From the IMG/VR virus record IMGVR_UViG_3300012000_000090, positions 1 through 30,017 of that record: a DNA stretch of 30,017 nt. One strand, 5' to 3'. Shown piece after piece: positions 1-30,017 of the stretch (positions within the stretch are counted from its first letter, which is position 1; every line of letters starts with the position of its first letter). The notes beneath the pieces were generated by a model. The model was not told the origin of the DNA, made no database searches, and was given only the letters and a program-made list of their open reading frames with translations. This DNA comes from a virus. The position numbers and the translations under genes are program-made.

Positions 1-198
1 ACGGCGAGTTATATCTGCTTCGTTAACTCTGGCCTCTAATCTTGTAACTTGGTCTTTTAAACTTGATCCAGAATTGGGCTTAAGTTCTGCTTTCATTTCG
101 GAAAAATAATGCTTTACGAGAAAACGAATTCCGCCAGCAACAATTCCCAAAATAGAAAGTATTACAAGAATTAGTTGGGCCCAGTCGGTAAGTGTCAT
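1..198 (-). CDS. Small membrane-anchored protein, partial
   Basis: The open frame begins with ATG at 198 and runs off the window edge after 66 codons, so the C-terminus is missing. Residues 6-27 are a hydrophobic segment rich in Leu, Ile and Val, followed by a charged region ending in a coiled-coil-like stretch (KDQVTRLEARVNEADITRR). This topology, one N-terminal membrane helix then a cytoplasmic or periplasmic coiled coil, is common in phage accessory or lysis-region proteins, but no family is recognised. A -10 box (TATAAT, 208-213 on the minus strand) lies 9 nt before the ATG, which would leave a leader of only about 3 nt. Confidence 0.7.
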   Translation of the reverse strand, partial: MTLTDWAQLILVILSILGIVAGGIRFLVKHYFSEMKAELKPNSGSSLKDQVTRLEARVNEADITRR

Positions 199-375
199 AA
201 CAAACTTATTATATCACTATTTAAGACGCAAATGTAAGTACTTGCAAAAAATAGAAGTGCTGTTAAGTCGTCGCCGAAATAGAGATACCCAAACAATCTT
301 TTGACAAAATATGATTGCAAGCAATCAATAGTGTCACTAGTTGTCTTATAAACTCTTTTAGGCTATAATGGAAGT
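199..375. promoter_or_regulatory. Divergent promoter region
   Basis: This 177-nt gap separates two divergent genes. On plus, TTGTCT (341-346), a 17-nt spacer and TATAAT (364-369) end exactly 6 nt before the ATG at 376, so the expected RNA starts at the start codon (leaderless). On minus, TATAAT at 213-208 precedes the gene starting at 198. No other structure was seen. Confidence 0.7.
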
Positions 376-966
376 ATGTGGGTAGAACAAATTTTAAATG
401 TTTTAAAACAATCACTACTTGAGAAATTACGTATTCATCATAGTGTCTATCGTCTACCGTGTACGAGTGAGTTCTTGGAAGAATTAATTTCCGATGCGCT
501 AAAAGAAAACGGTATGAATAATGATTGGAAACCAAACAGATCACACTCAGTATCGGTAGATATGACAATAGATGAAGGTCCTTCAATATCGGTCAAGTCT
601 GGCGTATATGATCCAAAGAAAAATCAACTGAAGTTCTCTGGCTCCAGATTAGGTAAGCATAAAACCATAGAAGATATGGTCGGACATGTTGTGGATACTA
701 GTGCAGATGTTTATGTATGTTTAACCAAAGCAGACCAAGATTGGTCTTCTATCCCCGAAAAATTTGAAAACAAAATATATTATCTATTTGTCTTTGACAA
801 ACAATCTTTAGATTATAATTCGGCTATATGGTATCAAAAAGGAGATATATGGTGTTTGGATGCTATAGGCTTATCTGCTTATATCTCTCCTAGTATGTCA
901 TATCAGTTATGGACCAAAGTAGATGAGTCTTTGATTGGATCCCCCGAAAAACTTGATATACTGTAG
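376..966 (+). CDS. Putative restriction-endonuclease-like (PD-(D/E)XK fold) protein
   Basis: A 196-residue protein. Around residues 58-76 a beta-hairpin-like stretch reads HSVSVDMTIDEGPSISVKSG: an Asp (D62) followed about ten residues later by SVKSG resembles the D-Xn-(E/Q/S)xK active site of type II restriction enzymes and related nucleases. The C-terminal half has alternating hydrophobic strands (YYLFVFDKQ, AIWYQKGDIWCLDAI) as expected of that fold. This is motif-level evidence only; no methyltransferase partner is visible. The promoter TTGTCT-17-TATAAT places the transcript start at the ATG itself. The next gene follows after 2 nt. Confidence 0.42.
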   Translation: MWVEQILNVLKQSLLEKLRIHHSVYRLPCTSEFLEELISDALKENGMNNDWKPNRSHSVSVDMTIDEGPSISVKSGVYDPKKNQLKFSGSRLGKHKTIEDMVGHVVDTSADVYVCLTKADQDWSSIPEKFENKIYYLFVFDKQSLDYNSAIWYQKGDIWCLDAIGLSAYISPSMSYQLWTKVDESLIGSPEKLDIL

Positions 967-968
967 TT

Positions 969-1169
969 ATGTCAGATGATGTCAAACCTTGGGATTTACT
1001 TAATCCAAGAGAGCCAAGAAGTGAAGAAGAGTTAAAAGCCCATAGGCTCTCTATATGTGAGACCTGTGAACACTTTAGACAAGGAACAAGAACTTGTAGG
1101 CTATGTGGCTGTTTTATGGATCTTAAGGCTACTCTAGATAGAGCCAAGTGTCCAGATCATAGATGGTGA
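969..1169 (+). CDS. Small zinc-binding protein, DUF6171-like
   Basis: A 66-residue protein with C30-xx-C33, C43-xx-C46-x-C48 and C61 near the C-terminus, closing in CPDHRW. This Cys spacing, with MDLK after CGC, matches the small phage family annotated as DUF6171, whose function is unknown; structural zinc binding is the likely role. A TATACT box (957-962) lies inside the end of the upstream gene, exactly 6 nt before this ATG, so it may also have its own leaderless transcript. Confidence 0.75.
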   Translation: MSDDVKPWDLLNPREPRSEEELKAHRLSICETCEHFRQGTRTCRLCGCFMDLKATLDRAKCPDHRW

Positions 1170-1170
1170 T

Positions 1171-1326
1171 TTATTTATCTAGATCAATTTCTTCCAGAAA
1201 GAATTCTTCTTCTGTCAGATGATCTTTAGATGATTGGCATGTGCATCCATTGCAGCAAGTTTCTGAAAATATTTTTACAGCCAAGTTTTCACTATCCATC
1301 ATCTTATTAAATGTAGGCATTTCCAT
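1171..1326 (-). CDS. Small Cys-rich protein
   Basis: A 51-residue product with a cluster CCNGCTC (residues 24-30) and an acidic C-terminus. I chose ATG 1326 because TATAAT lies exactly 6 nt upstream, the leaderless spacing used repeatedly in this genome, although no good -35 is visible. A longer in-frame form from 1470 would add a hydrophobic N-terminus but would span this promoter. The gene converges on the plus-strand gene ending at 1169. Function unknown. Confidence 0.5.
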   Translation of the reverse strand: MEMPTFNKMMDSENLAVKIFSETCCNGCTCQSSKDHLTEEEFFLEEIDLDK

Positions 1327-1475
1327 AGTTTTATTATACCCTGGATTTTCTGAATATTTTTTCATTTTGAGAAAAATCTGAATTTTTTGTATTTGTGTAT
1401 GATACATAAAAAACAAAAATAAAATGCAAAAAAATAGTGAGCACACAAGGATCACTTGCATGCCCACCATATTGC

Positions 1476-1628
1476 TTACTTAGTATCTACTTCCCTAATG
1501 TTATAGGTAAAGCCCTTACCTAATTTATTTAGTTCTTCAATTACTGCTAGGATATCTTCAGGCTTGCTTGCCTTTTGATTGACTGCTAGTAGATTGCTAC
1601 CCTGCCATAGTGTGTAAGTGATAGTCAT
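1476..1628 (-). CDS. Hypothetical 50-residue protein
   Basis: The product starts MTITYTLWQGSNLLAVN and carries a helix (PEDILAVIEELNKLGKGF) between two short strands, a small alpha/beta layout. It is the last gene of a three-gene minus operon (1916 to 1476): its ATG follows the TAA of the preceding gene without a gap, and GAAAGAG upstream can serve as ribosome-binding site. No family recognised. Confidence 0.65.
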   Translation of the reverse strand: MTITYTLWQGSNLLAVNQKASKPEDILAVIEELNKLGKGFTYNIREVDTK

Positions 1629-1727
1629 TTATTTATTCTCTTTCTTGTTAGTTAGTAGGGCTACTGCTTGCAAGGTGCTTGCCTTGCGTTGGGCTTGTAT
1701 ATAAGCCTTGTATTCTTCTAGAGTCAT
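1629..1727 (-). CDS. Hypothetical 32-residue microprotein
   Basis: A 33-codon frame, MTLEEYKAYIQAQRKAS then a short helical tail, predicted wholly alpha-helical and basic. It sits in the middle of the minus operon; its start follows the upstream stop directly (TAA-ATG) and its stop is directly followed by the next ATG, which supports it as a real gene despite its size. Confidence 0.6.
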   Translation of the reverse strand: MTLEEYKAYIQAQRKASTLQAVALLTNKKENK

Positions 1728-1916
1728 TTAGTTATTGACCTTTCTTTTTTGTAGTGAGGCATATCGCTTAGCGATAACCATAGCCTTATCAAAACCATAT
1801 TTGTTATTTAGTATTTGGCATTGGCGTATAGTCAATGCATAACTAGGTAGAGGGTTATTGATAGATAGGGCAGATGAACCAAACTCATCTGCTATTTCGT
1901 TATATATAGTGTTCAT
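1728..1916 (-). CDS. Hypothetical 62-residue protein
   Basis: First gene of the minus operon. The product is mostly helical with a basic tail (IAKRYASLQKRKVNN) and the core TIRQCQILNNKYGFDKAMVIAKRY, which could be a small nucleic-acid-binding helix pair, but no family is recognised. An AAAGAAAGG ribosome-binding site lies 9 nt before the ATG. Confidence 0.65.
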   Translation of the reverse strand: MNTIYNEIADEFGSSALSINNPLPSYALTIRQCQILNNKYGFDKAMVIAKRYASLQKRKVNN

Positions 1917-2096
1917 ATTGATGAACCTTTCTTTTATGCGATAACCTTGTGTTATCTTTTCCTTGACCTAGGTTATTTGCCCTATTGCTAGGGGCTCACT
2001 AGGATTTCTTATTTAATTGTTATAGTAGTAATACTAGCACACATACCCTGAAAAGTCAAGGCGACACGCCGTAGGCGTTGTGTGATTAGCGACACA
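1917..2096 (-). promoter_or_regulatory. Minus-strand promoter module with CRP-like site and structured leader
   Basis: Read on minus: imperfect CRP-like palindrome TGTGA-N6-ACACA (2081-2096), box ACGGCGTGTC (as GACACGCCGT on plus, 2063-2072), -35 TTGACT (2059-2054), 17-nt spacer ending in TGC, -10 TAGTAT (2036-2031). The inferred start is about 2024, which puts the palindrome centre at -64.5 and the ACGGCGTGTC centre at -43.5. The roughly 108-nt leader contains two hairpins, 1979-1995 (CCCTA/TAGGG with a GCAA loop) and 1940-1956 (GATAAC/GTTATC), before the AAAGAAAGG ribosome-binding site. The CRP-like site overlaps the end of the upstream zinc-ribbon gene. Confidence 0.7.
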
Positions 2097-2205
2097 TAAC
2101 GCAGGTTTCCCACGCTGTTACACGCTCACACTTGGAACACTTGACATATCCAAGCCATTTGTCCATTTCAGGGCTATTGCCCTGTTCGTAAATTCTGTTA
2201 GTCAT
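2086..2205 (-). CDS. Zinc-ribbon microprotein (paralogue A)
   Basis: A 39-residue protein with C23-xx-C26 and C35-xx-C38, a complete CxxC-x8-CxxC zinc ribbon. It is a clear paralogue of the plus-strand gene at 3197-3316: the two share MTNRI, EQGN and the whole VKCSKCERVTAWETCVMC core. The start at 2205 follows an AGAAAGGGTC ribosome-binding site. An upstream in-frame extension to 2346 would cross the promoter and is rejected. Partner and function unknown. Confidence 0.75.
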   Translation of the reverse strand: MTNRIYEQGNSPEMDKWLGYVKCSKCERVTAWETCVMCR

Positions 2206-2319
2206 TTTGACCCTTTCTAGTTTAGAGACCTTCTCTAACTTTCTAATACTGGAAGTATAGCATAGCCTATGCCAAAAGTCAAGTCCTAGCACGGCGTGTC
2301 GCATGTGATGTCGCTCACA
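2206..2319 (-). promoter_or_regulatory. Minus-strand promoter module of zinc-ribbon paralogue A
   Basis: On minus: perfect CRP-like palindrome TGTGATGTCGCTCACA (2304-2319), ACGGCGTGTC on the plus strand at 2291-2300, -35 TTGACT (2282-2277), 17-nt spacer ending TGC, -10 TATACT (2259-2254). With a start near 2247 the palindrome centre is at -64.5. The leader holds the hairpin TTAGAGA-AGG-TCTCTAA (2238-2222), equivalent to the AGG-loop hairpins of the plus-strand modules at 2423-2441 and 3161-3181. Confidence 0.72.
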
Positions 2320-2331
2320 CGCCCCGAGCAA

Positions 2332-2458
2332 TGTGGTGTACATCACAAAAATAGTTTCACGACACGCCCATAAATACCCCCAAAATGTCAGTGGTAGGTG
2401 TTATACTTCTAGTATAAAGAAAGTTGATAAAGGTTATCAACAAAGAAAGGAAAACAAA
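2332..2458 (+). promoter_or_regulatory. Promoter module: CRP-like site, TGTCAG-N10 promoter, AGG-loop hairpin
   Basis: CRP-like site TGTGGTGTACATCACA (2332-2347), GACACGCC box (2361-2368), TGTCAG (2386-2391), exactly 10 nt ending TGT, then -10 TATACT (2402-2407); no recognisable -35. The inferred start is about 2414, putting the CRP-like centre at -74.5. The -10 is followed by its own inverted repeat (TTATACT-TCT-AGTATAA, 2401-2417). The leader carries the perfect hairpin GTTGATAA-AGG-TTATCAAC (2423-2441), then AAAGAAAGG. Confidence 0.72.
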
Positions 2459-2686
2459 ATGTTTTCACTAAAGTATAAAATAGAGTTGAATACTAATCCT
2501 CTATACCCTCTAGGTAAAGAGTTCTCTACTTGCCTAGGTGTTCTAATGAACACAGAACAAGATGCTAATGAGTATCTTGACCTACTAGCCCTTAGAGGTA
2601 CTATCCTAGAGGTAGAACTTGTAGAACTAAAAGACTACAAGCCTAGTAAGTATGTCCCTATCGCTACTACTAGAAGTTGGGAGTAA
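2459..2686 (+). CDS. Hypothetical 75-residue protein
   Basis: The product begins MFSLKYKIELNTNPLYP and has an alpha/beta pattern: strand, helix (NTEQDANEYLDLLALRG), strand (TILEVELVEL). That looks like a compact ferredoxin-like or dodecin-like fold, but no family is recognised. Start chosen at 2459 after AAAGAAAGG; the in-frame extension upstream to 2333 spans the promoter and is rejected. Followed closely by the gene at 2692. Confidence 0.7.
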   Translation: MFSLKYKIELNTNPLYPLGKEFSTCLGVLMNTEQDANEYLDLLALRGTILEVELVELKDYKPSKYVPIATTRSWE

Positions 2687-2691
2687 TCGTA

Positions 2692-2904
2692 ATGAGTTCC
2701 CTTGAAATATTTCGCCTTAATGAACAAGGTGCTGGTTGGGTATCTTTAGAAGATGCTACTACTGCAGAATTGTTAGATTTAGAATTAGCAATAACATTCA
2801 ATGCTCCAATGCAAATGTTATGTTTCAAATGTCATACACCAATTCCAAAAGGTAATGTGTGTGTTAATCACAAAAATGTAAAAGGAGCAATTTACTTTGA
2901 GTAA
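2692..2904 (+). CDS. Small protein with CxxC-x9-C-xx-H zinc site
   Basis: 70 residues. The C-terminal part holds C44-xx-C47 and C57-xx-H60, a likely zinc site; the N-terminal part is an acidic helix (LEDATTAELLDLELAI). ATG 2692 is preceded by GGGAG; an upstream in-frame TTG at 2677 would overlap the previous gene. Role unknown. Confidence 0.68.
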   Translation: MSSLEIFRLNEQGAGWVSLEDATTAELLDLELAITFNAPMQMLCFKCHTPIPKGNVCVNHKNVKGAIYFE

Positions 2905-2998
2905 TTTCTATCAAACTTTTTTTGTAAGTGGTAATGCACTGTTTTGGTTTTCAATGATCTGTTTAGGTTATGGTTTTTATTTATTCGTAAAGGAATAA
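2897..2998 (+). CDS. Possible 33-residue membrane microprotein (TTG start)
   Basis: An open frame overlapping the last codons of the upstream gene, starting TTG at 2897 with AAAGGAG (2881-2887) well placed before it. Residues 12-31 (GNALFWFSMICLGYGFYLFV) are one hydrophobic segment, so a single-pass membrane peptide is expected. The unusual start and small size make it tentative. Confidence 0.45.
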   Translation: MSNFYQTFFVSGNALFWFSMICLGYGFYLFVKE

Positions 2999-3196
2999 AA
3001 AAATCCCGAGCAAAAAGTTATCCACATGATGCACATCACACTATGAATTTACGCTCAAGTTATCCACATGGCGTACATCACAGTGGCATATGTACCTAAT
3101 GTCCGTTTCGTACCCCTCAAAATGTCAGACCCCCCTGTTATACTTACTAGTATAAAGAAAGTTAAATAAAGGTTATTTAACAAGAAAGGTCAAAAA
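2999..3196 (+). promoter_or_regulatory. Promoter module with two DnaA-box/CRP-half-site repeats
   Basis: CCCGAG (3004-3009), then two copies of a composite element about 42 bp apart: AAGTTATCCACATG followed by a CRP-like right half (ATCACA). DnaA boxes TTATCCACA are at 3018-3026 and 3060-3068; CRP-like sites are at 3025-3040 and 3067-3082. Then TGTCAG (3123-3128), 10 nt ending TGT, -10 TATACT (3139-3144), its inverted repeat AGTATA (3149-3154), the hairpin GTTAAATAA-AGG-TTATTTAAC (3161-3181) and AAGAAAGG. With a start near 3151 the nearer CRP-like centre is at -76.5. Confidence 0.72.
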
Positions 3197-3316
3197 ATGA
3201 CAAATAGAATTTTTGAACAAGGTAATACTCCTACTATGAACGAATACTTAGGTTATGTAAAATGCTCTAAATGTGAAAGAGTTACAGCATGGGAAACATG
3301 CGTAATGTGTAAATAA
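3197..3316 (+). CDS. Zinc-ribbon microprotein (paralogue B)
   Basis: 39 residues with CxxC-x8-CxxC, paralogous to the minus-strand gene at 2086-2205; differences are conservative (I/F, S/T, DKW/NEY, R/K). Both copies keep the same leader design (AGG-loop hairpin, AAGAAAGG ribosome-binding site), so gene and regulatory leader were duplicated together and inverted. Function unknown; zinc-dependent protein or nucleic-acid binding is plausible. Confidence 0.75.
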   Translation: MTNRIFEQGNTPTMNEYLGYVKCSKCERVTAWETCVMCK

Positions 3317-3376
3317 TAAATAAATAAAAACTTAATAAAATAAATTTAACTAACAAAAAAAGAAAGGTTGTCAAAA

Positions 3377-3556
3377 ATGATAACACTAGAAAATAAAAAG
3401 TGCGTAGAGCACAATCCAATGAAATCTGCTATCTCAGAATACGCAGATACACAATTCACTTTCTGTCAAGATTGTGAACAAAACATAGAGCGTTGGTATA
3501 ACGATACTGACCCAGAGCGTCTACCTATGTGGACAGATTGGAAGGTTTCTCAATGA
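3377..3556 (+). CDS. Small putative zinc protein
   Basis: 59 residues with C9, H12 and C30-xx-C33, a possible Cys3His zinc site, and an acidic, Trp-rich C-terminus (PMWTDWKV). I chose ATG 3377 after AGAAAGG (3361-3367); a TTG three codons earlier lies too close to that site. The stop overlaps the next start (ATGA). Confidence 0.66.
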   Translation: MITLENKKCVEHNPMKSAISEYADTQFTFCQDCEQNIERWYNDTDPERLPMWTDWKVSQ

Positions 3557-3717
3557 GTACTTTCTTAAGTGTTAAATCAGTTTGTGGAAACGCAACTGCC
3601 TCAGTTGATGTCTATGACTTAGACCTTAACTCTCATGGCGTTATCTGTTGTGATAACTGCCGTTCAATTTTAATGTGCCGTAAGGCGTGGGATTTTTTAT
3701 ACAAGAAAGGTAAGTAA
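3553..3717 (+). CDS. Small Cys-rich protein
   Basis: 54 residues with C11, CCDNC (32-36) and C42, likely metal binding, followed by a basic C-terminal helix (RKAWDFLYKKGK). Translationally coupled: its ATG overlaps the TGA of the upstream gene. The longer frame from 3529 is rejected in favour of the coupled start. Function unknown. Confidence 0.66.
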   Translation: MSTFLSVKSVCGNATASVDVYDLDLNSHGVICCDNCRSILMCRKAWDFLYKKGK

Positions 3718-3861
3718 ATGAAAAAAAATGTTTTAATCAGTTTTGTAACTGAAGCAGATACAGATCTTCAAGCAGTTTTTAATTTAAATAAAGTTTTTGC
3801 TAAACTTAGCGAAAACGAATTAGAAAAATTTAATGCGTTTGAAGTTTTACCTGTTGAATAA
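3718..3861 (+). CDS. Hypothetical 47-residue protein
   Basis: Starts MKKNVLISFVTEADTDLQAVF and is predicted strand-helix-helix-strand, acidic. It follows the upstream stop without a gap (TAA-ATG) with AAGAAAGG 7 nt before the start, and ends 12 nt before a strong terminator, so it is the last gene of this operon. No family recognised. Confidence 0.65.
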   Translation: MKKNVLISFVTEADTDLQAVFNLNKVFAKLSENELEKFNAFEVLPVE

Positions 3862-3873
3862 ATAAAAGAGAGG

Positions 3874-3899
3874 TCGCAGAATAAACTCTGCGATTTTTT
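3874..3899 (+). terminator. Intrinsic terminator
   Basis: Perfect 7-bp stem TCGCAGA/TCTGCGA (3874-3880, 3887-3893), 6-nt loop and six T. Closes the operon ending at 3861. Confidence 0.85.
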
Positions 3900-3901
3900 C
3901 T

Positions 3902-4133
3902 CGGGCCCCTTGTGGTGTAAATCACATTAAGTTTACGGCGTGTCGTCTTGACTTTTTGACATTTATCTGTTATACTTCTAGGTATAGAAAAAAATTAAAT
4001 AAGGACAAATTAGGACAATGAGCCTAGCAAATAAATGTGATTAGTATCACAGTGAGCCTAGCGAATAAATGCCCTAAAATGTCAGCCCCCCATGATAGGA
4101 TAGTCCTATCACTTAAAGAAAGGAAGTCTTAAA
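3902..4133 (+). promoter_or_regulatory. Tandem promoter module, each promoter with a CRP-like site at -64.5
   Basis: Promoter 1: CTCGGGCCCC, CRP-like site TGTGGTGTAAATCACA (3911-3926), ACGGCGTGTC (3935-3944), TTGACT (3948-3953), 17 nt, TATACT (3971-3976), start near 3983. Promoter 2: CRP-like site TGTGATTAGTATCACA (4036-4051), TGTCAG (4080-4085), 10 nt ending TGA, TAGGAT (4096-4101) inside an inverted repeat GATAGGA-TAG-TCCTATC, start near 4108. Both palindrome centres are 64.5 bp upstream of the inferred starts. A 19-nt direct repeat beginning TGAGCCTAGC flanks the second palindrome (4019-4037, 4053-4071; one mismatch). Confidence 0.72.
4018..4044 (+). CDS. Possible leader mini-ORF, 8 residues
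   Basis: ATG at 4018 preceded by AGGACA encodes MSLANKCD and stops at TAG 4042-4044, downstream of promoter 1 and upstream of promoter 2. Its 3' end overlaps the CRP-like palindrome. It could be a leader peptide or chance; only the placed ribosome-binding site supports it. Confidence 0.25.
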   Translation: MSLANKCD

Positions 4134-4319
4134 ATGACTTACACTATAACACTAGAAACCTTTTCAGGTTCTACAAAAAAAATCGCTATGCCTAGCAAGG
4201 GTGCGGTTGCTCAATTCATCTCCACTTATCCAAATCAGTTACCTGTTGGCGTATCTGTTAAAGTCGCTTGCGATACTCTTGGAATTAGTGGCACACTTAG
4301 AGGAAAGAAGGTTCTCTAA
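4134..4319 (+). CDS. Hypothetical 61-residue protein
   Basis: Starts MTYTITLETFSGSTKKIAM, then a helix (SKGAVAQFISTYP) and two strands ending SGTLRGKKVL; basic at the C-terminus. First gene after the tandem promoters, with AAAGAAAGGAAG upstream. Its stop shares one base with the next ATG (TAATG). Function unknown. Confidence 0.68.
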   Translation: MTYTITLETFSGSTKKIAMPSKGAVAQFISTYPNQLPVGVSVKVACDTLGISGTLRGKKVL

Positions 4320-4462
4320 TGATAAACTCAGTAATGACTTTTCCTTGTGATGAGTGTAATGGTTCAGGTCTAATCTTTTTTGGAAATGATTTTGACTATG
4401 ATGTAGAAACTTGCGAATGCGATTTTGGTATTGAGCAAGACAACTTACTAGACAACAACTAA
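4319..4462 (+). CDS. Small DnaJ-type zinc-finger-like protein
   Basis: 47 residues with C10-xx-C13-NGSG and C32-x-C34. CxxCxGxG is the hallmark of a DnaJ central zinc-finger repeat, here as a single minimal unit with an acidic tail. Coupled to the upstream gene by TAATG. Likely a zinc-stabilised microprotein; partner unknown. Confidence 0.65.
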   Translation: MINSVMTFPCDECNGSGLIFFGNDFDYDVETCECDFGIEQDNLLDNN

Positions 4463-4481
4463 AAGAATAGGAAATAAATAA

Positions 4482-4685
4482 ATGGTAGAAATCAAACACT
4501 CACTTCACTTCGTTACTCAGGTAGATGAAACTCATCCAGTAGGTATGCAATTACTTGCACTAGAAAAAGAAATGCAAATTGCTATGCTTGAAGGTATGCT
4601 AAAAGACCTACTAGTGCCTGCACTTAAGCCAGCACTTGCTGAAATTAATCAAAACGGAACTTATGCAATTCTAAAGGTGGCATAA
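4482..4685 (+). CDS. Hypothetical 67-residue protein
   Basis: Acidic N-terminal strand region (HSLHFVTQVDETHP) then a long Met/Leu-rich amphipathic helix (LALEKEMQIAMLEGMLKDLL), which suggests oligomerisation through the helix. AGGAAA lies 8-13 nt before ATG 4482. No family recognised. Confidence 0.66.
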   Translation: MVEIKHSLHFVTQVDETHPVGMQLLALEKEMQIAMLEGMLKDLLVPALKPALAEINQNGTYAILKVA

Positions 4686-4688
4686 TAA

Positions 4689-4877
4689 ATGATGACACGT
4701 AAAGACTATGTAAGCACTGCAAACATTCTCAAAGAATATGCAAATCTTATTGACCAATTTACTTTTGAAGATTTGGTAAATGATTTTTGCGATATGTTTT
4801 TTGCTGATAATGATAAATTCTCTCCAGCAAAATTTGAAAGTGCTTGCTATGAATTGTTAGAGCCTGAATTAAAATAA
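4689..4877 (+). CDS. Small conserved phage-type protein (MTRKDY start)
   Basis: 62 residues, helical throughout. The N-terminal MTRKDYVSTANILKEYA resembles a short protein of unknown function often seen in phage accessory regions, whose typical start is MTRKDY followed by a helix. ATG 4692 is the alternative start and would give that N-terminus directly. Last gene before a terminator. Confidence 0.66.
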   Translation: MMTRKDYVSTANILKEYANLIDQFTFEDLVNDFCDMFFADNDKFSPAKFESACYELLEPELK

Positions 4878-4888
4878 AATGAAATCCT

Positions 4889-4919
4889 GAGCATGATCTA
4901 AAACTGCTCCCATTTTTTT
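4889..4919 (+). terminator. GAGCA/TGCTC-type terminator
   Basis: Stem GAGCA (4889-4893)/TGCTC (4905-4909), loop containing CTAAAAC, followed by seven T. One of a family of similar operon-end hairpins at 7802, 8339, 8575, 9744 and 10960. Confidence 0.7.
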
Positions 4920-5159
4920 GGGCCCGAGGCGTTTTCCACAGGCTGTGGATAACTTTACGTACAATGTGATTTTTCTCACAGAACTTGAGCGTCTCACTAT
5001 TTAAGATTACTCAAAAGTAACTTGAGATTTTTTGTCTAATAGGCTAGACTTACAGAGTAAGAAAAATTAAATAGTTTAGCAATTACGGCGTGTCGTTTAG
5101 GAAATGTCAGTCTAGTATGCTAAGATTATTTTATCAACAAAAAAGAAAGAGGTTGGCAA
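4920..5159 (+). promoter_or_regulatory. Promoter module with inverted DnaA boxes and two promoters
   Basis: GGGCCCGAGG (4920-4929), inverted DnaA boxes TTTTCCACA (4932-4940, one mismatch) and TGTGGATAA (4944-4952) three bases apart, then the CRP-like site TGTGATTTTTCTCACA (4965-4980) and TGAGCGTCTCA (4986-4996). Promoter A: TTGAGA (5022-5027), 17 nt, TAGACT (5045-5050), start near 5057, which puts the CRP-like centre at -84.5. Promoter B: ACGGCGTGTC (5085-5094), TGTCAG (5105-5110), 10 nt ending TGC, TAAGAT (5121-5126). The gene's AAGAAAGAGG follows. Confidence 0.68.
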
Positions 5160-5363
5160 ATGTCAGCAAATGTCTATACAATAGAAAACCTACTTGTAGG
5201 AAAGTCCTATCGCTCACGCACCTTAACAGGTGAAATTATCTCAGCAGAGATACACCCTAAAGCAGTTTGGTATCAAGGTTGCGAAAGTTATCTAGTAGAA
5301 GTGCGCCCTACTAATGGTGGAAAAATTACTTGTCGCACAGTAGCAGTAAAGGTGGAAAACTAA
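5160..5363 (+). CDS. Small beta-barrel-like protein (paralogue family)
   Basis: 67 residues, predicted almost all beta: LLVGKSYRS, LTGEIISAEIHP, SYLVEVRP, GKITCRTVAV. It shares an arrangement with the products at 7617 and 8394: (I/V)G-x-(S/T)Y, then (L/V)TG-x-I, then a V-x-(L/V/P) strand and a basic end. The fold could be SH3/KOW-like. First gene of a five-gene operon; TAATG coupling to the next. Confidence 0.62.
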   Translation: MSANVYTIENLLVGKSYRSRTLTGEIISAEIHPKAVWYQGCESYLVEVRPTNGGKITCRTVAVKVEN

Positions 5364-5557
5364 TGGGAAATATCTTTGATGAAATTGGCACTTGCTATAC
5401 TTGCTATGATGAAGGAGTTATCTTTACTAATTTTGATAACGATAATTTCATAAATGATTTTTGCGCTGATTGCGAAAAAGGGCAAGGAATTGCTAATGAG
5501 TATGCCGTATGGTATGCTGAAAATGAAATGAACGAATACTCTAAGGAGAACGCATAA
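5363..5557 (+). CDS. Small zinc-ribbon protein
   Basis: 64 residues with C11-xx-C14 and C34-xx-C37, a four-Cys zinc site with a 19-residue spacer rich in Phe, Asn and Asp, and an acidic helical C-terminus. Coupled by TAATG on both sides. Function unknown. Confidence 0.68.
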   Translation: MGNIFDEIGTCYTCYDEGVIFTNFDNDNFINDFCADCEKGQGIANEYAVWYAENEMNEYSKENA

Positions 5558-5775
5558 TGAACGAATACCTATACTCAGTAACTAGCACCAATGATAGTGC
5601 CACTAGCCCTAATTGGGTTGGTCGCTATTCTAATGCCCTTGACGCAGTAAATGTCTTTAACAGTTTTATTGACTATGGAGATGCTAAAGAATACAGGGTA
5701 GTTAATTTATCTGAACCTTCAGGTAAGTTACACACAAAAACTTTCTACACAACAGGAATGGTTGTGAGTAAGTAA
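5557..5775 (+). CDS. Hypothetical 72-residue protein
   Basis: Starts MNEYLYSVTSTND; an alpha/beta protein with a helix (NALDAVNVFNSFIDYG) flanked by strands. The bases encoding MNEY repeat 36 nt upstream at the end of the previous gene (ATGAACGAATAC twice), a small local duplication. Stop overlaps the next ATG. No family recognised. Confidence 0.68.
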   Translation: MNEYLYSVTSTNDSATSPNWVGRYSNALDAVNVFNSFIDYGDAKEYRVVNLSEPSGKLHTKTFYTTGMVVSK

Positions 5776-5918
5776 TGGCACTATTTGAGTTCACTTGTTT
5801 TATTAACGTTGAGGCAGATGACTATGACTCAGCAATAGATATGTTTGATAGTAATGTTAAATATGGCTTACTAAATAAAAATGATATATATGTCGCAGAT
5901 ATAGAGGAGAAAATATAA
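5775..5918 (+). CDS. Hypothetical 47-residue protein
   Basis: MALFEFTCFINVEADDYDSAIDMF: a strand carrying VEA-DDYDSA followed by a helix. This strand/helix unit is typical of small domains in which the helix begins with an acidic EEA-like motif, as in the product at 12764. Very acidic. Coupled by TAATG on both sides, so real despite its length. Confidence 0.62.
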   Translation: MALFEFTCFINVEADDYDSAIDMFDSNVKYGLLNKNDIYVADIEEKI

Positions 5919-6235
5919 TGGGTTCAGTAACAGCACTAGGTATTCAAGACAGCGTGTTAGATTTAGAAACACAGTTAGCGTATCACTTACAGGGTAATCA
6001 CTATCCGCCAGTACCACTATCTATGGTTCAGCCTTGTATAGATGCTATTGACGCATACTATGAAGAAGACTATCAGCGATTTATTGCTATGCCAGAAGGC
6101 GTATTCTATAAGGGAATGAGCCACGCACCAGCAAGCGCAATAGTTGAACAACACCACTTAGAATTTTGGTTGCCACAGGAAGAATACTATGGTGAAGAAG
6201 ATGCAGGCTATGAAGAATGGTTAGGACTAGAATAA
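5918..6235 (+). CDS. Hypothetical 105-residue phage protein
   Basis: Two helices joined by a Pro-rich loop (GNHYPPVPLSMVQPC), Tyr-rich, with a strongly acidic C-terminus (YYGEEDAGYEEWLGLE). GAGGAG upstream is a strong ribosome-binding site. I recognise this only as a type of protein met in actinobacterial phages, without a function. Confidence 0.68.
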   Translation: MGSVTALGIQDSVLDLETQLAYHLQGNHYPPVPLSMVQPCIDAIDAYYEEDYQRFIAMPEGVFYKGMSHAPASAIVEQHHLEFWLPQEEYYGEEDAGYEEWLGLE

Positions 6236-6236
6236 A

Positions 6237-6470
6237 ATGAGTGTTACAATGATTTCTATGGAGTTGTTAAATGCAGGCAAATTTAAAGTTTCAGAATTAA
6301 TGGAGGACGATCTCATTTCAATTGATGGTGAGGTCGTTACCATTGTTTCAATTCAAGATGATGCAACAGGTGATAACTATTTTATAAAATACGTAAATGA
6401 TTTTGGTGAAGAAGAAATTGCAGAATTAAATTGCGATGATGAAGTTTCACTTTTTGTTTTTGCTGAATAA
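6237..6470 (+). CDS. Small acidic beta-rich protein
   Basis: 77 residues; after a helical start the core (DLISIDGEVVTIVSIQDD, NYFIKYVNDFGEE) is a beta meander resembling small SH3-like or KOW-like barrels, with an acidic surface. Last gene of the operon; its stop precedes the next GGCCCGAGG box by 3 nt and no hairpin terminator is seen there. Confidence 0.65.
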   Translation: MSVTMISMELLNAGKFKVSELMEDDLISIDGEVVTIVSIQDDATGDNYFIKYVNDFGEEEIAELNCDDEVSLFVFAE

Positions 6471-6472
6471 AA

Positions 6473-6553
6473 CGGCCCGAGGGGTTATCCACAACCTTAT
6501 CCACAGGCTTTACGTAAGTTGACATTTTCCCCCTAATCTGCTAATATTATTAT
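6473..6553 (+). promoter_or_regulatory. Tandem DnaA boxes and leaderless promoter
   Basis: GGCCCGAGG, then two perfect DnaA boxes TTATCCACA (6485-6493 and 6497-6505, 12-nt period), then TTGACA (6519-6524), 17 nt ending TGC, TAATAT (6542-6547), and exactly 6 nt to ATG 6554. The boxes lie directly upstream of the -35, so DnaA binding would probably affect this promoter. Confidence 0.72.
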
Positions 6554-6700
6554 ATGAGACAGAAAAAAACCACTGAAGAATTACGTATCCTAATGGAATT
6601 ACGTAGATCTAATGCTGCCTCCGCAATACCAAACAAAAAGAAATACAATAGAAAGAAATGTCAGTCCCTAATGCTAAAATTAAGTAAAGAAAGCGAGTAG
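6554..6700 (+). CDS. Small basic protein, leaderless
   Basis: 48 residues, strongly basic (MRQKKTTEELRILMELRRS; later PNKKKYNRKKCQS), probably helical and nucleic-acid-binding. The promoter puts the RNA start at the ATG. The 3' end of this gene contains the TGTCAG-N10-TAAAAT promoter (6659-6680) of the following Gp88-family gene. Confidence 0.62.
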   Translation: MRQKKTTEELRILMELRRSNAASAIPNKKKYNRKKCQSLMLKLSKESE

Positions 6701-6705
6701 CCACC
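6659..6705 (+). promoter_or_regulatory. TGTCAG-N10 promoter of the Gp88-family gene
   Basis: TGTCAG (6659-6664), 10 nt ending TGC, -10 TAAAAT (6675-6680), then AAAGAAAGCGAG before ATG 6706. It lies within the end of the upstream small gene. Confidence 0.6.
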
Positions 6706-7428
6706 ATGACTAAACTACTAAGAAGCAAAGATAGAAAAGTAACTAATGCCGTATCTCCTAATGGTAAGACTGCAACAATTGCTAACACTTTTGGACTCCC
6801 CGCAGGTAAAGCATTCTCATGCCCTGGAGCCACAACAGTATGCGAAAGTGTATGCTATGCAGGAAAGTTAGAAAAACTATTCAAGGGCGTTAAGGCTAAC
6901 CTATTGCACAATTGGGATTTACTAAAAGACGCTAATCAAGACACCATGGAAGCATTGCTATCAGAAATGATAAATGACTTTAGAAAAGATTGCGAAAAGA
7001 AAAATGCACAATTGCTATTCCGTATTCACTGGGATGGCGATTTCTTTAACGATACCTATGCAACTGCATGGAAAACAGTTATCACTAATAATACAGACAT
7101 TCAATTCTGGGTATACACTAGAGTTAAGTCTGCTGCACTAATACTAAAGGGCATAGATAATTTATCCCTCTATTTTTCTGCAGATAGTGAGAATATCAAA
7201 ACTGCCGTTGATCTAAAAATTAACAGTGGCGTACGCATGGCATACCTTGCTAAGTCATTCGCAATAGGACAGGCAGACATAAAAGAAATGATTGGCAAGC
7301 CTAGTGCTAAGTGTCCTGAGAATAATAGACAGATACCACTTATCTCTACTAAGGGCTCCGCTTGCGTTTCTTGCTCATTGTGTGTATACTCTAAGAGCGA
7401 CATCATATTTTCATCAAGCAAGAAATGA
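6706..7428 (+). CDS. Gp88-family phage protein
   Basis: 240 residues. The family is recognised by an N-terminal Cys cluster (FSCPGATTVCESVCYAG, C39/C46/C50), the central motif FRIHWDGDFFN, FWVYTR, and a C-terminal cluster CPENN...CVSCSLC. This pattern, two Cys groups around a conserved HWDGDF core, is that of phage gene product 88 and relatives, which occur in many actinobacterial phages; their activity is unknown and a metal or Fe-S centre is a plausible inference. Its stop overlaps the start of a 25-residue membrane microprotein. Confidence 0.75.
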   Translation: MTKLLRSKDRKVTNAVSPNGKTATIANTFGLPAGKAFSCPGATTVCESVCYAGKLEKLFKGVKANLLHNWDLLKDANQDTMEALLSEMINDFRKDCEKKNAQLLFRIHWDGDFFNDTYATAWKTVITNNTDIQFWVYTRVKSAALILKGIDNLSLYFSADSENIKTAVDLKINSGVRMAYLAKSFAIGQADIKEMIGKPSAKCPENNRQIPLISTKGSACVSCSLCVYSKSDIIFSSSKK

Positions 7429-7502
7429 GAAAAATGCTATCACTAACTATACTAATACTCTGCCTAGCCTTACTACTCTGTATGGGGTCAGGGCATAAGT
7501 GA
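7425..7502 (+). CDS. Membrane microprotein, 25 residues
   Basis: MRKMLSLTILILCLALLLCM followed by GSGHK: a basic start, about 16 hydrophobic residues and a short polar tail, so one transmembrane helix or an uncleaved signal. ATGA overlap with the upstream gene supports coupled translation. The CRP-like site of the next promoter (7498-7513) overlaps its stop codon. Confidence 0.5.
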   Translation: MRKMLSLTILILCLALLLCMGSGHK

Positions 7503-7616
7503 TATTTATCACACCCCTGAGCGTCTCAAATAGTGAGAAAACTAGGGAGAAATGTTGTAAATGTCAGTAGGAAATGTTATACTTAATACATCAACCAAAC
7601 AAAAAGGAGAAACACA
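7498..7616 (+). promoter_or_regulatory. CRP-like site and TGTCAG-N10 promoter
   Basis: CRP-like AGTGATATTTATCACA (7498-7513); TGAGCGTCTCA (7518-7528), shared with the 4920-5159 module; weak -35 TTGTAA with a 17-nt spacer that contains TGTCAG (7562-7567); 10 nt ending TGT; TATACT (7578-7583). With a start near 7590 the CRP-like centre is at -84.5. Confidence 0.7.
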
Positions 7617-7784
7617 ATGTCAGTAGCAACAGCAACTTACAAGGTAGGCGACACCTACACATCACAAAAGTCAAAGGTAACAGGAACAATTCAGGAAATT
7701 ATCCCACAGGCTAATGGAAATGTTCGTGTTAAGTTAGATGTAGAGGGAAAGACTCGCTACACCACTTGGACACCTAAAGCATAA
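7617..7784 (+). CDS. Small beta-barrel-like protein (paralogue)
   Basis: 55 residues: YKVGDTYTSQ, KVTGTIQEI, NVRVKLDVEGKTRYTTW, an all-beta KOW/SH3-like pattern. It aligns by eye with the products at 8394 (YQIGDLFTT, GVTGRIHS) and 5160. AAAAAGGAGAAAC is the ribosome-binding site. Single-gene transcript with its own hairpin afterwards. Function unknown; small barrels of this kind often bind nucleic acid or ribosomes. Confidence 0.66.
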   Translation: MSVATATYKVGDTYTSQKSKVTGTIQEIIPQANGNVRVKLDVEGKTRYTTWTPKA

Positions 7785-7801
7785 CTAAATAAAAAAACAC
7801 C

Positions 7802-7824
7802 TGAGTAAGTGCCTAAACTGCTCA
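7802..7824 (+). terminator. TGAG/CTCA hairpin of the operon-end family
   Basis: CTGAGTAAGTGCCTAAACTG then CTCA: short stem TGAG/CTCA with the family's loop core CCTAAAC, but no T-run. It may be a weak terminator or an RNA end-processing element. Confidence 0.4.
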
Positions 7825-7830
7825 ACTTAA

Positions 7831-7885
7831 TGTCAGACCAACCCCCTATAATAGAAACTAACCACCAAAGAAAAGAGAAAAACAA
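7831..7885 (+). promoter_or_regulatory. TGTCAG-N10 promoter
   Basis: TGTCAG (7831-7836), 10 nt (ACCAACCCCC), TATAAT (7847-7852), then AAAGAAAAGAG before ATG 7886. No CRP-like palindrome precedes it and the spacer lacks the TGn of the other members. Confidence 0.62.
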
Positions 7886-8311
7886 ATGGCACAAAGAGCA
7901 AAAGCAATAAATGTAAAAATCCCAACAGTTCGTGTAATCGCAGGACTAGAGGAAGCACTAACTAAGTTAGAGGCAGACTACGCAACACAGAACGCAAAAG
8001 AAGCACAGTATCAAGAACAACACAAGGCTTGGAAAGAGGAAATTGGTAAGTGGGCTATTGCCAACTTCGCAAAGTCTGAAAACCTACGCACTAACTATCG
8101 CTCTTGGAATAATCAACTAAATGTTGATTTTGACATCACAGTAAGAGAAGGCGACTTCCCAACAGAACCTGAAAAGGATTTTGAGGTTATCCACTCTAGC
8201 ACTTATCGTGAGTCAAAGAAAGAAATCCAAAACGCAATTCGTATTCTTAAAATGACAGATGAGGAAACAGTTTCCACATCAACATACAACGCAATCGCTC
8301 AGTATCTCTAA
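7886..8311 (+). CDS. Hypothetical 141-residue helical protein
   Basis: A long charged helix or coiled coil (GLEEALTKLEADYATQNA, KEAQYQEQHKAWKEEIG), then a domain with DFDITVREGDFPTEP and a final helix. The layout suits a dimeric structural or scaffolding-like accessory protein, but no family is recognised. Monocistronic between two hairpins of the operon-end family. Confidence 0.68.
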   Translation: MAQRAKAINVKIPTVRVIAGLEEALTKLEADYATQNAKEAQYQEQHKAWKEEIGKWAIANFAKSENLRTNYRSWNNQLNVDFDITVREGDFPTEPEKDFEVIHSSTYRESKKEIQNAIRILKMTDEETVSTSTYNAIAQYL

Positions 8312-8338
8312 CAAGCCAGTTAGATAGTAACTCAGACC

Positions 8339-8363
8339 TGAGCAAGTCTGCTTAAACTGCTCA
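8339..8363 (+). terminator. TGAGCA/TGCTCA hairpin of the operon-end family
   Basis: Perfect 6-bp stem TGAGCA/TGCTCA around a 13-nt loop ending TTAAAC, with no T-run. No promoter is visible before the next gene, so readthrough into it is expected. Confidence 0.45.
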
Positions 8364-8393
8364 ACCAACCACCACAAAGAAAAGGAAAACAAA

Positions 8394-8564
8394 ATGACTT
8401 TACAAGGATACACTTACCAAATTGGTGATTTATTCACAACAAGCACTGCTGGAGTAACTGGACGAATTCATTCTTTTGCTCCAATTAACAACACAGTAAC
8501 TCGTGTAGGTCTAACACTAGCAAATGGCTCAAAGCGTTTTGCTATGGTTAAAACAACTAAATAA
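8394..8564 (+). CDS. Small beta-barrel-like protein (paralogue)
   Basis: 56 residues: YQIGDLFTTSTAGVTGRIHS, then TRVGLTLANGSKRFAMVKTTK. All-beta, aligning with the 7617 product over VG-D-x-(Y/F)T, VTG-x-I and a closing basic strand. AAAGAAAAGGAAAAC ribosome-binding site. No own promoter seen; probably read through from the 7847 promoter. Confidence 0.66.
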   Translation: MTLQGYTYQIGDLFTTSTAGVTGRIHSFAPINNTVTRVGLTLANGSKRFAMVKTTK

Positions 8565-8574
8565 AAAAAATTCC

Positions 8575-8602
8575 TGAGCAAGAATTAAAAAGGCTCATTT
8601 TT
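8575..8602 (+). terminator. Terminator of the operon-end family
   Basis: Stem TGAGC (8575-8579)/GCTCA (8593-8597), loop AAGAATTAAAAAG, then five T. Same loop core (AATTAAAA) as 9744 and 10960. Confidence 0.72.
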
Positions 8603-8739
8603 GGGGCCGAGGAAATGTGACCAAGATCATAGGTATTAAGTCTCATATTTTAAGATTCCTGGACTTACGATTTGTATTTGTCAGCCCTGACTGCTAGAAT
8701 TATATTAATATCAGAACAAAAGAAAGAAGGAAGCCCCCA
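8603..8739 (+). promoter_or_regulatory. CRP-like site and TGTCAG-N10 promoter
   Basis: GGGGCCGAGG, CRP-like TGTGACCAAGATCATA (8616-8631), weak -35 TTGTAT (8672-8677), TGTCAG (8679-8684), 10 nt ending TGC, TAGAAT (8695-8700). With a start near 8707 the CRP-like centre is at -83.5. AAAGAAAGAAGG precedes the gene. Confidence 0.68.
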
Positions 8740-9237
8740 ATGGGATTAGACATGTACCTCAGCGCTAAAAAGCACTTAGAAAAAATCAACTGGCAAGCAC
8801 TACAAAATAATGATGAATTAACTTATTCATCTCCTGAAGCGGTTTATCCTAAGTTTAATGACCTAATGGAAATAACACAACTCTCAGATGTTGCTACAGA
8901 TATTTATGGAGCAGAAGTATCAGTTACCTGTGCCTATTGGCGCAAGGCTAATCAAATCCATAACTGGTTTGTTACAAATATTCAAGGTGGAAATGATAAC
9001 TGTGGTGAATACTATGTCTCCTCAGATAAACTAATAGAACTTATTGCTCTATGTAAGCACTCATTAGAAAATAGAGACCCAAGCCTACTACCCCCACAAG
9101 GTGGATTTTTCTTTGGCAGTACAGATATTGACCAATGGTATTGGAATGACCTTACTGATACTATTAATCAATTAGAGCGTATTCTTGCCCTGCCTGAGTT
9201 TGATAAACTATCATTCTACTATTCATCATCTTGGTAA
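8740..9237 (+). CDS. Conserved phage/bacterial protein (MGLDMYL family)
   Basis: 165 residues. The start MGLDMYLSAKKHL, AYWRKANQIHNWFV, and a C-terminal IDQWYWNDLTDTINQLERIL are the signature segments of a widespread protein found in phages and mobile regions, whose role is unknown. Trp- and Tyr-rich, acidic, with no catalytic motif visible. Ribosome-binding site AAAGAAAGAAGG. The next promoter (TTGACA 9239-9244) begins right after its stop. Confidence 0.72.
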   Translation: MGLDMYLSAKKHLEKINWQALQNNDELTYSSPEAVYPKFNDLMEITQLSDVATDIYGAEVSVTCAYWRKANQIHNWFVTNIQGGNDNCGEYYVSSDKLIELIALCKHSLENRDPSLLPPQGGFFFGSTDIDQWYWNDLTDTINQLERILALPEFDKLSFYYSSSW

Positions 9238-9238
9238 T

Positions 9239-9298
9239 TGACATTTGTCAGTGCCCTGCGATATACTAAAACTAACCAACAAACAGAAAGAGGCCCCC
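9239..9298 (+). promoter_or_regulatory. TTGACA promoter containing TGTCAG
   Basis: TTGACA (9239-9244), 17-nt spacer containing TGTCAG (9246-9251), TATACT (9262-9267); TGTCAG is again 10 nt before the -10. AGAAAGAGG precedes ATG 9299. Confidence 0.7.
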
Positions 9299-9721
9299 AT
9301 GGACCAAGTAACAATGACAGACAATCACTACATGACAAGAGAATTCCTAGAGGCTACACTTGTAGCCAATAAGGAACGTATCACACAACTAGAAGAGCAC
9401 ATTCAAAAAGTAACTCAGCGCTCATATGCAGACTCTGCAGACAAAAACCGTATGGTTGAAGCAATGCAAGAGTGGACGCTTGAAGAATTAGAGAATGGTT
9501 CAATCACAGAATCACAAGCAGAAGAAATTGCAGAAATTATTGGCTTTGAACTTTCAAAGGAATTTGAAGTTGAAGTTACTGTAATGTATTCAATTACTGT
9601 AAATGCACGTAATGAAGAAGAAGCACAAAATGCAATTCATGATATTGATTTTGATTCTGTTTCTTATAACTCAGATTCAATTCAATACTTATCATCCTCA
9701 ATTGATAGAGTAGATTTTTAG
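9299..9721 (+). CDS. Hypothetical 140-residue protein
   Basis: The N-terminal half is a long acidic coiled coil (residues about 14-80). The C-terminal half is a strand-helix unit (EVEVTVMYSITVNARNEEEAQNAI) of the type in which a beta strand ending in NA-x-NEEEA caps a helix. I chose ATG 9299 after AGAAAGAGG; an upstream in-frame start would lie inside the promoter. Function unknown. Confidence 0.7.
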   Translation: MDQVTMTDNHYMTREFLEATLVANKERITQLEEHIQKVTQRSYADSADKNRMVEAMQEWTLEELENGSITESQAEEIAEIIGFELSKEFEVEVTVMYSITVNARNEEEAQNAIHDIDFDSVSYNSDSIQYLSSSIDRVDF

Positions 9722-9743
9722 TAGGGGGCTACTAATAATTCCT

Positions 9744-9773
9744 GGGCCATGAATTAAAACTGGCCCCCTTTTT
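9744..9773 (+). terminator. Terminator of the operon-end family
   Basis: Stem GGGCCA/TGGCCC (9744-9749, 9761-9766) with loop TGAATTAAAAC, then CC and five T. The stem differs from the GAGCA/TGCTC members but stays paired, while the loop is conserved. Confidence 0.78.
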
Positions 9774-9785
9774 ATTGCAAAAAAT

Positions 9786-9930
9786 CTCGGGGGGCGTGTG
9801 ATCAATATCACAGTGTGTTTAAGATCACCTTTAAGAAATGTCCGAAATATCCCTATCTAACTATCCTGATTTGCATATGTCAGTCTGTCCTGCTATACTT
9901 AAAATAACAACAACAGAAAGAAGAAAACTC
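9786..9930 (+). promoter_or_regulatory. CRP-like site and TGTCAG-N10 promoter of the DUF932 gene
   Basis: CTCGGGGGG, perfect CRP-like TGTGATCAATATCACA (9797-9812), weak -35 TTGCAT (9871-9876), TGTCAG (9878-9883), 10 nt ending TGC, TATACT (9894-9899). With a start near 9906 the palindrome centre is at -101.5. AGAAAGAAG precedes ATG 9931. Confidence 0.7.
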
Positions 9931-10947
9931 ATGGCACATGACCTAGAAAATCAAAATGGAAAAACCTCGTTCGCCTCATTTCGTGAACCTGCATGGCATG
10001 GATTGGGTACTGTATTCACAGAAGAAAAAACCACACAGGAAATGTTAGACCTTGCTAACCTTTCTAAATGGAATGTTCGTCTTGAAGATATGGAAATCCC
10101 ATCTAACTTAACAAGCGACAAATCATACCAATATGTTTTGCGTACTAATCCAACAGATAATTCTCAAACAGATGTTTTGGGAATTGTAGGTGAGCGATAT
10201 GTTCCTCTCCAAAATGAAGATTTATTTTCATTTGGTGATAATATCCTAGACGGCGGGGGTCGCTGGGAAACCGCTGGCTCAATCAAGGGTGGGCGTGTAG
10301 TATTTGGCTCACTAGCACTAGAGCGTGAAACAGTTCTAGACCCAACAGGTGTTGCAGATAAGGTAAAGACTTATTTGCTCATCAACACATCACACGATGG
10401 CTCAATCGCTATTCAAGCAAGTATAACACCTGTTCGTGTTGTGTGTGCTAATACTCTCAATCTTGCACTAAACCGCAAGAAAAAGAAAAATGGTGTTAAG
10501 CAATCTTTCAAGATTCGCCACACTCAAACCGCAGAAGGCAAAATCCAAATTGCTCGTGAAACTCTTGGGCTTGCTAATGCTTACATGGACGAATTTGACA
10601 TCATGGCTAAGGCTATGATTGAGAAGGAAGTCAATGCTAAGCAATTTAACGACATCGTTCTTGCTGCTTATGCAAAGCCTGAAAAAGATTCTAAGGGTGC
10701 TGTCAAGAAGTGGGAAAATAAAATTGACATCATCAACGATATTTATACAGGCGAATTTAACGGCATGATTGCTGGTAATGCGTGGGGTGCGTTTAACGCT
10801 CTTACTGAACGCCTTGACTGGTATCGTTCTGCTCGTGGTGGTTCTAATGAATCTATCCTTGCAAGTGCAAGTGGATTTGACCCTGCAATTAACGCAGAGA
10901 AAAATCGCTTGTTAGATGTTGTGCGAAATGTAATGCAACTCGCATAA
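9931..10947 (+). CDS. DUF932 phage/plasmid-type protein
   Basis: 338 residues. PAWHGLGTVF near the N-terminus (about residue 22), YVPLQNEDLFSFGDNIL, and TPVRVVCANTLNLAL in the middle are the landmarks of the DUF932 (TIGR03299) phage/plasmid-related family, whose length is usually 300-400 residues. Its biochemical role is not established. ATG 9931 follows AGAAAGAAG; the in-frame extension to 9838 crosses the promoter and is rejected. Ends just before a terminator-like hairpin and a tRNA gene. Confidence 0.82.
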   Translation: MAHDLENQNGKTSFASFREPAWHGLGTVFTEEKTTQEMLDLANLSKWNVRLEDMEIPSNLTSDKSYQYVLRTNPTDNSQTDVLGIVGERYVPLQNEDLFSFGDNILDGGGRWETAGSIKGGRVVFGSLALERETVLDPTGVADKVKTYLLINTSHDGSIAIQASITPVRVVCANTLNLALNRKKKKNGVKQSFKIRHTQTAEGKIQIARETLGLANAYMDEFDIMAKAMIEKEVNAKQFNDIVLAAYAKPEKDSKGAVKKWENKIDIINDIYTGEFNGMIAGNAWGAFNALTERLDWYRSARGGSNESILASASGFDPAINAEKNRLLDVVRNVMQLA

Positions 10948-10959
10948 ATAAAAATTCCT

Positions 10960-10980
10960 GAGCAAGAATTAAAACTGCTC
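10960..10980 (+). terminator. GAGCA/TGCTC hairpin before tRNA-Asp
   Basis: Stem GAGCA/TGCTC with loop AGAATTAAAAC and no T-run; the tRNA starts 4 nt downstream. It may expose the tRNA 5' end for processing rather than terminate. Confidence 0.5.
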
Positions 10981-10984
10981 GCAA

Positions 10985-11058
10985 GGTTCCATAGATCAAT
11001 TGGTTAGATCGCTACCCTGTCACGGTAGAGGCTACGGGTTCAAGTCCCGTTGGAATCG
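10985..11058 (+). tRNA. tRNA-Asp (GTC)
   Basis: A 74-nt cloverleaf: acceptor GGTTCCA/TGGAATC, D stem GATC/GATC, anticodon arm CTACC-CTGTCAC-GGTAG with anticodon GTC, T arm ACGGG-TTCAAGT-CCCGT, discriminator G as expected for Asp. CCA is not encoded. It is 38 nt after the DUF932 stop and has no clear promoter of its own, so it is probably processed from that transcript. Confidence 0.92.
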
Positions 11059-11180
11059 CAAGCGCAAATGGGGCCCCGAGGTGATATTTCTCGGGGGGTG
11101 TGATTAAGATCACATGATATTTTTCCCCAAACCTTATTACGTAGATTGACTTTTTTCCCCTGAAATGCTAAAATTAATCT
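11059..11180 (+). promoter_or_regulatory. CRP-like site and leaderless promoter
   Basis: GGGGCCCCGAG (11070-11080), CTCGGGGGG (11090-11098), perfect CRP-like TGTGATTAAGATCACA (11099-11114), a 15-nt element CCAAACCTTATTACG (11127-11141; exact copy at 13941-13955), TTGACT (11146-11151), 17 nt ending TGC, TAAAAT (11169-11174), then 6 nt to ATG 11181. CRP-like centre at -74.5. Confidence 0.75.
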
Positions 11181-11399
11181 ATGACCCAACAAGTTGCAAT
11201 ATATGAAATGAACTACTCCTGCTCTCCTGGTGGCGTTGACTGCTGGGAAGCAACTATTCAAGGATATGGGGAGAGCACTACTGCCTCTGACTTTAAGACT
11301 GCTGGACAGGCTCTTAATTGGGTACTTGACAGATACCCTGACGAAATGTTAGAATTAGTAGTAACATCACTACCTGCCTATGAAAAGGAATATGCATGA
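11181..11399 (+). CDS. Hypothetical 72-residue protein, leaderless
   Basis: MTQQVAIYEMNYSCSPGGVDCWEATIQGYGEST: two strands, then a helix (KTAGQALNWVLDRYP) and a final acidic helix. The WEATIQGYGEST-x-SD-x-KTA pattern resembles small strand-strand-helix domains of the HicB type, but the match is by eye only. Heads an operon of about nine genes to 13314; stop overlaps the next start (ATGA). Confidence 0.68.
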   Translation: MTQQVAIYEMNYSCSPGGVDCWEATIQGYGESTTASDFKTAGQALNWVLDRYPDEMLELVVTSLPAYEKEYA

Positions 11400-11548
11400 A
11401 CACCATAGACGACCTAATAAACGAGATATATGAAAGCAATTACTCTCACTTAGAGTTTGAGGAAAATATGGGTGGAGAGGCTTGCGACTGCTATATCCAC
11501 ACTACACTAAACACTATTGCCCACTATGCAGGAATTGAGGTAGGATAA
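11396..11548 (+). CDS. Hypothetical 50-residue protein
   Basis: Acidic helical protein (MNTIDDLINEIYESNYSHLE...) with a CDC motif (30-32) followed by helix IHTTLNTIAHYAG. ATGA overlap upstream and TAATG overlap downstream argue for genuine coupled translation. Confidence 0.65.
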   Translation: MNTIDDLINEIYESNYSHLEFEENMGGEACDCYIHTTLNTIAHYAGIEVG

Positions 11549-11706
11549 TGCTAGGCTATACTAAAGAAGATTTAGATAATATGTCTATGGCTATTCATTC
11601 TGCTTTAACTACCGTTGATTTTAACAACGACCCTTGGCTACATGATAATCTATTTAAAGCAACAGAGTTCTTAGATGGCCTATGGGCAGAAGGGTACTTT
11701 GACTAA
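11548..11706 (+). CDS. Hypothetical 52-residue protein
   Basis: An acidic two-helix protein: MLGYTKEDLDNMSMAIHSAL, then NLFKATEFLDGLWAEGYFD. Coupled through TAATG on both sides. No family recognised. Confidence 0.65.
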   Translation: MLGYTKEDLDNMSMAIHSALTTVDFNNDPWLHDNLFKATEFLDGLWAEGYFD

Positions 11707-11933
11707 TGTGGAGTAAATATACATTTGTTTGTGACCCTGATGAGTGTGATGCTCTTCTTGAGTTTACCGCCAGGGATGAGTATGGATTCCCTAATGGATC
11801 TGTAGAGATGACCTGCCCATGTGGTAGGAAGATGGCTTATATTAGTTATGATGATGCTTGGGAGCCTATCTTTCCTGTGAGCAACGTCACACCTGCAGGA
11901 CTTGTAAAAATTAACACCAACCCTTATAATTAA
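11706..11933 (+). CDS. Small zinc-ribbon protein
   Basis: 75 residues with C9-x4-C14 and C37-x-C39-GR, a likely zinc ribbon resembling the truncated ribbons of rRNA-binding or transcription proteins. TAATG coupling upstream. Its 3' end contains the promoter TTGTAA-17-TATAAT for the next gene. Confidence 0.68.
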   Translation: MWSKYTFVCDPDECDALLEFTARDEYGFPNGSVEMTCPCGRKMAYISYDDAWEPIFPVSNVTPAGLVKINTNPYN

Positions 11934-11936
11934 TAT

Positions 11937-12089
11937 ATGGACATAAACACATTAAGAGAGTATATAAATATTCACAGAATATCCATGGAGCAAGACTTGG
12001 ATAATATTGACGGAGCAGACTACATGCTTCCGTACCTTGAAGGAGCCATTGCTGTATCTAACCACTACTTGGAGGTAGCAGGTGAATAA
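11937..12089 (+). CDS. Hypothetical 50-residue protein, leaderless
   Basis: MDINTLREYINIHRISMEQD then IDGADYMLPYLEGAI: acidic, helical. TTGTAA (11902-11907), 17 nt and TATAAT (11925-11930) inside the upstream gene end exactly 6 nt before this ATG, so it has an internal leaderless promoter. It shares a short DGAD-containing segment and helix with the next product, possibly an old duplication. Confidence 0.65.
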   Translation: MDINTLREYINIHRISMEQDLDNIDGADYMLPYLEGAIAVSNHYLEVAGE

Positions 12090-12339
12090 TATAGAACTTG
12101 ACCCATACCTACGCAAGCAAGTAGAATTAGGTATGGACGGAGCAGACATAATTCATGGTCATCTAAAGACTATGATGTATGAGATTGAAAAGCAATTGTC
12201 TGAGTATACAAACCAAGACGATGAAGAGTATGACCAAACAGTTAATCGTTTACACCTTGAAGGATACCTTGACGGTTTGTCAGATATATATAGTTTGACA
12301 TATGCTATCGCTTTTGCCAAGGGAGAGTTAAATGAATAA
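12082..12339 (+). CDS. Hypothetical 85-residue helical protein (GTG start)
   Basis: Starts with GTG at 12082, 10 nt after the end of GGAGG, overlapping the previous gene by 8 nt. All helical and acidic: DPYLRKQVELGMDGADIIHG, a coiled middle (YEIEKQLSEYTNQDDEEYDQ) and LEGYLDGLSDIYSLTYAIAF. No family recognised. Confidence 0.66.
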   Translation: MNNIELDPYLRKQVELGMDGADIIHGHLKTMMYEIEKQLSEYTNQDDEEYDQTVNRLHLEGYLDGLSDIYSLTYAIAFAKGELNE

Positions 12340-12763
12340 GTTTATTGAAATGGACTATGATGTATGGGTTGAGACTTATAAGCCTATCCTTAATCATATA
12401 GATACAAATGCTTCCTTTGACGGTATGATGTTTGAGACCTATGATGAAGAATATGAATTTGTCAAGGCTACTGATGAAAACCGTATCTGGATGTATGGAG
12501 ACGGAGACGACGGTGGGTCTTATATCTGGTCTGGCTGGGGATTTGTAAATAGGATTGGTTATTTTATTACTGAGGTACCTTTCCCTGAAGACACGACTAT
12601 TCAAATCAGAGTTAGTTTTAATTGGTTCTACTGTGAAAATTGTCAGGCAGAGTTTGAGGACCCTGATAATACTATTAGAGATGCCTTTGATGAGGCAGAC
12701 TTGCTAAAATGCCCTGAGTGTGCTACCATTGAAGAAATGACCTTAGTAGGATTGGAGAAGTAA
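12332..12763 (+). CDS. Phage protein with C-terminal zinc ribbon
   Basis: 143 residues. The N-terminal 90 form a Trp- and Tyr-rich acidic domain with WMYGDGDDGGSYIWSGWGFV; the C-terminal part has C101-xx-C104 and C127-xx-C130 spanning an acidic insert. The first half looks like a recurring phage accessory domain of unknown role and the second is a structural zinc site. Overlaps the previous gene by 8 nt; followed directly by the next ATG. Confidence 0.7.
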   Translation: MNKFIEMDYDVWVETYKPILNHIDTNASFDGMMFETYDEEYEFVKATDENRIWMYGDGDDGGSYIWSGWGFVNRIGYFITEVPFPEDTTIQIRVSFNWFYCENCQAEFEDPDNTIRDAFDEADLLKCPECATIEEMTLVGLEK

Positions 12764-12958
12764 ATGCCACTATATACAGTAATTGCCAAACGAGAGGTTT
12801 GGGCTGAGATAGAAGTAGAAGCCAAAGATGAGTTTGAGGCTGAGCAAAAGGTTCAGTTTTGGGAAGGCATTGACGGCAACGAAGAAGAATATTACTATGA
12901 TTGGTTCCCTTGGGAGTTTGAGTCAATTGACGAGCAGGTAGAAGAGGAGACAAAATAA
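12764..12958 (+). CDS. Small DpnD/PcfM-like strand-helix protein
   Basis: 64 residues: MPLYTVIAKREVWAEIEVEA is a strand leading into KDEFEAEQKV, the strand-EAxxxxEAE-helix pattern of DpnD/PcfM-type small proteins; the rest is very acidic and aromatic. Those relatives are phage or plasmid accessory proteins of unclear role. Stop overlaps the next ATG. Confidence 0.6.
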   Translation: MPLYTVIAKREVWAEIEVEAKDEFEAEQKVQFWEGIDGNEEEYYYDWFPWEFESIDEQVEEETK

Positions 12959-13314
12959 TGGGAGCACGTATTAACTTTGTATTCAAGGATGTTGAGGACG
13001 AGGCACACGTAGTACTATACAGCCATTGGGGTGAGACTGAATGGCAGCGGGACCTAGCAATGGCCCTGCAGCATTCTAAGCCTAGGTGGTCAGACTATGC
13101 ATACTTTACACGTATGATGATTAGTTATCTTATGCAAGACTCCGTGCTAGAGGAAACAGGGTTTGGTATTTATGCTATCACTGGTACCAACTTTGATTTA
13201 GGTGAGACTACCGTCGTTATTGACATTGCTAAAGAAACTATTAATCATGTGGGCTCCACAGTGACAGTTGACTGGGATAAATTTATCACAGCATATGCAC
13301 CAGCGCTAGTTTAG
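12958..13314 (+). CDS. Hypothetical 118-residue phage protein
   Basis: MGARINFVFKD then VVLYSHWGETEWQRDLAMAL, a helix through YFTRMMISYLMQDS, and a beta C-terminus (FGIYAITGT, TTVVIDIAKETINHVG). The VLYSHWG start occurs in small phage proteins of unknown function. Last gene of the operon; a structured RNA segment and terminator follow. Confidence 0.7.
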   Translation: MGARINFVFKDVEDEAHVVLYSHWGETEWQRDLAMALQHSKPRWSDYAYFTRMMISYLMQDSVLEETGFGIYAITGTNFDLGETTVVIDIAKETINHVGSTVTVDWDKFITAYAPALV

Positions 13315-13328
13315 ATTTACAATGAGCA

Positions 13329-13404
13329 GCATGGATCCTAGGGTCAGGACCATGCACTGGGGGAGGCAGAACTGTGGTGGGTTTGCCTCCTCCAACACTT
13401 TTTG
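13329..13404 (+). terminator. Double hairpin with terminator
   Basis: Hairpin 1: GCATGG-A-TCCT / AGGA-CCATGC (13329-13355), 10 bp with one bulged A. Hairpin 2: GGAGGCA/TGCCTCC (13362-13368, 13384-13390), followed after CCAACAC-type bases by five T. Hairpin 2 closes the 11181-13314 operon; hairpin 1 could be part of the 3' end structure or of a small RNA. Confidence 0.6.
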
Positions 13405-13428
13405 GTATAATGGAAATGAGGGGGGACT

Positions 13429-13659
13429 ATGAGAAGAATACAATCAAGCGTATCTACATCAGAGGAACGAACGGCTAAGAAAATTACACAATCAATACAA
13501 GACTTGACATTAGATTTAGAACGAGTTGGATACTATATTGCAACCGCAATGCCTTATTTACATTTTCGTAGATTTATAGAAGTTGCTGAGTCAGCCTCTC
13601 ACGAAGCAAATATTAAAGCAGACATTGAATATGCGAGAAAGGTGCACAATGGATTTTAA
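13429..13659 (+). CDS. Hypothetical 76-residue helical protein
   Basis: Basic N-terminus (MRRIQSSVSTSEERTAKKIT) then two long helices. A TATAAT box (13406-13411) and a strong AGGGGGG ribosome-binding site (13418-13424) precede ATG 13429, so the leader is only about 11 nt. Overlaps the next gene by 11 nt. Function unknown. Confidence 0.67.
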   Translation: MRRIQSSVSTSEERTAKKITQSIQDLTLDLERVGYYIATAMPYLHFRRFIEVAESASHEANIKADIEYARKVHNGF

Positions 13660-13912
13660 AACAAAATGTCAAATCTTAAATCAGGTTTGGTCAGATTATA
13701 AATTTGAAGTTGACTTTAAAGATTTTATAGAGTACAATGATTTAGGTTTGCCACTTGCTGCTTTAATTGATGAGGAGATTGTTTCATCATCACCAAGAGC
13801 AGAGGTCTATGTTGAGGAAACATATCTTTTATTGCTTCATGCTTTGGGCATTGAGGACAAAGACTATGATTCATTAGAGGCAATGTTCTTTGAGGCAGGC
13901 AAGACAGAGTAA
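13649..13912 (+). CDS. Hypothetical 87-residue acidic protein
   Basis: MDFKTKCQILNQVWSDYKFE, then DFIEYNDLGLPLAALIDEE and a helical C-terminus. LGLPLAALIDEEIVS with acidic flanks is common in small phage proteins predicted as all-helical, whose role is unknown. Start 13649 chosen after GAGAAAGG; the longer frame from 13583 would overlap the previous gene by 77 nt. Confidence 0.68.
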   Translation: MDFKTKCQILNQVWSDYKFEVDFKDFIEYNDLGLPLAALIDEEIVSSSPRAEVYVEETYLLLLHALGIEDKDYDSLEAMFFEAGKTE

Positions 13913-14080
13913 AATCTGTTTTTGCCCCCGAGAAACCTTTCCAAACCTTATTACGATCCGAACATTTTATCTCCCAGACATTACGAACGATCTTTTTAAA
14001 ATCCTGGAACTATTTTCCAAACCTCCTAGCATATAAAACCTTCTTTGTCAAACCATCCTATACGATGATATAATTTCTAT
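13913..14080 (+). promoter_or_regulatory. Non-coding stretch with leaderless promoter
   Basis: No gene seen. It holds CCCCCGAG (13925-13932), the 15-nt CCAAACCTTATTACG copy (13941-13955), ATTACGATCCG (13950-13960, repeated at 14508-14518), further AAACCT repeats, and finally TTGTCA (14045-14050), 18 nt, TATAAT (14069-14074), 6 nt before ATG 14081. Confidence 0.6.
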
Positions 14081-14263
14081 ATGCCAAGAAGATATTTTTC
14101 AAACATTCCAAATGAAAAACGATATGAGTCTGCCCATAGAGAAGAATATACCGATGTAAGGTTTGAACGTATTGTATATAGGGGTATTACGAACCTCTTA
14201 TCTATCCCCCGCCGTTTTGCCAGGGGGATTACGAAGGCCCTCAAAAAATCGTGGGACCTATAA
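14081..14263 (+). CDS. Small basic protein, leaderless
   Basis: 60 residues, Arg/Lys-rich (MPRRYFSNIPNEKRYESAHR; PRRFARGITKALKKSWDL), probably nucleic-acid-binding. The segment VRFERIVYRGI resembles IRFERFGDRWFG in the next product (14404), hinting at a diverged pair. The only start evidence is the 6-nt distance to TATAAT. Confidence 0.5.
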   Translation: MPRRYFSNIPNEKRYESAHREEYTDVRFERIVYRGITNLLSIPRRFARGITKALKKSWDL

Positions 14264-14403
14264 TAAACATACCAAATTCCCCTAGTATAACTACCAATAG
14301 AAAAACAATCTTTTTCTTGGAAATATAAAACATATCAAACCTTTTTAATTCTTTTTGGGGCAAATTTGTTTATTTTTTAAGGATTTGACAAACAAGGTTT
14401 TGT
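14264..14403. other. AT-rich non-coding stretch
   Basis: 140 nt without a gene. Poly-pyrimidine and poly-T stretches, one AAACC(T)n copy and a TTGACA (14385-14390) with no convincing -10 at 17 nt. Nothing more was seen. Confidence 0.4.
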
Positions 14404-14613
14404 ATGATATATGCCCCATATAAGGTGTTTGACAAACAATTGGATATGTGGTATAAGGGGGATATAAGGTTTGAAAGGTTTGGAGATAGGTGGTTTGGCA
14501 AAAGCCCATTACGATCCGCCATCTATAAAAGTGTTCTATTCTCCACTATCCTCCACAACACTCCACTTCTAGGACAAATATTAAAAATATCAGTAAGATT
14601 TAATTGTGGATAA
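14404..14613 (+). CDS. Possible 69-residue basic protein
   Basis: MIYAPYKVFDKQLDMWYKGD, IRFERFGDRWFG, then a hydrophobic helix (AIYKSVLFSTILHNTPLLG). There is no ribosome-binding site and the upstream promoter is poor, but the RFER similarity to the 14081 product supports it slightly. Its end overlaps a DnaA box (14605-14613). Confidence 0.38.
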   Translation: MIYAPYKVFDKQLDMWYKGDIRFERFGDRWFGKSPLRSAIYKSVLFSTILHNTPLLGQILKISVRFNCG

Positions 14614-14678
14614 ACCTGTGGATAACTTACATTTTTGTGGGTATTGACATATGGATAACCAATTGATATACTTAGATT
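14605..14678 (+). promoter_or_regulatory. Tandem DnaA boxes and leaderless promoter
   Basis: Two perfect DnaA boxes on minus, TGTGGATAA at 14605-14613 and 14617-14625, with the same 12-nt period as the pair at 6485/6497 but inverted. TTGACA (14644-14649), 17 nt ending TGA, TATACT (14667-14672), then 6 nt to ATG 14679. Confidence 0.75.
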
Positions 14679-14825
14679 ATGAACATATACAAAGTATCCT
14701 TATTAGATTATGCCAGAGCATTTGATCTAGAATTATTTGCCTCAACTGAAGAAGAAGCCAAAGCGATGGCACTAAGAGAAGAACCCCATATGAACATTAC
14801 TAAGATTGTTTGTCTTACAGATTAA
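14679..14825 (+). CDS. Hypothetical 48-residue protein, leaderless
   Basis: MNIYKVSLLDYARAFDLELFASTEEEAKAMAL: a strand then FASTEEEA leading a helix, and a final strand (NITKIVCLTD). This compact strand-helix-strand unit with a TEEEA cap resembles those in the 5775, 9299 and 12764 products. Promoter placement defines the start. Confidence 0.65.
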   Translation: MNIYKVSLLDYARAFDLELFASTEEEAKAMALREEPHMNITKIVCLTD

Positions 14826-14941
14826 AAACGGTACTGTTTGTGCTATTTGGGCATATGGGCTATAGGGCTTATGTGTTATATCTTATACTAGGGATTATGG
14901 TCATTCTTGACATCCCCCGCAAAATTTGATATGCTTGATCT
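14826..14941 (+). promoter_or_regulatory. Leaderless promoter
   Basis: TTGACA (14907-14912), 17 nt ending TGA, TATGCT (14930-14935), then 6 nt to ATG 14942. The remaining upstream sequence shows no clear terminator. Confidence 0.72.
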
Positions 14942-15115
14942 ATGAGTATAGACGACATGACATTAAGAGAAGAGATAGCAAGGGCTATAGAGGCTATCCC
15001 TATTGAACCTGGATTAACAAATGCTTTGGGTATGCGTATAGAGGCAGCAAAGGTTGCAAGAGGATTGGATAATTATATGACTCAGTGGTTTGAAAGACAA
15101 CTGGACTTTGAATGA
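14942..15115 (+). CDS. Hypothetical 57-residue helical protein, leaderless
   Basis: MSIDDMTLREEIARAIEAIP, then MRIEAAKVARGLDNYM: two amphipathic helices, a common architecture of small phage accessory proteins. TGA overlaps the next ATG. Function unknown. Confidence 0.66.
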   Translation: MSIDDMTLREEIARAIEAIPIEPGLTNALGMRIEAAKVARGLDNYMTQWFERQLDFE

Positions 15116-15318
15116 TTAACCTTGAAATCCCTGATCCCTTTACTGCCTTTCGCATAGAAAAATATAATCGCACAAAAGGATTACGATATGACTTCTTTAG
15201 TGGCGAATGGGATATGGAATGTGGTGCTTGTGGAGAACCTCTCAATGCTCCCAATAGAAAGACTATGACCAAGATACGTTTGTATCATACTAGGAATGAG
15301 TGTTTAAATGGTTACTAA
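15112..15318 (+). CDS. Small zinc-finger protein
   Basis: 68 residues with C37-xx-C40-GEPL and H59-x4-C64, a Cys2-His-Cys zinc site. Coupled by ATGA to the leaderless gene upstream and overlapping the next gene by 11 nt. Function unknown. Confidence 0.68.
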   Translation: MINLEIPDPFTAFRIEKYNRTKGLRYDFFSGEWDMECGACGEPLNAPNRKTMTKIRLYHTRNECLNGY

Positions 15319-15514
15319 GAATGAATGTGCACAATGTGAAATGTCTCATAAAGATCCTATCTTTTGGGATACTCACCAAACCATGAGCGATGGTATTATC
15401 TGGTGTCCTAATGGTAAAAGTAGGTCTGTTGATGAGATGACTACCGCCATTGTTTCAAGATATAAGGCTGAAGTAAAGGCTAAGTATGGCAATAAGAAAA
15501 GACACCGCCAATGA
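15308..15514 (+). CDS. Small Cys-containing protein
   Basis: 68 residues: C7-xx-C10, a distant C33, then a basic C-terminal helix (IVSRYKAEVKAKYGNKKRHRQ). Possible zinc and nucleic-acid binding. Its stop overlaps the next ATG. Confidence 0.66.
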   Translation: MVTKNECAQCEMSHKDPIFWDTHQTMSDGIIWCPNGKSRSVDEMTTAIVSRYKAEVKAKYGNKKRHRQ

Positions 15515-15639
15515 AAGAATGTGCTCACACTTGGTATATGAGAGAACTTGGGATACAATGTACTAAGTGTTTAATTATATGGGAGAGTGATGAAAGAACC
15601 ACGGATAATGCAAATGGATTGGAAAGCCCTAGGATATGA
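15511..15639 (+). CDS. Zinc-site microprotein
   Basis: 42 residues: C4, H6 and C17-xx-C20 (MKECAHTWYMRELGIQCTKC), a complete His/Cys3 site typical of small phage proteins that begin CxHxW. Coupled by ATGA. Its 3' end overlaps the next frame from 15590 by 50 nt. Confidence 0.6.
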   Translation: MKECAHTWYMRELGIQCTKCLIIWESDERTTDNANGLESPRI

Positions 15640-15706
15640 AAGGATATATGTAGATGGCAAACTCAGATGGGTTCCTCAGCAAGTCAAAGACGATTCAGAA
15701 GACTAG
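15590..15706 (+). CDS. Hypothetical 38-residue protein, overlapping frames
   Basis: MKEPRIMQMDWKALGYERIYVDGKLRWVPQQVKDDSED. The sequence reads like a genuine small domain (GYERIYVDGKLRWVP) and GGGAGAG lies 4-10 nt upstream. It overlaps the previous gene by 50 nt and the annotated start of the next by 53 nt, so one of the three boundaries may be wrong. Confidence 0.5.
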   Translation: MKEPRIMQMDWKALGYERIYVDGKLRWVPQQVKDDSED

Positions 15707-15965
15707 AATACTACCATTACGATGGATAGGAAATATCTGTGGAGCATATGCAGGTAATCATTTAGTTAAGTGTTTTGATTATGATGAAGAGGGCAAGTTA
15801 GGCTTTGCTTATAAGTACCACGAAAAAATGTGGACATACCTTAATAAACCTTATGAATGGTGGGGCACTTATTATGAACTTGATCTTAAAGGGCTTAAAG
15901 ATGATTTAAAAGGATCTGGGTGGGATGATTATGATGAAGATGGTAAGGCATACTGGGAAGATTAA
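15654..15965 (+). CDS. Hypothetical acidic protein
   Basis: Up to 103 residues. The convincing part begins near residue 23 (RWIGNICGAYAGNHLVKCFD), followed by a Trp/Tyr-rich region and an acidic end. ATG 15654 has AAGGA 9 nt upstream, but the first 20 residues overlap another frame, so the true start could be a later non-ATG codon. No family recognised. Confidence 0.58.
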   Translation: MANSDGFLSKSKTIQKTRILPLRWIGNICGAYAGNHLVKCFDYDEEGKLGFAYKYHEKMWTYLNKPYEWWGTYYELDLKGLKDDLKGSGWDDYDEDGKAYWED

Positions 15966-16055
15966 CCGCTAGTGAGTCGTTAGACTCATAGTTTGGTATG
16001 CAACCCTCTTTTCGCCGAACTTTACAAACTAAAGAATTTGTAGTATACTGATTAG
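15966..16055 (+). promoter_or_regulatory. Hairpin and leaderless promoter
   Basis: Perfect hairpin TGAGTC-GTTA-GACTCA (15973-15988) without a T-run, then TTTACA (16021-16026), 17 nt, TATACT (16044-16049) and 6 nt to ATG 16056. Confidence 0.65.
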
Positions 16056-16154
16056 ATGAATGAAGCAGATTTTGACAGAGAGTTTAATATGCCAGAAAAA
16101 ACTATTAACGATATTAAACGAGAGATAGAAGAAACCAAAGGCCCAAGCGAATGA
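16056..16154 (+). CDS. Microprotein, 32 residues, leaderless
   Basis: MNEADFDREFNMPEKTINDIKREIEETKGPSE: a charged helix. The promoter sets the start at the RNA 5' end and its TGA overlaps the ATG of the membrane protein that follows, so translation is probably coupled. Confidence 0.62.
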   Translation: MNEADFDREFNMPEKTINDIKREIEETKGPSE

Positions 16155-16363
16155 TGTGGTCTTGGGTTTTAGCAGTCATTGGCGTTACAGGTATTTTTTT
16201 TGTTGGTCGCAAAACTATTTGGGGATGGTTTGTTTTGCTATTTAATGAATGCCTGTGGATTGCCTATGCATTAGTAACAGATCAATATGGATTTATATTC
16301 TCTGCTCTTGCATATGCAGCAGTATATATTAAGTCATACCTACATTGGAAGCGAGAAGAATAA
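16151..16363 (+). CDS. Small membrane protein
   Basis: 70 residues with three hydrophobic segments (about 3-18, 22-41, 47-63) and the loop FVGRKTIWGWFV; ends in a basic HWKREE tail. The segment order and the GRK-x-x-WGW loop are like a small integral-membrane protein often found near tail or lysis genes of actinobacterial phages; a holin role is possible but not shown. Confidence 0.68.
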   Translation: MMWSWVLAVIGVTGIFFVGRKTIWGWFVLLFNECLWIAYALVTDQYGFIFSALAYAAVYIKSYLHWKREE

Positions 16364-16364
16364 A

Positions 16365-16607
16365 ATGTCTGAAGTAACACAAAAAGAATTAGAAACATGG
16401 CTTGATGAACTAGATGATGATCGTAAGGCTGTCATTGCTAATATAGTTATTCTTACAGTTAAAGAAATTAGAGAGCAGATTGCTATGGATATCATGGCTA
16501 CTATACCGCTTTGGGAACGCAATGGCTGGCTTAAGAGTCGCAGAACTAGAAAAGCCTTTGAAGCAGGTGCTGCTATTGCTAGAGGTCAAAACGAAACAGT
16601 GATATAA
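16365..16607 (+). CDS. Hypothetical 80-residue protein
   Basis: MSEVTQKELETWLDELDDDR then ANIVILTVKEIREQIAMDIM, and a C-terminal basic segment (RNGWLKSRRTRKAFEAGAAI). Helical, possibly membrane-peripheral. Start 16365 immediately follows the previous stop; a longer frame from 16287 overlaps the membrane gene and is rejected. Confidence 0.66.
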   Translation: MSEVTQKELETWLDELDDDRKAVIANIVILTVKEIREQIAMDIMATIPLWERNGWLKSRRTRKAFEAGAAIARGQNETVI

Positions 16608-16614
16608 TCATCTT

Positions 16615-16896
16615 ATGTCACAACACTCATTAATTACTTTAAGCAACACTACCGCTACTCGTTTGACTCCAAACGGTGGACATTCAGGCATGGATATTAC
16701 ACTTCAAAATGTTAATGACACAGGCTATATCTACATTGGTGCAGAAGGAGTTGCTATTGCCAATTATGGTTATAGAATTGCTCCTAATACTGCCATATCT
16801 TTTGAACTACCTGGTCAAGATGCACTTTATGCAATTGGATCAACAGGCGGATTAAAAATTGCTGTAATGCAAACTGATCTGGAACGAAGTGCATAA
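16615..16896 (+). CDS. Putative virion fibre-associated protein
   Basis: 93 residues, all beta: MSQHSLITLSNTTATRLTPN, MDITLQNVNDTGYIYIGAEG, NYGYRIAPNTAISFELPGQD, LYAIGSTG. This is a familiar layout of small phage tail or fibre accessory proteins (jelly-roll-like, repeated 8-10-residue strands). TATAAT (16603-16608) lies 6 nt before the ATG. Stop overlaps the next start. Confidence 0.66.
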   Translation: MSQHSLITLSNTTATRLTPNGGHSGMDITLQNVNDTGYIYIGAEGVAIANYGYRIAPNTAISFELPGQDALYAIGSTGGLKIAVMQTDLERSA

Positions 16897-17594
16897 TGGC
16901 ACGTTTTACTAGCGTTGGTGCAACAGGACAATCATTTACATTAAAAGGAAACTATGCAACATTAGCATTATTTAATGCAGGAGCAGGTGCATCAGCAGGA
17001 ACTTCAGGAGATGCATGGATTATAGAGTCAGATGGATCTCTTATGGTTTATTCAACTGCAGAAGGTTGGATTGACGCAGGAGATATTATTGGTCCACAAG
17101 GACCTAAAGGAGATACTGGAAATACTGGAGCAAGTGGGACTTCAGGACTAGAAACCTGGACTAGATATTCTCCAACTTTTGCTGCAACAGGATTATCATT
17201 TACTGGAACTGGTGCTACATATCCAACATATAATTCTTATTATGTTAAAGCAGGAAAGTTAGTAAGTTTTGTTATTCAGGTTGATTGCAATACTGTTACT
17301 AATTTTGGTACAGGACAATACAAACTACAACTACCATTTACTCCAGCATTTGGGTATAATCATTTTAGTGGATGGGTTTGGGCTGATCCAAATATAAGTC
17401 CTGATACTGGAACTGGTCATACAATTCTTAATGTTGATCATGCAGGAATTACGGATGTTCTAGATTTGCATTACCTAAAACAATCTGGTGGTGCCAATTC
17501 TCCAATCAGAGAAGGATTATTTCTTCAAGATACTCCAGTAACATTAACAACTATTAGCAAAATATATGTTAATGGTACTTATATATCTCAGTAA
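16896..17594 (+). CDS. Tail-fibre-like protein with short collagen-like repeat
   Basis: 232 residues. Residues about 1-65 form an N-terminal attachment-type domain found in phage fibre proteins (ATGQSFTLKGNYATLALFNA). Then about six Gly-X-Y triplets (GPQGPKGDTGNTGASGTSG) make a collagen-like stem, followed by a beta-rich C-terminal domain. This N-domain/stem/receptor-tip order is that of phage tail fibres or head fibres. The Pro and Lys in the stem could be substrates for the oxygenase gene 17878 and later glycosyltransferases (inference). Confidence 0.78.
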   Translation: MARFTSVGATGQSFTLKGNYATLALFNAGAGASAGTSGDAWIIESDGSLMVYSTAEGWIDAGDIIGPQGPKGDTGNTGASGTSGLETWTRYSPTFAATGLSFTGTGATYPTYNSYYVKAGKLVSFVIQVDCNTVTNFGTGQYKLQLPFTPAFGYNHFSGWVWADPNISPDTGTGHTILNVDHAGITDVLDLHYLKQSGGANSPIREGLFLQDTPVTLTTISKIYVNGTYISQ

Positions 17595-17597
17595 CAA

Positions 17598-17632
17598 TTG
17601 ACTTCTACACCTTTGTTTGCTATACTTGATAT
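17598..17632 (+). promoter_or_regulatory. Leaderless promoter
   Basis: TTGACT (17598-17603), 17 nt ending TGC, TATACT (17621-17626), 6 nt to ATG 17633. It starts 4 nt after the fibre gene. Confidence 0.78.
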
Positions 17633-17767
17633 ATGAACCTAAACAGAACACCTTACATTGGCTTTGGAATTCTTTATGCACCAAAGACTCTAATCAATAA
17701 TGGTCATATCATTATCAACTTTTTAATCTGGGAATTAAACATTACCTGGGGTCCTCTTGGCGAGTAA
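17633..17767 (+). CDS. Hypothetical 44-residue protein, leaderless
   Basis: MNLNRTPYIGFGILYAPKTL then a hydrophobic segment (GHIIINFLIWELNITWGPLG). Possibly membrane-associated. The start is set by the promoter. Overlaps the next frame by 11 nt. Confidence 0.6.
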   Translation: MNLNRTPYIGFGILYAPKTLINNGHIIINFLIWELNITWGPLGE

Positions 17768-17870
17768 TAGAACAGTTACTTGTCCACAATGTGACAAAGA
17801 GATTGAAGTACGATCTGGCTTTGCACACTTTACTTTAAATAATCACATAGCAAAAGAACACAAGGTATAA
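17757..17870 (+). CDS. C2H2 zinc-finger microprotein (TTG start)
   Basis: 37 residues: C9-xx-C12 then H30-x4-H35, spacing of a classical C2H2 finger (TCPQCDKEI...NNHIAKEHKV). TTG at 17757 is preceded by CTGGGG. Its last codons contain the TATAAT of the next gene's leaderless promoter. Confidence 0.55.
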   Translation: MASNRTVTCPQCDKEIEVRSGFAHFTLNNHIAKEHKV

Positions 17871-17877
17871 TTATTTT

Positions 17878-18396
17878 ATGAATCATGATCAACTGCAACT
17901 TGCTAGGGTAAATAAAGAGCCTATCTTTTTTGAAAATGCTTACCAAGATGTGGTTTCATGGCAGTTAGTATTAAAACATTTAGCAATTGCTGTACAAGAA
18001 CCTAATCAGGCAGTACGTGATAATATACATAGAACAATTGGTCAAGCACATTTTTGGCATCAGCAAACAATGACCATAGATAATGCAGAATTAGTTTATC
18101 CAAAACTTAATGAAATAATTCAAGAACTATCTAATATGCTGCAAACAACATTTAAGGCAGCATTTTGTGTTACTGCATTGGGAACTCGTGAACCAACTAT
18201 TGGCAAGCATGAGGATCAGTATGATGTATTTTATCTACAAGGTCCTGGATCAGTTGATTGGCATATAATGGTTGGTCATGAGACTAGAGTTTATACTTTA
18301 AATACTGGAGATATGATTTTTGTTCCCGCTGGATTAACGCATGAAATATATCCTAGAGAACCTAGGGCTGCTATTTCTATGATGTTTAATGTTTAA
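17878..18396 (+). CDS. Putative JmjC/cupin-type iron(II) oxygenase
   Basis: 172 residues. The C-terminal half matches the Cupin_4/JmjC core: KHEDQYDVFYLQGPGSVDWH with the metal-binding HxD (H111, D113), then LNTGDMIFVPAGLTHE with the distal His (H155). This is the 2-oxoglutarate-dependent hydroxylase arrangement that acts on protein side chains or tRNA. The protein is shorter than typical JmjC enzymes, and R163 is a candidate co-substrate ligand. Sitting between a collagen-like fibre gene and the glycosyltransferase genes, it may hydroxylate the fibre for later glycosylation. TATAAT (17866-17871) is 6 nt before the ATG. Confidence 0.66.
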   Translation: MNHDQLQLARVNKEPIFFENAYQDVVSWQLVLKHLAIAVQEPNQAVRDNIHRTIGQAHFWHQQTMTIDNAELVYPKLNEIIQELSNMLQTTFKAAFCVTALGTREPTIGKHEDQYDVFYLQGPGSVDWHIMVGHETRVYTLNTGDMIFVPAGLTHEIYPREPRAAISMMFNV

Positions 18397-18435
18397 TTGA
18401 CATTCACAATACTTTGTAGTAAACTTATAATATAA
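18397..18435 (+). promoter_or_regulatory. tRNA operon promoter
   Basis: TTGACA (18397-18402), 17 nt, TAAACT (18420-18425); the first tRNA starts at 18436, about 4 nt after the expected transcript start. A second -10-like TATAAT at 18426-18431 is out of register. Confidence 0.65.
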
Positions 18436-18509
18436 GCAACAGTAGCCAAGTTGGTCAAGGCCCTGAACTCATAATTCAGTTATCGTAGGTTCAAGTCCTA
18501 CCTGTTGTA
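18436..18509 (+). tRNA. tRNA with CAT anticodon (Met or Ile2)
   Basis: Acceptor GCAACAG/CTGTTGT with one G-U pair, anticodon arm CTGAA-CTCATAA-TTCAG, T arm GTAGG-TTCAAGT-CCTAC, discriminator A, no encoded CCA. CAT with this body could be elongator Met or a lysidine-modified Ile tRNA; sequence alone does not decide. Confidence 0.85.
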
Positions 18510-18510
18510 C

Positions 18511-18586
18511 TGGTCTGTAACTCAGTTGGTAGAGTGCCGAACTGTTAATTCGGATGTCGCAGGATCGTAGCCTGCCAGACCAGCCA
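18511..18586 (+). tRNA. tRNA-Asn (GTT), CCA encoded
   Basis: Acceptor TGGTCTG/CAGACCA, anticodon arm CCGAA-CTGTTAA-TTCGG, T arm GCAGG-ATCGTAG-CCTGC, discriminator G and CCA (18584-18586). The T loop starts A instead of the usual T, an oddity. Confidence 0.88.
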
Positions 18587-18587
18587 A

Positions 18588-18663
18588 GCGAAAGTAACTC
18601 AATTGGTAGAGTTTCTGCCTTCCAAGCAGAATGTTGCGAGTTCAAGTCTCGTCTTTCGCTCCA
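18588..18663 (+). tRNA. tRNA-Gly (TCC), CCA encoded
   Basis: Acceptor GCGAAAG/CTTTCGC, anticodon arm TCTGC-CTTCCAA-GCAGA, T arm GCGAG-TTCAAGT-CTCGT, discriminator T, CCA (18661-18663). Starts 1 nt after the Asn CCA. Confidence 0.88.
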
Positions 18664-18664
18664 A

Positions 18665-18737
18665 GCCTCTGTAGTTCAGTGGATAGAACAAAGGACTTCT
18701 AAGCCCTGTGTCGCAGGGTCAATTCCTGCCAGGGGCA
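18665..18737 (+). tRNA. tRNA-Arg (TCT) with weakened anticodon stem
   Basis: Acceptor GCCTCTG/CAGGGGC, D arm GTTC/GAAC, loop CTTCTAA with anticodon TCT, T stem GCAGG/CCTGC with loop GTCAATT, discriminator A. The anticodon stem AAGGA/GCCCT has only three pairs (A28-C42 and A31-G39 fail), so it may be a degenerating or specialised tRNA. AGA codons are frequent in this AT-rich phage, which would explain keeping it. CCA is not encoded. Confidence 0.75.
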
Positions 18738-18760
18738 CGTTAACATGCTATACTTTTAAC
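18726..18760 (+). promoter_or_regulatory. Leaderless promoter of the glycosyltransferase operon
   Basis: A weak -35 CTGCCA-like stretch lies in the end of the tRNA-Arg gene; 17 nt later TATACT (18749-18754, preceded by TGC), then exactly 6 nt to ATG 18761. Confidence 0.6.
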
Positions 18761-19714
18761 ATGGCAACAATAACTTTTCTTGGAAACTTTCAAGTATCAT
18801 ATAGTAGTGAAAATCATCATGCTAAAAGCCTAGAATCTTTAGGACACAAAGTAATTAAACTACAAGAAGCACAGGAAAGCACAGACACAATCCTTAGATT
18901 TGCAAAAGATAGCGATCTATTTGTTTGGGTACATACACATGGCTGGCAAACAACAGGCAATTTAAGCATGGATAGTGTTCTTGAGCAACTTAAAGAACTA
19001 AATATACCAACAATGACTTACCATCTTGACCTATGGTTTGGTCTAGATCGTCAAACAGATTTAGAAAAAGATAACTTTTATAAAACAATTGGTCATTTCT
19101 TTACAGTAGATAAATTAATGTCTGATTGGTTTAATGAAAATACAGAGGTGAAAGGACATTTCTTGCCAGCAGGGGTATTTGGTAAAGAGTGTTACTTACA
19201 TGATCATTACGATGGAGAATCATTTGACTATGATGTAATCTTTGTTGGTAGCAAGCGTTATCATCATGAATACCCATACCGTCCACAATTAATAGATTTT
19301 TTAAGAGCAACCTATGGTAGAAGGTTTCTTCATGTAGGTGGAGATGGTGACACTGGAACAGTGCGTGGTAATGATCTAAATAGAATTTATGCACGTAGCA
19401 AGATTGCTATTGGAGATAGCCTTAACATAGGATTTAATTATCCATATTATACAAGTGATAGATTGTTTGAGTCTACTGGTCGTGGTGGTTTTACTATTTA
19501 CCCTGACATTGAGGGGCTTCATGATTTGTTTACTGATGAAGAAGTTGTGTTCTACAAGCATGGGGATCTTACAGATCTAAAAAATAAAATTGACTATTAT
19601 TTACAACATGATGAAGAGAGAGAGTCTATTCGTCTTGCTGGACATGATAGAACAATAGATGAGCATACATACGTACACAGATGGGCAACGATATTAAAGG
19701 AGTTAAAGATATGA
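18761..19714 (+). CDS. CgeB-like GT-B glycosyltransferase
   Basis: 317 residues. MATITFLGNFQVSYSSENHH starts an N-terminal Rossmann domain with ESLGHKV; the C-terminal half has DVIFVGSKRYHHEYPYRPQL, LNRIYARSKIAIGDS and SDRLFESTGRGGFTIYPDI, the hallmarks of the CgeB/Glyco_trans_1_2 family (nucleotide-sugar-binding C-domain). It probably transfers a sugar to a virion or host-surface acceptor. The in-frame extension to 18554 runs through three tRNA genes and is rejected. First of five overlapping genes. Confidence 0.8.
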   Translation: MATITFLGNFQVSYSSENHHAKSLESLGHKVIKLQEAQESTDTILRFAKDSDLFVWVHTHGWQTTGNLSMDSVLEQLKELNIPTMTYHLDLWFGLDRQTDLEKDNFYKTIGHFFTVDKLMSDWFNENTEVKGHFLPAGVFGKECYLHDHYDGESFDYDVIFVGSKRYHHEYPYRPQLIDFLRATYGRRFLHVGGDGDTGTVRGNDLNRIYARSKIAIGDSLNIGFNYPYYTSDRLFESTGRGGFTIYPDIEGLHDLFTDEEVVFYKHGDLTDLKNKIDYYLQHDEERESIRLAGHDRTIDEHTYVHRWATILKELKI

Positions 19715-20424
19715 CTGAAATGATTAAGTCTCTTATCAATGGAGAATTTGAAATAGTATTGCCAGAACATCGTGCAGCAAGGCCTGATTGGTATCAAGAG
19801 CATGGATGGGAAAAGCCTAGGCTTAAGTCCATGCATGAAGGACTTGGCACAGGAGATGTTGTATATTATGTTGGAGCAGAAGAGGGAGAGTTCCCTGCTT
19901 TGTGCCAAATGTGGGGTACTGAAGTAGTTTTATTTGAACCTAATCCCAAAGTTTGGTCTCACTTTCCTTTGCTTTGGGAAGCAAACAATTTAGAAATGCC
20001 ATTAGCGTGTATTCCTGGATTTGCTTCTGATAAGATTAATGATCTTGCTCGTATTTACTATAACGAATTCCCACCAGAGGCTAATCAAACAATTGAGGCT
20101 GCTCATGGATTTAAAGAACTATACCTTGAAGGTGCTAACTATGGTCAGATTACTATAGATTCTTGTGTTTATGATCATGGTATTAAACCACCTACCGCAA
20201 TTTCATTAGACGTAGAGGGTAGTGAGTGGCGTGTATTGGGTGGTGCAGAAAAAGTAATGAGAGAATTTAAACCAAAGATCTGGCTATCTGGTCATCCAGA
20301 ATTTATGATACAGCAATGGAATGAATATCTATATGATCTTAGACAGTGGATTAAGGGTATTGGATATAAAGAAACTTACTTAGATTATCAGCATGAGGTT
20401 CATTTCCTTTATGAGCCAATTTAA
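19711..20424 (+). CDS. FkbM-family methyltransferase
   Basis: 237 residues. VYYVGAEEGEF (51-61) is the S-adenosylmethionine-binding motif, LFEPNP (74-79) the second acidic strand, and ISLDVEGSEWRVLGGAEKVM (164-183) the FkbM signature DxEGxExxVLxGA. Such enzymes O-methylate sugars, so it may cap a glycan made by its neighbours. ATGA overlap with the upstream gene and GGAG 8 nt before the start fix ATG 19711; the 19681 start is rejected. Confidence 0.82.
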   Translation: MTEMIKSLINGEFEIVLPEHRAARPDWYQEHGWEKPRLKSMHEGLGTGDVVYYVGAEEGEFPALCQMWGTEVVLFEPNPKVWSHFPLLWEANNLEMPLACIPGFASDKINDLARIYYNEFPPEANQTIEAAHGFKELYLEGANYGQITIDSCVYDHGIKPPTAISLDVEGSEWRVLGGAEKVMREFKPKIWLSGHPEFMIQQWNEYLYDLRQWIKGIGYKETYLDYQHEVHFLYEPI

Positions 20425-21265
20425 ACTATATCTTTATTCTGCCGAAGGTAAAGACTCTGCTGCAAATAAATGGGATTATGGTTTATTAAAAGAGTTTTGT
20501 GAAAAAAAGAATATTGAACAAGTCAATGTAACATCATTAGAATACTCTGATAAAGCCTTTGTAGCAATACCTGGACCATCCAATGCAGGACTGGAAGAAA
20601 AGATATCTCGTGAACTAAATAACATAAAAAAAGTAGTTCTTTTTATTCTTGGAGATGAAGCAGCATTATTTGATGCAGATAAGATTGTTCATCCTAACAT
20701 ATCAATATGGATTCAATATCCACACGACAAACATCAAAGATATAATAAATTTCCTCAAGGTGTTCCACAACATTTTAAACAATATGTATCAAATTATAAA
20801 ACAAAAGATATTGATCTTTATTTTAGTGGTCAAGTAAATCACAACAGAAGAAGGCAATTATCAAAAGTATTACCAAGTATACCTAATGCAACATATAAAT
20901 TTACTGAAGGATTTACACAAGGAGATACTCCAGACATTTATTATAATAATATGTCTAGGTCTAAGTTTGTCCCCTGCCCTTCTGGGATTGTGGTTCTTGA
21001 TTCTTTTAGATTCTATGAGGCTTTAGAGTTATTGTGCTATCCAATAGTTGATAGTACAACACCAAAAGAAGAAAAGTCAAACTACTTTGGACCATTATTT
21101 AATCAAACAATGCCGATAGTTGCTGTAGATTATTGGGAAGATTTGCCAAATTTAATGGTAAACTTATATAGCAACTATCCAGATAATATGCATCAAGCAG
21201 TTTCTTGGTGGATTAAGTTTAAAAGAGATTTGTTTAATAAAATAATGGAGGATATAAATGAATAA
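20411..21265 (+). CDS. Exostosin-like glycosyltransferase
   Basis: 284 residues. IDLYFSGQVNHNRRRQ and SKFVPCPSGIVVLDSFRFYE then ALELLCYPIV follow the exostosin/GT47 pattern (sugar-nucleotide-binding half with S-x-R-x-x-E-A-L and a following C-x-P-V/I). ATG 20411 overlaps the upstream gene by 14 nt. The acceptor is unknown. Confidence 0.72.
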   Translation: MSQFKLYLYSAEGKDSAANKWDYGLLKEFCEKKNIEQVNVTSLEYSDKAFVAIPGPSNAGLEEKISRELNNIKKVVLFILGDEAALFDADKIVHPNISIWIQYPHDKHQRYNKFPQGVPQHFKQYVSNYKTKDIDLYFSGQVNHNRRRQLSKVLPSIPNATYKFTEGFTQGDTPDIYYNNMSRSKFVPCPSGIVVLDSFRFYEALELLCYPIVDSTTPKEEKSNYFGPLFNQTMPIVAVDYWEDLPNLMVNLYSNYPDNMHQAVSWWIKFKRDLFNKIMEDINE

Positions 21266-22019
21266 AGATGATGTAACAATTGTTGTAGTAACCTCCGTAA
21301 TTCCAAGTCATCCTAGCACACACATTGTTGATGAAACTATTAAATCTATTAGACATCATTTCCCCACTAATGAAATCATTATTCAAATTGATGGACTTAG
21401 AGATGAAAGAATTAATAGAAAAGATGATTACGATGAATATAAAAATAGAATATTGTGGAAGGCATTGCACGAAGATACCAATATTATTCCTATAATTTTT
21501 GATCGTTTTTCTCATCAAACAACAATGATGTCTAAGACAATAAACATGATTAAGACACCTCTTATGCTATATGTTGAGGGGGATGCACCACTTGTAACAG
21601 ATGAGCCAATTGATTGGGATAAGTGTATTAATTTTATTGAAACTGGACAAGGAAAAACAATTAGGTTTCATTTTGAGTCATCAATTCCTGATCCACATAA
21701 ACACTTAATGTTTAAGTTAAATGGAGATTTTTTGGAAACGGCACAATGGAGTCAGCGTCCACACCTTACAACTGTTGACTACTATAGAGATATTGTTTTA
21801 CCTTTAATGCCAGATAAAGAATTTATTGAGGATACTTTTCATGGATTAGTTCAGGATCACATTCTTCCATATGATAAATATTCTAAGATGGGTTGGGAAG
21901 AACATAAATTACACATATACCATCCAGAGGGAAACATAAAAAGATCACTCCATTTAGATGGAAGAGCAGGGACAAAGAAATTTACAACTGATGATGAAAC
22001 ATGGGGTTACACAGAATGA
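21258..22019 (+). CDS. GT-A-type glycosyltransferase
   Basis: 253 residues. N-terminal VTIVVVTSVIPSHPSTHIVD with SIRHHFP and EIIIQIDG is a family-2-like start; MLYVEGDAPL supplies the acidic EGD metal site usual in place of DxD. It overlaps the preceding gene by 8 nt; GGAGG lies just upstream of ATG 21258. Probably extends the same glycan. Confidence 0.72.
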   Translation: MNKDDVTIVVVTSVIPSHPSTHIVDETIKSIRHHFPTNEIIIQIDGLRDERINRKDDYDEYKNRILWKALHEDTNIIPIIFDRFSHQTTMMSKTINMIKTPLMLYVEGDAPLVTDEPIDWDKCINFIETGQGKTIRFHFESSIPDPHKHLMFKLNGDFLETAQWSQRPHLTTVDYYRDIVLPLMPDKEFIEDTFHGLVQDHILPYDKYSKMGWEEHKLHIYHPEGNIKRSLHLDGRAGTKKFTTDDETWGYTE

Positions 22020-23050
22020 GACTAGGAATCATAGCACGATCAGATAATAGTGGATTGGGTAATCAAACAAGAGAACTTGTACATATGCTTAATCCAGAAA
22101 AGGTAATGCTAATTGATTTCTCAGAATTTAAAAAGAAAAAACAGCATCCAGAATGGTATAAAGGATATAAAATACAAGATCAGTATGGATATCCAGATAT
22201 AAACTCATGTAAAAGATTTCTTGAGGGTTTAGATGTTGTTTTAACATGTGAGACTTTTTATCATAAAGATTTTGTTGCACTTGCTGGAAGATATGGTGTT
22301 AAAACTGTTCAACAATATAACTATGAATTTTTTGAAAATATGCTATACCCTTATAACCCCGTTGCACAACATCTTTTGTCTCCAAGTCTTTGGGGATTTG
22401 ATGAAGTTGCTAGGGTGTTTGGACATCAAACTAAACTAACTCATCTTCCTCCACCAACAAATCCAAATAACTTTAAAAATGCTAGAAAAAATAATCTATC
22501 TAAAAAGCATAAAAGATTTTTGCATATTTTGGGTACAGCAGCAACTAAAGATAGAAATGGTACTCAAAGTGTAATAGAAATGTTAAAATATTCTAAGGCT
22601 GACTATGAGTTGGTAATAAGAACCCAAGAACCATTAGATATAGCCATACAAGATCCACGCATTACAATTGATTACAGGGACTTAGAGAAGCAAGAAGACC
22701 TATATGATGGGTTTGACGCTTTGATCCTTCCTAGACGCTATGGAGGCCTTTGTTTGCCTATGAATGAGGCTCTTATGAGTGCCCTTCCTGTATTTATGAC
22801 TGACATTTCTCCTAACAATGCAGTGCTTCCAGAAGAATGGGTTGTGCCTGCTAAAAAAATAGGTGAGTTTAATGCCAGAGTTGTTGTTGATGTTTATGAT
22901 GCTGATATTATTAAGTTGGCTGAATTAGTTGATAATTATGCTAATAGTGATGACCAAAAATCAATTAAAGAAGAAGCATTTAGATTAGGATTGTTTCACT
23001 TTGATCCTAAAAATCTTAAAGAGCATTACGACAATATCATACACAAATAA
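22016..23050 (+). CDS. GT4-type glycosyltransferase
   Basis: 344 residues. MRLGIIARSDNSGLGNQTRE is the N-terminal GLGNQT-type donor/acceptor loop; the C-terminal LILPRRYGGLCLPMNEALMS-ALPVFMTD motif is the GT4 E-x7-E sugar-nucleotide site. ATG 22016 overlaps the upstream TGA; the alternative at 22001 overlaps more. Last gene of the cluster, followed by a terminator. Confidence 0.8.
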   Translation: MRLGIIARSDNSGLGNQTRELVHMLNPEKVMLIDFSEFKKKKQHPEWYKGYKIQDQYGYPDINSCKRFLEGLDVVLTCETFYHKDFVALAGRYGVKTVQQYNYEFFENMLYPYNPVAQHLLSPSLWGFDEVARVFGHQTKLTHLPPPTNPNNFKNARKNNLSKKHKRFLHILGTAATKDRNGTQSVIEMLKYSKADYELVIRTQEPLDIAIQDPRITIDYRDLEKQEDLYDGFDALILPRRYGGLCLPMNEALMSALPVFMTDISPNNAVLPEEWVVPAKKIGEFNARVVVDVYDADIIKLAELVDNYANSDDQKSIKEEAFRLGLFHFDPKNLKEHYDNIIHK

Positions 23051-23054
23051 GAAA

Positions 23055-23077
23055 AGCCAGCCCGTTATGGACTGGCT
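23055..23077. terminator. Bidirectional terminator between convergent operons
   Basis: Stem AGCCAG/CTGGCT (23055-23060, 23072-23077) with A-rich flank on one side and TATCTTAT on the other, placed between the plus-strand glycosyltransferase operon and the minus-strand genes. Confidence 0.72.
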
Positions 23078-23095
23078 ATCTTATAAGTAATTAAA

Positions 23096-23362
23096 TTACT
23101 TCTTTGCTGCTGTCTTCTTTGCAGGAGCCTTTTTTGCTGGAGCACTCTTTACTGCTGCTTCAACTACTGATGCTTCTGGTAAACGACCAAATGCTGTATC
23201 GTTTGGATTAATTGCACGAAGTGCTACTGGAGCAAGTGCTGCAATTAGTGAGTATGCAAGTGTCTTAAGATCTGTTACACCTGACATGTATAGTGCAAGA
23301 CCTGCGCCAAGAACTGATCGTCCGTATGATGCTAGTAGTGCGTTTAGTTGTGTCTTATTCAT
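23096..23362 (-). CDS. Small membrane protein with Lys/Ala tail
   Basis: 88 residues: SYGRSVLGAGLALYMSG and a second hydrophobic stretch (TLAYSLIAALAPVALRA), then INPNDTAFGR, ending in an Ala/Lys/Pro-rich tail (KKAPAKKTAAKK). The SYGRS-V-GA-LALY-SG and NPND motifs recur in small phage membrane proteins of actinobacteria; some are taken as holin-like. ATG 23362 follows GGAGGAATA; the longer frame to 23581 is rejected. Confidence 0.72.
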   Translation of the reverse strand: MNKTQLNALLASYGRSVLGAGLALYMSGVTDLKTLAYSLIAALAPVALRAINPNDTAFGRLPEASVVEAAVKSAPAKKAPAKKTAAKK

Positions 23363-23370
23363 TATTCCTC

Positions 23371-23529
23371 CTAGGATATAACTCGTGTTAGTATTGTGAA
23401 GCCAATCCATAAACCAATAATTCCTGCGACTCCCGCAAAAACTGGTGGTGCTGGCACTGGCAATTTGAATGCAGCAAATACAATGCCACATCCAAAACCT
23501 GTTAGTGTTGATAGAATAATATCTTTCAT
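23371..23529 (-). CDS. XapX-family (DUF1427) membrane microprotein
   Basis: 52 residues: MKDIILSTLTGFGCGIVFAA, KLPVPAPPVFAGVAGIIGLW. FKLPVPAPPVxAGVxGI is the XapX-domain signature; the protein would span the membrane twice. Function in phages unknown. It begins GGAGAG-ATACAAC-ATG and its start overlaps the upstream stop. Confidence 0.78.
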   Translation of the reverse strand: MKDIILSTLTGFGCGIVFAAFKLPVPAPPVFAGVAGIIGLWIGFTILTRVIS

Positions 23530-23693
23530 GTTGTATATCTCTCCGATTGTAGTTGTTTAAAATGTGTCTCACATATATCAATTATGTTAGTATCTGTTGA
23601 CCAAAGTTTTAATGCTTCTTCATCACATTTATCAATAAGACAAACTAATTTAGCAGAATAAATTATGTCGTTTCGGTTTTTAAGTTTTAACAT
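23526..23693 (-). CDS. Small protein with possible Cys/His site
   Basis: 55 residues: C18-x4-C23 and C41-xx-H44, possible zinc binding, mostly helical. Start 23693 overlaps the upstream gene by 14 nt and its stop overlaps the XapX start (ATGA). Function unknown. Confidence 0.6.
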   Translation of the reverse strand: MLKLKNRNDIIYSAKLVCLIDKCDEEALKLWSTDTNIIDICETHFKQLQSERYTT

Positions 23694-24060
23694 CATTTTC
23701 CTTTGGCAATATTAAAATTAATTCTTTATAAGCAGAAGATATAGTCTTCATTGCTTCATAGTCTGGCCTTTGATTAGAAATAACATCTCCATAAGTATCA
23801 AAATATTGTACTAATGGATCAACTTGATTTTTAAAATTTGTTAATGCTTCTTGAACTTCTTCAATATATGTATAGGCCCATTCACGAGAATCAGAAACAA
23901 ACTTTAAAAAATCTTCTTTCACTGGATCTGAGTTAGCATCCATTTTTGCAGTCTGCAATGCATAAAGTTTAACCAGTTTATTTTTTTGATAGTTTAATCT
24001 CAACCCTATTACAAAAAACAACAATGCTAAAACTATAGCAATAATAAGTCCTGCTAACAT
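23680..24060 (-). CDS. Membrane-anchored coiled-coil protein
   Basis: 126 residues: one transmembrane segment (MLAGLIIAIVLALLFFVIGL), then a helical cytoplasmic or external domain with SDSREWAYTYIEEVQEALTN, a segment that recurs in small phage membrane proteins of unknown role. Promoter on minus: TTGACA (24112-24107), 17 nt, TACAAT (24089-24084), inside the end of the upstream gene; AGATAGGATAAAA precedes ATG 24060. Confidence 0.7.
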   Translation of the reverse strand: MLAGLIIAIVLALLFFVIGLRLNYQKNKLVKLYALQTAKMDANSDPVKEDFLKFVSDSREWAYTYIEEVQEALTNFKNQVDPLVQYFDTYGDVISNQRPDYEAMKTISSAYKELILILPKENDVKT

Positions 24061-24083
24061 TTTTATCCTATCTCTCTATATAT

Positions 24084-24112
24084 ATTGTACATGAAGATCA
24101 CTTACTTGTCAA
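24084..24112 (-). promoter_or_regulatory. Minus-strand promoter
   Basis: TTGACA, 17 nt, TACAAT on minus, giving a separate transcript for the three or four membrane-protein genes to 23096. Confidence 0.65.
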
Positions 24113-25015
24113 CCTTTTGTATACCTCTTGAAAATCATAACCTATAAAAGTTTCATAATCTTTAATAGTTCTAATTGATCCTACTCCCATTATTCCTTTT
24201 TCAATACCGCATAAAACTTTTCTTTGTTTTTCTTTTGATATTTCTTGAAGTTGATTCCAATTTTGTTCTCTAACTACGTCATCAGACCATACTTTGGGAT
24301 ATCCATTGCGTTTGTAAAAATGATAAACAATTGGTATTGATGGAGAATATATATCCCAACCCCTAGTCCATGCTCTAATAGCAAAACAAATTTCTTCTCC
24401 CATAAAACTTATCTCTTCATCATATGGAATTTCATTAACAAGATTTCCAGTAGAAAAAATATATCCACCAAGCACTGTGCTGGATAGTTCTGGTCTTTCA
24501 GAGTTTGGATTATCCATAGGAACTCTAACTGCAGACCACTGATCATCAACTCTAAGCCTTGCTATTTGTTTTGTTGGTTCAACTGGATGTTCTTCTGTTG
24601 ATACAGTGTGTATAAATACTTTATCATTATCCAAACTGTAAGGTCCAGGGTAACAAGAAAGAATAACTTTTTTATGACCTGCAATTTGTTGTGCAGTTTT
24701 TAATTGCTCTATAGATTTTGTATCCCAATCTTTTGAAAACTGAGTATGAGAATCAATTTGTAAAAAATAATCTTCTCCATTGTATAAAGACATTGCTTTG
24801 CTTCTAGCATAACCAACACCTTTTGCATTTCTTGGGTGCATTTTAATTACAGAATAATCTGGCAAAAAAGAATAATCAACTTCATTTCTTGCAGTATCTT
24901 GATTAACAATTCCAAAGAATAAGTTTGAAGGATTGCTTGCATTTTCAACAGCACTTTTTAGTGTAAGTTGAAGATGTGGATCACGATAACTAGCAATAGA
25001 AATAAATATTGACAT
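24098..25015 (-). CDS. GT60-type GlcNAc-transferase
   Basis: 305 residues. MSIFISIASYRDPHLQLT, GVGYARSKAM, YFLQIDSHTQF (the DxD-like DSH 88-90), FMGEEI (204-209) and SIPIVYHFYKR are the landmarks of the GlcNAc family (PF11397), whose founder attaches GlcNAc to hydroxyproline of Skp1. A GT-A fold using UDP-GlcNAc is expected. If the upstream oxygenase hydroxylates the fibre, this enzyme could use that hydroxyl, but this is inference. Overlaps the next gene by 1 nt. Confidence 0.78.
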   Translation of the reverse strand: MSIFISIASYRDPHLQLTLKSAVENASNPSNLFFGIVNQDTARNEVDYSFLPDYSVIKMHPRNAKGVGYARSKAMSLYNGEDYFLQIDSHTQFSKDWDTKSIEQLKTAQQIAGHKKVILSCYPGPYSLDNDKVFIHTVSTEEHPVEPTKQIARLRVDDQWSAVRVPMDNPNSERPELSSTVLGGYIFSTGNLVNEIPYDEEISFMGEEICFAIRAWTRGWDIYSPSIPIVYHFYKRNGYPKVWSDDVVREQNWNQLQEISKEKQRKVLCGIEKGIMGVGSIRTIKDYETFIGYDFQEVYKRLTSK

Positions 25016-25254
25016 TACTTTAATGGTTTTCTAACTACTTGAACAACTGCACCTGCTTCTTCAAGAGCCTTTTGAACTTTAATAATATATTCAAAGGCTT
25101 CTATTTTTTGATCATGACTTAAATAAAGAAATGCTTTTTCATCAATACGAACTGTAATAAAATAAGTATTGTCAATTAACTCTACGCCAAAACCTTTAGG
25201 TGCTGCTATATTGTGAAAAGCCCTACGCATTTCATCTGTATATCCAAGTGCCAT
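25015..25254 (-). CDS. Hypothetical 79-residue protein
   Basis: A helix-strand-strand-helix protein: YTDEMRRAFHNIAAPKGFGV, then YFITVRIDEKAFLYLS and a helix (EYIIKVQKALEEAGAVVQVV). This resembles small phage alpha/beta proteins with a KAxEEAGAVV end, unnamed here. TAATG coupling with the gene before it. Confidence 0.68.
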   Translation of the reverse strand: MALGYTDEMRRAFHNIAAPKGFGVELIDNTYFITVRIDEKAFLYLSHDQKIEAFEYIIKVQKALEEAGAVVQVVRKPLK

Positions 25255-25409
25255 TACTCTCCAATATATTCCATAAGATTAGTGCAAGGACAATACACAT
25301 CAATATCTGGATCAAAGAAAAAGGTCATTTCAAACGTCATTAATGAATTGCACTCAGTACATTTAAAAATGTATTTACCACCTACTGGTCCATTGTCAAT
25401 GATTTCCAT
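25254..25409 (-). CDS. Zinc-ribbon microprotein
   Basis: 51 residues: C17-xx-C20 and C40-x-C42 (YIFKCTECNSLM... VYCPCTNLM). ATG 25409 lies inside the end of the WhiB gene (28-nt overlap) and is preceded by GGGGAAACAC. Function unknown. Confidence 0.6.
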   Translation of the reverse strand: MEIIDNGPVGGKYIFKCTECNSLMTFEMTFFFDPDIDVYCPCTNLMEYIGE

Positions 25410-25666
25410 GTGTTTCCCCAATCTTGTTTAGATTTATGTTTATTAAACTCTCTAGATATTTTACCATTTTCTATAAAGATTCCTCCCCAAACTCCCCACT
25501 CTTTGTTGGAAATTCCTACAGCAAAACATGTTTTTATTACTGGGCATTGCTTGCATATGTTATCTATTGCTGGCCTTAAAGATTCTTCATCTTCATACTT
25601 TTCAAAAAATAGATTAGTATCCATATCTAAACATCGTGCATCGTCTTTCCATAAATGCTGTTTCAT
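25382..25666 (-). CDS. WhiB-family iron-sulfur transcription factor
   Basis: 94 residues with the four WhiB cysteines C12, C38-xx-C41-x5-C47 and the G(V/I)WGG turn (58-62), which define the actinobacteria-specific WhiB family. WhiB proteins bind a [4Fe-4S] cluster and the sigma-A region 4 and act at promoters. The basic tail (REFNKHKSKQDW) could contact DNA. It is the only recognisable transcription factor in the window and thus a candidate for the unusual promoters (inference). Confidence 0.9.
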   Translation of the reverse strand: MKQHLWKDDARCLDMDTNLFFEKYEDEESLRPAIDNICKQCPVIKTCFAVGISNKEWGVWGGIFIENGKISREFNKHKSKQDWGNTWKSLTMDQ

Positions 25667-25668
25667 GG

Positions 25669-25875
25669 CTACCTCACATACTTGTTAGGAATTGCCCACC
25701 CTTCTTCTGCATAAGAATAAACCTTTTTGGTGTTCCACTTGTTATTAACAAATGCCCCGTCAGTTTTAAACATTGCAGAATTTGATGGAATAAGTTCTAC
25801 TACATTCCATCCATCCCATGAAAGGTTGCTATTATTAGCAACAATTTTTTCCATTGTTTCAAGATCTTTGATCAT
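25669..25875 (-). CDS. Hypothetical 68-residue protein
   Basis: MIKDLETMEKIVANNSNLSW then DGWNVVELIPSNSAMFKTDG and WGWAIP-like AEEGWAIPNKYVR. An N-terminal helix followed by a beta domain; the LSWDGWNVV segment occurs in small actinophage proteins of unknown function. Starts 14 nt after the stop of the SLOG-like gene and ends 2 nt before the WhiB start. Confidence 0.68.
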   Translation of the reverse strand: MIKDLETMEKIVANNSNLSWDGWNVVELIPSNSAMFKTDGAFVNNKWNTKKVYSYAEEGWAIPNKYVR

Positions 25876-25889
25876 TATTTTTCTTTTCT

Positions 25890-26240
25890 CTAGTATCGGA
25901 AAATGCCAACTTCAACAGAATTTAGTTCTGCAGAAGCAACAAGTTTTGAAAGTGGTTCCTTTGGCTTGCTTAAAAACGCAAGATAATTAATTGAAGTAAT
26001 ATTTTCTTCTAACCAATATTGTGGAACCTTAAAGTATTTAATTTTTTTACCACGAGCCTTCAAGCCACGTTCTGAAAGATTAGAAAATTCTGACACCATA
26101 GAATTTACTCTAGCGGGTCCAGCAGAATAAAGATAAATTTCTTTATCTTCTTCATGCATTCCAGACATAGCAACTCCCATTGCTCTTAAGAAAACATTGT
26201 AGTCATCAAAGGCATTAGTACCCTGAATTGCCACTATCAT
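25890..26240 (-). CDS. SLOG-like nucleotide-binding protein
   Basis: 116 residues. MIVAIQGTNAFDDYNVFLRA and IYLYSAGPARVNSMVSEFSN parallel the Rossmann-like G(S/T)xxFxDY and GGA(R)G segments of the YAcAr/DUF2493 branch of the SLOG superfamily. The second glycine motif is reduced to SAGPARVN, so ligand binding is uncertain. GGAGCAATAA precedes ATG 26240; overlaps the upstream gene by 26 nt. Confidence 0.6.
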   Translation of the reverse strand: MIVAIQGTNAFDDYNVFLRAMGVAMSGMHEEDKEIYLYSAGPARVNSMVSEFSNLSERGLKARGKKIKYFKVPQYWLEENITSINYLAFLSKPKEPLSKLVASAELNSVEVGIFRY

Positions 26241-26634
26241 TTATTGCTCCCCTGTTCAAATTATCTAATATTAATAAAAGTTTATTAATCTCTTTTTTTG
26301 ACAAAGAACTTGCATCAATCTCTTTTGCTTGAGTTGGATCAAATTCTCCGTTATTGTCATACTCTGCACAATAAAATTTATTATCTTTAACCCAATAAGC
26401 ATTGCCATCAGGAGCAGTAATAACTCTAATTGTTTTATTCTTTATGTAATTTTTATATTGAGTAGGTTTTCTAGATAAAAGTTCTGAGTTCTTTGGCAAA
26501 ATTAATTTTGCTACTTGATGCACAGTGCTTTGCCTATGAACATACTTGTTGAGGACAGACTTTTTGTTTATCCTTGATTTAAGTATAGCAATTAGGTTGA
26601 TCAATGTCAAGCCCAAAAGAAGCCATTTTAGCAT
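26215..26634 (-). CDS. Membrane-anchored hypothetical protein
   Basis: 139 residues. One transmembrane helix (residues 2-19), a basic linker (KSRINKKSVLNKYVHRQS), then a soluble domain with TIRVITAPDGNAYWVKDNKFYC and a helical end. TAGGAGATAAG precedes the ATG. No family recognised. Confidence 0.68.
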   Translation of the reverse strand: MLKWLLLGLTLINLIAILKSRINKKSVLNKYVHRQSTVHQVAKLILPKNSELLSRKPTQYKNYIKNKTIRVITAPDGNAYWVKDNKFYCAEYDNNGEFDPTQAKEIDASSLSKKEINKLLLILDNLNRGAINDSGNSGY

Positions 26635-26642
26635 CTTATCTC

Positions 26643-27914
26643 CTAATTGTTAGGCTGAGTAAAAATTTCTATACCGTTTGATCTTACAATGGGATTGACT
26701 TCTTTGCCAAAATTAGCAAATATCATTTTATCTGCTTCACGATTTACAATTGATCTTGACCAAGCAAATCCTGCATCTCCACCCCATGCAAGCCACATTA
26801 TGTATCCATTAGAAGGATTAGCATTGTTTCCCCAATCCTTACCCTTCTTGTCTACTTCATGACGAGAGAAGTATGAGTACATTCTCTTAACAGTACTAAG
26901 AGAAATTGTTTCTCCTCTTGCCAACTGCCCTGCACGAGTCCAACCAACTGCAGTTCCTGCTCCGTTAGCCTTACCATCTTCTTTAAACTTAATTGCTCTG
27001 CGAGCAGCAGATCTTGCTCCTGCTGGTGGAACATATCCATCTGCCTTTGAAATAGAATCTGTTTCATATACAACATCATCTGAATCTTCCCATAAGTCTA
27101 ATGATTTTGCAGCAGGAACACAGTTAGGAACTGGCTTACCATTTGCTCCTGGCTTCATACCACGTTGCACATATCCATCCCAACAAGGTGCTTGCTTTTC
27201 AACTGATCCAGGGCAACATTCACCCTTTTGTGCCATCTCTGATTTACAATCTGGGCATTGATCACAACTCACATTAAGTTTTTTGCAGGTCTCACAACCA
27301 CAGTTGTCATAAGCCTTGCCAAATTTATCTGTACCACATTGAATACAGTCTCCACAGTCACAGTTACCTTGACAATCTGGACAATCACATGTTGCAGGCA
27401 TATCAGCCTTTTTTGCAGAGCATACTGGACAATCTGGACAATCAACATTCATTTCTTTGCATGTAGCACAGCCACATCCATTGTATGCTTTATCCATTCC
27501 TACATTTGATTCTAATGATGGCATAACCATAACCTCCGATGCTTTGGCTCCAACAAAATATTCAGTCTCTTCAAGACCGCCTTCTTCTATTTCAAATAAT
27601 TGTATTAAAACTGCAGGTTCTTCTGCAGTTGCTTCAATTGCATACTCTGATCCAGGAACTCCAAGCATTCCTTCTCTCATAACATGTACAATACGACCTA
27701 CATAAACTTCTTCTTCGTGGGGAGCCATGACCATATCTCCTTCTTGAGGCATATACATAGACTTTCCTATTCTACCTTCAGAACGATTAATGGCATAAAT
27801 TTGTCCTGCTGCTTCTGCTCTAGTTTTATGGCATCCCATTACTTTACCCTTTTCGTCTACGGCAGGGTATCCTGAGCAACCGCTTGATCCTTTAGCACCT
27901 ACATGATATGGCAT
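26643..27914 (-). CDS. Large protein with duplicated Cys-rich module, probably virion-related
   Basis: 423 residues. The N-terminal MPYHVGAKGSSGCSGYPAVD...GCHKTRAEA segment and the C-terminal YVPPAGARSAARRAIKFKE...TAVGWTRAGQLARGE...GYIMWLAWGGDAG region each occur in phage proteins encoded near head genes. Between them residues 143-233 hold two copies of a unit DKAY-x-(N)C-GC-x-TCK-x-x-NV, with over 20 cysteines, probably several zinc sites. TATAAT (27926-27921) lies 6 nt before the ATG, so it is leaderless. The GT-A/GT-B genes are not near; function unknown. Confidence 0.7.
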   Translation of the reverse strand: MPYHVGAKGSSGCSGYPAVDEKGKVMGCHKTRAEAAGQIYAINRSEGRIGKSMYMPQEGDMVMAPHEEEVYVGRIVHVMREGMLGVPGSEYAIEATAEEPAVLIQLFEIEEGGLEETEYFVGAKASEVMVMPSLESNVGMDKAYNGCGCATCKEMNVDCPDCPVCSAKKADMPATCDCPDCQGNCDCGDCIQCGTDKFGKAYDNCGCETCKKLNVSCDQCPDCKSEMAQKGECCPGSVEKQAPCWDGYVQRGMKPGANGKPVPNCVPAAKSLDLWEDSDDVVYETDSISKADGYVPPAGARSAARRAIKFKEDGKANGAGTAVGWTRAGQLARGETISLSTVKRMYSYFSRHEVDKKGKDWGNNANPSNGYIMWLAWGGDAGFAWSRSIVNREADKMIFANFGKEVNPIVRSNGIEIFTQPNN

Positions 27915-27921
27915 AGTATGA

Positions 27922-28263
27922 TTATACCACTTTTAGTATTCGTTTTATCTCTTCTAAAGATCTTTGCCTATCTTTGGGAAGTTTGGATATTTCTTCACTA
28001 TTAAGGGCTTTATCTGTTATCATTACCCTTGGATTATCTTGAGTAAAATCATCTATTGATACAAAACCACGTTCCCAAAGCCACATAATCTCAGAATTAA
28101 CAAAATTAAGATGCTCGTTATATAACTCAGGCATAACTTCTTTTAACTTATTAGTAAAGTTGTATAAAATTTCTCCATTTTCTACATCAATACCGCCTAT
28201 CTCAAGGGCACCCTCAAGAATAAGTTTTTCAATAGTAAGGTTTGCTAATTCTTCATCATCCAT
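27922..28263 (-). CDS. Hypothetical 113-residue helical protein
   Basis: MDDEELANLTIEKLILEGAL, then EMPELYNEHLNFVNSEIMW-like helices and ALNSEEISKLPKDRQRSLEE. All helical and acidic. ATG 28263 overlaps the DUF2061 gene by 8 nt; the longer frame to 28302 overlaps more and is rejected. Confidence 0.66.
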   Translation of the reverse strand: MDDEELANLTIEKLILEGALEIGGIDVENGEILYNFTNKLKEVMPELYNEHLNFVNSEIMWLWERGFVSIDDFTQDNPRVMITDKALNSEEISKLPKDRQRSLEEIKRILKVV

Positions 28264-28489
28264 TTTTTCTACCCCACTGAATATTATTCCATCCACGTTC
28301 ATGGAAATAATATAAAATAGTTTTAGTTAAAACTTCAAATCCAGCAATAGACGCAGCAGTAATTGCTTTGTGTGTTATAAAATATGATAAAACAAAAGTA
28401 TCTGCCGTACCAACTATACGCCAAGTAATAGCCTTTATTGCTGATCTTTGTTTAGTTACTTTCATTGCCCTGCTCCTAAAGCCAGCCAT
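28256..28489 (-). CDS. DUF2061 membrane protein
   Basis: 77 residues. AIKAITWRIVGTADTFVLSY, FITHKAITAASIAGFEVLTK, TILYYFHERGWNNI follows the DUF2061 signature (ITWRxxGTxDT, ...KTxxYYxHERxW). Two transmembrane helices are expected. In bacteria DUF2061 often lies beside sulfate-activation genes; here it is next to the CysC-like gene, which repeats that association. Met 9 (MKVTKQRSAIK) is an alternative start. Confidence 0.82.
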   Translation of the reverse strand: MAGFRSRAMKVTKQRSAIKAITWRIVGTADTFVLSYFITHKAITAASIAGFEVLTKTILYYFHERGWNNIQWGRKNG

Positions 28490-28507
28490 GATAAAACTTC
28501 TTTTATT

Positions 28508-29269
28508 TTAGATACCCATTTCTTTACGCTTTTTAGTAGCCGAAATAGCATGAATAGTCGCTCCTAAATCTACTTGTTCAATCTTGTATCCTACATCACG
28601 ACCATGTACAATGTTGGTAATGTTAGGTAATCTTAATACTAATGTATTACCATTGCCAATAGGATTTTCATTAAGAATTAAATCTTCTACTTTGTTGTAT
28701 GGCATTGGATCTTTTTCAGATGTACCGTATGTGTTACGAACACCCACTAAAACTTGTTCTGTACGGTTATGAGCCTCTTGTTTAAGTGCTTGATGTCCTT
28801 CATGCCAAGGTTGATAGCGACCAAGTTGTAAAGTGGTTGGAGCAGACCAATCAAATAATTTACATGATTTAATAATTAAATCTACTTCTTCTTCTACTGT
28901 CCACTTATCATCAATTCTTACATCACAATACTCTGGATCTTCCCAAATTTTATTTGTATCTTCGTATCTACCTTGTTTAATTCTATCTACCCAAACAACA
29001 ACATCAGCAAAACCAAATGCTCTGCGAGTTTGATCTGTTGGACAAACAAAATCTACAATTACTGGAAATCCTTGTTTAGAAACTAAACGTGCGAGTTCAC
29101 CCATACGCCTTGCTTGCTCAATCCTATCTTCATCAGTAAAACCAAGATCAATATTTAGTCCTGCTCTTACTTCATCTGCATTAAAATGAACGGCATTAAT
29201 GCGTTCTTTAAGTGCTTTTGCGAGAACAGTTTTACCTGATCCTGGAAGTCCAATAATTTGAATAATCAT
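28508..29269 (-). CDS. CysC-like kinase fused to HxGH nucleotidyltransferase
   Basis: 253 residues, two domains. Residues 1-140: P-loop GLPGSGKT (7-14), ADEVRAGLNIDLGFTDEDRIEQARRMGELA, the layout of adenylylsulfate kinase CysC. Residues 145-253: LQLGRYQPWHEGH with HxGH (156-159), and ISATKKRKEM at the end, the two nucleotide-binding motifs of the cytidylyltransferase-like superfamily. It could make an activated sulfate, nucleotide or coenzyme; the order (kinase first) is like PAPS synthetases but the second domain is not recognisably ATP sulfurylase. The start overlaps the nuclease gene. Confidence 0.72.
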   Translation of the reverse strand: MIIQIIGLPGSGKTVLAKALKERINAVHFNADEVRAGLNIDLGFTDEDRIEQARRMGELARLVSKQGFPVIVDFVCPTDQTRRAFGFADVVVWVDRIKQGRYEDTNKIWEDPEYCDVRIDDKWTVEEEVDLIIKSCKLFDWSAPTTLQLGRYQPWHEGHQALKQEAHNRTEQVLVGVRNTYGTSEKDPMPYNKVEDLILNENPIGNGNTLVLRLPNITNIVHGRDVGYKIEQVDLGATIHAISATKKRKEMGI

Positions 29270-29673
29270 TTTTTGCTTTTTGCTCTTACTTTAGCCAACG
29301 CTGCAAAATCTTTAACTTTAGTTTCGCCTAGATATCCCCAAGCATATCCTTCATTAATCATATGGTCATTGACTGAAACAGTATCATCATTAACATAAAG
29401 CCATCCAAGAATACGACCATACTTTTCAGATGAATCCATCTTTTCAGTTTTAATAATAATAGATTTAGCATCCTTCAACTTCTTCTTTAAATATTCTTTT
29501 GCTTCAAGACCAAGAACTTTTTCAGCCTTATCAGTTGTTCTAGATTCTGGAGTATCAATTCCAGCCAGTCTAACTCTTGAACTAAATGATATGTCAAAAC
29601 CTAGGTCAATATCAACATCAATTGTATCTCCATCTACTACGTTTGTAATAGATTTAACGTGGTATTCGTACAT
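29266..29673 (-). CDS. Staphylococcal-nuclease homologue
   Basis: 135 residues. VVDGDTIDV, RLAGIDTPE and KYGRILGWLY are the SNase (TNase) motifs, with R35, E43 and R87 in the catalytic positions and D40 a likely calcium ligand. Phosphodiesterase activity on DNA or RNA is expected. No signal peptide, so intracellular. One-base overlap with the DUF7455-like gene (TAATG). Confidence 0.88.
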   Translation of the reverse strand: MYEYHVKSITNVVDGDTIDVDIDLGFDISFSSRVRLAGIDTPESRTTDKAEKVLGLEAKEYLKKKLKDAKSIIIKTEKMDSSEKYGRILGWLYVNDDTVSVNDHMINEGYAWGYLGETKVKDFAALAKVRAKSKK

Positions 29674-29930
29674 TAGTAATCTTTCCCCTTTGCTTTATTT
29701 TCAATTAACTTATCACGTTCATCAATAATACTAATCATAAATGACATCATTTTTTTATATCCTTCTGGATTGTCCATGATTTTATTATAATGATGACCGC
29801 AAAACATTAGTGATCCATCAAGTCCAGTAACTTCTACAAGTGCTTCAGCATTGCAAGAGTCGCAACGATCTGTTGCTTTTAGTTGCCATTCTTTAACCTC
29901 TAGAACTTCTTCTGTCATTAACTCAGTCAT
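29673..29930 (-). CDS. DUF7455-like zinc protein
   Basis: 85 residues. C23-xx-C26, NAEALVEV, then C44-G-H46-H47-Y with a CGHH motif: the pattern (D-RCD-x-C-x-A-x-A-x-V...L-x-FCGHH) of the small actinobacterial/phage family DUF7455. Structural zinc is expected; role unknown. ATG 29930 is chosen because AGAAAGAAGTGAG lies just upstream; an in-frame GTG at 29966 is an alternative. Confidence 0.75.
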   Translation of the reverse strand: MTELMTEEVLEVKEWQLKATDRCDSCNAEALVEVTGLDGSLMFCGHHYNKIMDNPEGYKKMMSFMISIIDERDKLIENKAKGKDY

Positions 29931-29993
29931 CTCACTTCTTTCTGTTGTCGGTTGAATAAAATCCACTACCGTTTAAAACTACTCCGAAATTAG

Positions 29994-29999
29994 AGTATA
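29994..29999 (-). promoter_or_regulatory. Probable -10 box at the window edge
   Basis: TATACT on minus, about 60 nt upstream of the gene starting at 29930; its -35 would fall at or beyond the window end. Confidence 0.4.
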
Positions 30000-30017
30000 C
30001 ACGCTCCAATGGTAGAT

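Follow-up and report, generated by a model that had tools for sequence, protein, structure and literature searches.

Several small genes of an uncultured phage are preceded by leaders in which hairpins of differing sequence recur at similar places. Is this pairing under selection, and if so, does it act in the RNA? The initial annotation had pointed to three leaders with a stem-AGG-stem hairpin and a fourth with a GATAAC/GTTATC stem, and had proposed a selected RNA structure acting as a 5' stabiliser, a decoy Shine-Dalgarno (SD) sequence or a protein site. We analysed these leaders in the window, by which we mean the whole stretch of DNA (30,017 bases, GC 36%, which make up one entire virus record in IMG/VR), and in its relatives.

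Hairpins in the leaders of the window

All four hairpins were confirmed (Table 1), and the three with an AGG loop each begin 15-16 nt past their own TATACT, in agreement with the similar distance from the -10 that had been claimed. Stems of at least 7 bp with an AGG loop occur three times in the window, against a mean of 0.1 and a maximum of 1 in 60 dinucleotide shuffles. Two details had to be corrected. The GATAAC/GTTATC stem of leader 4 is present but encloses ACAAG and not AGG, and the supposedly constant AAGAAAGG after the hairpin is found in two of the three AGG leaders, the element common to all being AGAAAGG, the SD. An inverted repeat over the start codon, absent from the initial annotation, is present in all four leaders. 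Folding recovered both the upstream hairpin (HP1) and the start-codon hairpin (HP2) in four of four leaders, with z-scores of -4.5, -2.5, -1.0 and -3.5; at -1.0, leader 3 is unremarkable by energy taken alone.

Table 1. Leader elements and downstream genes in the window
Leader	Feature	Positions	Strand	Remark
1	Putative promoter TGTCAGTG-N8-TATACT	2386..2407	+	Extended -10 TGT-TATACT; from sequence
1	Inverted repeat over -10 ('HP0'), TTATACT-TCT-AGTATAA	2401..2417	+	
1	HP1, GTTGATAA-AGG-TTATCAAC	2423..2441	+	8 bp, AGG loop
1	SD AGAAAGG	2444..2450	+	
1	HP2, GAAAACA-AAA-TGTTTTC	2450..2466	+	AUG 2459-2461
1	75-aa ORF, MFSLKYKIEL...	2459..2686	+	Relatives found by homology
2	Putative promoter TGTCAG-N7-TGT-TATACT	3123..3144	+	From sequence
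2	Inverted repeat over -10, TTATACT-TACT-AGTATAA	3138..3155	+	
2	HP1, GTTAAATAA-AGG-TTATTTAAC	3161..3181	+	9 bp, AGG loop
2	SD AGAAAGG	3183..3189	+	
2	HP2, GTCA-AAAAA-TGAC	3189..3201	+	Weak
2	39-aa four-cysteine (zinc-finger-like) ORF	3197..3316	+	Paralogue of 2086..2205 (-)
3	Putative promoter TTGACT-N17-TATACT	2254..2282	-	
3	HP1, TTAGAGA-AGG-TCTCTAA	2222..2238	-	7 bp plus bulged extension
3	SD AGAAAGG	2212..2218	-	
3	HP2, GTCA-AAA-TGAC	2201..2211	-	AUG 2205-2203
3	39-aa four-cysteine ORF	2086..2205	-	Paralogue of 3197..3316 (+)
4	HP1, GATAAC-ACAAG-GTTATC	1940..1956	-	Orthologues carry other stems
4	SD AGAAAGG	1926..1932	-	
4	HP2, GTTCAT-CAAT-ATGAAC	1911..1926	-	Start codon wholly within stem
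4	62-aa ORF, MNTIYNEIADEF...	1728..1916	-	
5	Inverted repeat TGATAGGA-TAG-TCCTATCA	4093..4111	+	Overlaps possible -10 TAGGAT
5	SD AGAAAGG	4117..4123	+	
5	HP2, AAGTC-TTAAAAT-GACTT	4124..4140	+	AUG 4134-4136
	AGAAAGG (3361-3367) and HP2, GTTGTCA-AAAA-TGATAAC	3361..3384	+	One G.U pair

The inverted repeat of leader 5 may be either HP1 or a -10 palindrome, and no HP1 was recognisable at the AGAAAGG site at 3361-3367. The window leaders precede small ORFs; those scanned gave no family match, and the 75-aa ORF matched neither Pfam nor PHROG. The 39-aa proteins behind leaders 2 and 3, encoded on opposite strands and each preceded by the same kind of leader, are near-identical (MTNRI[FY]EQGN...CSKCERVTAWETCVMC[KR]), and these two leaders are therefore probably copies of one ancestor. 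The window also holds four tandem tRNA genes at 18436-18738 (for Met, Asn and Gly, the fourth having an ambiguous anticodon) and tRNA-Asp at 10985.

Two kinds of putative promoter were found, TGTCAG-N7-TGY-TATACT and TTGACT-N17-TATACT. The actinobacterial DNA-damage promoter PafBC/P1 has the consensus tTGTCRgtg-8-TAnnnT, which the predicted promoter of leader 1 appears to fit except at the first base (PMC5656591). Leader 2 fits in part and leader 3 is without it, and many relatives carry TGTCAGAC or TTGACT-N17-TATACT instead. An actinobacterial host is suggested by the GP88 and DUF932 genes together with the relatives that these have in databases. The leader pattern was absent from the genome contigs searched for a host, where the promoter pattern gave scattered matches in a chance-like number, and none of the named phages in the collection searched had the leader or the 75-aa protein. 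One of these promoter matches fell on a phage-like contig that carries the leader (L195:5507-5537); it was binned in a MAG labelled 'uncultured cyanobacterium' and is probably a mis-binned phage. A dispersed repeat consisting of GAGCC, a variable and often self-complementary middle and GCAAATAA often lies upstream of leaders, in the window at 1997-1973 (-) and 4020-4034 (+) and at many other loci; one example, GAGCCTAGCAAATAA, has 127 copies in the fetched loci.

Covariation of HP1 and HP2 in relatives

A pattern scan of IMG/VR with conserved flanks and a free middle gave 109 stretches, comprising 22 distinct leader cores. The scan pattern fixes part of the 5' arm, and we therefore also fetched leaders by the promoter only; further leaders were fetched by homology of the downstream gene alone, blind to the leader. 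Hairpins were aligned on their own, since a MAFFT alignment of whole leaders misplaces the stems.

Among 17 distinct cores, 98.3% of the HP1 cells are paired, with 26 double changes against 6.4 after shuffling; the covariation score is 0.621, whereas shuffled cores score 0.188 and slid controls reach 0.186 at most. A covariance model recovered the three copies in the window and gave 57 matches in protein-fetched and 32 in promoter-fetched loci. The model was built from ten cores with a structure that we supplied, and the pair counts on its matches lean accordingly: 100% of cells are paired in both sets, with 34 double changes against 7.9 in shuffled controls and a score of 0.632 against 0.184 for the protein-fetched loci, and 25 against 6.8 and 0.675 against 0.213 for the promoter-fetched loci (slid controls at most 0.18 in both). 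The hairpin-blind and ortholog-based sets are independent of the supplied structure, and the leaders fetched by homology carry the same hairpins. Before one and the same gene, these leaders have different, fully paired HP1 stems in different phages: GTTAAGAA/TTCTTAAC, ATCAAGAA/TTCTTGAT, GTTAATCA/TGATTAAC and AGTAACA/TGTTACT before the MFSL... gene, and GATAAC/GTTATC, GTTACC/GGTAAC, GTTAGC/GCTAAC and GATTAGA/TCTAATC before the MNTIYNEI... family. HP1 is a perfect hairpin of 6-10 bp, with 46 distinct perfect stems when those clear of a -10 are counted. The paired double changes in relatives strongly support the compensatory change and selected structure proposed at the outset; a lack of copies in relatives and unpaired substitutions had been named as outcomes that would speak against it, and neither was seen.

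The AGG loop proved not to be constant, as relatives and orthologous leaders show AAG, AAC, AGT, CGG, ACAAG, AAATA and TAAAGAAAT. This variation weakens the proposals of a decoy SD and of a protein site, both of which had relied on a constant loop, and in that form we rejected them. The promoter-only set comprises the AGG class, further hairpin classes and hairpin-free leaders, several of them before apparently other types of gene. In one of the further classes, AGCGG-TAAAGAAAT-CCGCT, the stems vary; in another, a GAANAANAAGTA loop is enclosed by GATT or GGTT paired with AATC or AACC. A second leader class, with a TAAAGAAAT or TACAGAAAT loop before the same SD and the covarying stems AGCGG/CCGCT, AGAGG/CCTCT, AAGGG/CCCTT and AGTGG/CCACT, was seen at loci L024, L074, L123, L124, L130, L148 and L159. 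Identical stems at first seemed to be avoided within a genome (0 of 241 against 9.9); we discarded this idea, as the effect was not significant once the loop class was restricted and the set dereplicated (0 of 20 against 1.4, p 0.24).

HP1 is linked to the SD. Among 639 AGAAAGG leaders, 183 have an HP1 of 7 bp or more, against 16 after shuffling; it lies mostly 1-9 nt before the SD with peaks at 1-3 and 6-8 nt, whether or not a promoter was recognised; many AGAAAGG genes are without HP1.

HP2 pairs the spacer between SD and AUG with codons 1-4, and it covaries as well. Of 410 distinct starts, 159 have it, whereas re-dealing of spacers and codons gives 41 (58 at most); when each distinct set of codons 2-4 was entered once, the figures were 73 of 256 against 17. 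The promoter-selected set gave 38 of 79 against 7.5 in the control, and all AGAAAGG starts gave 101 of 364 against 18.8. At other SDs, HP2 is at or near chance (AGAAGGA 2/177, AGGAGG 2/78, AGAAAAGG 2/71); it is also enriched at GAAAGGAG-type starts (29/79 against 5.7), some of which may be the same genes with the SD read in another register. The A of the AUG is looped with U and G paired in 78 cases and A and U are looped in 35, while the codon lies fully in the stem in 33 and fully in the loop in 13. The protein N-termini track the HP2 stem (MNS, MKS, MTS, MTT, MFS, MIT), and synonymous codons are matched by the spacer, as in GAATTC-AAAT-GAATTC and GAGTTC-TAAT-GAACTC, both of which encode MNS.

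A proposed role in translation initiation and its alternatives

The structure of the start regions of many small genes in this freshwater phage group is almost certainly under selection, and the selected shape probably controls the start of translation. We give about even chances to the specific proposal that these structured regions form an RNA module that tunes initiation, laid out as HP1, an exposed SD outside both hairpins, and HP2 over the start codon. HP1 would prevent base pairing between the initiation region and sequence further upstream, and the 30S subunit could bind first at the exposed SD and at the unpaired RNA around HP1, a standby site. The spacer would fold with the AUG and codons 2-4 into HP2, the AUG lying at the apex or in the 3' arm, and the 30S subunit would have to open this hairpin before the AUG could be placed. 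How stable HP2 is would then determine the rate of initiation, which would be modest and rather uniform among these small and mostly unannotated genes. What the data show is the covariation, the positions and the link with AGAAAGG genes; we infer the transcription start sites, the action of HP1 in RNA and the entire effect on translation, the route from docking at the SD to the opening of HP2 by analogy with MS2 and with standby modules.

The predicted mean energies at 37 C are -5.3 kcal/mol for HP1 and -5.1 kcal/mol for HP2, the latter reaching about -8 at 20 C. Equilibrium folding at 20 C gave an accessibility of 0.72 for the SD and 0.48 for the AUG, against 0.73 and 0.43 in shuffled leaders. 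Better exposure of the SD by the leader was thus not seen in folding, and we dropped this idea; because accessibility is no better and no worse than in shuffled leaders, equilibrium folding reveals neither insulation nor repression. With no net change in accessibility, the leader would fix geometry and would not be a simple open/closed switch. We consider improbable a genome-wide translational regulon in which a factor made or altered during infection opens or closes the shared leader and thereby switches many of the small phage genes at once, while the N-termini of the proteins are constrained by having to pair with the leaders of their own genes.

Unlikely as an alternative to the initiation module is a role of HP1 as a 5'-end stabiliser of the mRNA against a 5'-dependent RNase, with HP2 incidental or an extra brake. 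HP1 of the promoter class does start 15-16 nt after the -10, which places it about 8-10 nt from where transcription is expected to begin, and a stabiliser would need pairing that is free of sequence, as we see it. HP1 stays near the SD, however, where no promoter is recognised just upstream, for example in leader 4 and its orthologues, which weakens the pure stabiliser of the initial annotation, and the presence of HP2 would be left unexplained.

Recognition of the hairpins by an RNA-binding protein or ribosomal protein S1, which would make the genes a phage regulon with AGG/AAG, ACAAG, TAAAGAAAT and GAANAANAAGTA loops as alternative recognition elements, is in our view distinctly unlikely. 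It would accord with loops that are conserved inside a class while stems vary, and with the many genes per genome that share the leader (at least four in the window). Orthologous leaders of one gene nevertheless differ in their loop, so that no single loop is required, and the analysis found no candidate regulator.

Wobble pairs help to distinguish between selection on RNA and on DNA. HP2 stems with one wobble occur in 90 leaders against 11.7 after re-pairing and A.C stems in 10 against 4.7; these are counts of leaders, relatives included, and by distinct stems the figures are 16 against 5. For HP1 we abandoned sense-strand wobble as proof, as a first count was inflated by stems overlapping the -10; with these removed, the signal is weak (8 stems with G.U, 3 with A.C) and almost every stem is perfect. 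Wobble thus clearly backs RNA-level selection for HP2 only, and near-perfect Watson-Crick pairing with few intermediates, as in HP1, is unusual under pure RNA selection. The inverted repeat at the -10 also covaries (45/308 against 19, and 36/269 against 9.6). It spans the hexamer and the start site at both promoter types, with the arms TATACT/AGTATA, TAGGA/TCCTA, TAGTA/TACTA and TATAAT/ATTATA, and its left arm should escape transcription from that promoter.

Given the rare wobble and the covarying -10 repeat, HP1 could in principle be a DNA-level or templated feature. Palindromic control sites, or templated mutation from arm to arm (quasi-palindrome correction), would suit both the covariation of a -10 arm that should not be transcribed and the almost always perfect pairing of HP1. 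We still judge a DNA-level origin to be quite improbable: the repeats keep to exact positions with respect to the SD and AUG of one gene class, the 46 distinct stems have no palindromic core in common that a DNA-binding protein could recognise, and HP2 has its wobble excess on the mRNA strand and alters protein N-termini. RNA is the better reading for HP1, because it lies between promoter and SD, is tied to the SD and is paired with HP2.

Intrinsic terminators (GC-rich stem and U run) or attenuators are highly improbable, and so is an origin by chance and common descent in the absence of selection. The leaders are indeed related and rich in A and T, and short hairpins do arise by chance, but no leader hairpin is among the predicted terminator sites, the stems are followed by A-rich sequence and not by a U run, and the shuffles and slid controls exclude chance.

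Comparison with known systems

At the Rfam gathering score, the window gave tRNAs only and nothing credible at the leaders. A CsrA/RsmA site has GGA in the loop of a hairpin that overlaps the SD; this candidate was rejected, as the loops here are AGG followed by T, AAG, AAC, ACAAG and others. The N4-type hairpin promoter is a short DNA hairpin used by the virion RNA polymerase, with the start about 11 nt downstream. Such a promoter would presumably put the start site of these leaders in or after the SD.

The nearest described system is the SAS/ESAS of cluster K mycobacteriophages, a leader element by the start codons of non-structural genes; in the source passages used here, ESAS includes a promoter with an inverted repeat upstream, and a role in translation is proposed (PMC3203893, PMC11373665). 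The likeness to our leaders lies in a repeated leader element next to start codons with promoter and upstream inverted repeat. The passages describe a conserved 13-bp sequence for SAS and a 17-bp consensus for the ESAS arms, whereas the arms here are free in sequence and pairing alone is conserved, and a start-codon hairpin such as HP2 does not figure in them. Our leaders fail the tests for a sequence consensus: the SAS consensus GGGATAGGAGCCC has 3 matches in the window with at most 3 mismatches (2.4 expected), none of them at leaders, and the 46 distinct perfect stems yielded no arm consensus.

In the RNA phage MS2, the start codons of the coat and replicase genes are likewise held in local hairpins, whose stability or bound protein controls initiation (PMC9894550). 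An AUG-spanning hairpin conserved by pairing is what we find here (the 159 of 410 starts against 41), with the differences that the SD lies outside the hairpin, that many genes of a dsDNA phage are concerned, and that an extra hairpin upstream leaves the SD bracketed. The ribosome standby-site module, which describes the biophysics in general terms and was tested with designed 5' UTRs, resembles our leaders in having a hairpin flanked by single-stranded sites upstream of the SD (PMC3936740); it is not a conserved phage element and is without HP2.

In E. coli, the approximately 20 nt upstream of start codons tend to be unstructured, and expression is enhanced when there is less folding just past the start codon (PMC4619774). 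Selection in a large phage group appears to run against this trend on many genes, to the extent that codons 2-4 covary with the leader. The leaders of this group amount to many natural experiments on how hairpins around SD and AUG tune translation, and the covariation signature can be used to find this class of genes in uncultured phages.
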